A DNA stretch of 64,000 nucleotides from assembly GCA_913020435.1 (NCBI GenBank), contig CAJVZZ010000006.1:1-64000 (forward strand). Reading direction: 5' to 3'. Below are positions 1-64,000 of this stretch, piece by piece. Made by a program: the position numbers and the translations under genes. The notes below the pieces were generated by a model that saw nothing but the letters and a program-made list of their open reading frames with translations, searched no databases and was not told the origin of the DNA. The stretch's first letter is position 1. Every line of letters begins with the position of its first letter. This stretch comes from an uncultured Flavobacteriales bacterium. Lineage in GTDB: Bacteria; Bacteroidota; Bacteroidia; Flavobacteriales_G; Salibacteraceae.

Positions 1-108
1 AAATAACTAAAAAATATTGACAATAGACTGTTAATATTGGTCTGAAATAAGAATTAAATCAAATAAAAGAATAACTAGACGATTTACGACATTGCATAAT
101 CAATAAAT

Positions 109-747
109 TTAAAATGATAAATATTTTTCCACCAATGCTACTATGCTTCTGTATGAGTTTTCTTTAAAAAGCTCAAGAACTTTATCTTGCTTAATCCATT
201 CAACTTTATCTATTCCCTCATCTGTTTGAGGTAATAAATTTTGCAAGTTAGTTTTACTGGTCATTTTATACCAGACGGTAGGTTTTAGAACAAACTTATT
301 TTTATGATAATATATATGATAAGTAATTTCAAAACTAGCTTCAGAACAACTGGAAACAGAAACAGCAGTTTCCTCTTCAACTTCTCTGATAGCACATTGT
401 TTTATCTTCTCACTTTTCTCGAGCTTTCCTTTGGGTAAATCCCATTTACCATTTCGATAAATCACTAACAAATCGCCAAGCTCATTTTCAACTATTCCAC
501 CAGCAGCTTCAATTAACTTAAAATGGCATTTAAATCGATTGAACACATCAATAGGCGAATCACAAGAACACCTTAACGTTAATGGTTGATCTGCAGTCAA
601 CCAACTTTCCCAGTTTTCCGGTAACAATAATTCAGATTCTGAGACTCCGGTTAACACTTCGCTCACCTCCGTTAAATTTAACGATTCTTCGACTAACAGT
701 AAAACCTGATTGAAGAAAACTTCATACTTTTGCTTTATCAATTCCAT
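109..747 (-). CDS. Nudix hydrolase
   Basis: A 212-residue protein predicted to hydrolyse a nucleoside diphosphate linked to another moiety. The Nudix box is clear: G107, E113, R121-E122 and the E124-E126 cluster follow the G-x5-E-x7-RE-x-EE spacing, with Ala128 where the second Gly usually sits. It is preceded by WDLPKGK, typical of the family. The first 75 residues are outside the Nudix fold and I do not recognise them. It starts 11 bases from the divergent pyrE start, so the two genes must carry promoters inside each other. Substrate cannot be told from sequence. Confidence 0.88.
   Translation of the reverse strand: MELIKQKYEVFFNQVLLLVEESLNLTEVSEVLTGVSESELLLPENWESWLTADQPLTLRCSCDSPIDVFNRFKCHFKLIEAAGGIVENELGDLLVIYRNGKWDLPKGKLEKSEKIKQCAIREVEEETAVSVSSCSEASFEITYHIYYHKNKFVLKPTVWYKMTSKTNLQNLLPQTDEGIDKVEWIKQDKVLELFKENSYRSIVALVEKYLSF
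725..732 (+). promoter_or_regulatory. -7 promoter box for pyrE inside the Nudix gene
   Basis: TACTTTTG matches the Bacteroidota TAnnTTTG -7 element and lies 26 bases before the pyrE ATG. It sits within the first codons of the divergent Nudix gene. No clear -33 TTG was found. The assignment rests on motif and position. Confidence 0.5.
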
Positions 748-758
748 ACTTATATCTC

Positions 759-1400
759 ATGTTAGTCTCTAATGATGTTTCGCTCAACGTTAGCGAATTT
801 CTTTTACAAATTAAGGCAATAAAACTTCAGCCAAACGATCCGTTCACATGGGCCTCAGGAATTATATCTCCGATTTATTGCGATAATAGAAAAGTTTTGT
901 CCTACCCAAAAATCAGAACCTTTATTCGTCAAGAAATGGTTAAGGTTTTAGAAGATAATTATGGTCGACCTGATGTAATTGCTGGGGTAGCAACAGGTGG
1001 TATAGCTCTTGGCGCTTTGGTAGCACAAGAATTAGGACTTCCATTTGTGTATGTTCGCTCAAAACAAAAAGAACATGGCTTGTCAAACCAAATTGAAGGG
1101 TATGTTGAAGAAGGACAGAGCGTAATTGTGATTGAAGATTTAATTTCAACAGGTGCAAGCTCTTTAAACGCTGTTGACGCTTTAAGAGACTTTGGTTGTA
1201 GCATTAAAGGAATGGTTGCAATATTTTCATATGGTTTAGCCGAATCAAAAGAAAATTTCAAAAAAGCAAAATGTCCGCTAGTAACATTAGCGAGTTATGA
1301 TTCTATGCTGACCAAAGCAATCGAAACAAATTACATAACTCCCATAGACGCAAAATTGCTTCGAGATTGGAAAAAAGACCCTAAAAACTGGTTGAAATAA
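759..1400 (+). CDS. pyrE: Orotate phosphoribosyltransferase
   Basis: Converts orotate and PRPP to orotidine 5'-monophosphate in de novo pyrimidine synthesis, in the cytosol. The PRPP-binding motif VIVIEDLISTGASS is at about residues 122-135, and the flexible-loop segment YVRSKQKEHG at about 98-107. FTWASGIISPIYCDNR near residue 29 is the conserved N-terminal OPRTase segment. Length (213 aa) is normal. Its TAA shares one base with the ATG of the downstream SRPBCC gene (TAATG), so the two are probably translationally coupled. Confidence 0.97.
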   Translation: MLVSNDVSLNVSEFLLQIKAIKLQPNDPFTWASGIISPIYCDNRKVLSYPKIRTFIRQEMVKVLEDNYGRPDVIAGVATGGIALGALVAQELGLPFVYVRSKQKEHGLSNQIEGYVEEGQSVIVIEDLISTGASSLNAVDALRDFGCSIKGMVAIFSYGLAESKENFKKAKCPLVTLASYDSMLTKAIETNYITPIDAKLLRDWKKDPKNWLK

Positions 1401-1804
1401 TGACTCACATTGAAAGCAATAAAGTAGCTATAAACACCAACCCCAAACAAATCTTTGATTTCGTCCTAAACATGAACAACATCATTGAACTTTTACCGCA
1501 AGAAAAAGTCGAAAATTGGAAAGGAGAAGAAGACAATTGCTCCTTTACCATAAAGGGTTTGTCAGGAATAGGGATGAAAATAGATTCAAGCGAAGAACCT
1601 ACCAAAATTGCTATCATTTCTCATGGGAAAAATCCATTCGACTTCACTATGAATCTGCATATTAGAGAAGTTTTCGAAAATAAATCTGAAGCCTATTTAG
1701 ATTTTGATGCAAATATGAATATGATGATTGAAATGATGGCGAAAAGTCCATTGACTAATCTTTTTAATATTATGGCTGAAAAACTTAAAGATAAGTTCAA
1801 TTAG
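1400..1804 (+). CDS. SRPBCC-family (START-like) protein
   Basis: A 134-residue soluble protein that looks like a single SRPBCC/polyketide-cyclase-like ligand-binding domain: the N-terminal segment KQIFDFVLNMNNIIELLP and the alternating strands that follow resemble that fold. There is no signal peptide and no catalytic motif I can name. It overlaps the pyrE stop by one base and ends 8 bases before the convergent birA stop. Co-transcription with pyrE is likely, but a functional link to pyrimidine synthesis is only guilt by association. Confidence 0.75.
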   Translation: MTHIESNKVAINTNPKQIFDFVLNMNNIIELLPQEKVENWKGEEDNCSFTIKGLSGIGMKIDSSEEPTKIAIISHGKNPFDFTMNLHIREVFENKSEAYLDFDANMNMMIEMMAKSPLTNLFNIMAEKLKDKFN

Positions 1805-1812
1805 TTAGTGCC

Positions 1813-2544
1813 CTATTCAAACAAGAACCGAATTTTTTTTTGTTCAAAAAGTTGTTCTTTTCGGTCGATCAAAACCCTCAATCTTCCATCAGTATTTATT
1901 CCGATTATTACGCCAAAAATTTCCTTACCGTCAATACTAAATTTTCGTACCTCATTTAGACCTAGAAGTAAATCCAAATATCTATTGTTCAAAAGCACTG
2001 GCCTATCGATAAAATTTTGGACTTTGTACAAATAATCAATCAATTCTTCAACTACTACTTTAATATAAAAGAACTCTTGCATTTCATTGGAAATACTCGT
2101 TGAGTTGTCACTTGACAGTATCGTAGATTGATTCACATTTAAACCAATACCTATAATCGAGTGTAACAATTCATTCTTGAGTAATGTATTCTCGATTAAT
2201 ATCCCACAAACCTTTTTATGATTTACCATAATATCATTAGGCCATTTTATTTGCACACCTTTTACACCTAAATTCTTTAAATAATCAGAAATTAATATTG
2301 AAACTGCTTGATTCAATTTAAAAGCATCCACAACATAAAGATTATTGGGCTGAAAGTAAAAACTAAATGTTACATTTTTCCCATAATCAGACTCCCATTT
2401 TGCCTCACGCTGCCCTTTTCCATTTGTCTGAAAATTTGCAACGATAGCATCAAAATTCTTTAAAGAATTTTGATGCTTCAACCTCCGTTTCATCTCCTCA
2501 TTTGTAGAATCAATCGAATCCAACCAAATAACATTCATCTTCAC
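1813..2544 (-). CDS. birA: Biotin--[acetyl-CoA-carboxylase] ligase
   Basis: Activates biotin with ATP and attaches it to the biotin carboxyl carrier protein of acetyl-CoA carboxylase. The 243-residue protein has the biotinyl-AMP loop TNGKGQREAKW at about residues 40-50, the KWPND motif at 100-104 and KVCGILIE at 111-118. The DNA-binding helix-turn-helix of bifunctional BirA is absent, so this is the monofunctional short form usual in Bacteroidota. It is convergent with the SRPBCC gene. Confidence 0.95.
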   Translation of the reverse strand: MKMNVIWLDSIDSTNEEMKRRLKHQNSLKNFDAIVANFQTNGKGQREAKWESDYGKNVTFSFYFQPNNLYVVDAFKLNQAVSILISDYLKNLGVKGVQIKWPNDIMVNHKKVCGILIENTLLKNELLHSIIGIGLNVNQSTILSSDNSTSISNEMQEFFYIKVVVEELIDYLYKVQNFIDRPVLLNNRYLDLLLGLNEVRKFSIDGKEIFGVIIGINTDGRLRVLIDRKEQLFEQKKIRFLFE

Positions 2545-2623
2545 TACTAATATATGTTAAGCTTTATGCAAATTTGGGGCTTTTTGACCTGCACACATCA
2601 TTATTATTCCCTTATAAAATGGT

Positions 2624-2631
2624 TACTTTTG
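2624..2631 (+). promoter_or_regulatory. -7 promoter box for the rsfS-ftsH operon
   Basis: TACTTTTG, a full TAnnTTTG match, ends 16 bases before the rsfS ATG at 2648. A TTTTG at 2582-2586 is too far away to be the -33 element, so only the -7 box is supported. Confidence 0.55.
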
Positions 2632-2647
2632 CAAACTATAATTTTTC

Positions 2648-3028
2648 ATGGAAACAACAACTAAAATATCCGATTCTAGTAGACTCGCAAATTCGATTCT
2701 TAAAGGTTTAATAGACAAAAAAGGAATTGATATAATTGAATTAGACTTACGCAAAGTCGAAAGTGCAGTTTGCGAATATTTTATAATCTGTTCTGGGGGT
2801 TCCGATCGGCAAGTCAATGCTTTGGCAAATGCAGTAAAAGATATTGTAATTGAAGAAGAGAGCGAGAAGCCTTGGCACATTGAAGGAATGGACAATTGCA
2901 GTTGGGTATTATTAGATTATGCTAACGTAGTAGTTCACATTTTTCAAGAAGAAACACGAGAATTTTACAAATTAGAAGAACTTTGGGCCGATGCAACTGT
3001 CAGGTCTATTGAATTAATTGACGAATAA
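2648..3028 (+). CDS. rsfS: Ribosome silencing factor
   Basis: RsfS/Iojap (DUF143) binds uL14 on the large ribosomal subunit and blocks subunit joining under starvation. The 126-residue protein carries family features: a stretch ending FIICSGGSDRQVNALANAV, then EKPWHIEGM, then WVLLDYANVVVHIFQEETREFY near the C-terminus (conserved Trp, Asp and the HIF segment). It is followed after 5 bases by ftsH, an arrangement common in Bacteroidota. Confidence 0.95.
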   Translation: METTTKISDSSRLANSILKGLIDKKGIDIIELDLRKVESAVCEYFIICSGGSDRQVNALANAVKDIVIEEESEKPWHIEGMDNCSWVLLDYANVVVHIFQEETREFYKLEELWADATVRSIELIDE

Positions 3029-3033
3029 CAAGA

Positions 3034-5214
3034 ATGTCTGAAAATAAAAAACAAACGGGCCCAGCTAAAGGTCCAAAATCAACGAAGAAAGGCGATAAAA
3101 AGCCATTCAATTTCTACTGGATTTACGCCATTATTGGAGTAGTTCTGCTGTCTCAATTACTTTTCAGTTGGAATGCAGCCCTGCCAGCAATTAGTCCGCA
3201 GGAATTTAGATCCATGGTGGAGCAGAGCGAGGTAAAACAAGTTTTAGTTATTAACAAAGAAACCGCTAGGATTTACCTAAAAAATGATGCTCTTCCAAAT
3301 TATGAGCAAAAGCTTAAAAACACGAACACTGAAGAAGGCACAAATTACGGTCCTCATTTTAAGTTAAATATTGGGTCGCCGGAACGTTTTGATGAAGAAC
3401 TGGACAACTTTAGTAAGAAATATGATTTTAAATATGAGTATCGAACTGAGGAGAATTGGGGACGCGACGCTCTTGGCTGGTTAATTCCAATTGCTGTAAT
3501 GGTAGCTATTTGGTTATTTATAATGCGCCGAATGGGTGGCGGTGCTGGCGGTGCTGGCGGACAAATATTTAATATTGGAAAATCAAAGGCCAGACTTTTC
3601 GATGAAAACGATAGTGTTAAAATAACGTTTGACGACGTAGCTGGTCAAGAAGAAGCAAAAGAAGAGGTTAAAGAAATTGTTGATTTTCTTAAAAACCCAA
3701 AGCGATATACTGACTTAGGTGCAAGAATACCGAAAGGTGCTCTATTGATAGGTTCGCCTGGTACTGGAAAAACACTGTTAGCAAAAGCCGTTGCCGGAGA
3801 AGCCCAAGTTCCATTCTTCTCATTATCGGGATCTGATTTCGTAGAAATGTTTGTAGGGGTTGGAGCATCTCGTGTGCGGGACTTATTCAAACAAGCCAAA
3901 GAAAAAGCACCAAGTATCATTTTCATAGATGAAATCGATGCCGTTGGGCGTGCTCGGGGAAAAAATTCAATGCAAGGCTCAAATGATGAGCGAGAAAACA
4001 CACTAAACCAGTTACTTACGGAAATGGACGGTTTTGGAAATAATTCCGGTGTAATCATTCTTGCAGCTACTAACCGTGCAGATGTTTTAGACAAAGCACT
4101 ATTGCGTCCTGGTCGATTTGATCGGCAAATCATGGTTGATATGCCTGATTTACACGGAAGAAAAGCTGTTTTTAAAGTACATTTAAAGCCACTTAAAAAA
4201 GACGATTCTTTAGATATTGATTTATTGGCTCGTCAAACTCCAGGATTCTCTGGAGCAGATATAGCTAATGTTTGTAACGAAGCGGCACTTATTGCGGCTA
4301 GAAATAAAAAGAAACAGGTTACAAAACAAGACTTTATTGATGCCGTTGATCGTGTAGTTGGCGGTTTGGAGAAGAAAAATAAAATCATTACTCCTAATGA
4401 GAAAAAAACAATTGCATACCACGAAGCTGGACATGCAACGGTTAGCTGGTTATTAGAACATGCTCACCCACTTGTTAAAGTGACAATTGTGCCACGTGGT
4501 CAATCTTTGGGAGCAGCCTGGTATTTACCAGAAGAACGTCAAATTACTACTGAGGAGCAGTTGAATCACGATATATGTGCGGCACTTGGAGGAAGAGCAG
4601 CTGAAGAAATTGTATTTGGAAAAATTTCAACTGGTGCTTTAAGTGATCTTGAGAAAGTAACTAAGCAAGTTTATGGAATGATTGTTTATTACGGTCTTAA
4701 TCCTAAAATTGGTAATGTATCCTATTATGATTCTTCAGGTCAAAACGAATATTCATTTCAAAAACCCTACTCTGAAAACACGGCTCAACTTATTGACGAA
4801 GAAGTTAGTAAGTACATTGAAAAGGCATATCAAGATACGTTGATACTTCTTAAAGGAAGCCGAGAAAAACTAAATGCTCTGGCTGAACAGCTCCTTGAGA
4901 AAGAAGTGATTTTTAAAGAGGATATGGAAACAATTTTTGGTAAAAGAACATTTGACCGTGATATTGAGCGTGAACAAGAAGAAAAAGACATAGACGAACG
5001 TAGATCAAAGGAAGCGGAAGAGCGTAAAGAAAGGAAACAAAAAGAGGCGGCAGAAAAGGAAAATGGAATTCCTAATAAAAAACCCACCAATAAATCCAAA
5101 GTTCCAACAAAGGAAGTAACAAAGAAAACAGTAGAAAATGGAAAAGCCTCTGAAAACGTTGAAAACAATTCTGCAACTTCCGAAAATGTAACTGCTCCCG
5201 AAAAAAAGGTTTAA
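3034..5214 (+). CDS. ftsH: ATP-dependent zinc metalloprotease FtsH
   Basis: Membrane-anchored AAA+ protease that extracts and degrades membrane and regulatory proteins. Two membrane spans are visible (about residues 28-46 and 146-163) flanking an extracytoplasmic domain. The Walker A loop GSPGTGKT is at about 240-247 (most FtsH proteins have GPPGTGKT), the Walker B acidic pair at about 299-300, the arginine-finger region ends in RPGRFDRQ, and the zinc site HEAGH is at about 463-467. The last ~80 residues are a charged Lys/Glu-rich, low-complexity tail. The length (726 aa) is slightly above average because of that tail. It lies in an operon with rsfS upstream and DUF2007 and cdsA downstream. 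Confidence 0.97.
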
Positions 5215-5234
5215 CTACATTTGAACCTTAGCCT

Positions 5235-5456
5235 ATGGAAGTAAATTGGACTAAGGTATTTACCACGAATGATTCAATTCAAGCTGAATTGATAAAAGCA
5301 CGGCTTGCAGAAGATGACATCCAAGTTGCCTTTGTAAATAAACAAGACTCTATGCATTTGCATCTTAATATGCAATTTGGATTAGAGGTGTTCGTGCCCA
5401 AAGACAATGCTTTCAAGGCTGTTCAAATCATAAATAATATGGTCCTTAATGAGTGA
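5235..5456 (+). CDS. DUF2007-type small signal-transducing-like protein
   Basis: A 73-residue soluble protein with the pattern of the DUF2007 (putative PII-like signal transducing) family: WTKVFTTNDSIQAELIKARL at the N-terminus, then GLEVFVPKDNAFKAVQII. The family has no firmly established function. Its 3' end overlaps the cdsA start by 8 bases (ATGAGTGA), indicating translational coupling within the ftsH-cdsA-psd operon. Confidence 0.82.
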   Translation: MEVNWTKVFTTNDSIQAELIKARLAEDDIQVAFVNKQDSMHLHLNMQFGLEVFVPKDNAFKAVQIINNMVLNE

Positions 5457-6276
5457 TCTTAAACAAAGGCTCTCTACAGGATCAATATTCATTGTGGTTC
5501 TATTCGGATCTACAATTGCGAGCCCGTATACTTACGCTTGTATATTTTTACTAGCTAGCACGTTAGGCCAAATTGAATTTTATCGCCTAATAAAAAAATC
5601 AGGAGGAAACCCACAGACTATCACAGGTGTTATTGGTGGGATTTTGTTGTTTACCACTAACTTTCTTTTTGTTCAAGGTTCTTTTGATGATATTAGCATT
5701 CTGGTATACAATATGCCATTACTATTTTTGGTCTTTTTAATTGAGCTTTTCCGTAAAAACAAAAATCCATTTATCAATATCTCTTATACCATTATTGGAA
5801 TAATTTATATAGCACTACCCTTCTCTTTGTTGAATTATTTAATGATTGACCCAAGGTATTATCCTAGTTATGAATTCTACCCTCATATTACAGCTGGGGT
5901 CCTTTTCTGCATGTGGGCAAACGATAGTTGGGCATATTTAATAGGTAAGAAGTTTGGGAAAACCAAACTTTTTGAAAGTGTTTCACCAAAAAAAACTTGG
6001 GAGGGCTTTTTAGGAGGAATTTTCTTTTGTGTCGGATTTGCAATACTTATAAGTTTTATTGCTACTGCCCTTTCTTTGGTTGACTGGATAGTTCTTGGAC
6101 TTATAATATCTATTGCAGGCACAGCAGGCGATCTCATTGAATCAAAACTAAAAAGAAGTTTAAATTTAAAGGACTCTGGAAACATATTACCAGGTCATGG
6201 TGGAATTCTAGATCGTTTTGATGCCCTTATCTTGGCAATTCCTTTTATTATTGTGTACTTATTTATTAGATTCTAG
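5449..6276 (+). CDS. cdsA: Phosphatidate cytidylyltransferase (CDP-diglyceride synthase)
   Basis: Makes CDP-diacylglycerol from phosphatidic acid and CTP in the inner membrane, feeding phosphatidylserine and phosphatidylglycerol synthesis. The 275-residue protein has about 7-8 hydrophobic spans. SPKKTWEGFLGG and the full CdsA signature at about residues 232-258 (S-x-x-KR-x4-KD-x-G, then PGHGG-x-x-DR-x-D) are intact. It overlaps DUF2007 upstream and precedes psd by 10 bases, so CDP-DAG formation and the later decarboxylation step share one operon. Confidence 0.96.
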   Translation: MSDLKQRLSTGSIFIVVLFGSTIASPYTYACIFLLASTLGQIEFYRLIKKSGGNPQTITGVIGGILLFTTNFLFVQGSFDDISILVYNMPLLFLVFLIELFRKNKNPFINISYTIIGIIYIALPFSLLNYLMIDPRYYPSYEFYPHITAGVLFCMWANDSWAYLIGKKFGKTKLFESVSPKKTWEGFLGGIFFCVGFAILISFIATALSLVDWIVLGLIISIAGTAGDLIESKLKRSLNLKDSGNILPGHGGILDRFDALILAIPFIIVYLFIRF

Positions 6277-6286
6277 ATTAGTTTTT

Positions 6287-6940
6287 ATGACACTACACCG
6301 AGAAGGCTCAAAAATCATGATATTTACCTTTATTGGTTTATTGGTTTTTAATCTAGCACTAACTCCATTCCTATCTGAAGACCCTATAGCAAGAGGAGTA
6401 ATTGGATCTTTCTCTCTTTTTATATTTGGGGTAGTAGTTCAATTTTTCAGAGTCCCTAAACGCAAAATTGAAATAAATGATGGCCAAATAATTAGTCCTG
6501 CTGATGGAAAAGTAGTGGTTATCGAAAGAGTCTTTGAAGATGAATTCTATAAAGAAGAAAGGATTCAAGTATCTATATTCATGTCTCCGTTTAATGTTCA
6601 TATTAATTGGACACCAATGGCCGGATTAGTCAAATATGCCAAGTATCATCCCGGAAATTTTCTTGTAGCTTGGCATCCAAAATCTTCTACTGAAAACGAA
6701 CGCACTACTTTTGTTTTTGAAAACTCTAAAGGATCTGTTTTAGTGAGACAAATTGCAGGATTCTTAGCTAGAAGAATAGTTTATTTTGTAAAAAAGGATG
6801 ACCAAATTGGACAAGGTGATGAATTTGGGTTTATTAAGTTTGGTAGTAGAGTAGATTTATTATTGCCAATAAATGCTAAAATAAAAGTTGATCTGGATCA
6901 GAAAGTAATTGGAAAACAGACGGTTATCGCTGAACTATAG
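6287..6940 (+). CDS. psd: Phosphatidylserine decarboxylase, short pyruvoyl form
   Basis: Decarboxylates phosphatidylserine to phosphatidylethanolamine. The frame is open from 6218, but the ATG at 6287 (M-T-L-H-R-E-G) fits the family start and lies outside the cdsA coding region, giving 217 residues. An N-terminal hydrophobic segment is followed by SPADGKVVVIE and, near the C-terminus, FGFIKFGSRVDLLLP. The Gly-Ser in that motif is the expected autocleavage site producing the pyruvoyl group, as in the short archaeal-type (PSD-A) subfamily, in place of the LGST of the long form. It is the last gene of the operon that starts at rsfS. Confidence 0.95.
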   Translation: MTLHREGSKIMIFTFIGLLVFNLALTPFLSEDPIARGVIGSFSLFIFGVVVQFFRVPKRKIEINDGQIISPADGKVVVIERVFEDEFYKEERIQVSIFMSPFNVHINWTPMAGLVKYAKYHPGNFLVAWHPKSSTENERTTFVFENSKGSVLVRQIAGFLARRIVYFVKKDDQIGQGDEFGFIKFGSRVDLLLPINAKIKVDLDQKVIGKQTVIAEL

Positions 6941-6977
6941 TATAGCGCTGTTAAACTATTGTTAAAGCATTTTGAAA

Positions 6978-7017
6978 ACCAGTTTTAAGCTTACAAATTT
7001 GACGAGTGTAAACTGGT
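6978..7017. repeat. Inverted repeat upstream of the thioredoxin-like gene
   Basis: ACCAGTTT (6978-6985) and AAACTGGT (7010-7017) form a perfect 8-bp inverted repeat with a 24-base loop, 30 bases before the ATG at 7048. It could be an operator or the 3' hairpin of the psd operon. There is no T-tract. Confidence 0.35.
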
Positions 7018-7047
7018 GGTGCGTCCATTCAATAAAATCAAACGAAT

Positions 7048-8550
7048 ATGAGTTTAAAAAGTCTTTCAGTTACGTTTTTAGTATTAATTGCTTTTGGAAC
7101 CAGCACTATTGCTGCTAAAAAAGAGAAATCCAGTCCAGCAAAAAAATATCAATTTGAATTTACCATTTCTGACTCAGAGGATAGTTTAGTATTTCTGGCA
7201 AACTATTACGGGAAAAAACAATATTATTACGATACTGCTTTTGCTGTAGAAAAAGGAAAATTCAAATTTGAAACCGATTCTATTCCAGGTGGAATTTACC
7301 TAATCGTTATGCCCGATAAATCACAATACTTTGAAATAGTGGTAAGTGGAAATGAACCTCGTGTGACTCTAAGTACGACGCGAGCTAATATGGTTGCTGA
7401 TATGAAAGTATCGGAGTCTGAAGAAAACAAATTATTCTACGAATTTCAGCAAGAAATGAATACGAAAGGTGAACAAGCTGCTCCGATTCAAAAAAGAATA
7501 GAAATTTTGAAAGCAGATACCTTAAATCCAAAACCGGACGAAATCAAAGCCGAGCAAACAAAATTAGAAACGATAAATAAAGAAGTAAATGAATATAAAA
7601 AGCAATTTATAGAGACTCACGAAGGGACCTTTACAGCAAAAATTTTCTTGACTTCTCAAGAACCTGTTGTACCTGAAACTCCTGAGTTACCAGAAGGGGC
7701 TAATCTTGATTTATGGAAATTCCAAGAATATAAAAGACAATATTTAGAAAATGTTGATTTTACTGACGAGCGATTACTTCGGTCTCCAGTCTTTGCTAAA
7801 AAATTAGAATATTACATGACTAAATTAGTTGTTCAAATGCCCGACTCTATTAACAAAGCAGCTGATGAATTGGTTGAACGCGCTAGACCAAGCAAGGAAA
7901 TGTTTAAATACGTAGTACACTGGAATACAAATTTTTATGAGCGTTCTAAGATCATGGGAATGGATGGTGTGTTTGTGCACATGTCTGATAATTATTACAC
8001 AAAAGAACAAGCTCATTGGGTTGATAGTGCTGGTCTTGCAAAAATAAATGATAGAGCTTCAACTTTACGCCCTTTGCTACTAGGTAAAGTGGCTTCTAAC
8101 ATTATTTTACCTGACACTACTGGTAAATGGCATGACTTATTGAAATTACCAGCAGAGTATACTATTCTCTATTTCTGGAGCCCTACTTGTGGTCATTGTA
8201 AAAAATCTACCCCTAAATTGGAGAAGTTCTACCAAGATTATAAGTCCAAGGGTATTCAAGTATTTGGTGTTTGTACAGAATTAGATGTTGCAGGAATGAA
8301 AACATTTGTAAAGACAAATAAGCTTACATTCATAAACGTTTCAGATACCCCAGAAATCAATAAAAATGCTTATGAATATTTAGATAAAACAACCATTAAT
8401 AGCCTGAACTTCAGGACAATATATGACATATATTCTACACCGCAAGTATATGTTTTGGATAAGGATAAGAAAATTATTGCTAAGAAATTAGGCGTTGAAC
8501 AGTTAGCGGATTTTATAGATAATCACTCAAAGGAAAAGTCCACTAATTAA
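7048..8550 (+). CDS. Secreted thioredoxin-like (TlpA/AhpC-TSA) protein with DUF4369/DUF5106-like N-terminus
   Basis: A 500-residue exported protein: signal peptide over residues 1-22 (cut near TIAA), a DUF4369-like beta domain (about 32-125), a helical DUF5106-like middle region, and a C-terminal thioredoxin fold from about residue 350. The active site is SPTCGHC with cysteines at about 381 and 384, followed by KKSTPKLEKF. Proteins of this build are periplasmic or surface disulfide oxidoreductases in Bacteroidota. The partner is unknown. The gene is convergent with the next, their stops overlapping by 4 bases. Confidence 0.9.
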   Translation: MSLKSLSVTFLVLIAFGTSTIAAKKEKSSPAKKYQFEFTISDSEDSLVFLANYYGKKQYYYDTAFAVEKGKFKFETDSIPGGIYLIVMPDKSQYFEIVVSGNEPRVTLSTTRANMVADMKVSESEENKLFYEFQQEMNTKGEQAAPIQKRIEILKADTLNPKPDEIKAEQTKLETINKEVNEYKKQFIETHEGTFTAKIFLTSQEPVVPETPELPEGANLDLWKFQEYKRQYLENVDFTDERLLRSPVFAKKLEYYMTKLVVQMPDSINKAADELVERARPSKEMFKYVVHWNTNFYERSKIMGMDGVFVHMSDNYYTKEQAHWVDSAGLAKINDRASTLRPLLLGKVASNIILPDTTGKWHDLLKLPAEYTILYFWSPTCGHCKKSTPKLEKFYQDYKSKGIQVFGVCTELDVAGMKTFVKTNKLTFINVSDTPEINKNAYEYLDKTTINSLNFRTIYDIYSTPQVYVLDKDKKIIAKKLGVEQLADFIDNHSKEKSTN

Positions 8551-9230
8551 TAAACTACTCTTAGGGCTTTTATATCACTGGAAAATTGCTCCCATCCACC
8601 AAATTCGCCATCTTGATCATAATATTCCATTTCTAGAACCAAACAATTTGGTTCTCCATTAATAAAATAAATACTATCATTTGATGCTGCTTGATAAACG
8701 AATATCAAACCTGGATCAAATTGCTTTATTCTGCTGCAATTATAGTTTTTACTGTATAATCGCTTTTCCCCAACACTAATATTCAAAGAAAGCATTATGC
8801 CATTATTTGGGCTATCTAAATTATTTGAATCCAATCGCCTATTCCAATCCTTTACCGTGTCTAAATCAAAGGTTATAGTGCGGTGGTCGATACGAGTAAG
8901 TTCTTCAGGGACACCAAATCGTTCTTCAAAAGCAGATGCGGTTAAACACTCACGTTCTTCCATTCCGTCATCATAGCAAACTGAATCCGGCGTTTTTGTT
9001 AAGGAAAGCATTGAATGGTCGTTGCAATATAGTTCGTATTCCTGATTTTTATTAACCATATTTTCGTAAAAATATCGAGTATAACATGCCTTTTTAGCAA
9101 GATAAAATTCTTGCGGCCATTCATTTTTATGGGTATCGGACGCGTTTTCGCAACTAACAAAAAAAATAGACAACCCTAAGACTATTCCTTTACCAACTTC
9201 TGTCAAACCTTTTAAAACATAAACGTTCAT
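8547..9230 (-). CDS. Hypothetical lipoprotein
   Basis: I do not recognise this 227-residue protein. It begins with a short positive region and a hydrophobic stretch ending FFVSC, a plausible lipobox with Cys27, so it is probably an outer-membrane or periplasmic lipoprotein. Several Cys residues (CYTRYF, LYCNDHS, CYDDG, ECLTAS, NCSRI) suggest disulfides. It faces the thioredoxin-like gene, which could be relevant to its folding, but this is only positional. The GC and codon character does not stand out. Confidence 0.7.
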   Translation of the reverse strand: MNVYVLKGLTEVGKGIVLGLSIFFVSCENASDTHKNEWPQEFYLAKKACYTRYFYENMVNKNQEYELYCNDHSMLSLTKTPDSVCYDDGMEERECLTASAFEERFGVPEELTRIDHRTITFDLDTVKDWNRRLDSNNLDSPNNGIMLSLNISVGEKRLYSKNYNCSRIKQFDPGLIFVYQAASNDSIYFINGEPNCLVLEMEYYDQDGEFGGWEQFSSDIKALRVVY

Positions 9231-9646
9231 CCTTCCTTTTATTTATTATTTATTTATGTTGCTAAGGTAGAATTTCAGACACCAAATTCAAACGGCAAAA
9301 AAGCGCAAAGCATTTTTTTTAATTACACCTTGGTTTCACCTTTGCATCCGAAAACCCTAAGAAACCAATTTATACTCTGGGGAAATAGTTTCAGAATCGC
9401 TCAATTTTAAAGGAAAGTTATTCCATATATCTTAAGGAAAATGGAAAGTATAACTTAGCATTAACGACGCAACATAAGTAAAAACACTATTTGCAGCATT
9501 CTATTTCTTAAACTCACTATTAGTTTATCCATAGATAATAGTCCGTTTGTTACATTTGTTTGTGTGACTATTATTTGGCTATTTACATAAATAGAAGAGT
9601 CAATCCAGATTATTGATTTAATATCGATTACTAGTTTAAAGGCATT
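9231..9646. other. Intergenic region upstream of the molybdoenzyme gene
   Basis: 416 AT-rich bases between divergent genes. There is a short ATTT-rich run at about 9238-9256 and a TAnnTTTG box at 9551-9558. No open frame of useful length, hairpin or known riboswitch pattern was seen. Confidence 0.5.
9551..9558 (+). promoter_or_regulatory. Candidate -7 box for the molybdoenzyme gene
   Basis: TACATTTG matches TAnnTTTG and lies 88 bases before the ATG at 9647, which would give a leader of about 80 bases. No convincing -33 TTG was found at 17-20 bases upstream. Confidence 0.35.
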
Positions 9647-11956
9647 ATGACGAAAAGTAATTTAAATAAGAGATTTGTTACAGCTGTACCTGCTGATAAA
9701 TTTGGAAAAATCAGATTGACAGGGAAGAAGAATTATGCAGCTGGAATGCCTGCTGTTATTTCTTCGCTAAAACATTTGAAGCGAGAAGTCGGCCTCTTTA
9801 AAGGCATAAAGGTTCTGAGCCGAATGAACAAGAAAAATGGCTTTGATTGTCCGGGATGTGCCTGGCCTGATCCTGATGGTAAACGTTCAACCCTCGGAGA
9901 ATATTGCGAAAATGGAGTAAAAGCAATTGCAGAAGAAATTACTGTGAAACGAGTCGATGCTGAATTCTTCAGGAAAAACAACATTGAAGAACTCAGCAAA
10001 CAATCCGATTTTTGGATTGGTAAGCAAGGTCGAATTACTGAACCCATGATTTTAGAAGTTGGCTCCAAAAACTTCAAGCCTATTTCATGGGACGCTGCAT
10101 TTAATAAAATTGGAAATCAACTCAAATCTCTAAATAGTCCAGATGAAGCTGCCTTTTATACATCTGGCAGAACAAGTAATGAAGCAGCCTATATGTATCA
10201 ACTTTTTGCGCGCCAAGTTGGTACAAATAACCTACCCGATTGCTCAAATATGTGCCATGAATCCAGCGGAATTGGTTTGGGTGAAACAGTTGGAATTGGC
10301 AAAGGATCGGTTAAACTAGAAGATTTGCATGAGGCTGAAGTAATTGTTGTTATGGGGCAAAATCCAGGCACCAATCATCCTAGAATGTTGTCTGCATTGG
10401 CAAAGTGCAAAACAAATGGAGGAACAGTTGTCAGTATCAATCCAATACCCGAGGCAGGTAATGAAGCTTTTGCAGATCCACAAGACCCAATCTCAATGAT
10501 TAAAGGCGGTGAGAAATTAACGGATTTGTACTTACAGGTAAAAATAAATGGAGATGTCGCCGTATTAAAGGCCGCCTGCATACTTATGCTAGAAGCCGAA
10601 AAAGTCAATCCAGGAACTGTATTTGATCTAGATTTTATTGAAAAAAATTGCGACGGATACGAAACATTAATTGCTGACTTAGAAACAACTAGTTATGAGG
10701 ATTGCATCAAACAAAGTGGTGTTCAAGAAAGTCAAGTAAGGCAATTTGCAGACTTACTTATCAATAATAAAAAAATAATTATCTGCTGGGCAATGGGAAT
10801 TACTCAACACAAGAATGGTGTTGAAAATGTTCGTGAAATTGTAAATACTTTACTTCTTAAAGGAAGTATTGGAAAACCAGGTGCAGGAACTTGCCCAGCT
10901 CGTGGACACAGTAATGTGCAGGGTGATAGAACTATGGGGATTTGGGAGAAACCTAAAACTGCATTTCTAGAAAGTCTAGACAATCATTTCGGAATCAACA
11001 CGCCTAAAGAGCATGGTTATGACGTTGTCGACTGTATTGAGGCCATGCACAACAACAAAGTAAAAATCTTTATGGCTATGGGAGGAAACTTCGTTTCTGC
11101 AACTCCCGATACAGAATATACCGCTGAAGCTATTCAGAAATGTCAATTAACCGTGCATGTCTCTACCAAGCTGAACCGATCACATCTTATTCCAGGTATT
11201 GAGTCCATCATACTGCCTTGCATTTCAAGAACTGAAAGTGATACGCAAGAGAGCGGTTTACAGTTTATTTCTGTAGAAAATTCAATGGGGATAGTACACA
11301 GAAGTACCGGGAAATTTCCTCCAGCATCTAACAATTTAAAAAGTGAGCCAGCCATTATTGCAGGAGTTGCCAATTCTACTTTTGGTGATAATTCGCCAGT
11401 TAACTGGTCAGAAATGGTCGTTAATTATGATGCGATAAGAAATCATATTGAAGCAACAATAGTTGGGTTTGACGATTATAACACAAGAGTGAGACAATCG
11501 GGTGGGTTTTATTTACCAAATGGGGCTCGAGAAGGTCAATTTAAAACTGCTACGGATAAGGCTAGGTTTACCGTTAACCCACTACCCGACCAACAAGTGA
11601 AAGATGGTAACTTGATTATGATGACCATTCGCTCACATGACCAATATAACACAACGATATACGGAATGGATGACCGCTATCGTGGAGTATTTAATGAAAG
11701 ACGTGTAGTTTTTATCCATCCAGAAGACATGAAAAATTTGGGCTTTGCGAAACTTGATATCGTAAATCTCAAAAGTCATTTTATGGGTGAAGTTCGAGAA
11801 GCATTCAATTTTAAAATTATTCCTTATGATATAGCTCGAGGCTGTGTGGCAACCTACTTTCCCGAGGCAAATGTACTTGTACCTTTAAAGAGCTTTGCTC
11901 ATAAAAGTCAAACTCCAGTTTCTAAGTTTGTTGAAATAGAAATAAGTAAAGTTTAG
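9647..11956 (+). CDS. FdhF/YdeP-family molybdopterin oxidoreductase
   Basis: A 769-residue bis-MGD enzyme of the formate-dehydrogenase-like FdhF/YdeP family; the physiological substrate is not established for most members. The N-terminal GFDCPGCAWPDPDG (Cys68, Cys71) is characteristic of YdeP-like proteins, which keep only part of the usual four-Cys iron-sulfur motif. Cys203 in NMCHESSG is the likely molybdenum ligand. GHSNVQGDRTMGIWEKP and the C-terminal MMTIRSHDQYNTTIYGMDD (cofactor-binding domain) also fit. There is no Tat signal, so it should be cytoplasmic. No accessory fdhD or mob/moa gene lies in the window. A haem lipoprotein gene follows 61 bases downstream. Confidence 0.92.
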   Translation: MTKSNLNKRFVTAVPADKFGKIRLTGKKNYAAGMPAVISSLKHLKREVGLFKGIKVLSRMNKKNGFDCPGCAWPDPDGKRSTLGEYCENGVKAIAEEITVKRVDAEFFRKNNIEELSKQSDFWIGKQGRITEPMILEVGSKNFKPISWDAAFNKIGNQLKSLNSPDEAAFYTSGRTSNEAAYMYQLFARQVGTNNLPDCSNMCHESSGIGLGETVGIGKGSVKLEDLHEAEVIVVMGQNPGTNHPRMLSALAKCKTNGGTVVSINPIPEAGNEAFADPQDPISMIKGGEKLTDLYLQVKINGDVAVLKAACILMLEAEKVNPGTVFDLDFIEKNCDGYETLIADLETTSYEDCIKQSGVQESQVRQFADLLINNKKIIICWAMGITQHKNGVENVREIVNTLLLKGSIGKPGAGTCPARGHSNVQGDRTMGIWEKPKTAFLESLDNHFGINTPKEHGYDVVDCIEAMHNNKVKIFMAMGGNFVSATPDTEYTAEAIQKCQLTVHVSTKLNRSHLIPGIESIILPCISRTESDTQESGLQFISVENSMGIVHRSTGKFPPASNNLKSEPAIIAGVANSTFGDNSPVNWSEMVVNYDAIRNHIEATIVGFDDYNTRVRQSGGFYLPNGAREGQFKTATDKARFTVNPLPDQQVKDGNLIMMTIRSHDQYNTTIYGMDDRYRGVFNERRVVFIHPEDMKNLGFAKLDIVNLKSHFMGEVREAFNFKIIPYDIARGCVATYFPEANVLVPLKSFAHKSQTPVSKFVEIEISKV

Positions 11957-11993
11957 TTTGAATTACAGTGATTTTATATTACTGTAATTCAAA
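11957..11993 (+). terminator. Perfect 13-bp hairpin after the molybdoenzyme gene
   Basis: TTTGAATTACAGT at 11957-11969 is exactly complementary to ACTGTAATTCAAA at 11981-11993 (loop 11 bases), beginning right after the stop codon. It is AT-rich and lacks a run of T after it, so it may be a weak terminator or an mRNA-stabilising hairpin. Confidence 0.5.
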
Positions 11994-12017
11994 TAATTAA
12001 AGGTTAAATTTACAAGC

Positions 12018-12491
12018 ATGCATAGAAAGTCCTTTATTATTTTAAGTCTTTATTTTATCCTTGGATTTTTGAATGCCTGCAGTGATTCAAACCATGAATC
12101 AAAAGAAGAAATCATTGATGCTGTAGAATTAATAAATACGAATTTCCCCAATAAAAGAAGCGAGCTGTCAGTGCTTATGCGAACTTTGTATAATGATACA
12201 AAAGCAGAAAAAAAACTACTTACAAACAAAGAGTACTCTTCTATTGATTGGATATCAAAATATGCTAATTTACTTACTGTAAAACAAACCGATGATTCTA
12301 ATAATGACAAAGTGTTTGAAGCTTTTGGAAACTCTTTTCTTAGCCTACTTAAAGCATATCAAAACACTACTGAAAACAATAGAATTTCAAATTACAATCT
12401 GCTGATAACCGATTGCATGAATTGCCACCAAGCATTCTGCTTAGGGCCTATTGTAATAATCAAAAAGCTACCAATAACCATCAAAAAATAA
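12018..12491 (+). CDS. Small haem c-binding lipoprotein
   Basis: A 157-residue protein with a lipoprotein signal (hydrophobic residues 6-18, lipobox LNAC with Cys21) and a single haem-attachment motif CMNCH at 133-137 close to the C-terminus, followed by QAFCLGPI. A mostly helical body with the haem motif near the C-terminus resembles class II (cytochrome c'-like) proteins. It is likely exported and lipid-anchored. It is downstream of the molybdoenzyme and 3 bases before dtd. Whether it carries electrons for the cytoplasmic molybdoenzyme is doubtful because of the different compartment. Confidence 0.78.
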   Translation: MHRKSFIILSLYFILGFLNACSDSNHESKEEIIDAVELINTNFPNKRSELSVLMRTLYNDTKAEKKLLTNKEYSSIDWISKYANLLTVKQTDDSNNDKVFEAFGNSFLSLLKAYQNTTENNRISNYNLLITDCMNCHQAFCLGPIVIIKKLPITIKK

Positions 12492-12494
12492 AGT

Positions 12495-12947
12495 ATGCGA
12501 GCGATTATTCAAAGAGTTAGCGGAGCATCAGTAACCATTGAAAACGTAAAAATTTCAAGTATAAAAACGGGTCTAATGATTCTGTTAGGAATTGAACAGG
12601 AAGACTCCGAGGAAGATGCTCAATGGTTGGTTCGGAAAATTTGTTCCCTCAGAATATTTGGTGACGAAAATGGGAATATGAACCATTCTCTTCAAGATAT
12701 TAAAGGGGAAGTTTTACTAGTCTCCCAGTTTACTTTGCATGCTAAAATTAAAAAAGGAAATCGGCCTTCATTTATTAAAGCTGCAAGTCCAGAGATTGCA
12801 AATAAACTTTATGAAATAACAAAGCAGCTTTTTAATACTGAATTAAACCAAAATATTGCAGCTGGTAAATTTGGAGCAATGATGCAAGTACAGCTTATTA
12901 ATGACGGTCCAATCACACTAATTATAGATACTAAAAACAAGGAATAA
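12495..12947 (+). CDS. dtd: D-aminoacyl-tRNA deacylase
   Basis: Hydrolyses D-aminoacyl-tRNAs (and glycyl-tRNA(Ala)), recycling mischarged tRNA. The 150-residue protein has both diagnostic motifs: SQFTLHA at about residues 77-83 and GPITL (the GP-cisPro motif) at about 138-142. MRAIIQRVSGASV at the N-terminus is the family start. Its stop is immediately followed by the GTG start of the MBOAT gene. Confidence 0.97.
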   Translation: MRAIIQRVSGASVTIENVKISSIKTGLMILLGIEQEDSEEDAQWLVRKICSLRIFGDENGNMNHSLQDIKGEVLLVSQFTLHAKIKKGNRPSFIKAASPEIANKLYEITKQLFNTELNQNIAAGKFGAMMQVQLINDGPITLIIDTKNKE

Positions 12948-14339
12948 GTGCTTTTTAATTCTGTCGAATTTCTTGTTTTTTTCCCAATTGTAATTGCACT
13001 TTATTATGCAATTCAATATAAGTGGAGATGGTTACTGCTTCTTGCGGCAAGCTATATCTTTTATGGATCATGGAAAGTTGAGTTTTTGAGTTTAATTGCT
13101 CTTTCGACGTTGGTCGACTTTTATGTTGGGAAGCAATTATATGAGAATACTGATCCTAAGAAAAGGTGGAAATACCTGCTTTTAAGTTTAGGACTAAACC
13201 TAGGTTTACTTATTTTTTTCAAGTACGGGTCCTTTTTAGCAAATTTAGCTTTACCAATTGCTCCAATTCCAGAATGGAGAAAGAACCAAATCGTTTCATT
13301 TTTGGCCTTTGATTTACCCGTAGGAATTTCATTTTACACCTTTCAAACAATGGGGTACACCATTGATATTTTTAAAAATAAAATAAAGCCTGAAAAGCAT
13401 TTAGGGAAATTTGCCCTATACGTTAGCTACTTCCCTCAATTGGTTGCAGGACCCATAGAACGATTTAAACATCTTCAGCCTCAATTGCTCGCAAATAATA
13501 AGTTGACCTATAGAAATCTCTGCCACGGTGCACGATTAATGCTTTATGGGTTTTTCATTAAAATGGTTATTGCCGATAATATTGCGCCACTTGTGGATGC
13601 TGTTTTCGAATCTCCATTGGAATATTCATTGATAACAAGGTGGACAGGAATTTTAGGGTTTGGCTGGCAGATATATGCTGATTTTTATGGTTACTCATTA
13701 ATTGCCATTGGAGCGGCTCGTTGCATGGGGGTAGAACTCATAACGAATTTCAAAACTCCATACTTTGCCAAATCTATTCAAGATTTTTGGAGAAGGTGGC
13801 ACATAAGTCTAAGCACCTGGTTTAGAGATTATATTTTTGTTCCACTTGGTGGAAGCAACGTCAATAAAGTCATTTGGATTAGAAATATTTTGGTGGTTTT
13901 TATCCTAAGTGGATTATGGCATGGAGCCAATTATACTTTTATTATTTGGGGAGCTATTCACGGTCTATTTTACTTAATTGAGCGCAGCATTAAAGTTCCA
14001 AATCGCAGTTTTTTAAAACCGATACATTGGCTCAAAACCTATTTAATTGTTTCATTCGCTTGGCTATTTTTCAGAGCCGAGGATATTAGCAACGCAATGG
14101 AAGTCTTGTTTGGGGCTGATTCGATGTATTCTAACAAGTATTTGGATTTGCCATTTGAACTAGTTTTTGGATTTATCATTTTCATAATGCTTGAACTTTT
14201 ATTTAAATCCGATTCTGTAAACTCTGTTTTAAATCGAACTCCATTTGCTGTGCGATGGAGTGGTTATGGAGTAATTATCTTTTTTATTCTTTCGTTTGCA
14301 GGAACAACAAATCACCCGTTTATCTATTTTCAATTCTAA
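12948..14339 (+). CDS. MBOAT-family membrane O-acyltransferase (AlgI/DltB-like)
   Basis: A 463-residue protein with about 10 membrane spans that transfers acyl (often acetyl) groups to exported polysaccharides or other acceptors. The GTG start directly abuts the dtd stop and gives LFNSVEFLVFFPI, the standard AlgI-type N-terminus. The motif DFWRRWHISLSTWFRDYIF is present, and the catalytic histidine is in LSGLWHGANYTF (about residue 324). The gene overlaps the next by one base (TAATG). AlgI-type enzymes normally work with an SGNH-fold partner, and the downstream gene is a candidate for that role. The acceptor is unknown. Confidence 0.95.
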   Translation: MLFNSVEFLVFFPIVIALYYAIQYKWRWLLLLAASYIFYGSWKVEFLSLIALSTLVDFYVGKQLYENTDPKKRWKYLLLSLGLNLGLLIFFKYGSFLANLALPIAPIPEWRKNQIVSFLAFDLPVGISFYTFQTMGYTIDIFKNKIKPEKHLGKFALYVSYFPQLVAGPIERFKHLQPQLLANNKLTYRNLCHGARLMLYGFFIKMVIADNIAPLVDAVFESPLEYSLITRWTGILGFGWQIYADFYGYSLIAIGAARCMGVELITNFKTPYFAKSIQDFWRRWHISLSTWFRDYIFVPLGGSNVNKVIWIRNILVVFILSGLWHGANYTFIIWGAIHGLFYLIERSIKVPNRSFLKPIHWLKTYLIVSFAWLFFRAEDISNAMEVLFGADSMYSNKYLDLPFELVFGFIIFIMLELLFKSDSVNSVLNRTPFAVRWSGYGVIIFFILSFAGTTNHPFIYFQF

Positions 14340-15334
14340 TGGAAATAGTAAAAAAAATAGGACTTCGAATATTGTTGCTTGCGGTCATAGCGATTGCAAC
14401 ATCAGCTATTTATAAACGGTATTTCTACCAAAGCTTTTTAGAAAAAGAGGGATTTCTTTTGTATCGACTTAACCGATCAGTTAATGCCGATTATTTGTTT
14501 TTTTCTGCCAGTAGCGACTATACATTTGATTCAATAAATGATATTGATACTAGTAGAGTTAGTGTTTTAACTATGAATTATTGTACTAAAAGTGTTAAGT
14601 CAATTGCAGGAGGAGCTCATCATGCCGGAGTTTTCAAACAATTGATAAAACACATTCCAAAAAATACAATAGAAGGAATTATAGTGTCGTTCAACATCAG
14701 AAGTTTTAGCCCTAAATGGTTAACCGGTATAAATGAAAATCTACTTCAAAAATATACAGCGTTGTATAAACCAAATCCTGTGCTAATCTCAAGATTAACT
14801 GGATCTCTAAAGTTTTATCCAATTCGAACACAAAAAGAATTAGAACAAGAAAGAAACGCCTACTTTTCATCCTGGCCGCTACCCTATCTTTTCCCAAAAA
14901 ATACCGTAAAAAATTGGTATTCAAATGAAAGGCGGTTTTCAACAAACGATTCTATTGCTAACATCTCTTTAGAGTATTTGAAAAGTTTTGCATTCGTTAT
15001 TAATGACAATCACTCTAGAACCAAAGACTTCGATGAAATTGTTGAATTAGCGAAATCTAAAAATCTAAAACTGATACTACATGTACTTCCAGAAAACATG
15101 GATGAAGCTAGGCGGTTAATTGGAGATTCTTTAACAGCATTAATTCAAGCAAATAGAGATTTCGCAATTGCTCGTTATCATAATCCAACTGCAAGTGTTT
15201 GGGTAATTGACAATCTTGAAAAGGTGCGTCATGTTGATTTTACTGATCGAGACTTCCCAACTGAACATTATAACCAAAATGGTAGAACTATTATTGCAAA
15301 ATCAATTGCAAAACAATTAAATGCTATAAAATGA
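14339..15334 (+). CDS. Membrane-anchored protein, probable SGNH-like partner of the MBOAT acyltransferase
   Basis: The frame is open from 14255, but the ATG at 14339 overlaps the MBOAT stop (TAATG) and starts a normal N-terminal anchor (residues about 8-22, IGLRILLLAVIAIATSAIY), giving 331 residues. FFSASSDYTFDSIND could be a degenerate block I (Ser nucleophile region). HVDFTDRDFPTEHYNQNGR near the C-terminus resembles the Asp-x-x-His block of SGNH hydrolases and DltD/AlgX-like partners. This is inference from motif, length and context; overall similarity is low and I would not name it. Confidence 0.65.
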   Translation: MEIVKKIGLRILLLAVIAIATSAIYKRYFYQSFLEKEGFLLYRLNRSVNADYLFFSASSDYTFDSINDIDTSRVSVLTMNYCTKSVKSIAGGAHHAGVFKQLIKHIPKNTIEGIIVSFNIRSFSPKWLTGINENLLQKYTALYKPNPVLISRLTGSLKFYPIRTQKELEQERNAYFSSWPLPYLFPKNTVKNWYSNERRFSTNDSIANISLEYLKSFAFVINDNHSRTKDFDEIVELAKSKNLKLILHVLPENMDEARRLIGDSLTALIQANRDFAIARYHNPTASVWVIDNLEKVRHVDFTDRDFPTEHYNQNGRTIIAKSIAKQLNAIK

Positions 15335-15657
15335 CAATAGAAGAAGCACAAAAAACGGTTGACGAATGGATAAACACTATCGGTGTTCGATATTTTAATG
15401 AATTGACCAATATGGCCCAACTTACAGAAGAAGTTGGAGAGGTGGCACGAATTATTGCTCGACGATATGGAGAACAAAGCGAAAAGGAGTCAGATAAAGA
15501 CAAGGATTTAGGAGAGGAATTTGCCGACGTTTTGTTTGTGCTTATTTGTCTTGCAAATCAGACAGGAATAGATTTAACAGAAGCATTTAATAAGAGGATG
15601 GACAACAAAACCAAGCGCGATAAAGACCGACACAAAAACAACGAAAAATTGAAGTAA
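15331..15657 (+). CDS. MazG-like nucleotide pyrophosphohydrolase
   Basis: A 108-residue all-alpha NTP pyrophosphatase of the MazG/YpjD group, probably clearing non-canonical or excess NTPs. The metal-binding pattern is visible: EEVGEVARII (E-x2-E) followed by LGEEFADVLFVL (E-x2-D). The Lys/Glu-rich segment between the helices is longer than usual. It overlaps the preceding gene by 4 bases (ATGA), so it ends the dtd-MBOAT operon. It is convergent with the DUF6089 gene. Confidence 0.9.
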   Translation: MTIEEAQKTVDEWINTIGVRYFNELTNMAQLTEEVGEVARIIARRYGEQSEKESDKDKDLGEEFADVLFVLICLANQTGIDLTEAFNKRMDNKTKRDKDRHKNNEKLK

Positions 15658-15660
15658 GCT

Positions 15661-16605
15661 CTAAAATTTAGCCCTTCTTCCCCGCTTCTTGAAGGAGTGC
15701 GAACCACCAGGTCGTTTGCTTTTCTTGCTTACTAAGTTACCGAAGTTATAACTAACGATTGCTGACATACTGAAATAATGATCATTATTCTTTGGATTTC
15801 CTCTGGGAGCCCCAGTAGAACTCCACCCAGGATTACTTCCATCTGTTCTATCTGCATAAGATGCCGATGAGCCTCCAACTTCTTGAGCTAGTTTTGTATT
15901 GTCGTAATACACTGTACTTGCGTCATCTAAGTAGTCAGTAAGCGTATACCTGTAGCTAATATCCAATCCAAACTTCAACCACATTTTGTAGGTATAATTA
16001 ACTTGAATTCCAGCAGGGAAAGAAATTGAAAATGGTAAATATGGTGCAGGGCCACCTTCTAATCCCTGCCCTTCTGTTCTTAATGGCCTTAAGGGAGTGC
16101 CATCAGATTTAGAGTTAAAATAAAACAATGCAGCACCTCCGTATGCAATAACCTCTATTGGGAAACCTCGCATTCCCTGAATACCCTTGATATTGTATAA
16201 ATGTCCTGGTTTAGCTCTCAGTATAAAGAAATCATATAAAAAGCCACCTTCATAAATTTTTGATTGAAAAGAGAGATTACGATATTTTCTAGTATCGTCA
16301 CCAGATAATTCATCAGCTCCCCTGACTTGACCATAAAAACCTGACACACGAAGTGCCGAACGATAGGCTATATTGAATCGATAGGATAAACTGTAGCACG
16401 TTCTAAACTGAGAAAACTCCATGTCTAATAACCAAGGTCTCCCTTTGCCTGAGCCACCACCTAATTCACCTAAATAATTCGAAAGACCTACACCACCAAC
16501 TAATTCGTGACGGTACTTTTTCCAATACTTCTTTTTATCAAAGTGCTGAGCGTAAGTAGCTTGAATTGATAGCGTAAAAATTAATATGAAAATATACTTT
16601 TTCAA
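15661..16605 (-). CDS. DUF6089-family outer-membrane beta-barrel protein
   Basis: A 314-residue exported protein with a signal peptide (residues 1-19, cut after TYAQ) and alternating aromatic strands typical of an outer-membrane beta-barrel. HELVGGVGLSNYLGELGG near the mature N-terminus is the hallmark of DUF6089 proteins, and the barrel ends with a strongly basic C-terminal tail (KKSKRPGG, KKRGRRAKF). The function is not known; members are restricted to Bacteroidota. Confidence 0.85.
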   Translation of the reverse strand: MKKYIFILIFTLSIQATYAQHFDKKKYWKKYRHELVGGVGLSNYLGELGGGSGKGRPWLLDMEFSQFRTCYSLSYRFNIAYRSALRVSGFYGQVRGADELSGDDTRKYRNLSFQSKIYEGGFLYDFFILRAKPGHLYNIKGIQGMRGFPIEVIAYGGAALFYFNSKSDGTPLRPLRTEGQGLEGGPAPYLPFSISFPAGIQVNYTYKMWLKFGLDISYRYTLTDYLDDASTVYYDNTKLAQEVGGSSASYADRTDGSNPGWSSTGAPRGNPKNNDHYFSMSAIVSYNFGNLVSKKSKRPGGSHSFKKRGRRAKF

Positions 16606-16675
16606 TATTGAGTAAATATACTTCGGAACAGCCTGATAGATTTTCTATCGAGGTAAAACACCAAAATACTTTTTT

Positions 16676-17323
16676 TTAATAACATTTACAGTCATATGAG
16701 AAATTCATCAAGCATTTGGGTAGATACTCTTGAATCTCCTCTTGTACTTCTCTTTTTACTGGATTTACTCTCATATCAATCACTTTCAATGATTTAATCT
16801 CCTGCACCGATTCTGGAAGATTTATCAATCGATTGGCCCATAAATCCAGTACTTCAAGTTTTCTCAAATCCCCAATCGATTTATCAATTTCCCACAAATA
16901 ATTATTGCTCGCTTCCAAAACCACCAAATTTTTAAAGCTACCGATAGACTCAGTTAAATAATTAATAGAATTCCTATTGAGAACAATCACCACCAAATTT
17001 GATAAAGTAGCTAATTGTTTGGGAAACGTATCCAACTTATTTCTGGATAGATCGAGATATTGTAAGTTTTTAAATTGATAAACCTCTTCAGGAATTTCTT
17101 TTAATTTCTGCTTCTTAAGCTCTAGGCGATAGACTTCTAATGGACTTTTAATTGCATCTTCCAAAGAAGTAAAAACCTTTACAGAATCAAGTTGCTCCAA
17201 AGAAAAAAGCTCTTGAGCAAAAGTATGAGTTGAAAAAAATAACGTGAAAAAGCTAAAACAAAATAGCTTCGCATTTCGCTTTGTCAAATTCCAATTGTTG
17301 TTTAAGTAAATCAATATTTTCAA
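16676..17323 (-). CDS. Secreted leucine-rich-repeat protein
   Basis: A protein of about 200-215 residues with roughly five 23-residue leucine-rich repeats (FKNLQYLDLSRNKLDTFP, FKNLVVLEASNNYLWEID, LRKLEVLDLWANRLINLP and others), bounded by an N-terminal signal peptide ending THTFAQ. The ATG at 17323 overlaps the ribF 3' end by 71 bases. An in-frame TTG at 17287 would give a more ordinary signal sequence (TKRNAKLFCFSFFTLFF), so the start is uncertain. The C-terminus is Cys-rich (CLMNFSYDCKCY). Probably a surface or periplasmic protein-binding module; ligand unknown. Confidence 0.8.
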   Translation of the reverse strand: MKILIYLNNNWNLTKRNAKLFCFSFFTLFFSTHTFAQELFSLEQLDSVKVFTSLEDAIKSPLEVYRLELKKQKLKEIPEEVYQFKNLQYLDLSRNKLDTFPKQLATLSNLVVIVLNRNSINYLTESIGSFKNLVVLEASNNYLWEIDKSIGDLRKLEVLDLWANRLINLPESVQEIKSLKVIDMRVNPVKREVQEEIQEYLPKCLMNFSYDCKCY

Positions 17324-18182
17324 ATTTCTGTTCTTCTCTAATTTTCTCTATTAAGCCTACACTAATTTCAAGACCATACAACTCTTCATCCAGTCCAAAA
17401 ACATGTACTTCTATTGTTATTCCACCTTGATCCTTTATGGATGGACGAATGCCAATATTCAACATACCAATATATGCTTCTTCCTTGATTTTTACGTGAA
17501 CTGCATAGACGCCATTTGGCGGAATTATTTTAAAACGATCCTTAATTTCAATATTTGCTGTTTTAAATCCAAGCGTTCTGCCAATTCCTGCACCCCTTAC
17601 AACTTTACCCGAAAGTAAAAAAGGATAGCCTAATAAATGTCTTGCCATTTTCATGTCCCCCTTCTGAATAGCAGATCTAATCTTTGTTGAACTTACCTGA
17701 GTATCTTTAAATTCTTGTGCTTCAATTTGTTCAACTTCAAAACCATACAAATTAGCCAATTCCAATAAGTCGTCAAAAGTTCCTTCTCGGTTTCTCCCAA
17801 AATGGTGATCGTAACCAATTATCAGCTTTGAAACCCCCAACTGATTGACGAGAACGTCTCTTACAAATTCTACTGAATTTAGTCTTGAAAATTCTCTACT
17901 AAATGGATGAATAATTAAGTGATCCAAGTTAGACTTAGCCAACAACTCGACCTTCTCTTCTTGAGTATTCAACATTTTCAGATCGTTATTCTCAGGGAAT
18001 AAAACCATTCTTGGGTGGGGGTAAAACGTTAATAGAACGGATGTACCATTTCTCTTTTCCGCCTCAGTTTTGAGGCGATCCAAAATGTAAGAATGACCAA
18101 GATGAACCCCATCAAAAGTACCAACAGTGGCAACTAAATTTTCTACAGGTTCAAATTCTTCAATATTCGAGTAAACTTTCAA
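17253..18182 (-). CDS. ribF: Bifunctional riboflavin kinase/FAD synthetase
   Basis: Makes FMN from riboflavin and then FAD. The 309-residue protein has the N-terminal adenylyltransferase domain (GTFDGVHLGH at 21-30, TFYPHPR at 52-58, SSTKIRSAIQKG before residue 180) and the C-terminal riboflavin kinase domain (GRTLGFKTANI, then NGVYAV). Length is normal. The LRR gene begins within its last 71 bases on the same strand. Confidence 0.97.
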   Translation of the reverse strand: MKVYSNIEEFEPVENLVATVGTFDGVHLGHSYILDRLKTEAEKRNGTSVLLTFYPHPRMVLFPENNDLKMLNTQEEKVELLAKSNLDHLIIHPFSREFSRLNSVEFVRDVLVNQLGVSKLIIGYDHHFGRNREGTFDDLLELANLYGFEVEQIEAQEFKDTQVSSTKIRSAIQKGDMKMARHLLGYPFLLSGKVVRGAGIGRTLGFKTANIEIKDRFKIIPPNGVYAVHVKIKEEAYIGMLNIGIRPSIKDQGGITIEVHVFGLDEELYGLEISVGLIEKIREEQKFENIDLLKQQLEFDKAKCEAILF

Positions 18183-18314
18183 ACCTTAAAGTGATGTTTT
18201 TTATTAACGATAATAATTAGCTACTCTGTTGATTTTCAGCATAATAATAGAGTAATTAACAATAATAATACAGTTAACGAAAATAGGCATATATAAATAT
18301 TGAAAGTCCTATAA

Positions 18315-19892
<1,578 letters not shown>

Positions 19893-19919
19893 TGTCATTC
19901 TACTAATTAGCACATTATT

Positions 19920-20153
19920 ATGCAAATAGAAATATTAACAGCGGACAAGAGTATTTTCAATGGTGAAGCTACACTTGCTAATTTTCCTGGAAAGGATGGA
20001 TCATTTGGAGTTATGAATGATCATGCTCCAATGATCGCAGCACTTAAAAAAGGAAATATTGTTATCACTACGTCTAATGGTGAGCAATCTTTTGAGGTAT
20101 CAGGCGGTGTCGTCGAAGTACTTAAAAATAAAGTAATGGTACTTGCGGAATAA
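19920..20153 (+). CDS. atpC: F1F0 ATP synthase subunit epsilon, short form
   Basis: The 77-residue protein contains only the N-terminal beta-sandwich of epsilon (MQIEILTADKSIFNGEA, then GSFGVMNDHAPMIAALKKG). The C-terminal two-helix domain that in other bacteria inhibits ATP hydrolysis is missing; there is no frameshift, the stop is followed by a terminator. Short epsilon subunits are known in Bacteroidota. The consequence should be loss of epsilon-type inhibition of the reverse reaction. Confidence 0.95.
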   Translation: MQIEILTADKSIFNGEATLANFPGKDGSFGVMNDHAPMIAALKKGNIVITTSNGEQSFEVSGGVVEVLKNKVMVLAE

Positions 20154-20190
20154 ATGTGTTTTTGTAGTTAATAATTAATTAATTCCGCAT

Positions 20191-20220
20191 GTAAAAAGGG
20201 ACCCTCTGGTCCCTTTTTAC
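20191..20220 (+). terminator. Rho-independent terminator of atpDC
   Basis: A perfect 13-bp stem: GTAAAAAGGGACC at 20191-20203 pairs with GGTCCCTTTTTAC at 20208-20220 around the loop CTCT. The GC-rich centre and the T-run in the right arm make a textbook intrinsic terminator. The left arm's A-run could let it work from the other strand too. Confidence 0.93.
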
Positions 20221-20273
20221 GTTTTACCTTCTGGGTTCAATTTGTGCAAGTTCATTATACTTGTGAAGTGATT

Positions 20274-21098
20274 ATGAAAGATCGAGATACAACAGATTTA
20301 CAGAATAAAATTCACGAAATAATTTTCGGTCATACGACTATTGCTGGCAAGACTTTCGATATCATTTTATTGCTTTTTATTCTATCCAGTGTTGCTGTTT
20401 TAATGTTAGATAGCGTCGGATCAATAGCTATGAGTTATGGGAAATTACTTCATGGACTGGAATGGGGGTTCACTATTTTCTTTAGTGCGGAATATATATT
20501 ACGTGTTTATTCGGCACGCAATCCTCTAAAATATATCATAAGCTTTTTTGGAATTATCGATCTTCTCTCGATTATCCCAACCTATCTAGGAATTTTTATG
20601 ACAGGCTCTCACTACCTTCAGACTATTCGAACTTTTAGATTATTAAGAGTATTCAGAATTTTAGGATTATCTACCTATGTAGGTCAAGCAACAGCCTTAA
20701 TGGAAGGCTTTAAACAAAATCGTCAAAAAATCATAGTGTTCTTTGGTGTTGTGCTGAGCATTAATATTCTTATTGGAACATTAATGTTTTTAATCGAAGG
20801 ACCTGAACATGGATTTACGAGTATCCCTAGAAGTATTTATTGGGCAATAGTCACGATGACTACTGTTGGATATGGAGACATTGCCCCTCAAACAACCTTA
20901 GGCCAAGCGATTGCCGCATTTGCAATGATAATAGCCTATGCTATAATAGCGACTGGAATTGTATCCTTAAATATACAGGGTTCACAAGACAAGAATAAGA
21001 CAGAACCTCAAGAGGGATTAGATAAGTGTAATTCCTGCGAAAAAACTGCGCTCGAATACAAGCAGAAATTCTGCTCAAATTGCGGAAACAAGTTTTAG
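20274..21098 (+). CDS. Voltage-gated-type potassium channel with C-terminal zinc ribbon
   Basis: A 274-residue six-span ion channel of the KvAP/Kv type. S1-S4 are visible; S4 carries spaced arginines (TIRTFRLLRVFRIL), and the selectivity filter is TMTTVGYGD at about residue 195-203, so it should be K+-selective. After S6 a short linker leads to a double-knuckle zinc ribbon, CNSC ... CSNCG, in the last 30 residues, an unusual cytoplasmic appendage. A GTG at 20244 is possible, but the ATG at 20274 gives the normal N-terminus. It stands alone between two terminators. Confidence 0.92.
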   Translation: MKDRDTTDLQNKIHEIIFGHTTIAGKTFDIILLLFILSSVAVLMLDSVGSIAMSYGKLLHGLEWGFTIFFSAEYILRVYSARNPLKYIISFFGIIDLLSIIPTYLGIFMTGSHYLQTIRTFRLLRVFRILGLSTYVGQATALMEGFKQNRQKIIVFFGVVLSINILIGTLMFLIEGPEHGFTSIPRSIYWAIVTMTTVGYGDIAPQTTLGQAIAAFAMIIAYAIIATGIVSLNIQGSQDKNKTEPQEGLDKCNSCEKTALEYKQKFCSNCGNKF

Positions 21099-21156
21099 GT
21101 TTATAAATATCGCCCATTGAATTTGTTATAACTGAATTATTTATTCAACTTATCAG

Positions 21157-21164
21157 TAAATTTG
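21157..21164 (+). promoter_or_regulatory. -7 box for the IPT/T9SS protein
   Basis: TAAATTTG matches TAnnTTTG and ends 25 bases before the ATG at 21189. A TTG codon at 21162 is in frame with the gene but overlaps this box, so the ATG at 21189 is the better start. Confidence 0.5.
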
Positions 21165-21188
21165 GAAAAACACTTAAATCAAATTATT

Positions 21189-22151
21189 ATGAAAAAAATA
21201 AGTTTACTCGTTTTAAGCGCAATCTTGGCTATGAGCATATCGGCACAAGATTTGGGCGTTGAAAGTATTGTGGTAAAAGCAAACGTCGATACAGGATGGC
21301 AAAAGATTACAAATGATACCGTTTTATTAAATGAAGCAGTATACCTAGGTGTAATATTCAAAAATTATGCTGGAACCCCAGTAAGCACAACAGATTCTGT
21401 CTCGTTTGGCGTTTCTGTTAACGGTATCTCAATTGGGAATTTAGGAGCAATTGTCGGTAAAAATTTAGTACCAACTGCTGGGTTTAATACAGCTGAAATG
21501 ATGCTTAAGAAAGACCAAATATTTAGCACTGCAATTGCATCAGCTAAGGTTTGTGCTTGGCCAATTTTTTGGTCTAAACAAAACATGGGTGGTTCTACTG
21601 CAAACGATACAGGCTGCGCTACTTATACAATATGGGATAGAGTGATTACCGTATCAAACTTTACTCCTGAAGAAGGTAAGGCAGGAACAGATATTACCAT
21701 TAACGGTTCTTATTTTGGAGCGGATCCAGCAAGTAACATGGTTAAATTTAATGGAGAGATAGCGGTTATCAAAAGCGCTACAGCAAACACTATAATTGCA
21801 ACTGTTCCTAGCGCCGCAGTCTCAGGAAACATTACAGTGGAGGCTAGCGGAAAAACAGGAACTAGCACTGAAGGATTTGTTGTTTTAGATGAAAATGGAA
21901 ATCCAAAGAATGCGCTTTCTTTAGCTGATAACCAAAAGATTTCTTCATTCATAGGTTTTTCAAATAACCAACTGATTATTTCAACTGGAAATACAGTCTC
22001 TAATCTGAAAATATTTGATTTAACGGGTAAGGTTGTTTCATCTGCATCTGATATTTCTTCAAATACAGTGCATACCCACAATCTTAACAGCTTGCAATCA
22101 GGCGTTTATATTGCTACTTGTGGGTCTGAATATTTTAAATTTTCTAAATAG
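21189..22151 (+). CDS. Secreted IPT/TIG-domain protein with T9SS type A sorting domain
   Basis: A 320-residue exported protein. Signal peptide: residues 1-20 (KKISLLVLSAILAMSISAQ). A CARDB-like beta domain (about 25-140) is followed by an IPT/TIG Ig-like domain (VSNFTPEEGKAGTDITINGS through ISGNITVE) and a C-terminal T9SS type A sorting domain (LKIFDLTGKVV, then LNSLQSGVYIATCGSEYFKF). It is therefore predicted to cross the outer membrane by type IX secretion and be released or anchored at the surface. Binding partner unknown. A terminator follows. Confidence 0.88.
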   Translation: MKKISLLVLSAILAMSISAQDLGVESIVVKANVDTGWQKITNDTVLLNEAVYLGVIFKNYAGTPVSTTDSVSFGVSVNGISIGNLGAIVGKNLVPTAGFNTAEMMLKKDQIFSTAIASAKVCAWPIFWSKQNMGGSTANDTGCATYTIWDRVITVSNFTPEEGKAGTDITINGSYFGADPASNMVKFNGEIAVIKSATANTIIATVPSAAVSGNITVEASGKTGTSTEGFVVLDENGNPKNALSLADNQKISSFIGFSNNQLIISTGNTVSNLKIFDLTGKVVSSASDISSNTVHTHNLNSLQSGVYIATCGSEYFKFSK

Positions 22152-22173
22152 TAGTCTAGTTAAATAATATTTT

Positions 22174-22204
22174 AAAAAGCTTCTCGAGATTCGGGAGGCT
22201 TTTT
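22174..22204 (+). terminator. Intrinsic terminator
   Basis: AAAAAGCTTCTCGA (22174-22187) pairs with TCGGGAGGCTTTTT (22191-22204): 14 bp with two G-U wobbles and a 3-base loop, followed by further T residues. It ends the IPT-protein transcript 30 bases before the carbonic anhydrase gene. Confidence 0.88.
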
Positions 22205-22234
22205 TATTTTTATCTTTTTGAAAAACGAATAATA

Positions 22235-22798
22235 ATGAACGCACAAGACTCAATAATCAATCTTAAAGCTGGAAATGCAAAGTACATAGCTGATCAAATG
22301 CTACACAATCACTCAGATAGTAATCGTAGAGTTAGCCAAACAGGAGGTCAGTCCCCTTTTGCAATTGTTTTGAGTTGTGCAGATTCTCGTGTTGTTCCGG
22401 AATTAATCTTTGATCAAGGTATAGGAGACATTTTTGTGATTCGAGTTGCAGGAAATACTGCAAACCCATCCTCTATCGCATCCATTGAATACGCTGTAGC
22501 GCATTTAGGATCAAAATTAATTATGGTTCTAGGCCACGAATCATGTGGAGCTTGCGGCGCAGCAATTGCGGGCGGAGATAATGGCCCAAATTTAAATCAC
22601 TTATTAAGTTTTATTGCGCCTGCTGTCAATCAATCAAATTCAAAGAACATCAATGATGTTGTTAATATTAATGCTGAAAATCAAGCAGCAGCTCTTATTA
22701 CTAACTCCAAAATCATTAGTGATGCAGTTGCTAATAACGGAGTTGAAATAGTTACCGCTTTTTATAATTTGAGCGGTGGTAAAGTAGATTTCCATTAG
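22235..22798 (+). CDS. Beta-class carbonic anhydrase
   Basis: Interconverts CO2 and bicarbonate. The zinc site is complete: Cys48-Ala-Asp50-Ser-Arg52 and His101-Glu-Ser-Cys104-Gly. FVIRVAGN (about 67-74) and the C-terminal strand (VEIVTAFYNLSGGKVDF) are typical. 187 residues is at the short end, with no signal peptide, so it is cytoplasmic. A decayed potassium-uptake locus follows immediately. Confidence 0.95.
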   Translation: MNAQDSIINLKAGNAKYIADQMLHNHSDSNRRVSQTGGQSPFAIVLSCADSRVVPELIFDQGIGDIFVIRVAGNTANPSSIASIEYAVAHLGSKLIMVLGHESCGACGAAIAGGDNGPNLNHLLSFIAPAVNQSNSKNINDVVNINAENQAAALITNSKIISDAVANNGVEIVTAFYNLSGGKVDFH

Positions 22799-22803
22799 AC
22801 ATT

Positions 22804-22911
22804 ATGTCTGCTTTTTTAAGGTTTCAATACATCAAAAACTTATTTGATTCACAAGGTTTTAAAACAGACAAACCTTTTATTTCTGCGAAAAAAATGAAGA
22901 AAGCTGAATAA
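22804..22911 (+). other. Short open frame between carbonic anhydrase and the trkA remnant
   Basis: A 35-residue frame (begins MSAFLRFQYIKNLF, ends KMKKAE) that runs into the decayed trkA start. It may be the C-terminal remainder of another gene of the former operon. I do not recognise it and do not claim it is expressed. Confidence 0.3.
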
Positions 22912-23160
22912 AAATTATTATTACTGAGGTTGGTTTTCATCTTTCTAAACTTCTTGCCAATGAATATTTTGATATTATCCTAATTATTCTTGATAAAAAA
23001 GGAGTTAAAAGACGCAGAATCACATACTGGTGTACTCATTTATCACAGCTATGCTAAATGATTTAGCACACTATTAGAAGCTGGAATAAAAATTCCGATT
23101 TATTAATCGCTATAACTGACTCTAAAACAACGAACATCAATATTACTATACACATAAGTG
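22908..23160 (+). pseudogene. trkA: Decayed trkA (K+ uptake regulatory NAD-binding protein), N-terminal fragment
   Basis: Translation in shifting frames recovers an N-terminal TrkA. ATA at 22908 sits where ATG is expected, then KIIITEVGFHLSKLLANEYF (22911 on, with part of the GxGxxG Rossmann loop deleted), then in another frame AESHTGVLIYHSYAK, a TGA at 23059, FSTLLEAGIK, a further frame change at an A-run near 23087-23091, and DLLIAITDSKTTNINITI (23097-23150). At least two frameshifts, a lost start and an in-frame stop rule out a working gene. It then jumps directly to TrkH sequence, so the rest of trkA and the front of trkH are deleted. Confidence 0.85.
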
Positions 23161-23161
23161 A

Positions 23162-23596
23162 CTGGTTGCTTCAACTGGCAGCGCAACTGGAGGAGTAAAA
23201 GTGCTTCGACAACTTGTCATACTCGAAAATAGTGTCCTTGAGCTCATAAAGCTTATTCACCCAACTGCAATCATTCCGGTAGAACTGAACAACAAAGCAG
23301 TATCTAATGCAATTGTCTTTAATATTCTTTCCTTCTTCTTACTGTATTTGATAATCTTCATTTTCGGATCAGTTTTTATGGCAAGCTTGGGACTCGATTT
23401 TGAAACTACAATTGGCGCTTCAATCGAATTTGTAGGAAATATTGGTACAGGATTAGGAGCTGTTGGTCCTGCTTATAACTATGCTGGAATTCCTAATATT
23501 GGAAAATAGTTTTTATCCTTTCTGATGTTATTAGGAAGACTAGAGCTATTTAACGTATTAGTGCTATTGACACCTTTCTTTTGGATAAAAAGCTAG
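23162..23596 (+). pseudogene. trkH: Decayed trkH (K+ uptake channel subunit), C-terminal fragment
   Basis: The reading frame from 23162 gives the last filter loop (ASTGSATGGVKVLRQL), the following helices (LIHPTAIIPVELNNKAVSN) and the C-terminal pore segment (GNIGTGLGAVGPAYNYAGIP). At 23507 a TAG replaces the Trp expected in the G-K-W motif. After it the same frame continues for 28 more codons of recognisable TrkH C-terminus (FLSFLMLLGRLELFNVLVLL, then TPFFW) to the true stop at 23594-23596. The first ~75 percent of the gene is missing. A shorter open frame within it (23201-23509) should not be annotated as an intact protein. Confidence 0.88.
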
Positions 23597-23597
23597 A

Positions 23598-24341
23598 CTA
23601 ATTTTTCTTCTTTCTTTTTAATCTCTTTTCTGGGTCTTCGTGAAAAAAATATCTAAAATCGAGTGTTAAATAATTTCCATTAACTATTTGAAGCAATCTA
23701 ACAGGCTGCACGAGGGGGTCTTGTGCATCATAATCGTATTCCATCAAGTAACTATAAATAGGCCCAAAAGGTCGATGAAATGTTCCACCAATATAAAAGA
23801 TTCCTGATTTAGGAGTTCGATATTCCCAGCCAATATTTGCCGATAAGAAGGCAAGCACCCAGCTATTTCTGCGCCCTTCCATTACCACCTGATTTTCAGG
23901 CGAAAACAATGCCACATCGCTTGGGAAAATGTCCAGTCCCCCACCAAATGAGGCATCCATAAATATCCTTTGATCCAATTGGATGTAGACCAAACCTAGA
24001 ATTGGTAATTCGTAACCAACCACTCCAAAATCCTGTCTGAAATCAAAATCTCTAGACTCATCGTTCACTTGAAGTGAAAAATTTCTCTGCGTATATGTAA
24101 TGCCTGTTTCTAAACTGAATGTCTTGTTAAATCCTTTCCGAACGACCATTCCAAGGTTATAACCGAATTGTTTTGGGACTAAATATTTTACACCACCCTC
24201 GCTCTCTACGTTTTCACTTTCGTTAATAAAACCACCGGAAAGCATTGGCTTGTAAGTAATACCAAAAGTCGTTAGCGCCTCCTGAGCATTTAAGCTTAAA
24301 ATTGCTGAAATAAAAAATACAATAAGGATTAGAATTTTCAT
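23598..24341 (-). CDS. PorT-like outer-membrane beta-barrel protein
   Basis: A 247-residue exported protein with signal peptide (residues 1-19, cut after LNAQ) and about eight amphipathic strands with aromatic girdles, like PorT-family/outer membrane beta-barrel domain proteins (LETGITYTQRNFSLQV, GYELPILGLVYIQL, LDFRYFFHEDPEKR). It ends with a basic tail. The function is not deducible; it stands alone next to the trkH remnant. Confidence 0.75.
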   Translation of the reverse strand: MKILILIVFFISAILSLNAQEALTTFGITYKPMLSGGFINESENVESEGGVKYLVPKQFGYNLGMVVRKGFNKTFSLETGITYTQRNFSLQVNDESRDFDFRQDFGVVGYELPILGLVYIQLDQRIFMDASFGGGLDIFPSDVALFSPENQVVMEGRRNSWVLAFLSANIGWEYRTPKSGIFYIGGTFHRPFGPIYSYLMEYDYDAQDPLVQPVRLLQIVNGNYLTLDFRYFFHEDPEKRLKRKKKN

Positions 24342-24414
24342 TAACTAGAAACGAAATTAATGAATTTGAACAGCTATAAAACTTATATTAGCAGACGGTC
24401 TTCTTATAATTCAC

Positions 24415-27400
24415 ATGCAACTATCAGTATACAAATCATCAGCAGGTTCAGGTAAAACTTTTACACTAGTAAAGGATTTTTTAACGCTAGCTTTAGCCTC
24501 TAAAAAACCAGAATTAGTAAGAAATATTCTAGCGCTAACCTTTACCAACAAGGCAGCGCAAGAAATGAAAGACCGTATTTTAGAAAGCTTAAGTGCATTT
24601 TCAAAAGAAAATGTCTCTGGAAAGAGTTTGGCATTACTTGATGCACTTATTGAATCAAAAAAACTAAATCTATCGGAAAAAGAAATAAAGAATAGATCTA
24701 AAAAATTATTAAATTACATACTGCACAATTATTCAAGTTTTTCAGTTAGCACGATTGATAAATTCAATTATCGACTTATACAAACTTTTGCGCAAGATTT
24801 AGGTGTATCATCAAATGCCGAGGTAGAGTTGGATGAACTTGAATTATTAGAAGAATCTATTAATGTATTACTAGAAGAATCTACTACTAACGAAGTACTT
24901 TCTGAATGGCTAACTGATTTCCTTATTTCACAGCTAAACGAAGATAAAAGCTGGAATATTAAAAGACATTTTATCGATTTTTCGAAAATCACTTTAAATG
25001 AAAATGATCAATTTCTAATTGATCAACTCAGCGAATTAGAACTTTCAGATTTCACGATTATTCTAAAAAACATAAGAAAAAAAATATCGAAAATAGAAAT
25101 TGAAGCTAAAGCTTTAGCTAAAATCGGTTATGACTTGTTAGAAGCTCATGATATTGACCCTCTTAATTTTTTTGGGGGAAAAAATAGTATGACAATTTTT
25201 CTTCGAAACCTTTCTCTGTCAACCTTTGAAAAATTCCCGAACCCGGGTATTATCAAAATGTTGGATAAAGAGGATTGGTCAATGGGCAAAGCTCCAGCAG
25301 ATCAAAAAGAAAAGATAGCAGTAAGCCAGGGTGAATTTGCTTTGCTCATAAATAAAGGCTTAGAATTCGGTGAAAGAGAAATTGAAAAGTGGATTGTTTT
25401 AAAGGCGCTTCTTAAAAACATACATGGTGTTGGTTTACTGTCAGAAGTCAGAAAAAACTTCAAGAAACTTACTGAAGAGCTTAATGTAATTCCAATAAGC
25501 ACCTTTAACAGAAACATAGCCAATGTGGTCCGCAATGAGCCGTCTCCATACATCTATGAAAGACTAGGTAATCGGTATCGGAACTTTTTATTGGATGAAT
25601 TTCAAGATACTAGTAAAATGCAATGGCACAATCTATTGCCTCTGGTTGAAAATGGATTGTCAACTGAAGGTCAAAGCTTAATAGTGGGTGATGCTAAACA
25701 GGCCATCTACCGCTGGCGCGGCGGAGATGCTGATCAATTTGTTTACTTGCCTAAAATAACAGATCCCAATGCTGATGAGTTGACTATTGAAAGAAGTTCT
25801 CTCTTAGAGCAATATATCGATAATAAGACCCTTGATTCTAACTGGAGATCGTGCGCAGAAATCGTCAATTTTAATAATAATTTCTTTTCTGGATTAGCGG
25901 AACTAAAAGGCGGACTGATTGCTGACGTTTATAAATCGGTAAAACAAGTTCCTCAAAAGAAAGATACAAGCGGATACATAAATTACTCTCTGATTCCAGC
26001 AGAAATTGAAGAAAATGAATTAGAAGAAGAACTTTCTCAAGAAGAACGGATGTTCGATGCTGTCTTCAATAAAATTCAAACACTACTTAATGCTGATTAT
26101 TCAAAAGGTGATATTGCAATTCTATGCAGAAGTAATAAGCAAATAAGTGCATTGAGTCAATATCTAGAGCCTAAAATTGATATTGTAACTAGCGAAGGAT
26201 TATTACTATTTAGCCATCCCAGTTCACTTTTGCTGCATACAGCATTCAAACACGCTCAATTAAATGGCACTCTTACTAAAAATGAGCAAACTATAAAAAC
26301 CAATTTATCAGTTCAACTCATTCTATTATTAAGTAAATTAGGAAAGATAGCTAGTGAACATGTACACGATTATTTAAGCAGCATTACTGAAGATAAATCC
26401 GAAACAAATTTGGCATTGGTACTAGCTTCTTTAGGTGTTGATTATAAAATTGGGGAAATTCAGGGACTAACTATTTACCAGCAGCTACTTGGACTTTGCA
26501 GAATATTTAATTTGTCCAAAAAACCTTCTCCTTATGTTATATTGTTACTAGAAAAAACATTAGAATACTCTAAAAAACATCCTGCAAATACTGCTTCTCA
26601 GTTCATTAAATGGATTGAATTAAAAGCGGAAAAAACAAGCTTAGAATTACCGGAAAACAAAGATGCCATCAAAATAATGACCATCCACAAAGCAAAAGGA
26701 CTAGAATTTCCTGCAGTCATATTTCCGTTTGCCAATACCTTAGTAAAATCTGACGCTAAACTCTGGGTAAATTCAGATTATTTAGATGTTGGTTTACCTT
26801 TTGGATTAATAAACTCATCTGCGACATTAGAGCGTACAAAGTTTTCTGAAATTTATGAGTCAGAGAAAGCAAAAACTTGGCTCGACTCAATTAATACATA
26901 TTACGTTGCATTTACTAGAGCGGAAAACGCATTATTTATACTTGCCCATGAGTACAAGCGTTCCAAGTCAGATATGCGGTCTATTTATCAGCCAATACTT
27001 GAACAGTATCCAGAATTCAATAAAGAAAAAAACGCTCTTGAATTAGGTGAACTAATTGCCCCAGAAAACACTAAAAAGGATAAATCTCCTGCAATTGAAA
27101 CTGAGAATTTAGAGACTATTTATACCGAAAACTGGATAGAGAATATTGCGATTGCGCCAACTGTCAAAACTAACATTACTGCCTTATCTCCTTCAGAATA
27201 TGGAGATCTTGTCCATGAACTAATGCGCTCCGTAGCCAATTCAGGTCAGTATAAAAACCAGTTAAAAACAAGACTTTCACTAAACACAATTGATTCCGAG
27301 ACAAAGGAAAAGATTGAAAGTGAATTTGAATCTTTGTTCAATAACAAAATTTTTAAAGGATTATTCGATACGCCAGGCCAAAGATACCTTGAGCGCGATA

Positions 27401-27615
27401 TGACAGCACTTGATGGGAAAATTATTAGACCCGATTGTGTAATAATGGGAAATGAAAACGTAATTCTTATGGACTACAAAACAGGAGTGCCTGAAGCTTC
27501 TCATGAAAAACAGATTTTGGAGTACAAAAACAATATTGAAGTCATGCAAAAAAGACCGGTAAAAGCTTATTTAGTATATACTGAAAATGCCGAAATTAAA
27601 AGCGTAAATCGATGA
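24415..27615 (+). CDS. AddA/RecB-like UvrD-family helicase-nuclease
   Basis: A 1066-residue SF1A helicase with C-terminal PD-(D/E)xK nuclease, acting in double-strand break processing. Walker A AGSGKT is at residues 10-15, motif Ia is LTFTNKAAQEMKDRI, motif II is DEFQDTS, motif III VGDAKQAIYRWRGG, motif V TIHKAKGLEFPAVIF, motif VI YVAFTRAENALFI. The nuclease site shows EYGDLVHELMRS, RPDCVIM and VILMDYKTG. It is AddA-like in layout, but no AddB-type partner is adjacent. Its stop overlaps the next start by 4 bases. Confidence 0.93.
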   Translation: MQLSVYKSSAGSGKTFTLVKDFLTLALASKKPELVRNILALTFTNKAAQEMKDRILESLSAFSKENVSGKSLALLDALIESKKLNLSEKEIKNRSKKLLNYILHNYSSFSVSTIDKFNYRLIQTFAQDLGVSSNAEVELDELELLEESINVLLEESTTNEVLSEWLTDFLISQLNEDKSWNIKRHFIDFSKITLNENDQFLIDQLSELELSDFTIILKNIRKKISKIEIEAKALAKIGYDLLEAHDIDPLNFFGGKNSMTIFLRNLSLSTFEKFPNPGIIKMLDKEDWSMGKAPADQKEKIAVSQGEFALLINKGLEFGEREIEKWIVLKALLKNIHGVGLLSEVRKNFKKLTEELNVIPISTFNRNIANVVRNEPSPYIYERLGNRYRNFLLDEFQDTSKMQWHNLLPLVENGLSTEGQSLIVGDAKQAIYRWRGGDADQFVYLPKITDPNADELTIERSSLLEQYIDNKTLDSNWRSCAEIVNFNNNFFSGLAELKGGLIADVYKSVKQVPQKKDTSGYINYSLIPAEIEENELEEELSQEERMFDAVFNKIQTLLNADYSKGDIAILCRSNKQISALSQYLEPKIDIVTSEGLLLFSHPSSLLLHTAFKHAQLNGTLTKNEQTIKTNLSVQLILLLSKLGKIASEHVHDYLSSITEDKSETNLALVLASLGVDYKIGEIQGLTIYQQLLGLCRIFNLSKKPSPYVILLLEKTLEYSKKHPANTASQFIKWIELKAEKTSLELPENKDAIKIMTIHKAKGLEFPAVIFPFANTLVKSDAKLWVNSDYLDVGLPFGLINSSATLERTKFSEIYESEKAKTWLDSINTYYVAFTRAENALFILAHEYKRSKSDMRSIYQPILEQYPEFNKEKNALELGELIAPENTKKDKSPAIETENLETIYTENWIENIAIAPTVKTNITALSPSEYGDLVHELMRSVANSGQYKNQLKTRLSLNTIDSETKEKIESEFESLFNNKIFKGLFDTPGQRYLERDMTALDGKIIRPDCVIMGNENVILMDYKTGVPEASHEKQILEYKNNIEVMQKRPVKAYLVYTENAEIKSVNR

Positions 27616-28049
27616 TTGAACAATATACTTATAGCGAATTATCTAAGGAAGACTTATACGAGGCCTTGCATTTGCGAACTGAGGTTTTTGTGGTTGAACA
27701 AAATTGTCCTTATCAAGAATGTGACAATTTAGACCAACTTTCTATCCATTATTTATATCGAAAAAATGGCAAAATAGTGGCTTATTTACGATTGCTGCTT
27801 CCGGAAAAAAATATTGTAAAAATTGGACGAGTAGTTGTCAAAAAATCAGAACGCCAAAATGGGTTTGGAATTGATATAATGAATGCCGCAATAGAAGATT
27901 TCAAAATACAGTTTAATGAAAGTATTTTAAAAATATCCGCTCAACAATATCTAGATAAATTTTACACCAGTTTAGGATTTGTGGCAACAGGAAAAAAGTA
28001 TTTGGAAGATAATATTCCTCACCAAGAAATGATTTTCAAGAAGGATTAA
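27612..28049 (+). CDS. ElaA-like GNAT acetyltransferase
   Basis: A 145-residue GNAT-fold enzyme. LHLRTEVFVVEQNCPYQECD with the Asp-Gln that follows is the ElaA subfamily signature, and VKIGRVVVKKSERQNGFGI holds the acetyl-CoA-binding loop (R/Q-x-x-G-x-G/A type). The acceptor is not known. It overlaps the helicase gene (ATGA) and its 3' end overlaps the convergent 81-residue gene by 14 bases. Confidence 0.9.
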   Translation: MIEQYTYSELSKEDLYEALHLRTEVFVVEQNCPYQECDNLDQLSIHYLYRKNGKIVAYLRLLLPEKNIVKIGRVVVKKSERQNGFGIDIMNAAIEDFKIQFNESILKISAQQYLDKFYTSLGFVATGKKYLEDNIPHQEMIFKKD

Positions 28050-28281
28050 TGCTAACCTTAGATCTTAATTTCTGATAATCCATTGCAGTTATTGACTCCC
28101 AGAATTTATTTTCATTTTTAAGCATATCTTGAATTCTAACTTTATCTGGATAAATCTCTGCTTTGAAAAGAAATACGTCATATTTCTCTCCTATCACAGT
28201 AATTTCTTCGAACTCAGAGTTCGATAGGATTTTAAAAAAATGTTTGTCGTTATTAAATTTTAGAAAAACAGGAAAGCCCAT
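28036..28281 (-). CDS. Small conserved-looking hypothetical protein
   Basis: An 81-residue soluble protein (begins MGFPVFLKFNNDKHFF) that I do not recognise. No signal peptide or metal motif. Support for a real gene: an ATG directly behind a TAnnTTTG box on the same strand (28293-28286) and a compact divergent arrangement with rdgB. It overlaps the end of the GNAT gene by 14 bases. Confidence 0.6.
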   Translation of the reverse strand: MGFPVFLKFNNDKHFFKILSNSEFEEITVIGEKYDVFLFKAEIYPDKVRIQDMLKNENKFWESITAMDYQKLRSKVSINPS

Positions 28282-28285
28282 TTGC

Positions 28286-28301
28286 CAAAAATATACCTTT
28301 G
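28286..28301. promoter_or_regulatory. Two abutting divergent -7 boxes (rdgB and the 81-residue gene)
   Basis: CAAAAATATACCTTTG contains TATTTTTG on the minus strand (28293-28286) and TACCTTTG on the plus strand (28294-28301), back to back with no gap. The minus box ends 5 bases from the ATG at 28281, so that mRNA would be nearly leaderless. The plus box ends 13 bases from the rdgB ATG at 28314 and excludes the upstream TTG at 28299 as start. Confidence 0.55.
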
Positions 28302-28313
28302 AGAAATAGTATT

Positions 28314-28892
28314 ATGGAAATCATTTTTGCAACAAACAATGCTCATAAGCTTGAGGAAATTCAAGCTATTGTTGGATCACATTTTAAATTATTAAGTCTA
28401 AACGATATTGGGTTTAATGAAGAAATTCCAGAAACGCAACCCACTATTGAGGGCAATGCGTTGCAAAAAGCAGAATATATTTTCGAACGCTTCAATAAAC
28501 CTGTATTTGCAGATGATACCGGTTTAGAAGTTAAAGTACTCAATGGAGAACCTGGAGTATACAGTGCACGTTATGCTGGACCCAATTGCTCTTTTAGCGA
28601 TAACGTAAATCTTTTATTACAAAATTTAAAAAGTAAAAAAGATAGATCTGCTCGATTTAAAACCGTGATTGCTCTGAAAATGTCAGCCCATAAGTCCGAA
28701 TTTTTTGAGGGAAAAATTGACGGAGTAATAACTGAAAAATTATCAGGAAAAGGCGGGTTCGGTTATGACCCTATTTTTCTGCCTGTTGGATTTAAGGAAA
28801 CATTTTCCGAAATGAGTCCACAAGCCAAAAATGAAATTAGTCATCGAGGATTAGCTACTCAAAAATTAGTTAACTTTCTAAAAACACTTTAA
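28314..28892 (+). CDS. rdgB: RdgB/HAM1 non-canonical purine NTP pyrophosphatase
   Basis: Hydrolyses ITP, dITP and XTP to monophosphates, keeping them out of DNA and RNA. From the ATG at 28314 it is 192 residues. Family signatures: IIFATNNAHKLEEI at the N-terminus (S/T-x-N-x-x-K), FADDTGLEVKVLNGEPGVYSARYAG, GKGGFGYDPIFLP, and the C-terminal SHRGLA. Its stop overlaps the next ATG by one base (TAATG). Confidence 0.97.
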   Translation: MEIIFATNNAHKLEEIQAIVGSHFKLLSLNDIGFNEEIPETQPTIEGNALQKAEYIFERFNKPVFADDTGLEVKVLNGEPGVYSARYAGPNCSFSDNVNLLLQNLKSKKDRSARFKTVIALKMSAHKSEFFEGKIDGVITEKLSGKGGFGYDPIFLPVGFKETFSEMSPQAKNEISHRGLATQKLVNFLKTL

Positions 28893-29362
28893 TGAAAAAA
28901 TTTAAAATCATTTCTGTTATAGTTTTAATCTTGGCGCTTGGTATTGGAGTGTATTTCTTCTTTTTTGCAGTTTATAGCAATGGCTACAGAGTAGGTACGA
29001 TAATAAAAATGAGTGAACGAGGTGTTATTTTTAAAACTCGCGAAGGTCAATTGCATACAGGTGGAGTCACTGCTGGTGGAGAGGGCGGACTTGCCTCAAC
29101 AATTTGGAGTTTTTCAGTTGAAAGAGGAAGTGATGAAATCCTAGATAAAATTAGTAAAGCTGCTGATGAGCAAAAAAGAGTGAAGCTGTTTTATCAAGAA
29201 AAATTTTATCAGTGGGCGTTCTTCGGTGACACCAAGTATTTTATACGAGAAGTAGAAATACTAGAATCTAAAACAGAAGCTAAACCATTAATAGAAAAAA
29301 AAACGGAATCTGACGTAGAACATGAAGCAGATCAACCGAGTGATGAAAATACGATGTTCTAA
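28892..29362 (+). CDS. Membrane-anchored hypothetical protein
   Basis: A 156-residue protein with an N-terminal membrane anchor (residues 5-27, IISVIVLILALGIGVYFFFFAVY) and a small soluble domain (GYRVGTIIKMSERGVIFKT, then LASTIWSFSVERG and KLFYQEKFYQWAFFGDTKYF). Similar proteins are widespread in Flavobacteriia, where some carry a misleading 6-phosphogluconate dehydrogenase name; no nucleotide-binding motif is present here. The tail from about 125 is Glu/Lys-rich. Coupled to rdgB by TAATG; convergent with DUF4301, overlapping by 4 bases. Confidence 0.7.
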   Translation: MKKFKIISVIVLILALGIGVYFFFFAVYSNGYRVGTIIKMSERGVIFKTREGQLHTGGVTAGGEGGLASTIWSFSVERGSDEILDKISKAADEQKRVKLFYQEKFYQWAFFGDTKYFIREVEILESKTEAKPLIEKKTESDVEHEADQPSDENTMF

Positions 29363-30777
29363 GCTGAGTGGTTAGGTTTCAGTAAATCCAATACTGTTTT
29401 TACTGGATTAAACGTGTGCAAAGGGACCTCAATAAAGTAAGTAATCCAATCTGCCATTGCACCATTCCATAAACCTGGTAACTCCAAAGCTTTTATAGGT
29501 GCTCCTTGAAATGATTTCTCAGTTATAAAACCTGTTTCATCATCTCTGTATTTCAGCAATTCAAACGCATTTCCTTTGAAGTCAGTTAACCAACAAACAA
29601 GATCTACGGGATTAAAATGCGTGCTATTTTGTAATATTTCTAACTGCTTCTTATCGCTTATATCAATTTGAGATTTCTCAACAATTTGCAAAGTAGAATT
29701 CCCCTCCATATCTTTTACCCAAAAAGGACCTCCACCAGGTTCTCCTGTATTTTTCACCATTCCACAAACTCGAATGGGTCGATTTAGAGCAAGTTTCAAT
29801 GTTTCAATATCGGTGATATTTAGTCCAAATTCCTTTTTAACAAAAGCCATTGCAGCTATAATTTCGCCCTTATCCAGTTCATTCAAAAGCTGAAAAATCG
29901 TTTTCTTCTTTTCTAAAAGTAGTCCTGCTAATAGTTTCTTATACTTCGAACTTTCAGGCTCTAATTCAGGTTTTACAACATTATCAATGTTTTTGATAAA
30001 CACCAAATCTGCATGAAGTGTGTTTAAATTCTCCAACAATGCACCATGCCCAGATGGTCGCATTAGAAATTCTCCCTCAATTAAAATTGGTTGATTGTCT
30101 AAATTAACTGCTACCGTATTCGTTTCTTGTAATTGGTTTGAAAAATGAATATTAAAATCAACGGTTGGAAATTCTTTCAAATACCTATCCACCAAATCAT
30201 TAAATAGCTTCTCGTGTTCGTTGGAAATGGTAAAATGGATCTGAACTTTGTTTTCTGACCCTGCGTAAGAAAGGCCCTCTAAAATATGATTAAAAACGGG
30301 TGTCTCTGCATTACCGTTAACTTCATGAAAAGGAATTGCACCTTTTGGTTTACTTCCAAACCCTAGCCCATTATCATACAATATTGTCTTTAAAATGATC
30401 AATTGGTTCGCTACTTCAGTTGGATTTTCAAGAACTTCGGAACTACTAGACAATAATTCCTTCAATGCTCTATAAAAAACAAAATTTGGAAGATTATTAA
30501 TGAAAATTGTAGCTGCAGCATTTAACGATTTCTCGTTTTCTAATTCAACAACTCCAGCAAACAACTCTTTAAACATTCGGGTTGCAGCACCACTTGCTGG
30601 GACAAACTTTAAAATCCTAAAATCCTTTTTTTCTTTATCATAACTAGTTATTAATGACTCTGTCTCTGATTCAGAAAAAGAAAGTATACCATCTTCTAAA
30701 ACCGCTGACCTATCCAAATTAATAAATGGAAAGCCAGATTTAAATCGCTCTAATTGTGATTCAATGTTTGAATTCAT
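29359..30777 (-). CDS. DUF4301-family protein
   Basis: A 472-residue cytoplasmic protein. The motif RVCGMVKNTGEPGGGPFWV, typical of DUF4301, is present, together with LKFVPASGAATRMFKELF in the N-terminal third and MRPSGHGALLENLN in the middle. The PxSGxATRM segment suggests a phosphate/nucleotide-binding loop, but the activity is unknown to me. The frame is open to 30825, but a TAGGTTTG box lies inside that extension, so the ATG at 30777 (MNSNIESQLERF) is chosen. Confidence 0.85.
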   Translation of the reverse strand: MNSNIESQLERFKSGFPFINLDRSAVLEDGILSFSESETESLITSYDKEKKDFRILKFVPASGAATRMFKELFAGVVELENEKSLNAAATIFINNLPNFVFYRALKELLSSSSEVLENPTEVANQLIILKTILYDNGLGFGSKPKGAIPFHEVNGNAETPVFNHILEGLSYAGSENKVQIHFTISNEHEKLFNDLVDRYLKEFPTVDFNIHFSNQLQETNTVAVNLDNQPILIEGEFLMRPSGHGALLENLNTLHADLVFIKNIDNVVKPELEPESSKYKKLLAGLLLEKKKTIFQLLNELDKGEIIAAMAFVKKEFGLNITDIETLKLALNRPIRVCGMVKNTGEPGGGPFWVKDMEGNSTLQIVEKSQIDISDKKQLEILQNSTHFNPVDLVCWLTDFKGNAFELLKYRDDETGFITEKSFQGAPIKALELPGLWNGAMADWITYFIEVPLHTFNPVKTVLDLLKPNHSA

Positions 30778-30795
30778 GGGTAATTTTTGCAGATT

Positions 30796-30803
30796 CAAAC
30801 CTA
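30796..30803 (-). promoter_or_regulatory. -7 box for the DUF4301 gene
   Basis: The minus strand reads TAGGTTTG (plus-strand CAAACCTA), a TAnnTTTG match ending 19 bases before the ATG at 30777. It decides against the longer reading frame that starts at a TTG at 30825. Confidence 0.5.
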
Positions 30804-30908
30804 AAGTTTTGAATTCAACTAACAACTAAAAAACTTTCAAGAATTTACTTTTCTAAAATTAGCTTTGAATGCGAGACGATTAAAAAACATTTCGCAATTT
30901 CGCAATTC

Positions 30909-30916
30909 TATATTTG
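30909..30916 (+). promoter_or_regulatory. -7 box for the M1 peptidase gene
   Basis: TATATTTG, 39 bases before the ATG at 30955. It overlaps an N-terminal extension of the reading frame (open from 30865) and so supports the downstream, lipoprotein-type start. Confidence 0.5.
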
Positions 30917-30954
30917 ACTACAATTTTGTTGTTCATTTTAATAAAAAATTCAAA

Positions 30955-32838
30955 ATGAGAATATTAAGCTATCTAATTCTAGCAGTAACTTTAATTACTG
31001 GATTAATTTCGTGCAAAGCAGACAAGCCAGTAAAAAAAGAGAAAGAAGAAGCAAAAGAAACGATGATAAAGTTTGAAGACAAGCACACTTATGCAAAACC
31101 TCAAGAAGCTGTAATTACTCATCTTGATTGGACTGCAAATGTTGATTTCGAGACTAAAACAATCACTGCAACTGCAGTTTACAAAATCAAAACTGCTGAA
31201 TCAGCCTCAAAAATTATTTTTGACACAAAAGATAGCTTGAATATTATAGCTGTTCGGGTTGATGGAAAAGTAGCTAAATATGAAATTGGTGCAACGGATG
31301 AGTTTTTAGGTGCACCATTAACAGTTGAGTTAGCAAAGGAAGCAAAACAAGTTGAAATTGATTATAAAACCAATCCAACTGCAGCTGCAGTTCAATGGTT
31401 AAGTCCGCAGCAAACTGCAAACAAGACTACTCCTTTCTTATTCACACAATCGCAAGCTATTTTAGCCCGTAGTTGGTTTCCTATTCAGGACGGACCCGGA
31501 ATCCGTTTTACTTATGAGGCAGAAGTCACAGTCCCAAAAGGCATGATTGCTCTAATGAGTGCAGAAAACCCTACCAAAAAAAATGAAACAGGAATTTATA
31601 GTTTCTCAATGAAGCAACCGGTTCCCGCATATTTAATGGCATTGACTATTGGAGATGTAGATTACAGAAAACTAGGAGCCCATACAGGAATTTATGCTGA
31701 ATCTACTTTAATGGAAAAAGCAGCTTACGAATTTGCTGAAATGGAAGACATGCTTCTAGCAGCAGAAAAACTTTATGGTAAATACCAATGGGAAGTTTAT
31801 GATATGATTATCCTACCTCCTTCTTTCCCTTTTGGAGGAATGGAAAACCCTCGCCTGACCTTCGCTACCCCTACTATTATTGCTGGTGATCGCTCATTAA
31901 CCGCTTTAGTTGCTCATGAATTAGCGCATAGCTGGAGTGGTAATTTAGTTACCAATGCAACCTGGGATGATTTCTGGTTAAATGAAGGATTTACAGTGTA
32001 CTTCGAAAGAAGAATAATGGAATCACTTTACGGAAAAGATTATGCTGAAATGTTAGCTCAATTGGGTTATCAAGATTTGTTGGAAACGGTAGACGATTAC
32101 ATGGAAAAAAATCAACCGGAAGATACTCATTTGAAGTTAAACTTAGATGGTCGTAACCCAGATGATGGTATGTCCGATATTGCTTATGAAAAGGGTTATT
32201 TCTTTTTACGATTAGTTGAAAACACTGTAGGACGAGAAAAATTTGACGTCTTTCTAAAAGACTATTTTCAGGGAAATGCTTTTAAAGTAATGACTACAGA
32301 AGCATTCATTATCCACCTTAAAACTAATTTATTAGACTCTGCCGCTTATACTTCAATCGGTGCTGATCAATGGATTTATGGCGAAGGTCTTCCTGATAAT
32401 TTGCCTGCTCCAAACAGTAATAAATTTGAATTGGTTAATGCTGAAATTGAAGCTTGGAAAAACGGAGCAGCTGCTAAAAAGTTGGAAACCACAGATTGGT
32501 CTTCACATGAATGGTTGCACTTCATAAGAACTTTGCCTGGTGGGCTTTCTTTCGATAAAATGAAAGAATTGGATACTGCTTTTAGATTCACCAAATCTGG
32601 GAACTCTGAAGTTCTAGCGGCTTGGTTTCAGCACACTATCAAAAACAACTACGTGCCTTCAAATCAAGTTATGAAAGACTTTTTAGTTTCTGTTGGAAGA
32701 CGTAAGTTCTTGACTCCAACTTACACTGCTCTTAAGGAATCAGGAAAGTTATCAATGGCTAAAGAAATTTATAAAGAAGCAAGACCAAACTACCACAGTG
32801 TGAGTCAACAAACTATGGATGAATTATTAGGATTTTAA
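30955..32838 (+). CDS. M1-family metallopeptidase lipoprotein (LTA4 hydrolase-like)
   Basis: An exported zinc aminopeptidase of 627 residues. The ATG at 30955 gives a clear lipoprotein signal (hydrophobic residues 4-18, lipobox LISC). Catalytic elements: the substrate-binding FGGMENPRL, the zinc site HELAHSW with GNLVTN, and the third ligand in LNEGFTVYFERR. The C-terminal helical domain matches the leukotriene A4 hydrolase branch of M1. It probably trims peptides at the outer membrane or in the periplasm. The proline dehydrogenase gene follows 10 bases later, consistent with peptide and proline catabolism, though that link is inferred. Confidence 0.94.
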   Translation: MRILSYLILAVTLITGLISCKADKPVKKEKEEAKETMIKFEDKHTYAKPQEAVITHLDWTANVDFETKTITATAVYKIKTAESASKIIFDTKDSLNIIAVRVDGKVAKYEIGATDEFLGAPLTVELAKEAKQVEIDYKTNPTAAAVQWLSPQQTANKTTPFLFTQSQAILARSWFPIQDGPGIRFTYEAEVTVPKGMIALMSAENPTKKNETGIYSFSMKQPVPAYLMALTIGDVDYRKLGAHTGIYAESTLMEKAAYEFAEMEDMLLAAEKLYGKYQWEVYDMIILPPSFPFGGMENPRLTFATPTIIAGDRSLTALVAHELAHSWSGNLVTNATWDDFWLNEGFTVYFERRIMESLYGKDYAEMLAQLGYQDLLETVDDYMEKNQPEDTHLKLNLDGRNPDDGMSDIAYEKGYFFLRLVENTVGREKFDVFLKDYFQGNAFKVMTTEAFIIHLKTNLLDSAAYTSIGADQWIYGEGLPDNLPAPNSNKFELVNAEIEAWKNGAAAKKLETTDWSSHEWLHFIRTLPGGLSFDKMKELDTAFRFTKSGNSEVLAAWFQHTIKNNYVPSNQVMKDFLVSVGRRKFLTPTYTALKESGKLSMAKEIYKEARPNYHSVSQQTMDELLGF

Positions 32839-32848
32839 ATCGAACTGA

Positions 32849-34036
32849 ATGAGCAATATTCCATCATTTAGCAACACCGAAGTTGCTTTTAAGTCTAAAT
32901 CAACTATAGAACTAAAGTTTACCAGATTAATTTTCAAATTGATGGGAAGCCCAGGCTTGGTCAATATTCTGACGGATCTGACCACTTTCGCTTTAAAAAT
33001 GCGCCTTCCTGTTCAATGGATTATTAAAAAAACGATCTTCAAGCAATTTTGTGGAGGAGAAAAAATTAATGAATGCACTGGAACCTATGAATTACTCAAA
33101 AAAAATAATATTGAAGCAATTCTAGATTACAGTGTTGAAGGCCAATCATTAGAGTCTGATTTTGATTATGTGAGAGATGAGTTACTTCAGTTAATTGTTA
33201 ATGCTAAAAAATATGCAAAGGTTCCAACGACTTGTTTAAAAATTACTGGAATTGCAAACTTTTCTATTTTAGAGAAAGTATCTGCAAATTCACAATTAAG
33301 CGAGGCAGAAAAGCATGAATATAATCAAGTAATAAAACGTCTAGACTCCATTTGTAAAAAAGCGTTTGACAATGATGTTGAAATTTATATTGATGCTGAA
33401 GAAACTTGGATTCAAGTTGCCATTGATCGACTGGCAGAGGTAATGATGCAAAAGTATAATGGTAAAGTGGCAATTGTTTTTACTACTCTTCAAATGTACC
33501 GCCACGATCGGCTTGAATACCTTCAAGGATTAATTAAAAAAACGACTAAGCAAAATTTTGTTTTAGGTGCTAAAATAGTTCGAGGTGCGTATTTAGAAAA
33601 AGAAAACGAAAGAGCTAAAAATAACGGCTACTCAACTCCTATGCAACCTAATAAGTCTGCAACAGATAACGACTACAATTCAGCTTTAAAATTGATGGTT
33701 GATAATATCGAAAAAGTGGAACTATGTGCTGGAACCCATAACGAAGACAGTGCAAAATTACTTTGCAAATTAATGGCTGATAAAGGATTAGAAAATTCTT
33801 ACAGAGGAATATTCTTCTCACAACTGTATGGTATGTCTGACAATATTAGTTTTAACCTTGCCCATTCAGGCTATAATGTTTCTAAATACCTTCCTTATGG
33901 TCCGGTTCGAGATACACTTCCTTACCTCATTCGCCGAGCCAGAGAAAACACCTCAATTGCAGGTCAAATGGGTCGTGAATTAGCTTTGATAACCAAGGAG
34001 TTATCAAGAAGAAAAGCTCAGCCAACTATTAATTAA
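32849..34036 (+). CDS. Proline dehydrogenase
   Basis: FAD-dependent oxidation of proline to 1-pyrroline-5-carboxylate by the PRODH beta/alpha barrel. The 395-residue protein shows the family core: YIDAEETW, LGAKIVRGAYLEKENERA, CAGTHNEDSA and the C-terminal YGPVRDTLPYLIRRARENTS (substrate-binding Arg pair). It is the stand-alone form; no P5C dehydrogenase domain is fused or adjacent. A terminator-like hairpin lies just after the stop. Confidence 0.95.
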   Translation: MSNIPSFSNTEVAFKSKSTIELKFTRLIFKLMGSPGLVNILTDLTTFALKMRLPVQWIIKKTIFKQFCGGEKINECTGTYELLKKNNIEAILDYSVEGQSLESDFDYVRDELLQLIVNAKKYAKVPTTCLKITGIANFSILEKVSANSQLSEAEKHEYNQVIKRLDSICKKAFDNDVEIYIDAEETWIQVAIDRLAEVMMQKYNGKVAIVFTTLQMYRHDRLEYLQGLIKKTTKQNFVLGAKIVRGAYLEKENERAKNNGYSTPMQPNKSATDNDYNSALKLMVDNIEKVELCAGTHNEDSAKLLCKLMADKGLENSYRGIFFSQLYGMSDNISFNLAHSGYNVSKYLPYGPVRDTLPYLIRRARENTSIAGQMGRELALITKELSRRKAQPTIN

Positions 34037-34048
34037 AACTGTCGTCTT

Positions 34049-34091
34049 ATAAGGTGAAGCTTATAAGGTTCATTATATGAGCTTCGCTTAT
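34049..34091 (+). terminator. Terminator-like imperfect hairpin
   Basis: ATAAGGTGAAGCTTATA (34049-34065) pairs imperfectly with TATATGAGCTTCGCTTAT (34074-34091); the core GAAGCT/AGCTTC is exact. It is followed by GTATTTTT. Probably ends the M1 peptidase-proline dehydrogenase transcript. Confidence 0.55.
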
Positions 34092-34119
34092 CGTATTTTT
34101 ACCCCAAAATCTAGAAACA

Positions 34120-36618
34120 ATGCGTGTATTTATTGCTTTATCAACTTTTTTGTTTTTTGTCAATACGACTTCCGCTCAGTATTGCACACCTATAGGGAAC
34201 TGTGTATTTGATGATTACATTGATAATTTCCAATTCAACACTATTTCAAATTTAAATACCCAAGGAACAAACTGCGGTTCTCGATTTAACCCAGGAAACG
34301 CATACTCAAGCACTGGACTCAGAACAACAATTACACAAGGCCAGAAATACTATATGCGCATTACCTCAAGAACTGCAGTGAATAGACAGCAAGGCTTTGC
34401 TATTTGGATTGATTACAATCAGGATAATGACTTCGACGATGTAGGTGAATTTGTTTGGAGTTCTCCAAAAGCGGATACTGTTTTCACGGATTCAATTCTA
34501 ATCCCATATTCAACCTTAACTGGATTAACAAGAATGCGTGTTAGAAGCCAACGAAATTCAACTATTAGCTCAATAGAATCTTGTTCAACGATTAATCGCG
34601 GAGAATCTGAAGACTATCTAGTCGATATTAAAGCTTCTCAAATCGCTCCACTAACAGATTTCACTTCAAACACAACCTTCACTTGTGACGGTACTGTCAA
34701 ATTTCAAGATATTACTCCCAATCAAGTTACCACAAGGCTTTGGGAATTTGGAGATGGAGATACCTCTATTTTACAAGATCCAACGCACACCTACACTGCA
34801 ACGGGAACCTATACTGTTAAGCTTACTTGTACTAATAGTTTTGGTTCAAAGCAAGAAGTTAAAACCAACTTGATTACTTACAATGCAAGTGGTTTAAAAC
34901 GAGCGTCATGTTCACCGACGACAGGTTCAGTAAATTCAGGTTTTGGTGTTACAAATTTTTCCTTTACAACTATAAATAATCCCAGTGCCGATGCTACTGC
35001 TGGTTTTGAGGATTTATCATGTATTCAAGGATCCGCCTCTCAAGGTGTGAGTTATCAGATGACCATTTCAGCTCCGAATGCACCTGCAAATCAAAACTTT
35101 AGAGCTTGGATAGATTACAACAATGATGGACTTTTTAGTAATTCTACAGAATTGGTTTTATCTCAAGATGATCAAAAATCAGGTTTGGCAACAATCAGAG
35201 TTCCAGCTAATGTAGTTCTTGGCACCCCTCTAAGAATAAGGGTTGCTGCAGTCTATACCTTGAGTGCCCCAGTATCCTCGAGTTTTAACGCATGCTCGAA
35301 TCTGAGCTATGGTCAAATGGAAGATTATGGTATTGTAGTATCACTAAACACTAGCCCTCCAGTTACAGAATTCGAAACCGCAACTTTAAAGTCTTGTGAT
35401 GGAAGAGTAGATTTCGTAGACCTTTCCACAAACGTTCCTACCTCTTGGACTTGGGATTTTGGTGACGGAAATCAAAGTTCGCTTCAAAATCCAACACACA
35501 CTTATGTTGCCAGTGGGACGTACACCGTCAAATTGATCACATCGAATCTATATGGTTCAGACAATACCACCAAGACTTCTTATATCACGGTCAAACTAGC
35601 TGATGCAGTAAAAATCGCTTGCATACCTGTAACAAACTCACATAGAGAATATTATGGTATTCACTCTGTACTTTTCGAATCGATAAACAATAAATCTGAA
35701 GATGGTCGAGTTGGTTACGAAGACTTTAGTTGTGCACAACAAGTAGTTCTAGTAGAGAATAAAACCTACAATATTGAGATCAAAACTGGCTCGCTAAATC
35801 TTGAAGATGTCTATGTATGGATAGATTACAACAATGATGGAATTTTAGATCCTGCTACTGAACAAGTATTTTATTCTGGAAGCGATAGTCTCCATAAAGG
35901 AACGATAACTATTCCAGCTACAAGCATTCAATTTAAGTCGCTTAGGATGAGGGTTATGAGTGATATATTAGGTACAAATCCAAATGCTTGTACAAATCCA
36001 ACCTATGGACAAGCTGAAGATTATGGATTAATAATTACTGGTGATACTTCAGCACAACCTCAAGCTCCAACTGCGAGCTTTAGTGCCGATTCGGTTCAAT
36101 CTTGCTTAGGCCTAATTAAATTTAGTGAGAACTCAAGTAACTCTCCAACAAGTTGGTCTTGGGATTTTGGAGATGGTAGTTCAAGTATTATCAAAGATCC
36201 AGCGCATCAATATGCTGCTTCAGGAATATTTACAGTAAAGCTAACCGCTAGTAATAGCATTGGAAATGATGTTGAAACAAAAACTAGTTACATAGAAGTT
36301 GATGAACGATTTTGCACACCAAGCGGCAAAAATGGTGGTGACGGTGTTGGGATTGACTTTGTTACATTTAAAGAATCAATATTGATCTATCCAAATCCTG
36401 CTGAAGACTTAGTAAACATTGAGTTTCCATTGTCTTCTGTTCAAAAGTTTGAAGTTGCCATAATTTCAGTTCAAGGACAAATTCTATATTTGAATGAAAT
36501 AATATCTGGAGAGACTAAAAAAATACAATTAGAATTAGAAGGTTTCCCTTCAGGCCTTCACTTTTTAAGAATTAATATGGGTAAATCTAGCTACACTAAA
36601 AAGCTTATAATAAATTAA
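34120..36618 (+). CDS. GEVED/PKD-repeat secreted protein with T9SS type A sorting domain
   Basis: An 832-residue surface or released protein. Signal peptide residues 1-19 (cut after TSAQ). Three alternating modules follow: GEVED-type domains (their ends GESEDYLV, GQMEDYGIV, GQAEDYGLI are near residues 167, 408 and 643) and PKD domains (WEFGDG, WDFGDG twice, each with HTY/HQY and TVKL). The C-terminus is a T9SS type A sorting domain (ILIYPNPAEDLVNIE, then GLHFLRINMGKSSYTKKLI). Such proteins are adhesins or scaffolds; no enzyme domain is seen. The next gene starts at the base after the stop. Confidence 0.9.
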   Translation: MRVFIALSTFLFFVNTTSAQYCTPIGNCVFDDYIDNFQFNTISNLNTQGTNCGSRFNPGNAYSSTGLRTTITQGQKYYMRITSRTAVNRQQGFAIWIDYNQDNDFDDVGEFVWSSPKADTVFTDSILIPYSTLTGLTRMRVRSQRNSTISSIESCSTINRGESEDYLVDIKASQIAPLTDFTSNTTFTCDGTVKFQDITPNQVTTRLWEFGDGDTSILQDPTHTYTATGTYTVKLTCTNSFGSKQEVKTNLITYNASGLKRASCSPTTGSVNSGFGVTNFSFTTINNPSADATAGFEDLSCIQGSASQGVSYQMTISAPNAPANQNFRAWIDYNNDGLFSNSTELVLSQDDQKSGLATIRVPANVVLGTPLRIRVAAVYTLSAPVSSSFNACSNLSYGQMEDYGIVVSLNTSPPVTEFETATLKSCDGRVDFVDLSTNVPTSWTWDFGDGNQSSLQNPTHTYVASGTYTVKLITSNLYGSDNTTKTSYITVKLADAVKIACIPVTNSHREYYGIHSVLFESINNKSEDGRVGYEDFSCAQQVVLVENKTYNIEIKTGSLNLEDVYVWIDYNNDGILDPATEQVFYSGSDSLHKGTITIPATSIQFKSLRMRVMSDILGTNPNACTNPTYGQAEDYGLIITGDTSAQPQAPTASFSADSVQSCLGLIKFSENSSNSPTSWSWDFGDGSSSIIKDPAHQYAASGIFTVKLTASNSIGNDVETKTSYIEVDERFCTPSGKNGGDGVGIDFVTFKESILIYPNPAEDLVNIEFPLSSVQKFEVAIISVQGQILYLNEIISGETKKIQLELEGFPSGLHFLRINMGKSSYTKKLIIN

Positions 36619-39600
36619 ATGAGCACTAAATTTTTAATCCTTATCTGTTCGGTAAGTTTATTCTTAGCTTTTAACAATCAAGCCAAGGCGACCCACCTAT
36701 ACGGTGGCGATATTTCGTATGCTTATGTAAAGTCTACAATGGGCGGTACAATGCATGAATATGCAATTACGTTAACCTTATATCAAGACTGTAATTCTCC
36801 AAATTGGGGACGAGCCTTCCCACAAGCGACATCTGCAATAAGCGTGCATGAAGGTGCTTTAAATGCAACTACCCTTCCACTTTCTACACAAAAGGCTACC
36901 GCTAATTTGGCTTTAATAGATTCATTCAAACTTGAAAGTAACCTGCCAAATGGTTGTGTTGTTGGAGGCCCTTGCATTTATAAAACAACTTATTTTGGAA
37001 CGGTTACAGTTCCTACCACTTTTATCGGATATCACTTTATGTACGATCGATGTTGCCGAACGGCCTCCGTGGTAAATTTAAATATTGCACCAGGAACTGA
37101 TGGTTCATTAATTCACAGTTGGACTGCCTCTACTTCTACCAAGAATACTTCACCAAAATTTAGAGACTTTGATTTTCCGTTTATATGTATTAACAAGGCT
37201 AACAGTGTGCTAAATATCGCTCAAGATCCTGATGGTGACTTATTAAATTATGCATTTTATGCACCGTTTGATGGAAATGCTGCTCCTAATGATTACACTT
37301 TGGGTTACACAACTTTCACTCCTAATGTAGTTAATTACAATGCAGGATATACTGCTCAACAGCCACTTGGTACTTTAGGAACAATTTCGTTAAATGGTCT
37401 AACTGGATATACAACTATGAGCGCCTCTCAAGCGGGAGATTATGTTGTAGGTATAAAGGTTACTGAGATCGATAAAAATGGCAAAACCGTCGGTGTTGTG
37501 CATCGAGAATATCAATTTCCTTTTGTAAATTGTAACGATACAAATAAAACTCAACCGCAACTAGTCGGAAGTGCAAAATCAGATTTTGAAATTGATGCTG
37601 GCGATACTTTGTGTTTTGATATTGAATTTGAAGATAAAGGTGGTTCTCCTCTTGATTATCTATATAGAGTTGAAGGTTTAATATTTGACACCAATTTTAC
37701 AAAACCAGCGGCCAATTTATCAACTCCAATTTTCACTCCTGGAAAGTCTAAACAACAGTTTTGTTGGCCGACAACCTGTGAGCAAGGAAGACCAACTAAA
37801 TATTATTTTTCTGCTACAGTTGCTGATTCTGCTTGTGTTCCAAATCAAAATAGTGTTGTCTTTTCTGTTTTGGTGAACCCTGCTAAAACTCCTAAAACCA
37901 TTAGTGGCCCCTCCAGTTTATGCTCAGGTACATCCAATGTCGTTTATACCACAGATACAATACCTGGTTTAATTTATAATTGGACAGTTACTGGGGGAAG
38001 TATTATCTCTGGTGGAACGGGTCCAGCTATCACTGTAAACTGGGGCAATGGTCCTGGAGGAAACATCCAGGTTTCTGGAGTTAATGCGACAGGATGTATT
38101 GGTGATACCATAGATAAAGCTGTTTTTGTAGCAACATTTCCTATTAATGCTGGTAGAGATACGTTAATGTGTCTTGGTGATACCGTTATTCTTGGAGGAA
38201 ATACAACAAATCCAACTGCACCAAGTGGCTATTCTATTGTTTGGAGTTCAGGAAATTTCCTGAATAATGATACAATATCAAATCCAAAAGCATTTCCTAA
38301 TACAACTACTAATTTCCTTTTGTCGGTAACAGATACTACTGGAAAATGTACCGTTATTGACACTATTATAGTGCGTGTAGGAGTTAATTCAAAAGCCAGA
38401 ACAAGCAATGACACCACATTATGCGAAGGAAATCAAGTCACTTTAGCAGCGAGTGGTGGCACAAAATACACTTGGTCACCTGGTAGTTTACTAAATGATA
38501 GCACTATATCCAACCCAATTACCAATATCACCAGTGATCAGTTGTTTATTGTGAAAATTGAAGATCCCGGCAATGCATGTTCAACGCTAGATTCGGTATT
38601 GGTAACAATTGATGAACAAGCAGACCTAAATCCAGGTGCAGATTCTTCGATTTGTTTTGGATTAACTCACATTTTAGGGGGAATACCTTCCGGAGTTCCA
38701 AATGCAATATTTAATTGGACTCCTTCTGCTAATCTGAGCAGTGCAACTGACTCAAATCCAGTTTATACTCCAACAGGAATTGATACAACAACATTTTTTG
38801 TAACAATGACTACACCTGCAGGTTGTATATTCAACGATTCGATAAAAATAAGAGTAGACAGTATTCCACTTGTCGATTTACTGTTTGGTAGAGATACAAT
38901 CTGTCAGCAAGACACAACTTTCATTCAAGCCACTGGTGGAGATAAATACACATGGAATTTTGCAGGTATAACTGGTGCGGGACCGCACATAATTAAACCG
39001 AATACTGGATTTTTGTATAAAGTAATCGGAACAGATGCTAATTTTTGTTCTGCCACCGATAGTCAGTATATAGACGTGAAAACTATACCTCAGATATTAA
39101 TACCTTTTGATACGATTTTCTTGTGTAATCTAGATACATTAAAAATTCCTGTACCTTTAGGTGCTGGAAGCTACCAATGGTCTCCCAACTATAACATATT
39201 GCCAAATACAACTGTTGCGGAACCAAATGTTTTTCCTCGAGTCGATACTACATATATTGTAACTATTACGAATTTCTTTGGCTGTGATGCTGTTGATTCA
39301 ATCCATATTGAAGTTGGTGGAGAAGTTCCGACTGAGGCAGGCCCTTCAATAACACTTTGTGCTCCTGATACCGTTCAAATAGGAGGAAATCCTACTTCTC
39401 CTCTTTTCAATACCACCTATTCTTGGACTCCAGTTGCTGGATTAAATAATTCTACTTTGGCGAATCCAGCCACCTTTTCTGATACCACCAGAATGTATAT
39501 AGTAAATACCGTTAATGGAAAATGTGGAGGGATTGACAGTGTATTGGTTACAGTGAAACAAAGACCTACAGTAACTTTTGCGAGAAACCCCTATGAGGTT

Positions 39601-41037
39601 TGTATGGGTGATACTGTTCAAATTGATACGCTGAGCTCAACAGGAACTTTAGCAAGTGTTCTAATTAATCCACTTCCTGCAGTTCTCGTAGGTGGTTTTG
39701 GAATTAAATTAAACATTGCCCCATTAGTTAGCGCAACTTATGATGTAATTCTAGCTGACACTAATGGCTGTATAGACACTTCTAAATTATTTATAAACGT
39801 AGTGGCTCCGCCTAATGTTTATGCTGGAAAAGATACCATTGAATGTGCTGGTATACCTTTTCAATTAGTGGCAACTGGAGCAAGTACTTATTCTTGGTCT
39901 CCAGCAACATTGTTGGATAAACCAAATAGTCCTACTCCAGTAGGTAATGCAGACTCTCTTACAGAGTTTATAGTCATAGGAATAACTCAGGCTGGCTGTA
40001 CTGCTTCAGATACAGTTATTGTTGACGTAAAAGCACTACCAATAGTTGATGCTGGAAATCCACTTATTGTTTGTTCAGACACTGTTACAACTATTCGACT
40101 TGGAGGCTCTCCAACTGGAGATTCAACAACTCGATTTGTTTGGAGTCCAAACATTGATTTGGATAATCCTAGTGCTCTGAATCCAATTTGCACATTTACA
40201 TTACCTAGAACCTATCTATTATTAGGAGTTGATACAAATGGTTGCGTTAATTCTGATACCGCTGATATTAGAATATATTCCTTCAAAATCAACAATGTAA
40301 CTGCTGATTGTTCTAATGACACCATTCAATTAAACCTTTATGACACTTTTGGAACTCCGCCATTCATTTACGAATGGACTCCAGCATTAGGGCTTTCCGA
40401 TCCAACTATTCCCAATCCTAAAGTAATTGTAGATAGTAGTATTATTTATCAAGTTAAGGTTACGGATACTATTGGTTGCACAGATAGCGCTCTTGTAGAT
40501 GTTTTTGTTACGGGGTTGGTTAAATCTGCATTCGATCTTCAGATTCAAGCAGATTGTGATAACACTACGGTTACTGCGCTTAACAGGTCTGAAAATGCTA
40601 CTGAATTTAGCTGGACACTTAATGGCGAGCCAGTTAGTACTGTAGAATCCCCTGTATTTACATTTCCATATGAAAGTGGTTTTAGTATTAGCTTAACAGC
40701 AACTAGTGCTGAAGGTTGTGTTGACGTTAATTCTTCTGATACAGCTACAGTTAAGTTTGATGATTATTTTACTGGAAAAATCCCTAACGTTTTTACCCCT
40801 AATGGTGACGGAATAAATGATTTATTTGATTTTAGATTAGGCAACCGACTTGAACAATGTTCAGAAATCAGAATCTTTAATCGTTGGGGAGCACTTGTAT
40901 TTGAATCACGTGAAAATTCTCACATTTGGGATGGTCGAACTTTTACTGGTGCTGAATGTGCTGGAGGTGTTTACTTTTTCACCCTTTCAGTAAACGGAAC
41001 AAGCTACAAAGGAAACGTTACGTTGGTCCGAAACTAA
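36619..41037 (+). CDS. Giant Ig-like-repeat surface protein with gliding-type (T9SS type B) C-terminal domain
   Basis: A 1472-residue secreted protein. Signal peptide cut near ATHLYGGD (this N-terminal segment is common to the group). About 10 diverged Ig-like repeats of 75-100 residues run from about residue 430 to 1300, each with a D(T/S)-x-C-x-G opening, a central Y/TW(S/T)P motif, a (S/A)NP turn and a closing GC-x-x-x-D-S/T. The last ~85 residues are the gliding-motility-associated type B signal (IPNVFTPNGDGINDLF, IRIFNRWGALVFES, GVYFFTLSVNG). It abuts the GEVED/PKD gene with no gap, so the two are almost certainly co-expressed. Likely an adhesin; ligand unknown. Confidence 0.92.
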   Translation: MSTKFLILICSVSLFLAFNNQAKATHLYGGDISYAYVKSTMGGTMHEYAITLTLYQDCNSPNWGRAFPQATSAISVHEGALNATTLPLSTQKATANLALIDSFKLESNLPNGCVVGGPCIYKTTYFGTVTVPTTFIGYHFMYDRCCRTASVVNLNIAPGTDGSLIHSWTASTSTKNTSPKFRDFDFPFICINKANSVLNIAQDPDGDLLNYAFYAPFDGNAAPNDYTLGYTTFTPNVVNYNAGYTAQQPLGTLGTISLNGLTGYTTMSASQAGDYVVGIKVTEIDKNGKTVGVVHREYQFPFVNCNDTNKTQPQLVGSAKSDFEIDAGDTLCFDIEFEDKGGSPLDYLYRVEGLIFDTNFTKPAANLSTPIFTPGKSKQQFCWPTTCEQGRPTKYYFSATVADSACVPNQNSVVFSVLVNPAKTPKTISGPSSLCSGTSNVVYTTDTIPGLIYNWTVTGGSIISGGTGPAITVNWGNGPGGNIQVSGVNATGCIGDTIDKAVFVATFPINAGRDTLMCLGDTVILGGNTTNPTAPSGYSIVWSSGNFLNNDTISNPKAFPNTTTNFLLSVTDTTGKCTVIDTIIVRVGVNSKARTSNDTTLCEGNQVTLAASGGTKYTWSPGSLLNDSTISNPITNITSDQLFIVKIEDPGNACSTLDSVLVTIDEQADLNPGADSSICFGLTHILGGIPSGVPNAIFNWTPSANLSSATDSNPVYTPTGIDTTTFFVTMTTPAGCIFNDSIKIRVDSIPLVDLLFGRDTICQQDTTFIQATGGDKYTWNFAGITGAGPHIIKPNTGFLYKVIGTDANFCSATDSQYIDVKTIPQILIPFDTIFLCNLDTLKIPVPLGAGSYQWSPNYNILPNTTVAEPNVFPRVDTTYIVTITNFFGCDAVDSIHIEVGGEVPTEAGPSITLCAPDTVQIGGNPTSPLFNTTYSWTPVAGLNNSTLANPATFSDTTRMYIVNTVNGKCGGIDSVLVTVKQRPTVTFARNPYEVCMGDTVQIDTLSSTGTLASVLINPLPAVLVGGFGIKLNIAPLVSATYDVILADTNGCIDTSKLFINVVAPPNVYAGKDTIECAGIPFQLVATGASTYSWSPATLLDKPNSPTPVGNADSLTEFIVIGITQAGCTASDTVIVDVKALPIVDAGNPLIVCSDTVTTIRLGGSPTGDSTTRFVWSPNIDLDNPSALNPICTFTLPRTYLLLGVDTNGCVNSDTADIRIYSFKINNVTADCSNDTIQLNLYDTFGTPPFIYEWTPALGLSDPTIPNPKVIVDSSIIYQVKVTDTIGCTDSALVDVFVTGLVKSAFDLQIQADCDNTTVTALNRSENATEFSWTLNGEPVSTVESPVFTFPYESGFSISLTATSAEGCVDVNSSDTATVKFDDYFTGKIPNVFTPNGDGINDLFDFRLGNRLEQCSEIRIFNRWGALVFESRENSHIWDGRTFTGAECAGGVYFFTLSVNGTSYKGNVTLVRN

Positions 41038-41441
41038 GATATCCTGTCTTATTAATTGATTTTCAGTTAGTTATTATTACTTTTAAACTTGAAACAAAGG
41101 TTATTCAACTAAGTTGTTTCTAATCTAGAAGAAATTATGGACGATATTGAAAACGTTCGACACTCAAGAAATAATGAAGCTATTTTTGAGCACATAGTAA
41201 GAGCTGGAAAATGAACCTATTTTTTTGATGTAAAAGCAACCAGAAGCAACAATTACTACCTAACTATTACAGAAAGTAAAAAGTGATTTAAAGAAGAGGG
41301 AACTTTTGATTTTCAAAAGCATAAAGTCTTCCTGTATAACGAGGACTTCGGCAAGTTTGAAGGTACACTTAAAACCTTTATAACTGTTATTTAAGAATTA
41401 CAATCTGGTAATTTACTCTAATATGTTAGATAGACTTTTAA
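41038..41441. other. Intergenic region holding the DUF3276 remnant
   Basis: 404 bases between the giant surface-protein gene and the SulP gene. It holds the decayed PUR-family gene (41137-41394). TACTTTTA at about 41079-41086 looks like a degenerate -7 box upstream of it. No clear terminator was seen. Confidence 0.5.
41137..41394 (+). pseudogene. Decayed PUR-family (DUF3276) nucleic-acid-binding protein gene
   Basis: The frame from ATG 41137 reads an almost complete PUR-alpha-like DUF3276 protein of 85 codons: MDDIENVRHSRNNEAIFEH, IVRAGK, stop, TYFFDVKATRSNNYYLTITE, SKK, stop, then FKEEGTFDFQKHKVFLYNED and FGKFEGTLKTFITVI before the normal TAA. The two interruptions are both TGA (41212-41214 and 41284-41286); at the first the family has a basic residue (Arg), consistent with CGA-to-TGA change. 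The rest of the frame is intact with no indels, so decay is recent. Another functional copy is expected elsewhere in the genome. Confidence 0.85.
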
Positions 41442-43055
41442 TTAAACTTCACTATCCATAACATCTGTCATGACGTAATATCTAGGATCATCAATCGAAC
41501 TTTCAATTACCTCATGTAAACTAGGGTTTGCCTTTAAAAGAAGTACTTTACACTCAGGACTTAAATGCGTTAAACGCAATTCCTTGCCTAGACTCAAGTA
41601 TTTCTTAGCCAAAATATCTACTGCTTCAATTCCTGAATGATCAGTGACTTTACTTTCAATAAAATCGATCTCTACTCTATCAGGATCTGTTTTAGCATCA
41701 AACTTTGAATTGAAGTTTTGCACTGAACCGAAAAACAATGGACCCCAAATCTCATAAACCTTTGTTCCGTCCTCTTTAATTCTTTTTCGTGCTCTAATCA
41801 TAGTTGCATTATTCCAAGCAAAAACCAACGCTGACATTATTACACCAGCTATTACTGCAATAGCCAAATCTTGCCACACCGTAATTGCCGAAACAGCAAT
41901 TAAAATAAATGCATCGGCCTTTGGTATCTTATGCAAGATTCTGAAACTACTCCAAGCAAAAGTGCCAATAACCACCATAAACATAACTCCAACTAAAGCA
42001 GCTAAGGGAATTTGCTCTATCAGTCCAGCTCCAAATAATACAAAACCTAATAAAGCTAAAGCTGCAACTATTCCAGAAAGACGACCACGACCGCCAGAAT
42101 TTACATTGATTATTGATTGTCCTATCATAGCACAACCACCCATTCCACCAAATAATCCGTTGAGAATGTTAGCTCCGCCTTGTGCAATACACTCTCGGTT
42201 TCCACTGCCTCTTGACTCGGTAATATCGTCTACAAGGTTCAGTGTCATTAATGACTCAATAAGACCTACAGCAGCAAGCAAAAATGCAGTTGATATTACT
42301 AGTCCCCAATGTCCTTCAACAGTATCTAATAGACTGAAAATTTGTATTTGAAATGTTGGCAGCCCACCTTCTAAACCTGAACCACCACCATCTTTAATAA
42401 AACTACCCACCGTTCCCACTTCCAATCCACCAAAAATGGTAATACTGGCAACTACAATAATTGCAGTTAGTGCAGCTGGTATTTTATCAGTAAGTTTTGG
42501 TAGAAAATGCATTATTGCCATTGTAAGTGCAACAAGTCCTAGCATTATAAACATAGAACTTCCTTGTAACCATTGAGTATTCCCATTACTAGTTTCTGTA
42601 AAAAGCCCTAATTGAGATAAGAAAATTACAATTGCCAAACCATTTACAAAACCCATCATCACTGGATGTGGGATCAATCGGACAAATTTACCAAGCTTAA
42701 AAACACCTGCAGATATTTGAATCAAACCCACAATAGGCAGAGCGATAAAGAGCCATTGTAATCCAAGATTTTCGATAGGTTGATCTAATGCCAAACCGAC
42801 TTGATTTCCCTGTTGAATCATATGCACCATAACTACAGCCATTGCTCCAGTAGCACCAGAAATCATTCCTGGACGTCCTCCAAATAATGCAGTAACAATT
42901 CCCATCATAAATGCACCATATAATCCCACTAAAGGATCTATTCCGGCAACAAAAGAAAATGCAACTGCTTCAGGCACTAAAGCAAGGGCAACTGTAAGAC
43001 CAGATAAAATATCGTTTTTCGGATTAAGGGTAAAGTTGTGTATGATTCTTTTCAT
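41442..43055 (-). CDS. SulP-family anion transporter with STAS domain
   Basis: A 537-residue inner-membrane transporter of the SLC26/SulP family (sulfate, bicarbonate or other anion). About 12-14 spans; the N-terminal GLTVALALVPEAVAFSFVAG is the family signature. The C-terminal ~110 residues form a STAS domain (VEIDFIESKVTDHSGIEAV, then LSLGKELRLTHLSPECKVLL). The substrate cannot be read from the sequence; a beta-carbonic anhydrase lies 19 kb away in the window but is not linked. Its promoter box is on the minus strand just upstream. Confidence 0.94.
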   Translation of the reverse strand: MKRIIHNFTLNPKNDILSGLTVALALVPEAVAFSFVAGIDPLVGLYGAFMMGIVTALFGGRPGMISGATGAMAVVMVHMIQQGNQVGLALDQPIENLGLQWLFIALPIVGLIQISAGVFKLGKFVRLIPHPVMMGFVNGLAIVIFLSQLGLFTETSNGNTQWLQGSSMFIMLGLVALTMAIMHFLPKLTDKIPAALTAIIVVASITIFGGLEVGTVGSFIKDGGGSGLEGGLPTFQIQIFSLLDTVEGHWGLVISTAFLLAAVGLIESLMTLNLVDDITESRGSGNRECIAQGGANILNGLFGGMGGCAMIGQSIINVNSGGRGRLSGIVAALALLGFVLFGAGLIEQIPLAALVGVMFMVVIGTFAWSSFRILHKIPKADAFILIAVSAITVWQDLAIAVIAGVIMSALVFAWNNATMIRARKRIKEDGTKVYEIWGPLFFGSVQNFNSKFDAKTDPDRVEIDFIESKVTDHSGIEAVDILAKKYLSLGKELRLTHLSPECKVLLLKANPSLHEVIESSIDDPRYYVMTDVMDSEV

Positions 43056-43080
43056 GCTATTGAGTCTTCAAAAATGGCGG

Positions 43081-43088
43081 CAAAAGTA
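43081..43088 (-). promoter_or_regulatory. -7 box for the SulP gene
   Basis: The minus strand reads TACTTTTG (plus-strand CAAAAGTA), 25 bases before the SulP ATG at 43055. It overlaps the 5' region of the divergent LysE frame, which argues that LysE starts further downstream. Confidence 0.55.
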
Positions 43089-43136
43089 ACCTTAAAAATC
43101 ATCCTACATTATATATTAAATAACCTTCTTTGTTTT

Positions 43137-43742
43137 GTGGTATTTCTTGAAGGCTATTTAATTGGATTGGCAATGATTGTTTTCATTGGTCCCGTATTTT
43201 TCACCCTACTTCAGAGTGCTTTACGGTTTGGTAAATTATCAGGAACTATGGTCGCCTTTGGAATTATTGCAAGCGATGTCGTGTGTATTCTGATCTACTT
43301 TTTTGGACTAAATAGCGTTGAATTACCGTCCTCTTTCAATTACACTATAGCTGCAATTGGTGCACTATTTCTAATCGCGATGGGTATGAAATATCTACTC
43401 CAAAAACCACCAAATAGTGAAGTCGTATTTGCTTCAAAGCTCAATTTAGTTTCTTCGTTTACTAAAGGTTTCCTTGTCAACTTCGTTAACCCATTCGTAT
43501 TTGTGGTTTGGGCAGGAATAGTTGTGTTTGCAAAAGAATCTTATCCAACTCCAACTGAAGTTCAACTGCACTTAATCGGAGTATTAGCTGGAATCATTAC
43601 CACTGATCTACTGAAGGTGCTCTTGGCAGATAAGATCAAACCCTTTTTAAAGCCAAAAATTCTTGAAAAAACCACAAAGTTTTTTGGAATTGTAATGATA
43701 GGATTTGCCTTGAGACTTATTCTATATTTTCTAGCAAAATAA
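43137..43742 (+). CDS. LysE-family exporter
   Basis: An inner-membrane amino-acid or metabolite exporter. The frame is open from 43038, but LysE proteins start just before FLEGYLIGLAMIVFIGPVFF; the GTG at 43137 gives that N-terminus and a 201-residue protein with six spans. An ATG at 43074 (giving 222 residues) is the alternative. The GPVFFTLLQSALRFGKLSG segment and the VNPFVFVVWAG helix fit the family. Divergent from SulP. Confidence 0.85.
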   Translation: MVFLEGYLIGLAMIVFIGPVFFTLLQSALRFGKLSGTMVAFGIIASDVVCILIYFFGLNSVELPSSFNYTIAAIGALFLIAMGMKYLLQKPPNSEVVFASKLNLVSSFTKGFLVNFVNPFVFVVWAGIVVFAKESYPTPTEVQLHLIGVLAGIITTDLLKVLLADKIKPFLKPKILEKTTKFFGIVMIGFALRLILYFLAK

Positions 43743-44080
43743 ATCATAAAAATATAAATATCAAATAGTTAACAATTATATTAGCCACTTTTACTCCTAT
43801 GATTGTTGGGTTTACAGTATCACCCTAAAGTTGTTGGGACCGATTGGATGAAAGCCTCTGGCAGGGATCTTTTTGCACTTCCGATTTTAGCAACAAGTAC
43901 ACTATTTGAAAAGAAGAAGCTTTAAATATATTTTGGTAAATGCTGGTTATTGAATAATTACTATTGGTCTACCTGGGTAGTGTAATAAGCCCATGTGCGT
44001 AAATATTAATCTGATACTCTGAAACCTGGGAGAAAACTCAGATGGGTAAATTGTGAATCATTAGTGACAATGACAATGAG
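43743..44080. other. Intergenic region with a 40-codon open frame of unknown origin
   Basis: 338 bases between convergent LysE and DUF457 genes. From a TTG at 43803 to TAA at 43923 there are 40 open codons (beginning LLGLQYHPKVVGTDW, ending LFEKKKL) that look like the C-terminus of a protein, with no ATG or upstream continuation in frame. The remaining sequence is frame-broken; a perfect CTACC/GGTAG palindrome lies at 43969-43980. I suspect another gene remnant but cannot name it. Confidence 0.4.
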
Positions 44081-45088
44081 CTAATTCCCTTTAAGTCGAG
44101 ACCAGAGAATGGCAAACATTTCTTTAGCATTATCTATTTCCGGTTGTCTTTGAGTTACGGTAAGAACTCCGTCAACGTATATAAGATCGTATCGAAAAAC
44201 AAACTCCTCGGTTTCTTCTCCAAATGAGAACATGCCAAAGCGTAAATCATTGAAAGCGTATCCTTCCTCTGTCATTTGAATAATATACCAACCTTTGCAC
44301 AGCTTGATAAGTCGCTGAACTATTTCCTCTTTCATTATTTCTTTAAAATCATCTCGATTTTTATCTAATTGATTAAAAGAAATTTCATCTTGAGTATCAA
44401 AAATGGAATAGTATCCAATAAAATAGCTGCTATCGGCATCGACATTTGCGGTCCACAGAATACTATTCAAAGGTGTCGGCCGATTAGAAATCTCATTGTA
44501 TTCAATATCCTGTGCTTTTAAACTATCCTCAAATTTAAAGTAGGTATACCCCTTTAAACCTAGGGTAAGAGCCATATAACTCGTACTCAAAATTATTCCT
44601 AGTCTATTGATAGAACTTCTTCTAGGATTTGTTCTGTGATAGAACATTGCAGCTGCAGTGCAAACCAAAAATGGAAGGGTATATAGAGGATCAGCAACAA
44701 AAATATTTTGGTAGGAAACTTTTAAATCCAAAGGCCAAAACAACTGCGTTCCCCATGTGGTATGTGCATCCAATAAAGGATGTGTAATTAAACTCCAAAA
44801 GAATAACCAAGACCATTGTTTCCAAGTTGCTTCTTTAGATTTTCTATAAATTTTGCTAACCAGCCAACCAAATATTGGTGCCGCCAGAACACTAAATAAT
44901 ATGGAGTGGGAAAAACTCCTGTGCATTTCATTAGCAGTTACAATATCGGTAAACTGCTTAGCCAAGACATCCAGATCGGGAATCGTTCCAGCAATTGCTC
45001 CCCAAAGCATGGCTTTATTCCCTATTTTTTTACCCAGCGTTACCTCAGCAACAGCGGCTCCGAGTACAATTTGTGTTAACGAATCCAT
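44081..45088 (-). CDS. DUF457/YdjM-family membrane-bound metal-dependent hydrolase-like protein
   Basis: A 335-residue inner-membrane protein. MDSLTQIVLGAAVAEVTLG, GAIAGTIPDLDVL and the HRSFSHSILFSV segment (His and Asp residues of the putative metal site) are the YdjM/DUF457 hallmark, and THPLLDAHTTWG further on completes the pattern. The C-terminal 150 residues are an extra soluble domain I do not recognise. Activity is unproven in the family. Its start shares one base with the stop of the next upstream gene (TAATG), so the two are coupled. Confidence 0.85.
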   Translation of the reverse strand: MDSLTQIVLGAAVAEVTLGKKIGNKAMLWGAIAGTIPDLDVLAKQFTDIVTANEMHRSFSHSILFSVLAAPIFGWLVSKIYRKSKEATWKQWSWLFFWSLITHPLLDAHTTWGTQLFWPLDLKVSYQNIFVADPLYTLPFLVCTAAAMFYHRTNPRRSSINRLGIILSTSYMALTLGLKGYTYFKFEDSLKAQDIEYNEISNRPTPLNSILWTANVDADSSYFIGYYSIFDTQDEISFNQLDKNRDDFKEIMKEEIVQRLIKLCKGWYIIQMTEEGYAFNDLRFGMFSFGEETEEFVFRYDLIYVDGVLTVTQRQPEIDNAKEMFAILWSRLKGN

Positions 45089-46296
45089 TAGCCAAAGGTA
45101 AAGTTTGCTTTGAAAGGATTTCTCAATTCAAACTCGCTTGGATTTATCGAGGAAATGATAGGTTTCAACAACTGATTCGATAATTTATTCCTGTGTCGAA
45201 TGTATAATTTCATGTCCATTGGTACAGCACCCAATGTACTTTTAAGCTCCTCTGCAGTTCGACCAAAATGAATCTTACTTAATCCCTCCTCTATGGCAAA
45301 AGCAACCATATTGTACAATATTCTCTGGTACAATGCATTTGACCTATTTACTTCGTAATCTAATCCGACGTAATTAGCTTCAACGCTCCCATTGCTTAAA
45401 ATAGTGGCACAACAAAAACCTACTAGTCTTTCGTTTAAATAGTATCCAGTGAACTTCAATTTATCGCCAATAGCTCTCTTTAACTCTATAAATGTATTCG
45501 CCTTTAATTCACCCAAACTAAATTCAGATTGATCGACTACATTATCGAATAACTCTTGAATTCTTGCACTGTCATCTTCTATTTCGTTTGCGGAAAGCTG
45601 CCGGTGTGTAAGTTCAACAGACTTCTTAAATGCACTCTTTGCCTTGGTTCTGAATTTGGTGGTCATACTAGCAAGGTAATCATCGAAAGATTTCCACTCT
45701 TTATGAATGGGCAAAACCATATTCACATCAATCATAAAGTCCTTGAAATCGTGTTTGCGCAATGCATCACTTTGAGGAAAAGATTCCGGCCAAAACTCCT
45801 TAAGTAAATAATAAGAAATTTGATTGTCATTGATGTTTTCTGACTCTCTAATTCGCTTTAAACCATCATTGAGCATTTGCATGGTATCTTCACTAGATAT
45901 ACTTTTTTCAAAGGCATAGCCATTTTCTCCACAAGAGAAAAGATTTCCACACACCAATATCTTTGCATCAATCGTCTTCAATAATTTTTTACGAATATTC
46001 TCGGAAACAGAACAAAAAATAGCATCGTGATTTTCAACATTATCCCTTACAGACACAATTTGAACAATTGCGATTCCTAGAGGTTTGTTTTCTTCATCGT
46101 AAAATTGCAAATAACGAAAGCTTAACTCATCTAAAAGCGTACTTTCAATAGCCTTTAAGTATGGAATAGAGAGATAAATATTATCAATACTATTGGTTTG
46201 ATTCCAATGTTCTTCATGTATCAATTCAATAGAGTCACACAGACTAATCTTAAATTTACTTTTCTCCTTAACACACTTGGGTTTCCACACCATCAT
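45088..46296 (-). CDS. FemAB/GNAT-like acyltransferase (peptidogalycan-type)
   Basis: A 402-residue protein with features of the peptidogalycan biosynthesis/BioF2-like GNAT group: IPYLKAIESTLLDELSFRY near the N-terminus and, in the C-terminal half, KFTGYYLNERLVGFCCATIL, NYVGLDYEVNRSNALYQRI and IHFGRTAEELKSTLGA. The last block resembles the FemAB pattern that positions the acceptor. No signal peptide. The donor and acceptor are unknown. Coupled by TAATG to the DUF457 gene downstream. Confidence 0.75.
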   Translation of the reverse strand: MMVWKPKCVKEKSKFKISLCDSIELIHEEHWNQTNSIDNIYLSIPYLKAIESTLLDELSFRYLQFYDEENKPLGIAIVQIVSVRDNVENHDAIFCSVSENIRKKLLKTIDAKILVCGNLFSCGENGYAFEKSISSEDTMQMLNDGLKRIRESENINDNQISYYLLKEFWPESFPQSDALRKHDFKDFMIDVNMVLPIHKEWKSFDDYLASMTTKFRTKAKSAFKKSVELTHRQLSANEIEDDSARIQELFDNVVDQSEFSLGELKANTFIELKRAIGDKLKFTGYYLNERLVGFCCATILSNGSVEANYVGLDYEVNRSNALYQRILYNMVAFAIEEGLSKIHFGRTAEELKSTLGAVPMDMKLYIRHRNKLSNQLLKPIISSINPSEFELRNPFKANFTFG

Positions 46297-46310
46297 TTTA
46301 AATTAGCCGG

Positions 46311-46318
46311 CAAAACTA
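46311..46318 (-). promoter_or_regulatory. -7 box for the acyltransferase-DUF457 operon
   Basis: The minus strand reads TAGTTTTG (plus-strand CAAAACTA), ending 15 bases before the ATG at 46296. Confidence 0.5.
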
Positions 46319-46366
46319 TATCACTCTTTATATTTCAGTTGCTTAATAAATGGTAAGAAAAGGTAC

Positions 46367-47479
46367 TTATTCCCACCACTTCTCTAATGGCAAATCAGCT
46401 CCAACTGCAAATCGTCCTCCAATTACTGGAGTCACATAACTCACTTGTTCTTCAATTGCTTTTTTAGTAAACCTTAGAATTGGATCTTGCCAAACATGTG
46501 GTGCTAAATCAAATGCTCCCCAATGGATAGGCATAAGTGTTTTTCCTTTAACATCTATACCTGCTTGAACTGATTCCTCAGGCATCATATGTATTGCTGC
46601 CCAATCCTCATTATACTGACCACATTCTATCATGGCAAAATCAAATGGTCCTAGTTTTTCGCCTATTTCTTTAAAGTGAGTTCCGTAGCCACCATCTCCG
46701 CTAAAATAGATATTGTCTTTTTTACCTTGAATTACCCAGCTCGCCCATTGTGTTTTATTCCTGTCATTAATAGCTCTTCCAGAAAAATGTCTAGAAGGTG
46801 CTGCTGTAAATGTCAATCCGTTGAAATCTGCATTTTGCCACCAATCTAATTCAGTAATATTTTCTGCTGGTACGCCCCAAGATTTTAGATGAGATCCTAC
46901 ACCGAGTGCTGTAAAAAAGTGATCCGTTTTATCTTTCAACTTTAAGATAGACTCATGGTCTAAATGATCGTAATGATCGTGAGAAATAATGATAGCATCA
47001 ATGTGAGGCAATTCTTCAAAATTTATCGGTTCTTCATAACCAAAACGCTGGGTCATAAAACCTACGGGAGCAGATGAAGCTCCAAGCATTGGATCAATGA
47101 AAATAGTTTTTCCATCAATTTCAAGCATAACTGCAGAGTGACCGTACCAAGTTATGTAGCTTAATGAATCCACATGAGTTTCATTGCCTTCTTCCCAATC
47201 AGTAGGTAAGGGTTTACTTGGGTTTTTTCCTTTTGGTGGTGAAAGAAAAGCCAACAACATTCCAGGTATTTTTGAAAGCTTTATATCCATGCTAGTTTCA
47301 ATAAGGTTTTCAAATCCACCCTCTCCATAGTGATCAGATTGTTTTACCCTTTCTAAATCGGCACCTTCGGGCTTTTGACCAAATTGAGGAGAAAAAGAAA
47401 CAAATGCAGTAACGCCTATGGCAAACAGAACTATTACAAATAACACGATCATAACAAAACGTTTTAAGAATATAAGCAT
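46367..47479 (-). CDS. MBL-fold metallohydrolase (NAPE-PLD-like)
   Basis: A 370-residue membrane-anchored metallo-beta-lactamase-fold enzyme. An N-terminal hydrophobic segment (residues 8-28) is followed by the hydrolase domain: WYGHSAVMLEIDGKTIFIDP, IIISHDHYDHLDH (the HxHxDH zinc motif), PSRHFSGRAINDRNKTQW and FSGDGGYGTHF, then MPIHWGAFDLA. The WYGHS and HFSGR motifs place it in the UlaG/NAPE-PLD-like branch, so a phosphodiesterase acting on lipids or similar substrates is possible. Not in an obvious operon. Confidence 0.9.
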   Translation of the reverse strand: MLIFLKRFVMIVLFVIVLFAIGVTAFVSFSPQFGQKPEGADLERVKQSDHYGEGGFENLIETSMDIKLSKIPGMLLAFLSPPKGKNPSKPLPTDWEEGNETHVDSLSYITWYGHSAVMLEIDGKTIFIDPMLGASSAPVGFMTQRFGYEEPINFEELPHIDAIIISHDHYDHLDHESILKLKDKTDHFFTALGVGSHLKSWGVPAENITELDWWQNADFNGLTFTAAPSRHFSGRAINDRNKTQWASWVIQGKKDNIYFSGDGGYGTHFKEIGEKLGPFDFAMIECGQYNEDWAAIHMMPEESVQAGIDVKGKTLMPIHWGAFDLAPHVWQDPILRFTKKAIEEQVSYVTPVIGGRFAVGADLPLEKWWE

Positions 47480-47672
47480 AACAAGAAACTTGATTAAAAA
47501 TAAGTTCGTACAATAGTATTAAAGAGCGTTGGAATAACTCTAAAACATTATAAGGATGTTTGAATACAAATCGCAGATTTTTACTTTCAATTCCCTATTC
47601 TGATTTCAAGACAATAGACACAGCAAATGATAATTTAAGAACTTGAAAGGTTCCTAATAAAAGAGCTTAAAA

Positions 47673-49415
47673 TTAAACTGAATCCCCTCTAACATCAGAA
47701 TTAACATCGTAGATATGATCACCTAACTTCTCAGCTGAAGATATTAAATCAACGAATATCAATCCAGCTTTTATATTATAATCGCCTTTTTCAATACTCT
47801 TGAGATGTTGTTTTCTAAACTTAGATCTAAGGTAATTGATTTCATCTTCTACTTTTCTAGCATCATCTTTCTCAACATTAGCATAAGATCCATCAAGATT
47901 ATCTTGCATGATTAAGATAGCCTCATTTACTTTCAGAAAAAGCTCTATTAAATGTTCGCGCTGCTCTGGTGTAAACCACACCTTTTCTTCAACCTTACGC
48001 TCAATCACCTTAGACATTTGATACATTACGTCTGCCGCTCTTTCCAAATCGTTAATGGCACTTAACATACTTCGGATAGTAATAGAGCTTTTTTCGGATA
48101 ATTCAGTTTCTGAGAGTTTAATTAAATATTGGCCTACCTCTACCTCTAACTGATCAGCAATATCTTCATATTTATGTATCTTTTTTAGCTTTTTCCGAAT
48201 AACAGAAGCATCGGTTTCTAAAAGAAGCAGATCTAAATGTTTCATCATCTTAGCAATAACTTTCCCGAAATTGCTTATCTCTTTTTTGGCTTCTAGAAGT
48301 GATAATTCCACGGAAGCCATAACACCACCACCAATATACTCTAATGAAAATTTCTCATCATCTTCATCTTTTGGCTTTACCATTTTCTCTGCTATTGCAG
48401 CTAGTTTATGAGCGAATCCAATTAACACCACCACATTAATTAGATTAAACATAGTATGAAATGCCGACAATCCATAAGTAACAGATGTAACACGTGTTTT
48501 CATATCATCTTCATTCAAGTTAGCTAAATCAATATTATTGCCCCATTGCAATGGAGAAGGAAAGCCCATACCCATAGCAACAAACTCTACGAACTGAAGG
48601 AAAAACGGAAAAATCAATAACATCCACGTTACTCCAATAATATTGAATAATGAGTGAATTCTTGCCGAACGTTTCGCATGCACATTTCCTACTATTGATG
48701 CCAACTCAGCCGTAATTGTTGTACCAATATTTTCTCCTAAAACCATCGCTGCAGCTACATCAAAAGGAATCCAACCTTTTGCCACTAACACCAAGGTAAT
48801 TGTCATTGATGCACTTGAAGACTGCACTACAATCGTTAAAATTGTGCCTATTGCAATAAAAATAAAATAAGAACCATATCCCCAATTTGCAAAAGCTTGT
48901 AAGAACTGCAATATATCAGGGTTATGTTTAATATCAGGCACAGCACTTTTAAGAAAATCCAGCCCCATAAAGAGCAATGCAAACCCAATTAAAAACTCAG
49001 CCCAAAACCGCCAATTACCCTTTCGAATAAACATCATGGGAAAAGCGACAGCAATTATTGGTAGTGCCATAGCGGCAATCTTTATTTTAAAACCAAGAAT
49101 AGAAACCAGCCATGCGGTTATGGTTGTCCCAATGTTTGCACCCATCATAATTCCTGCCGATTGAATTAGTGAAAGCAAACCTGCATTCACAAAACTCACA
49201 GTCATTACAGTGGTTACAGAAGAAGATTGAACCAACGCAGTAATCAAAAAACCAGAAAGCACTCCTAAGTAGCGATTCCTAGTCATAGTGCCCAAAACTT
49301 TTTTAAGCTGAGCTCCTGCTGCCTTTTGAATGCCTTCGCTCATCACCTTCATCCCATAGATAAAGAACCCTAGGGCGCCCACTACTTTTAACGCATCAAA
49401 TACTCCAAATTCCAT
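47673..49415 (-). CDS. Na+/phosphate cotransporter with PhoU-like C-terminal domain
   Basis: A 580-residue NptA/PNaS-family transporter. Two inverted Na/Pi cotransport repeats each contain the QSSS signature (ALVQSSSVTTVMTVSF and VVQSSSASMTITLVL), within 8-9 spans; the C-terminal ~200 residues are a helical PhoU-like domain. The frame extends to a GTG at 49430, but that codon overlaps a -7 box, so the ATG at 49415 is preferred. Divergent from an OprO/P-type porin across a region with Pho-box-like repeats, indicating joint phosphate acquisition. Confidence 0.93.
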   Translation of the reverse strand: MEFGVFDALKVVGALGFFIYGMKVMSEGIQKAAGAQLKKVLGTMTRNRYLGVLSGFLITALVQSSSVTTVMTVSFVNAGLLSLIQSAGIMMGANIGTTITAWLVSILGFKIKIAAMALPIIAVAFPMMFIRKGNWRFWAEFLIGFALLFMGLDFLKSAVPDIKHNPDILQFLQAFANWGYGSYFIFIAIGTILTIVVQSSSASMTITLVLVAKGWIPFDVAAAMVLGENIGTTITAELASIVGNVHAKRSARIHSLFNIIGVTWMLLIFPFFLQFVEFVAMGMGFPSPLQWGNNIDLANLNEDDMKTRVTSVTYGLSAFHTMFNLINVVVLIGFAHKLAAIAEKMVKPKDEDDEKFSLEYIGGGVMASVELSLLEAKKEISNFGKVIAKMMKHLDLLLLETDASVIRKKLKKIHKYEDIADQLEVEVGQYLIKLSETELSEKSSITIRSMLSAINDLERAADVMYQMSKVIERKVEEKVWFTPEQREHLIELFLKVNEAILIMQDNLDGSYANVEKDDARKVEDEINYLRSKFRKQHLKSIEKGDYNIKAGLIFVDLISSAEKLGDHIYDVNSDVRGDSV

Positions 49416-49429
49416 GACCAGATTTTTCA

Positions 49430-49437
49430 CAAAAATA
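49430..49437 (-). promoter_or_regulatory. -7 box for the Na/Pi transporter gene
   Basis: The minus strand reads TATTTTTG (plus-strand CAAAAATA), a TAnnTTTG match ending 15 bases before the ATG at 49415. The GTG at 49430 overlaps it and so cannot be the start. Confidence 0.55.
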
Positions 49438-49468
49438 CCTTAGGATTTTACCCAGTAATTATGTTCAA

Positions 49469-49485
49469 TGTTAACTAAATGTTAG
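49469..49485 (-). promoter_or_regulatory. Pho-box-like direct repeat facing the Na/Pi transporter
   Basis: Plus strand TGTTAACTAAATGTTAG; read on the minus strand it is CTAACA, five bases, TTAACA: two half-sites with an 11-bp period, as in Bacillus-type PhoP boxes (TTAACA). It lies 32 bases upstream of the minus-strand -7 box, in an activator position. Inference from motif and neighbours. Confidence 0.45.
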
Positions 49486-49543
49486 GCTTTTTAACATTTA
49501 AAAACCCATTCCTCCTGAATAGCCCGTAAAACCTAAGGAAATA

Positions 49544-49577
49544 CATTAAGGTTATGTAAACATTAAGATTACGTTAA
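49544..49577 (+). promoter_or_regulatory. Pho-box-like double direct repeat facing the porin
   Basis: Two tandem 17-bp units, 14 of 17 positions identical when aligned from 49543 and 49560. Each unit holds two half-sites with an 11-bp period: CATTAA (49544), TGTAAA (49555), CATTAA (49561), CGTTAA (49572). The last half-site ends 20 bases before the porin -7 box, where an activator would contact RNA polymerase. Confidence 0.45.
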
Positions 49578-49597
49578 AACTTAGAAAAAAACTCTAA

Positions 49598-49605
49598 TAG
49601 TTTTG
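49598..49605 (+). promoter_or_regulatory. -7 box for the phosphate porin gene
   Basis: TAGTTTTG, ending 28 bases before the ATG at 49634. There is no good -33 element; the tandem repeats just upstream occupy that position, as expected for an activator-dependent promoter. Confidence 0.55.
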
Positions 49606-49633
49606 CAGCACATATTAACCCTACATATCTATA

Positions 49634-50794
49634 ATGTTAAGAAAAGTACTCGTTTTCTTTATCTCAATATTAATTTCAGTTGGTTCTTTTGGTCAAATTT
49701 CAAAACTTACCAAAGAGAAATACGCAAAAGGAATCCGCTTTACTGGCCCTGACAGCTCTTTCTATGTGAAATTTGGGCTAAGGATGCAAAATCTTGTAGT
49801 AGTTACCGCTCCAGAAGACGGACCAGCAGAAACGAGAGCATTAGTTAGACGATTCCGATTCAAATTTGATGGATGGATACTAAATCCTGATTTTATTTAT
49901 AAGATTGAAGTAGGGCAATCTAATATTGATGTCGGCGGTGGTAGTAATTTATTGCTTGACGCTGTCTTAAAATACCACGCAGGAAAAAACTTATGGATAT
50001 GGTTTGGCCAAACTAAGCTACCAGGGAATAGAGAAAGAGTTGTTTCATCTCAAGCCTTAGAAACAGTAGATCGAAGTGCATTAAATTCTGCTTTTAATGT
50101 TGACAGAGATATGGGGCTTCAATTAAGGCACTCAATAAATTTAGGTAAAACGGTGATTCGAGAAGCTGCTTCCGTTAGCGGTGGTGAAGGACGGAATTGG
50201 TCGGTGGGAAATTCTGGAGGATTGTGTTATACTGGTCGGATAGAAGTTTTACCTATGGGTAATTTTTCTAGTAAAGGAGACTATTTCCTAGCTGATCTTA
50301 AGCACGAACAAAAACCTAAAATTGCTTTTGGTGCAACATATGATTTGAATGATCTAGCATCAAAATCGAAAGGTCAAAGGGGAACGGAACTTCAATTTCA
50401 ACGTTCGTTGCATAGTTACATGGCAGATATACTTTTTAAATTTAAAGGTTTCTCTATATTCTCTGAGTTTATTCAAAAGGAAACAAATGATCCCTACGGA
50501 AGGAAAGAAAAATTTCTTGACCCTACAATAACAGGAACTTTTACAACTGGTTATGGCTTTAATGGTCAAGCAGGCTATGTTACAAAATCAGGCTGGGGTG
50601 CAGTTGGACGTTTTACTAATGTAACTCCAGATTCTGAAACTTTACTAACTGAAAACAATCAATACACTCTTGCATTTTCAAAGTATATCGTTAACCATAA
50701 GTTTAAAATTCAAACCGATGGAACTTACATTGATAACCTCGGGACTAAAGCAAATGTATTTATGTGGAGATTCCACATGGAAGTTGGATTTTAA
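49634..50794 (+). CDS. OprO/OprP-type phosphate-selective porin
   Basis: A 386-residue outer-membrane porin. Signal peptide residues 1-20 (cut after SFGQ). RMQNLVVVTAPEDGP, RRFRFKFDGWILNPDFIYKI and the repeated amphipathic strands (WIWFGQTKLPGNRERVVSSQ) are the OprO/P family pattern; the last residue is Phe, as required for barrel insertion (MWRFHMEVGF). The divergent Na/Pi cotransporter suggests that phosphate is taken through this porin and then across the inner membrane. Confidence 0.9.
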   Translation: MLRKVLVFFISILISVGSFGQISKLTKEKYAKGIRFTGPDSSFYVKFGLRMQNLVVVTAPEDGPAETRALVRRFRFKFDGWILNPDFIYKIEVGQSNIDVGGGSNLLLDAVLKYHAGKNLWIWFGQTKLPGNRERVVSSQALETVDRSALNSAFNVDRDMGLQLRHSINLGKTVIREAASVSGGEGRNWSVGNSGGLCYTGRIEVLPMGNFSSKGDYFLADLKHEQKPKIAFGATYDLNDLASKSKGQRGTELQFQRSLHSYMADILFKFKGFSIFSEFIQKETNDPYGRKEKFLDPTITGTFTTGYGFNGQAGYVTKSGWGAVGRFTNVTPDSETLLTENNQYTLAFSKYIVNHKFKIQTDGTYIDNLGTKANVFMWRFHMEVGF

Positions 50795-50797
50795 GAG

Positions 50798-51352
50798 TTA
50801 AATTCCATTTTTCTTCTCGAACATTTGAATTAATTCTTCATCCGAAAGAGTCAGATTTTTAATTGCTACTCGAGCGTCTTGTGCCAAAATATGATCCGGA
50901 TGTTTATCGATCACTTCTTGATATTTAGCTTCTGCAATTCCAAGATTATTCAAGTAATTATGATAAATAAATGCAATCAAATATTTAGTCTCTACGACTT
51001 TATCATTCGAAGGAAAACTTCTATTTAGTTGCTCAAAAATCTCAATACTTTTAATAAACTGGCCAATACCCATTCGTAATTCACCCGATTTAAACATGAA
51101 TTCAGAGGAAACACTGTCCTTTAAATTATTGAGTGAATACGTGAAATAGAGTTTGGAAAGTTTTGAAGCTTTCATAGTGTCCACAAACCCTCCCTGAACT
51201 GCCATCAATGATTTTTCCATTGCCATAATTTCATCAAAAGCCTCTTTCTTTATTTCTTCAGCCGTAAGCTGTTTCGGCTTTGAACCTTCAGAATTATCAC
51301 ATGCACCAAATGCAATTGCTAGAACTATCAGAATAATTACTCGTTTCATCAT
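50798..51352 (-). CDS. Hypothetical TPR-like lipoprotein
   Basis: A 184-residue lipoprotein: hydrophobic residues 4-14 and lipobox FGAC (Cys18). The C-terminal half carries tetratricopeptide-like helices (IEIFEQLNRSFPSNDKVVE, then NLGIAEAKYQEVIDKHPDH). It is the last gene of the ruvX-def operon: its ATG overlaps the def stop by 4 bases (ATGA). Role unknown, possibly a scaffold in the envelope. Confidence 0.8.
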   Translation of the reverse strand: MMKRVIILIVLAIAFGACDNSEGSKPKQLTAEEIKKEAFDEIMAMEKSLMAVQGGFVDTMKASKLSKLYFTYSLNNLKDSVSSEFMFKSGELRMGIGQFIKSIEIFEQLNRSFPSNDKVVETKYLIAFIYHNYLNNLGIAEAKYQEVIDKHPDHILAQDARVAIKNLTLSDEELIQMFEKKNGI

Positions 51353-51939
51353 TTTGCAAATCTCATTTTATAACCAGGATCAATATTACCTTTCTTAATA
51401 TTCGTAAGCTTCCTTTGCATCAACCTTTTTTTAATCGGGCTAACTTTATCCGTGAATAGCACTCCTTCGATATGATCATATTCATGTTGAATAACTCTTG
51501 CGGCAAAACCTTCATAGGTTTCTTCTTTCAATTTCCAGTTTTCATCAAAATACTCAATCGTTACATTTTCAGGTCGATTCACATCTGCTCTAATTTCAGG
51601 TATACTTAAACAACCTTCCTCAAATGCCCAATCATCACCAGTTTCTTCAACGACAATTGGATTGATAAATACTTTTTTGAAATCTTTCAGATTTTCATAT
51701 TCGTCTCGTTCTTCTGGATCTTTAGAGTTTTTATAATCATCAGCATATCGAGTTGCATCAACAATAAACACTCTGATATTCATACCGACTTGTGGTGCTG
51801 CTAAGCCTACACCGTTTGCAGCATACATAGTTTCAAACATATCCTTTAATATTTGCTTTACAGCCGGATCCTTTTCTTCTAACTCTTCACATTCTTTTCT
51901 AAGAACAGGGTGTCCATAGGCATAAATGGGCAACTTCAT
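51349..51939 (-). CDS. def: Peptide deformylase
   Basis: Removes the formyl group from N-terminal formyl-Met of nascent proteins. All three motifs are present: GVGLAAPQVG at residues 43-52, EEGCLSIP at 107-114 (Cys110 metal ligand) and HEYDH at 152-156 (two His ligands and the catalytic Glu). The 196-residue length is normal; an insertion around 71-90 (DDYKNSKDPEERDEYEN) is usual in Bacteroidota. It overlaps ruvX upstream by 4 bases. Confidence 0.97.
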   Translation of the reverse strand: MKLPIYAYGHPVLRKECEELEEKDPAVKQILKDMFETMYAANGVGLAAPQVGMNIRVFIVDATRYADDYKNSKDPEERDEYENLKDFKKVFINPIVVEETGDDWAFEEGCLSIPEIRADVNRPENVTIEYFDENWKLKEETYEGFAARVIQHEYDHIEGVLFTDKVSPIKKRLMQRKLTNIKKGNIDPGYKMRFAK

Positions 51940-52355
51940 AATATATTTTTTGCAGATAAATAAGATTGTAAAATTATAGTAGCACTTACCTCGTCAAGCA
52001 GTTCTTTTTTTCGTCTGTTCTTTTTCTTTACTCCGCTAGTAATAAGACTATCCATTGCTAAGCTTGAAGTAAATCGTTCATCAACTCTTTTAACGGGAAG
52101 ATCAGGAAGTAATTTCCTAACCTTACTCAAAAATGACTGAATATCTCTTTCTACATCATTCAGTTCATTATTCCAACGTCTTGCCTCACCAACAACAAGC
52201 ATTTCAACTTCTTCCTTCTGAGTATAATCAAAAATAAATTGAGGCGCTTCCGCGGAACTTACAGTCGTCAATCCTGTTGCAATGATTTGCAATGAATCAG
52301 TCACCGCAATTCCAACGCGTTTTGTTCCATAATCTATTGCCATAACTCTTGCCAT
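51936..52355 (-). CDS. ruvX: RuvX/YqgF-type Holliday junction resolvase-like protein
   Basis: An RNase H-fold protein (139 aa) implicated in 16S rRNA 5' processing and as a putative Holliday junction resolvase. MAIDYGTKRVGIAVTD (Asp active-site strand), VVGEARRWNNE and DERFTSSLA are the family motifs. The ATG at 52355 is chosen: a TTG-type codon 15 bases upstream overlaps a -7 box. First gene of the ruvX-def-TPR lipoprotein operon. Confidence 0.95.
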   Translation of the reverse strand: MARVMAIDYGTKRVGIAVTDSLQIIATGLTTVSSAEAPQFIFDYTQKEEVEMLVVGEARRWNNELNDVERDIQSFLSKVRKLLPDLPVKRVDERFTSSLAMDSLITSGVKKKNRRKKELLDEVSATIILQSYLSAKNIL

Positions 52356-52367
52356 AATTTTACTTTG

Positions 52368-52375
52368 CAAAGATA
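52368..52375 (-). promoter_or_regulatory. -7 box for ruvX-def
   Basis: The minus strand reads TATCTTTG (plus-strand CAAAGATA), ending 13 bases before the ruvX ATG at 52355. It overlaps the alternative start at 52370. Confidence 0.5.
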
Positions 52376-52419
52376 TATAGTTAACTCAAGATTAGTATTC
52401 GAATATTAGCTTCAAATCC

Positions 52420-52427
52420 TACTTTTG
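52420..52427 (+). promoter_or_regulatory. -7 box for the dapD operon
   Basis: TACTTTTG, ending 19 bases before the ATG at 52446. The TTG codon inside it (52425) is in frame with dapD and would be the upstream start; the box argues against that. Confidence 0.55.
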
Positions 52428-52445
52428 CCAAAAGAATTAGCAACG

Positions 52446-53255
52446 ATGCGAGAAAAAATAGAATCTGCTTGGGAAAACCGGGAATTACTGAAGAAATCAG
52501 AATATCAAGAAACTATTAGAACAGTAGTTGCAAAGCTAGATGAAGGCGAATTGCGCGTTGCTGAACCAAAAGCTGATGGTACATGGAAAGTAAACGAATG
52601 GGTTAAAAAAGCTGTTGTTATGTATTTTCCTATTCAAAAAATGGAAACCATTGAAGTTGGTCCTTTTGAGTTTCACGATAAAATTGCTTTAAAAACAAAC
52701 TATAAAGAAAAAGGTGTTCGTGTTGTGCCTCATGCAATTGCTCGATACGGTTCTTACGTTGCCAAGGGCGTAATCATGATGCCTTCTTACATAAACATCG
52801 GTGCATATGTGGACTCAGGAACTATGGTCGACACATGGGCCACTGTTGGTTCTTGCGCTCAAATCGGGAAAAATGTTCACTTGAGTGGTGGTGTTGGTAT
52901 TGGCGGAGTTTTAGAACCTTTGCAAGCAGCTCCTGTTGTTATTGAAGATAATGCATTTATTGGCTCAAGATGTATTGTGGTAGAAGGCGTAAGAGTAGAA
53001 TCGGAAGCGGTGCTAGGCGCGAATGTGGTACTGACAGCAAGCACCAAAATTATTGACGTAAGCGGAGACGAACCTATCTTCTATAAAGGTCGAATTCCAG
53101 CAGGTTCCGTGGTAATTCCCGGAACAATGCCAAAAAAATTCTCTGCTGGAGAATACCAAGTTCCTTGTGCATTAATCATTGGAAAGAGAAAAGAAAGCAC
53201 TGATAAGAAAACATCCTTAAATAACGCGTTGAGAGAATACGACGTAGCAATATAA
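52446..53255 (+). CDS. dapD: 2,3,4,5-tetrahydropyridine-2,6-dicarboxylate N-succinyltransferase
   Basis: Succinylates tetrahydrodipicolinate in lysine and diaminopimelate synthesis. The 269-residue protein from ATG 52446 has the left-handed beta-helix hexapeptide repeats (MMPSYINIGAYVDSGTMVD, TWATVGSCAQIGKNVHLSGG, NAFIGSRCIVVEGVRVES) characteristic of DapD. The N-terminal helical domain (MREKIESAWENRELL) is normal. The next gene starts at the base after the stop. Confidence 0.97.
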   Translation: MREKIESAWENRELLKKSEYQETIRTVVAKLDEGELRVAEPKADGTWKVNEWVKKAVVMYFPIQKMETIEVGPFEFHDKIALKTNYKEKGVRVVPHAIARYGSYVAKGVIMMPSYINIGAYVDSGTMVDTWATVGSCAQIGKNVHLSGGVGIGGVLEPLQAAPVVIEDNAFIGSRCIVVEGVRVESEAVLGANVVLTASTKIIDVSGDEPIFYKGRIPAGSVVIPGTMPKKFSAGEYQVPCALIIGKRKESTDKKTSLNNALREYDVAI

Positions 53256-54365
53256 ATGAATCTAGGATTTGATGCAAAACGTGCATTTCACAATGCAAGT
53301 GGATTGGGGAATTACAGTCGATTCGTAATACGAACTTTGGCTGAGAATTTTCCAGAATCCTCTTACCTATTATTCAACCCCAAAGGGAGTGATAAATGGG
53401 AGTTGAATACCCATGAATCCATTCAAGAAGTACTTCCACCTAAAAACGCTTGGAGGTCTTATTGGCGATCATTTCAAGGAAGTAAAAAAGTAACTGAGTT
53501 CAATCTTGATGTTTACCACGGATTAAGCAACGAACTTCCGTTTGGAATAGCTTCGAGTAAAGCGAATAAAGTCGTTACCATTCACGATTTAATTTTCAAA
53601 AGATTTCCGGAGTTATACCAGGCTCCAGATCGTTTTATTTATGATAAAAAATTTAAGCATGCTGTTTCTGTTGCCAATACTGTGGTTGCAGTAAGCGAAA
53701 CTACCAAACAAGATATCATGACTTTTTATGATATTCCTGAAGAAAAAATCAAGGTAATCTATCAAGGATGCAATCCTCTTTTTTATCAATTATCATCGGA
53801 AGAAAACCTTAACCTAACTCGAGAAAAATATAACCTTCCCAAAGATTTTATCATTTGCGTAGGAACTATTGAAGAACGCAAAAATGGATTGCAAATTCTT
53901 AAAGCATTAGTCAATTGTAATATTGATATTCCAATTGTATTTGTCGGACGCCCTACGAAATATAAAGAGCTAATACTTTGTGAAATAGCAGAACATAATC
54001 AGTTGAAAAATAGGGTCATTTTTATTGAAAACGCCAATAACGAAGAGCTCAAAGAATTATACCAATTGGCTCAAATTAGCTTATATCCTAGCATTTTTGA
54101 AGGATTTGGAATTCCTGTTCTAGAAAGTATAGCAGCAGGAACTCCCGTTATTACGAATAAAGCGGGTTGCTTTAAAGAGGCAGGTGGCGAAGCTGCATTT
54201 TATGTTAATCCGAATAACTCAGAGGAATTTGGAGAAGCAATTAAATTGCTAACGGAAAATGCGGAAATACTCAATCGCTTAAAATTAGCCGCGACCAATC
54301 ATTTAGAGAATTTTAAAGAAGCTGAGCTAGCCGCTCAACTTATATCAATTTACAAACAGGCTTAA
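53256..54365 (+). CDS. Group 1 (GT4-like) glycosyltransferase
   Basis: A 369-residue GT-B glycosyltransferase. FICVGTIEERKNGLQIL precedes the C-terminal Rossmann domain, and YPSIFEGFGIPVLESIAAG contains the E-x7-E nucleotide-sugar-binding motif. There is no membrane span. The donor and acceptor are unknown. It abuts dapD directly and overlaps the tsaC gene by one base (TAATG), so it is expressed with lysine-synthesis and tRNA-modification genes, but I infer no functional link. Confidence 0.92.
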   Translation: MNLGFDAKRAFHNASGLGNYSRFVIRTLAENFPESSYLLFNPKGSDKWELNTHESIQEVLPPKNAWRSYWRSFQGSKKVTEFNLDVYHGLSNELPFGIASSKANKVVTIHDLIFKRFPELYQAPDRFIYDKKFKHAVSVANTVVAVSETTKQDIMTFYDIPEEKIKVIYQGCNPLFYQLSSEENLNLTREKYNLPKDFIICVGTIEERKNGLQILKALVNCNIDIPIVFVGRPTKYKELILCEIAEHNQLKNRVIFIENANNEELKELYQLAQISLYPSIFEGFGIPVLESIAAGTPVITNKAGCFKEAGGEAAFYVNPNNSEEFGEAIKLLTENAEILNRLKLAATNHLENFKEAELAAQLISIYKQA

Positions 54366-54934
54366 TGGATATAAAAGAAGAAATTCGTACAACAATCACG
54401 ACATTAAAAGAAGGTAAAGTCATTCTCTATCCTACCGATACTATTTTAGGATTAGGCTGTGATGCAACCCAGCAGGAAGCTTGTGATAAAATTGTAAAAA
54501 TCAAACAAAGTAGCACGTCCAAAAGCTTTGTTTGCCTTGTAAGTTCTGATGCGATGCTAAATAAAGTTATTAAGGATGTTCCAGAAATTGCCTGGGATTT
54601 ATTTGATGAAGCCGCAGAGCCACTGACGCTTATCCTTCCAAATGCTATTGGCTTAGCGAAAGGTGTAGCAGCTGAAGACGGCACTGCCGCATTTCGAATG
54701 ATTAAAGAAGGCCCCTTGCATCGAATTATTCACCAGTTTGGAAAACCGATCGTAAGCACCTCAGTCAATATTTCAGGAAATGCACCTGCACTTACATTAG
54801 AAGAGGTTGATCAAGAAATAAAAGAACAAGTCGATTATATTGTCAGTCAAAATGGGTTTCCAAAGGGCACAAAAAAACCTTCATCGATTATTAAAGTTGG
54901 ACTCGGAAGTGAAATTAAAATAATTCGACAGTGA
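54365..54934 (+). CDS. tsaC: L-threonylcarbamoyladenylate synthase (YrdC/Sua5 family)
   Basis: Makes threonylcarbamoyl-AMP for t6A37 modification of ANN-decoding tRNAs. The 189-residue YrdC-only form has YPTDTILGLGCDA at the N-terminus, KIKQSSTSKSFVCLVSS, and GKPIVSTSVNISGNAP. The Sua5 C-terminal domain is absent. It overlaps both neighbours by one base. Confidence 0.94.
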   Translation: MDIKEEIRTTITTLKEGKVILYPTDTILGLGCDATQQEACDKIVKIKQSSTSKSFVCLVSSDAMLNKVIKDVPEIAWDLFDEAAEPLTLILPNAIGLAKGVAAEDGTAAFRMIKEGPLHRIIHQFGKPIVSTSVNISGNAPALTLEEVDQEIKEQVDYIVSQNGFPKGTKKPSSIIKVGLGSEIKIIRQ

Positions 54935-56343
54935 TGAATCTTACGCATAAGTTGCATCATCCCGTTTTCAAGGTCCTTAATGAGACTGCAAGCGAATCTG
55001 AAATAAAGACATTTGTAGTTGGGGGTTTCGTAAGGGACATTTTATTGCAACGACCGAATAAAGACATTGACATAGTCGTTGAAGGAAACGGGATTGACTT
55101 CGCAAAAAAAGTTGCCAGTAAACTAGAAAATGTTAGAGGTTTATCGGTTTTCAAAAACTTTGGAACAGCAATGATCAAGCTTGACGACTATGAACTAGAG
55201 TTTGTGGGAGCACGCAAAGAATCTTATCGATCAGAGAGTCGAAAACCAATCGTTGAAAACGGCACAATTGCAGAGGATCAAGAGCGACGAGATTTCACAA
55301 TCAATGCAATGTCCATCAGCTTAAATAGTGCAGATTTCGGTGAATTGATTGATCCTTTTGACGGTCAAAAAGATTTAGATATTGGTATTCTTAAAACGCC
55401 ACTGCACCCAGACCAAACATACTCTGACGATCCGCTTAGAATGATGAGAGCTATTCGCTTTGCGAGCCAATTACATTTTAAAATAGACGAGCAATCCTTT
55501 GATTCTATAGTTACGAATCAAGAGCGACTTTCAATCGTTTCTGCCGAACGAATAAGCATCGAGTTGAATAAAATAATGGAATCGCCACAACCGTCGGTTG
55601 GCTTAGAATTGCTTTATTTAACAGGTATACTGAAACAGATTTTACCTGAAGTTCATGCACTTCAAGGCGTTGACGAAATTGACGGCCAAACACACAAAGA
55701 CAACTTTTACCATACGATTGAAGTGGTTGACAATACTGCAGAAACGAGTTCTAATTTATGGTTAAGATGGGCTGCATTATTACATGATATTGGTAAACCT
55801 CCAACCAAGCGCTTTGATCAAGAAATAGGTTGGACTTTTCACAGCCATGAAATGCGCGGAGCGAAAATGGTTCCTGCAATTTTCAAGCGTTTGAAATTAC
55901 CTATGAACGATAAAATGAAGTATGTAAAAGAACTTGTATACCTAAGTTCAAGACCAGCAGCCTTATCCAAAGATATAGTTTCAGATAGCGCAGTCAGAAG
56001 ATTGCTACATGATGCAGGAGATTACATAGACGACCTTATGTTATTAGTAGAAGCTGACATTACTTCAAAAAACAAAGAGCGCGTAAAACGCTATAAGGAC
56101 AACTTTAAAGAAGTACGCAAAAAGCTGAAAGAAATCGAGGAAAAGGACCAAGTTCGGAATTTTCAACCACCTGTTAGCGGTGAAGAAATCATGTCAACGT
56201 TCAACTTAAAACCTTGCAAAGCTATCGGCGATTTAAAAAAAGCAATAAAAGAAGCGATTTTAGATGGTGAAATTCCAAATGAACATGAAGCTGCTTTTGA
56301 CTTTATGATTAACAAAGGGAAAGAATTAGGATTGAAACAATAA
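54934..56343 (+). CDS. cca: CCA tRNA nucleotidyltransferase with HD domain
   Basis: Adds or repairs the 3' CCA end of tRNA; poly(A) polymerase family. From ATG 54934 (overlapping the tsaC stop as TGATG; a GTG three bases earlier is possible) it is 469 residues. VVGGFVRD (about 28-35) and the catalytic DID at 44-46 form the active site; RRDFTINAMSIS and DDPLRMMRAIRFAS follow. The C-terminal HD domain has LLHDIGKPPTKR and a distal acidic residue. End of the dapD operon. Confidence 0.95.
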   Translation: MNLTHKLHHPVFKVLNETASESEIKTFVVGGFVRDILLQRPNKDIDIVVEGNGIDFAKKVASKLENVRGLSVFKNFGTAMIKLDDYELEFVGARKESYRSESRKPIVENGTIAEDQERRDFTINAMSISLNSADFGELIDPFDGQKDLDIGILKTPLHPDQTYSDDPLRMMRAIRFASQLHFKIDEQSFDSIVTNQERLSIVSAERISIELNKIMESPQPSVGLELLYLTGILKQILPEVHALQGVDEIDGQTHKDNFYHTIEVVDNTAETSSNLWLRWAALLHDIGKPPTKRFDQEIGWTFHSHEMRGAKMVPAIFKRLKLPMNDKMKYVKELVYLSSRPAALSKDIVSDSAVRRLLHDAGDYIDDLMLLVEADITSKNKERVKRYKDNFKEVRKKLKEIEEKDQVRNFQPPVSGEEIMSTFNLKPCKAIGDLKKAIKEAILDGEIPNEHEAAFDFMINKGKELGLKQ

Positions 56344-56387
56344 ATATCTAGAAAATCCGTACTCCCCCATCGCTCCAAATTAATTTT

Positions 56388-57002
56388 ATGATTTCAAAAG
56401 AAATAATTCTTGCAGTTATAATCGTAACCTTAGCATTAGGCTCTTGTAAAAAAGACGAAATTGAATTACCTGCTATACCTGAGGCTGAGACCAACGACTC
56501 GACTATTATTGCTCCAACAAAACCACCATCACCAAAACTTCCGATACTCTCATTTGCGAAAGCTGGTAGAAATTTCACCTATCGAAAATGTATTATTACT
56601 TATACTCCAAGTAAAGATTCAATAGTCGATACTGTGAAATTTTCAATTATGGGCTTTAATACTCCAAACCATTTCACTCTGGATTCAAGTTCCAGTCCTT
56701 TTTATGGTAATATTTATTTGGATACAAATTCGTTTAGTATAAATCAAGAATCAAATGTGCTTATAGAAGCTAACTCCAAAGTTGGTGATCGCAAAAAAAA
56801 CTTTGAAGTAATGAGCATTGATACAACTCTTTTTTACCAAGGAAACCCTCAGAAATGTCATTGGGTGCAATTTAACGACGCAGGTGATGTCATTACGAAT
56901 TATTTTATTTCTTCAGATAAAGGTGTAGTTAAATACACTAATGATAGGTTCATTTCCACCACAAAAGTTAAGTACGATTTGATTGAAACAAATTTTGATT
57001 GA
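56388..57002 (+). CDS. Hypothetical lipoprotein
   Basis: A 204-residue protein with a lipoprotein signal (hydrophobic residues 5-17, lipobox LGSC, Cys20) followed by a Pro-rich linker (about 27-60) and a beta-rich domain (FTYRKCIITYTPSKDS through VIEANSKVGDRKK). I do not recognise the domain. Presumably anchored in the outer membrane. Single gene after cca. Confidence 0.75.
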   Translation: MISKEIILAVIIVTLALGSCKKDEIELPAIPEAETNDSTIIAPTKPPSPKLPILSFAKAGRNFTYRKCIITYTPSKDSIVDTVKFSIMGFNTPNHFTLDSSSSPFYGNIYLDTNSFSINQESNVLIEANSKVGDRKKNFEVMSIDTTLFYQGNPQKCHWVQFNDAGDVITNYFISSDKGVVKYTNDRFISTTKVKYDLIETNFD

Positions 57003-57154
57003 TCAAATCTGAATGATTACTTTCAATCAAATTCTTCTTGAAATTCAGTCTAATGCACATCAATTAAACGCTCTATTACAGAAATCTGTAAAGCTTTCAA
57101 GAGTTGTTGTAATGAGTTAGTTTCAGAATTGATTTAAGGTTATTTCTATTAACA

Positions 57155-58000
57155 TTAATCAGGAAGCAGCCACCACCTGGATACCTCCAAAAGAGCTCCC
57201 TCATTTTCATCTACTTGAGCTAACATCAATGGACTTTCATTTTTTTCAATTAGCCTTTGAATCTCCTTTTTGGACAAAATATCTTCTTTCGAATAACTAT
57301 TCAAGCTGAATAAAAAAGGCTTTTTAAGCACCACGAAAAGTCCTTCCGAAGTATTACCCCATGCTGAATGATACATCCATATCCCTTTAGTTGAAAATGG
57401 ATTTAATTGATCATTTTCAAATTGCCCTAATTGCTCATTATAAAATAGCATTCCTTTTAGCAATCCTCTGGAAACAGAACTCTTCACTCCTATTTCTTTG
57501 AGGGTTTTAATTCCATTTTGAGATTTACCGAGTTGCAGTTGCTGATTTTTCAGCTTAGAAACCTTGCCATGAAACACATCTTTCAACTGTGTTCCCCAGC
57601 ATCCTTCTAATTCTAATTTAGGTTGGTGACATAAGTAAAACTTAATGCTTACTTCCCAATGCTCAAATTTTTGTTCTTCCAGATTTTCAACTATAAAATC
57701 AAATTCGCCGAGTGTTTGTTGATTGTTTTGAACTTGAATATTAGCTGCTTTTAACGTGTATTTCTCAGAAACCTGAATCCATAAACGAATCAATGCCTCA
57801 AAATAAAATCCGAGTTTATAGGACTTAATTTCTAAAGAACCCAATTGAATAATTCTGAGTTCTTGAGCATCTGAAAGCGGTTCTATTGTTAATTCATTTA
57901 ATACTTCAAAATGAAGAAGGCTGGGATTTTCAATTATCCAAATAAGATCTTGGATAAGTTGTTTGGCTGGAATTTGTAGTGGCTGCCTTTTACTAATCAA
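57155..58000 (-). CDS. DUF1853-family protein
   Basis: A 281-residue soluble protein of DUF1853. QTLGEFDFIVENLEEQK and FEHWEVSIKFYLCHQP show the conserved D and E-x-K arrangement of a PD-(D/E)xK-like nuclease fold, and GTQLKDVFHGKVSKLKNQQL follows as in the family. Nuclease activity is inferred from fold, not known. It overlaps the next upstream gene (YwqK-like) by 8 bases, so both share a transcript from the TonB-receptor side. Confidence 0.82.
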   Translation of the reverse strand: MISKRQPLQIPAKQLIQDLIWIIENPSLLHFEVLNELTIEPLSDAQELRIIQLGSLEIKSYKLGFYFEALIRLWIQVSEKYTLKAANIQVQNNQQTLGEFDFIVENLEEQKFEHWEVSIKFYLCHQPKLELEGCWGTQLKDVFHGKVSKLKNQQLQLGKSQNGIKTLKEIGVKSSVSRGLLKGMLFYNEQLGQFENDQLNPFSTKGIWMYHSAWGNTSEGLFVVLKKPFLFSLNSYSKEDILSKKEIQRLIEKNESPLMLAQVDENEGALLEVSRWWLLPD

Positions 58001-58706
58001 CCGACTTTACTTCGTTTAGTTTTCCGTTAACATAGGCTTCAGTTTTGATATGCTTCCCACCTTTGTTATATACTTTCCATTCATCTATTTTACGGTAATC
58101 AGCAATTAAAGCAAAGAAGTGTATCAGCCCTTCAGCGGCCATAGTACCATCTTCATGATATTCTTTTTTGAAGTAAGTATGGTCCTTTTTGTTCTCAAAC
58201 TTCATGGTCGTCTGAGCGTTTCCATTTTCATAATAAGAATCTCTAAAAATTACAAACTCGTAGCTTTTGTCAAACTTCTCTTCGTATTCCACATTTCCAT
58301 TTTCATAATAATCGACCCATTCTTTCACGTTTCCATAGCCGTACTTTACCTCAGATTTTTTTGCTCCACTTTTGTAAAAAACTTGAAGCTTGCAATGGTT
58401 TTCATCAACTATTCCAAATTTCCGTTCAATTTGCCCATTAGGGAAAAAGTTTTTAAAACTTTGCAATTGTCCGTTCAAATAAAATCCTTTGTGAAGCACT
58501 TGACCACTGGTATAAAAATCCTCAACATGACCAGCACAAGGCTTTTCTTCGCAAGTGCGTATTGAATCACCTTCTAAATAGGCAACCAAAGACTTATATC
58601 CCTGTATACCATAAATTGGGTCTATCGTCGTTTTGGGATCAACTTGACCTATTGAAGAATGGGTTAATAATGAGAAAATTAGTAGTTGGATTAGAACAAT
58701 TTTCAT
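57993..58706 (-). CDS. YwqK-like (MORN-related) repeat protein, exported
   Basis: A 237-residue exported protein. Signal peptide residues 1-20 (cut near SSIGQ). It contains about seven short repeats of the YwqK type (FYTSGQVLHKGFYLNGQLQS, FFPNGQIERKFG, YYENGNVEYEEKF, YYENGNAQTTMKFE, EYHEDGTMAAEG). Some homologues are named antitoxins in toxin-antitoxin annotations, but the signal peptide makes an envelope role likelier. Overlaps DUF1853 downstream and shares one base with the DUF4249 gene. Confidence 0.82.
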   Translation of the reverse strand: MKIVLIQLLIFSLLTHSSIGQVDPKTTIDPIYGIQGYKSLVAYLEGDSIRTCEEKPCAGHVEDFYTSGQVLHKGFYLNGQLQSFKNFFPNGQIERKFGIVDENHCKLQVFYKSGAKKSEVKYGYGNVKEWVDYYENGNVEYEEKFDKSYEFVIFRDSYYENGNAQTTMKFENKKDHTYFKKEYHEDGTMAAEGLIHFFALIADYRKIDEWKVYNKGGKHIKTEAYVNGKLNEVKSVD

Positions 58707-59554
58707 TATTCCTTCGTTGTGTAAGCAATATCTTCGGAAGCAGCTACAAAATAGCCTAGAGCTCCATTATTAAAATTAGTAGAAATATTCGCCTGTGGTC
58801 CATCAAATAGTCCACCTCGAAAGACTTGTTGTCGCAATCCAACTAGAAAATCATAATACCCCTTCGAAATACCAAACATTTGTACTCTAACTATACTACC
58901 TGGAACTATTTCTGAAGTTGGGATTTTATCAAAAAACACCCAACCATCTGGAGGAGACTTACCTTCTATGAAATCATCAGGAAAGAATATCCAATCTGTA
59001 AATGTTGGAGTCATATCTTTATATGCAGTATCTGGCTTTTTTACTTGATATTTCCAGAGATAATAATCACCTATACCTTCAGTTTCTCGAATAAATACAG
59101 CTATAGAAGCAAGCAATTTTATTTTTCCGGTTAAAAAACTAAGATCTTCGCTTTCAAATGTTACAATGGTATCGATATCATTAGTGCTATTCATATAATC
59201 TGAAGCAGTATATGTTTTACCCTCATAATCAACTGTAAGTGTATAATTTTTATCTGACTCAAAAGCTAATTCGCTTGTATAGTAATTTCCCGGTGTTTCC
59301 TCAATACACAAGTAACTTTCGACCCCATCGGACAAGACCACGTTAGCATTTTCAGCCACAGGAACTTCTGCATACGTTTTAAAAAAAGATGTTGTCCTTG
59401 TTATTTTAATCAAATGCTTCTGCTTTACATTTGTTATAAATCCATCTATAACTATTCGTTCTTGTTCCTCATTCAAATCAAAGTCAATATCCTTTGTACA
59501 TGAACAGGCGGAAATAGCAATAATAAATATCGGTAAAAAAATTCTGATTTTCAT
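58706..59554 (-). CDS. DUF4249 lipoprotein, TonB-receptor partner
   Basis: A 282-residue outer-membrane lipoprotein of DUF4249. The ATG at 59554 gives a short lipoprotein signal (IRIFLPIFIIAISACSC, Cys17 or Cys19). EQERIVIDGFITNVKQKHLI and YFVAASEDIAYTTKE at the end are the family pattern. It follows the TonB receptor by 4 bases; DUF4249 proteins are typically paired with such receptors, in a role analogous to SusD, possibly capturing the ligand. Substrate unknown. Confidence 0.88.
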   Translation of the reverse strand: MKIRIFLPIFIIAISACSCTKDIDFDLNEEQERIVIDGFITNVKQKHLIKITRTTSFFKTYAEVPVAENANVVLSDGVESYLCIEETPGNYYTSELAFESDKNYTLTVDYEGKTYTASDYMNSTNDIDTIVTFESEDLSFLTGKIKLLASIAVFIRETEGIGDYYLWKYQVKKPDTAYKDMTPTFTDWIFFPDDFIEGKSPPDGWVFFDKIPTSEIVPGSIVRVQMFGISKGYYDFLVGLRQQVFRGGLFDGPQANISTNFNNGALGYFVAASEDIAYTTKE

Positions 59555-59558
59555 AATT

Positions 59559-61877
59559 CTAAAATTCAAAGTTCCAGGTTATTGACGGAATTATACTGAA
59601 TAAATAAGTCATTCTTGCAGTTGGAAGATTCACTTCATTGTCAACAAAATTGATTGCGAAGGCATTTTTTCGCGCATAAACATTATAGATGGAAAAGTTT
59701 AATGAGTTTTTCCACCGCTGGTCATTATCACTTAATTTCCAATTTAACCCAACATCAGCACGGTGATAATCTGGCATTTTGGAAGCATTGCGATCAGAAT
59801 AAACTGGGACTAATTTATCTCCATAATTGAATCTTCCAGTCGGAGCTGTTAGCCGAGTACCAGTATTATATACCCATGTAGCAGATAAGTCTAGTTTATC
59901 ATTTAATGCATACATAGCAACTATACTAACACTGTGAGGCCTGTGATAATTGGCCAAATAAGCATTGCCGTTATTTATGCCATCTGCCGTTCGAGTTGCT
60001 CTACTTAATGTATAAGAAATCCAACCAGTCAGTTTTCCCGTTTGCTTTTTTGCATAAAATTCAGCCCCAAATGACTCACCACCACCTTGTCTGATTACCC
60101 CTTCCAATTGTTTATTCAATAAAATATTGGCATTATCTGCAAAATCAATCTGATTCTGCAGCACCTTATAATAAACCTCAACAGAAGTCTCAAACATGTT
60201 TTTATTCAAATTTCGGAAATAACCTAAGGCAATTTGATCGGCAACACCAGGAGCAGTATTGGTAGAACTTGGCATCCATACATCTAACGGGGCGCCTCCC
60301 GTAGAGTTAGTTGCTAGGTGCAAGTATTGCGTCATTCTATTGTATGACGCTTTTACTGAACTAACGTCATCTATAGTGAATTTCGCCGCAAAACGCGGTT
60401 CCAAATTTGCGAACGTATTATAGATATCACCCGACTCATAAGCATCAAAACCTGTGTTGTTGTATTCATTATCATAGGTATAGACAGTATCTTGACCAAT
60501 ATTGCTAAATGAACTTAAACGAAGACCATATTGTAGTGTAAACCTTCCACCAATCTTTTGCTCATTACTTACGTAAATTCCATTTTCTAGAGCATACCGA
60601 TTAAAATATTCGACCTTATTAAATGATTCATTATCTCCTCCAGGCTCTATTGATGCTGGCTTAAAAGTGTGGTAAGTAGATTGCATACCAAATTTGACTG
60701 TATTATTGGTGTTCAAATAATAGGTATAATCATTTTTAAAACTATAGTTCAAGATTTTACTCGTCCAAACAAATTCATTTGGACCAGAGGGTACTCCTAG
60801 ATTGTAATTAAAATTCGAGTAAATTCCTGTAAAGTTTGAAAACAATTTATCATTGAAAATATGATTCCAACGAGCAGAAACGGTCTGATTTCCCCAGCCC
60901 AATTTAAATAAGTCACCAGCGCCTAAAACATCACGTCCAGTGTATGCAGAAATAAATACTCTGTTTTTATCATTAATTCTCCAATTTACCTTTCCATTTA
61001 AATCATAGAAAAATAATTGCGCATCACTAGCTGGATTATCATCAGGTAACAGTTTTAAAAATAAATCTCCGTAAGTTCTTCGACCTGAAATCACATATGA
61101 AATTTTGTCTTTAACTATTGGACCTTCAATCGTAAGTCGAGAACTAATAATACCTATTCCACCGCTAACCTTAGTCTTTTTTGAGTTTCCTTCTTTCATT
61201 CTAACATCCAGCACACTTGAAAGTCTTCCGCCATATCTTGCAGGGATTCCTCCTTTATACAACTCCGCATTTTTTATAGCATCTTGATTAAAAACACTAA
61301 AAACTCCGAATAAATGGGATGCATTATAAACCGGAGCCTCATCTAATAGAATTAAGTTTTGATCTAAACCACCACCTCGTACAAAAAAACCAGTACTTCC
61401 TTCTCCACCACTCTGCACCCCTGGCAATAACTGAATTGCTCTAATAACATCTACTTCACCCATTAAAGCAGGAATCTTTTTTATGGTTTCCATTTTCAGG
61501 TCAATCGTACTCATTTGTACTTCTTCAACATTTCTATTTTGTGCTTCGCCAACTACTTCAACCATATTCAATCTAGCCGCACTGGGCAATAATTCAATAT
61601 TCATTGTTTGACTAGCAGTTAAATCAACTTGTTCAGTAATTGATTTACTGCCGATAAAAGAAAATTCAATAGTATATTGACCTGGTTCTACACTAACTGA
61701 GTAAAAGCCATATAGATTAGCAACACCTCCTGTTTTTAATTCTTTTATGAATATTGAAGCGCCTATCATTTCTTCGCCTGTCTCAGCATCACGGATATAT
61801 CCGCTAAGAGTACTTTTTTGGGAAAATAATAAGGTAGAAAGGGAAATTGTGATTAGTAGTGTAAGTATTTTTTTCAC
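59559..61877 (-). CDS. TonB-dependent receptor with carboxypeptidase-like N-terminal domain
   Basis: A 772-residue outer-membrane receptor, GTG start. Signal peptide (residues 1-19, LTLLITISLSTLLFSQ), then a carboxypeptidase regulatory-like domain (LSGYIRDAETGEEMIGASIF, about 24-110), the plug domain (IRAIQLLPGVQSGGEG, STGFFVRGGGLDQNLILLDE), and a 22-strand barrel ending in Phe (PSITWNFEF). It imports a ligand across the outer membrane using TonB energy. The DUF4249 gene follows. The ligand is unknown. Confidence 0.93.
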   Translation of the reverse strand: MKKILTLLITISLSTLLFSQKSTLSGYIRDAETGEEMIGASIFIKELKTGGVANLYGFYSVSVEPGQYTIEFSFIGSKSITEQVDLTASQTMNIELLPSAARLNMVEVVGEAQNRNVEEVQMSTIDLKMETIKKIPALMGEVDVIRAIQLLPGVQSGGEGSTGFFVRGGGLDQNLILLDEAPVYNASHLFGVFSVFNQDAIKNAELYKGGIPARYGGRLSSVLDVRMKEGNSKKTKVSGGIGIISSRLTIEGPIVKDKISYVISGRRTYGDLFLKLLPDDNPASDAQLFFYDLNGKVNWRINDKNRVFISAYTGRDVLGAGDLFKLGWGNQTVSARWNHIFNDKLFSNFTGIYSNFNYNLGVPSGPNEFVWTSKILNYSFKNDYTYYLNTNNTVKFGMQSTYHTFKPASIEPGGDNESFNKVEYFNRYALENGIYVSNEQKIGGRFTLQYGLRLSSFSNIGQDTVYTYDNEYNNTGFDAYESGDIYNTFANLEPRFAAKFTIDDVSSVKASYNRMTQYLHLATNSTGGAPLDVWMPSSTNTAPGVADQIALGYFRNLNKNMFETSVEVYYKVLQNQIDFADNANILLNKQLEGVIRQGGGESFGAEFYAKKQTGKLTGWISYTLSRATRTADGINNGNAYLANYHRPHSVSIVAMYALNDKLDLSATWVYNTGTRLTAPTGRFNYGDKLVPVYSDRNASKMPDYHRADVGLNWKLSDNDQRWKNSLNFSIYNVYARKNAFAINFVDNEVNLPTARMTYLFSIIPSITWNFEF

Positions 61878-61898
61878 GGAATTTTATTTAGCGTTCAG

Positions 61899-61906
61899 CA
61901 AAAGTA
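61899..61906 (-). promoter_or_regulatory. -7 box for the TonB receptor operon
   Basis: The minus strand reads TACTTTTG (plus-strand CAAAAGTA), 21 bases before the GTG at 61877. A TTG lies 16 bases upstream on the same strand. Confidence 0.55.
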
Positions 61907-62169
61907 ACCACAATAAATAGTTCAATATGACTTCATTATCACAAGAAATAGTTAAGACAACTTAAATCTTTTTTACACTAGTTAGAAACAATATACCGTT
62001 CGAATTATTCATTAATATACTGAAAGTCACATCATTAAAGTTTTAATTGATTTCTTGTGAAAGGCTGGTACATTTCAACCGCCGGTAAGTTACAGTTACC
62101 GCTGTTTTATTCGTTAACAATACTTATGTAATAGTGAAGACTTATAAATTCAAAGCACACACGCGATAC

Positions 62170-62177
62170 TATATTTG
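62170..62177 (+). promoter_or_regulatory. -7 box for the S41 protease
   Basis: TATATTTG, a TAnnTTTG match ending 19 bases before the ATG at 62197. Confidence 0.5.
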
Positions 62178-62196
62178 TTAAATCTAAAAATAAAAG

Positions 62197-63810
62197 ATGA
62201 TTCAATACAAAAACGTTGTTGCAGTTTCTGCACTATTATTTAATAGCCTATTCCCCAGCATTTCTAGTGCACAAAGCACAAATCAAGAAGCAAGTCAAAA
62301 ATTCAATCAGTTACTCAATGTAGTTTCGGCTGTATATGTTGATTCTGTCGATGAAATGAAAATGGTGGATGATGCAATAGTACGATTGCTTGCAGACCTT
62401 GATCCTCATTCAGTTTATATCCCTAAAAAAGACAAGGAAAAAATGAATGAACCATTACAAGGGAAATTCGAAGGCGTCGGAATTCAATTCAATATATTTT
62501 TAGATACCATATTAGTTGTGTCTCCTATCTCGGGTGGACCAAGCGAAAAATTAGGGATTTTGAGTGGTGATAAAATTGTAACAATAGAAAACGATACTGT
62601 TGCTGGAACTGGAATCAACAATTCTGATGTAGTTAAATACCTAAGAGGAAAAAAAGGTACCATCGTAAATGTTGGAATTAAGCGAAGCGGAGAAACTGAA
62701 TTACTGAGTTTTGATATTAAACGAGATAAAATCCCAATTTACAGTGTAGAAGAGGGTTACCTGGTAAATGAAAAAATTGGCTATGTCAAAGTGACTCGTT
62801 TCGCAAGAAATACAGTTGCAGAATTCAATGCACAGCTTTCAGCTCTGCAAAAAGAAGGAATGGAAGATTTAATTTTAGACCTTAGGGGAAATGGGGGCGG
62901 TTACTTGAGTACTGCAATTTCTTTAGCGGATCAATTTTTGAATGACAATAAATTGCTTGTATATACCCAGGGTAGATCAATGCAAAAAGATGAAGCTTTA
63001 TCATCTCGAGGAGGTTCTTTTAGAAAAGGAAAACTAGTAATTCTTATTGATGAAGGTTCGGCTAGTGCTAGTGAAATCGTTTCTGGAGCAATTCAAGATT
63101 GGGACCGAGGGTTGATTGTTGGCAGGCGTTCTTTTGGAAAAGGATTGGTTCAAAAGCCATTTCCTCTGCCTGATGGATCAGAGTTTAGACTCACCATATC
63201 AAGATACTACACTCCATCGGGCAGATGTATTCAAAAGCCTTATGATAAAGGGAAAAAAGCATATCGAAATGATATTAATGAACGATTTAAGAGTGGAGAA
63301 CTTACTAACCCTGATAGTATTCAAATGCCTGATTCGTTAAAATTCAGCACTAAAATAAACGGAAGAACCGTTTACGGTGGTGGTGGAATAATGCCCGATG
63401 TCTTTGTGCCTATCGATACTAGTACAAGAAGTGATTACTATATGAATCTGCTTCGAAAAGGAGTATTTAATACCTTTTCATTGAGCTATTTGGACAAAAA
63501 TAGAAACAAGTTGTCTAGGACCTACAATGATAAATATGAATTTGCGAAAAACTTCGTTGTTTCGGATGAACTTTTAGCCGACTTCATTAAATATGGTGAG
63601 AAGAAAAAGGTCGAAAAAGTTGAAGAAGATTTAGAGAAATCTAAAGTTGAAATAACAAATTTGTTGAAAGCATACCTGGCAAGAGGCTTATTTAACGCAG
63701 GTTCGTATTTCCAAACTCTGAATTCAGAAGATGATGCATTTAAAAAAGCCGTAGATATACTTTCTGATGATACATTTGATAAATTGAAAGTGAATTATAA
63801 AACACAATAA
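62197..63810 (+). CDS. S41-family C-terminal processing peptidase (CtpA-like)
   Basis: An exported serine protease of 537 residues. Signal peptide residues 1-25 (cut after SSAQ). A PDZ domain (about 85-170, FEGVGIQFNIFLDTILVV, SPISGGPSEKLGILSGD) is followed by the S41 catalytic core: DLRGNGGGYLSTAI, IDEGSASASEIVSGAI (Ser nucleophile) and GRRSFGKGLVQ (Lys general base). It trims proteins in the periplasm or envelope. A truncated gene starts 2 bases after its stop. Confidence 0.95.
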   Translation: MIQYKNVVAVSALLFNSLFPSISSAQSTNQEASQKFNQLLNVVSAVYVDSVDEMKMVDDAIVRLLADLDPHSVYIPKKDKEKMNEPLQGKFEGVGIQFNIFLDTILVVSPISGGPSEKLGILSGDKIVTIENDTVAGTGINNSDVVKYLRGKKGTIVNVGIKRSGETELLSFDIKRDKIPIYSVEEGYLVNEKIGYVKVTRFARNTVAEFNAQLSALQKEGMEDLILDLRGNGGGYLSTAISLADQFLNDNKLLVYTQGRSMQKDEALSSRGGSFRKGKLVILIDEGSASASEIVSGAIQDWDRGLIVGRRSFGKGLVQKPFPLPDGSEFRLTISRYYTPSGRCIQKPYDKGKKAYRNDINERFKSGELTNPDSIQMPDSLKFSTKINGRTVYGGGGIMPDVFVPIDTSTRSDYYMNLLRKGVFNTFSLSYLDKNRNKLSRTYNDKYEFAKNFVVSDELLADFIKYGEKKKVEKVEEDLEKSKVEITNLLKAYLARGLFNAGSYFQTLNSEDDAFKKAVDILSDDTFDKLKVNYKTQ

Positions 63811-63812
63811 AA

Positions 63813-64000
63813 ATGAACGACTGGAAAGAACTTACGAAAATTGGATTATTAGCGGTTTTAACGGGGACCCTCGTTTATGGCACCTTTTTTAAATCGTCGA
63901 AAAGTAGAGAACGGAAACGCCCTCAAATTGGAAGATCAGCAACTACAGCGCCGAACCCAATTCAACAGCAACCTACTTCCGATCCTAACGAGTTTAATGC
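63813..64000 (+). CDS. Start of a membrane-anchored hypothetical protein, cut by the window end
   Basis: From ATG 63813 the frame is open to the end (62 codons). It begins MNDWKELTKIGLLAVLTGTL (one membrane anchor at about residues 10-25) and then has a Lys/Arg/Pro-rich stretch (SKSRERKRPQIG). Only the N-terminus is visible; it follows the S41 gene by 2 bases and probably shares its transcript. Confidence 0.6.
   Translation, partial: MNDWKELTKIGLLAVLTGTLVYGTFFKSSKSRERKRPQIGRSATTAPNPIQQQPTSDPNEFN

Follow-up and report, generated by a model that had tools for sequence, protein, structure and literature searches.

The window analysed here is a stretch of 64,000 nucleotides of contig C6, part of the 2.95-Mb genome of a marine Bacteroidota, which is 98% complete and consists of 50 contigs. 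Within it, a gap of 203 bp (49431-49633) separates two divergent genes, the one on the minus strand encoding a Na/Pi cotransporter and the one on the plus strand an outer-membrane porin. A preliminary description of the locus had named these as a Na/Pi cotransporter and an OprO/P-type porin, and domain searches agree, with Na_Pi_cotrans and PhoU matches in the first protein and a Porin_O_P match in the second. The features of the locus are listed here in order of position; scores in bits refer to the phoB-promoter motif described below.

47673-49415, minus strand: Na/Pi cotransporter with a C-terminal PhoU domain (PF02690, E 1.7e-58; PF01895, E 2.9e-9)
49430-49437, minus strand: -7 element TATTTTTG of the Na/Pi promoter, 7 of 8 columns invariant in five genomes
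49469-49485, minus strand: box A, the Na/Pi-proximal Pho-type box, CTAACA-N5-TTAACA, with two half-sites and an 11-bp period (11.8 bits)
49544-49549, minus strand: possible extra half-site TTAATG, seen in the sequence, out of the 11-bp register and 6 bp from the last half-site
49550-49577, minus strand: box B, the porin-proximal Pho-type box, TTAACG-N5-TTAATG-N5-ATAACC, with three half-sites in one 11-bp register (two motif matches, 14.8 and 11.4 bits)
49598-49605, plus strand: -7 element TAGTTTTG of the porin promoter, TAnnTTYG being kept in five genomes
49634-50794, plus strand: outer-membrane porin of the Porin_O_P family (PF07396, E 8.4e-6, weak but above the cut-off)

Judged from the sequence, the Na/Pi gene most likely begins at the ATG at 49415 (49413-49415, minus strand) rather than at the called GTG (49428-49430); the Met-Glu-Phe-Gly N-terminus of the protein is kept in relatives. 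It is worth adding that the GTG start given by the ORF caller overlaps the -7 element of the gene's own promoter, and that the mRNA leader would be very short if the gene begins at the ATG.

Promoters and repeats in the shared gap

Both promoters of the gap are of the TAnnTTTG type and are conserved. Their -7 boxes are found at the positions first described (49437-49430 on the minus strand and 49598-49605 on the plus strand), and it is also correct that neither has a good -33 element, there being no TTG or TTTG at the expected spacing upstream of either -7. Between box B and the porin -7 downstream of it there are 20 bp; box B covers the -33 region, which contains no TTG. The Na/Pi promoter is likewise without a -33 TTG, yet here box A sits upstream of the -33 region.

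The repeats themselves lie where the preliminary description had placed them, box A at 49469-49485 on the minus strand and the porin-side set within 49544-49577, for which the plus strand reads CATTAAGGTTATGTAAACATTAAGATTACGTTAA. On the minus strand box A is CTAACATTTAGTTAACA, which divides into CTAACA-TTTAG-TTAACA, and box B is TTAACGTAATCTTAATGTTTACATAACC, with its half-sites TTAACG, TTAATG and ATAACC at 49577-49572, 49566-49561 and 49555-49550 respectively (GGTTAT-N5-CATTAA-N5-CGTTAA on the porin coding strand). Direct repeats with an 11-bp period, a trait of Pho boxes, are found in both. The porin-side set had been described as a tandem doubled version of box A. The 11-bp period stands, but three half-sites in one register fit better than two doubled pairs; at only 6.4 bits, the 17-mer at 49544-49560 is a weak match. 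The two sets had further been called mirrored, which has to be corrected. All of the half-sites read as the TTAACA type on the minus strand, and the three strong motif matches (at 49469, 49550 and 49561) are all on that strand, so boxes A and B are tandem in orientation.

Relatives of the organism were compared, the close named ones being metagenome-assembled Flavobacteriales, one of them labelled Crocinitomicaceae. A comparison of orthologous gaps had been proposed in the preliminary description; five genomes have the same divergent pair, with porin identities of 64-100%, and when their gaps are aligned the boxes are seen to be retained. Invariant columns make up 15 of 17 in box A and 13 of 21 in the core of box B, compared to 27 of 139 in the remainder of the gap. 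The distance from box A to the Na/Pi -7 is 31, 31, 31, 32 and 31 bp in the five genomes. Indels are scarce throughout the gap, and this spacing therefore adds only modest evidence.

The PhoB-like regulator and the motif of its promoters

The genome encodes four OmpR-type DNA-binding domains. One of them belongs to a PhoB-like response regulator on contig C17 (31930-32601), whose two best families are the NCBIfam Bacteroidetes PhoB and PhoB (NF053854 and TIGR02154), with scores below the curated cut-offs of both (215.2 against 270, and 211.3 against 296.2). ArcA is absent among its 25 best NCBIfam families. The kinase that adjoins it is closest to PnpS and PhoR, and two of the other OmpR-type regulators are RprY-like. 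Orthologues of the PhoB-like regulator, with 50-73% identity, are present in 107 of the 119 sampled genomes of the class, several of which have two or three copies.

Divergent from the phoB-like gene there are a gene for a lipoprotein without a Pfam family and one for a TonB-dependent receptor (both within L137:4922-8000), and both directions of this divergent promoter carry motif matches. The lipoprotein has the N-terminal signature GCTDSTATNYDEKAK and matches neither Pfam nor NCBIfam. In relatives of one genus, g8, a lipoprotein with the same signature precedes the porin and Na/Pi genes, which are there co-directional and probably form one operon; and several relatives, those of g8 included, have the porin and Na/Pi genes no more than a few kb from that of the regulator.

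A motif was learned de novo, by unseeded EM, from the regions upstream of the PhoB-like gene in 22 genomes of the family, with the organism's own genus left out and the coding part trimmed. The best motif is TTAACAttgacTTAAtc, that is TTAACA-N5-TTAAYM with an 11-bp period. In a count over 26 genomes, own genus included, pairs of half-sites 11 bp apart occur 13 times in the phoB-like promoters compared to 0.4 expected (z 18.8), with additional peaks at spacings of 16, 22, 27 and 33 bp. The motif is present at phoB-like promoters across the class, being carried (p<0.05) by 16 of 25 orthologous regulator promoters from its other families, with a combined p of about 1e-15. We note that in the own genus and near genera (L078-L084) an in-frame upstream ATG would put the start of the phoB-like gene almost directly after the box. 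This start annotation is doubtful: an internal ATG may be the real one, with a -7-like AAATTTG in between.

When the motif was run over both strands of the window, its top match was box B (49550-49566, 14.8 bits), and three of the nine best matches, namely box A and both frames of box B, fall in the 203-bp gap. A binomial calculation gives this a chance of about 3e-6, which rises to about 3e-4 when the two overlapping matches are treated as one. In 264 kb of the same genome, the gap is the sole place with two matches of at least 11 bits within 120 bp. Single matches with comparable scores are found elsewhere in the genome; those in the 264 kb sampled lie mostly inside genes and were treated as background. 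The preliminary description had suggested looking for the repeats at other phosphate genes of the genome, and the region upstream of the phoB-like gene turns out to carry 20 of the 21 bases of the porin box. In a search of the whole 2.95 Mb with box B, which has no mismatch at the gap itself, this copy (C17:32660, 1 mismatch in 21) is the only other close match, the next best having 2 mismatches. Genome-wide statements made here are based on pattern searches together with the 264 kb of stretches.

Most other relatives also have motif matches upstream of the porin gene. In genus g8 the matches lie upstream of the porin start at distances of 46-66 bp and about 189 bp; the porin upstream region of relative G006 contains no motif match, and that of relative G021 had too little sequence to score.

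By contrast with the weighted motif, the plain pattern TGTTAAN5TGTTAA is not in excess, either in the window (15 found and 21.5 expected, at up to 2 mismatches) or in the genome, where its 91 matches are fewer than the 186 of the reversed control. Pattern counting alone is therefore no evidence, and it is the weighted motif and the conservation that support the boxes. On these grounds the repeats are real and far above chance. An exact TGTTAA-N5-TGTTAA (11.8 bits) is also found at 6949-6965 of the window, in the space separating a phosphatidylserine-decarboxylase-like ORF from the gene that comes after it.

Possible regulation of phosphate uptake

We put at roughly 0.8 the probability that the gap is a shared regulatory region with two predicted binding boxes for the PhoB-like regulator of contig C17. 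Given that the boxes are of the same kind as the one before the phoB-like gene itself, the flanking genes are very probably under that regulator, an arrangement that would be ordinary and sensible. The PhoB/PhoP-type operator proposed in the preliminary description is thus well supported, by the box at the phoB-like gene, by the conserved gaps, and by the neighbourhood of regulator, porin and Na/Pi genes in relatives. What the analysis shows directly is the boxes with their period, their conservation, and their occurrence at phoB-like promoters throughout the class. That the regulator binds here, that phosphate is its signal, and that it activates, above all at the Na/Pi gene, we infer from the sequence.

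The mechanism that we envisage begins with low phosphate, on which the PhoR-like kinase would become active and the PhoB-like regulator would be phosphorylated. Phosphorylated dimers would then bind the runs of half-sites head-to-tail on one face of the helix, as is suggested by the repetition of the half-sites every 11 bp. On box B, lying over the absent -33 element, the regulator would most likely recruit RNA polymerase, so that scarcity of phosphate turns the porin gene on. The Na/Pi gene would be regulated, probably upward, through box A, some 31 bp upstream of that gene's -7; this box would act from roughly a turn farther upstream, and its orientation with respect to its own promoter is the opposite one. 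The box upstream of the phoB-like gene would create a feedback loop. Coordinated activation of the porin and Na/Pi genes is plausible.

Searches for PstS (PF12849), Pit (PF01384) and PhoA (PF00245) detected none in the 98%-complete genome. No PhoU (PF01895) was detected in the genome outside the Na/Pi protein, which itself has no paralogue there at E 1e-3. The porin and Na/Pi pair of the window therefore looks like the main phosphate entry route, and may indeed be so. We hypothesise that the fused PhoU domain of the Na/Pi protein could replace the usual Pst-PhoU sensor. A more far-reaching and distinctly doubtful proposal is of a phosphate circuit that has no Pst-PhoU sensor, in which the Na/Pi-PhoU fusion would be a target of the regulator and would also serve the PhoR-like kinase as its partner for reading phosphate uptake.

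The alternative that survives best is that the same response regulator binds the boxes, but as a broad envelope or redox regulator for which phosphate is not the main signal. We consider this unlikely, though a real possibility. Nearly all sampled genomes of the class have the regulator, and its motif resembles the ArcA box with its 11-bp direct repeat. There is also a precedent in Riemerella anatipestifer, another member of the Flavobacteriales, where one study reports 583 DAP-seq peaks for PhoP with a core TTTAACA that was likened to the ArcA motif, and an EMSA that confirmed the site upstream of PhoP's own operon (PMC9603813). A phoPR mutant of this species had 8-fold more pstS and changes in about a third of its genes, and the authors doubt that phosphate is the signal (PMC5399024). 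Riemerella PhoP is similar to the regulator described here in its order, in being an OmpR-family regulator with a PhoR-type kinase, and in the TTAACA core; it differs in its very many sites and in the raised pstS of the mutant. A broad regulator is less easily reconciled with the rarity of the box in the genome, with its clustered form being confined to the gap within 264 kb, with the best second copy of box B being at the PhoB-like gene, and with the phosphate-type genes that are its neighbours in relatives.

Rather unlikely, in our view, is regulation in opposite senses, the porin being activated and the Na/Pi gene repressed on starvation, with the Na/Pi-PhoU protein as a low-affinity carrier or an exporter. 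The E. coli protein YjbB, which is composed of Na/Pi and PhoU, exports phosphate. The position of box A, which is farther upstream and oriented the other way with respect to its promoter, would also be consistent with a different effect. The sign of regulation at the Na/Pi gene is in fact the most doubtful part of our preferred reading, because its counterpart in Bacteroides fragilis, the Na-dependent phosphate transporter BF4351, shows a PhoB-dependent 101-fold drop when phosphate is low (PMC3547664). Against repression, no candidate importer is better than the Na/Pi protein, given that PstS and Pit are undetected in a 98%-complete genome, and the co-directional porin and Na/Pi genes of genus g8, probably one operon, favour the same sign for both.

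It is very unlikely that a different OmpR-family regulator, of the RprY type or the fourth one, binds the boxes: members of the family share similar direct-repeat sites, and one RprY-type operon (L135) has a weak match of 9.3 bits about 30 bp upstream, but the motif was learned from the PhoB-like gene's own promoters, and the second RprY-type operon (L136) and the fourth regulator have no match of 9 bits or more. That the boxes are AT-rich chance repeats without function, as the lack of excess of the simple pattern in window and genome might suggest, is scarcely credible in view of the invariance of box A across genes with no more than 64-92% identity, the outcome of the blind motif search and the near copy of box B at phoB, which already disfavour it.

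Relation to known systems

PhoB regulons and the half-site core are already known in the phylum, and the DNA signature is to this extent largely known. The suggestion that the half-site may not have been described for the phylum has to be withdrawn, since the Riemerella PhoP motif with its TTTAACA core is published (PMC9603813). In B. fragilis, PhoB binds the pst promoter, low phosphate raises an OprO-type porin through PhoB, and a second such porin, BF2289, went down (PMC3547664). The PhoRB regulon resembles the system here in having PhoB-dependent phosphate genes that include an OprO-type porin, and differs in that pst genes are present and the Na-dependent phosphate transporter is down in low phosphate. 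In Flavobacterium johnsoniae, phoB and phoR cluster with an OprP porin, a TonB-dependent receptor and a phosphate-induced lipoprotein, and the OprP gene of the phoBR operon did not respond to phosphate (PMC8115612). The present genome resembles this cluster in the lipoprotein and TonB-dependent receptor genes that diverge from phoB, and in relatives the porin is part of the cluster too; the difference is that the F. johnsoniae OprP gene was not induced.

The ArcA and PhoB boxes have in common an 11-bp direct repeat, in which three or more half-sites may follow one another (PMC3798270). The boxes here are like those of E. coli in being direct repeats of this period that can grow to three or more half-sites, and the half-site TGTTAA on the porin coding strand resembles TGTCAT. 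They differ from the E. coli PhoB box in the bases of the half-site, and the promoter here is of the Bacteroidota -33/-7 type. Gram-positive PhoP boxes consist of TTAACA repeats with an 11-bp period, usually four in number; compared with the boxes here, the half-site sequence and period are alike, and the phylum and usual repeat number differ.

In the open-access literature we found no paper on the 17-bp matrix or on this promoter pair. The matrix is a usable weight matrix for the box of a phosphate regulator in Bacteroidia, and could serve to predict the phosphate regulons of uncultured marine members. The locus also points to lineages that seemingly run phosphate uptake on a Na/Pi carrier and a porin, rather than on Pst. 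In such seemingly Pst-less lineages, the way in which the kinase senses phosphate becomes a testable question.
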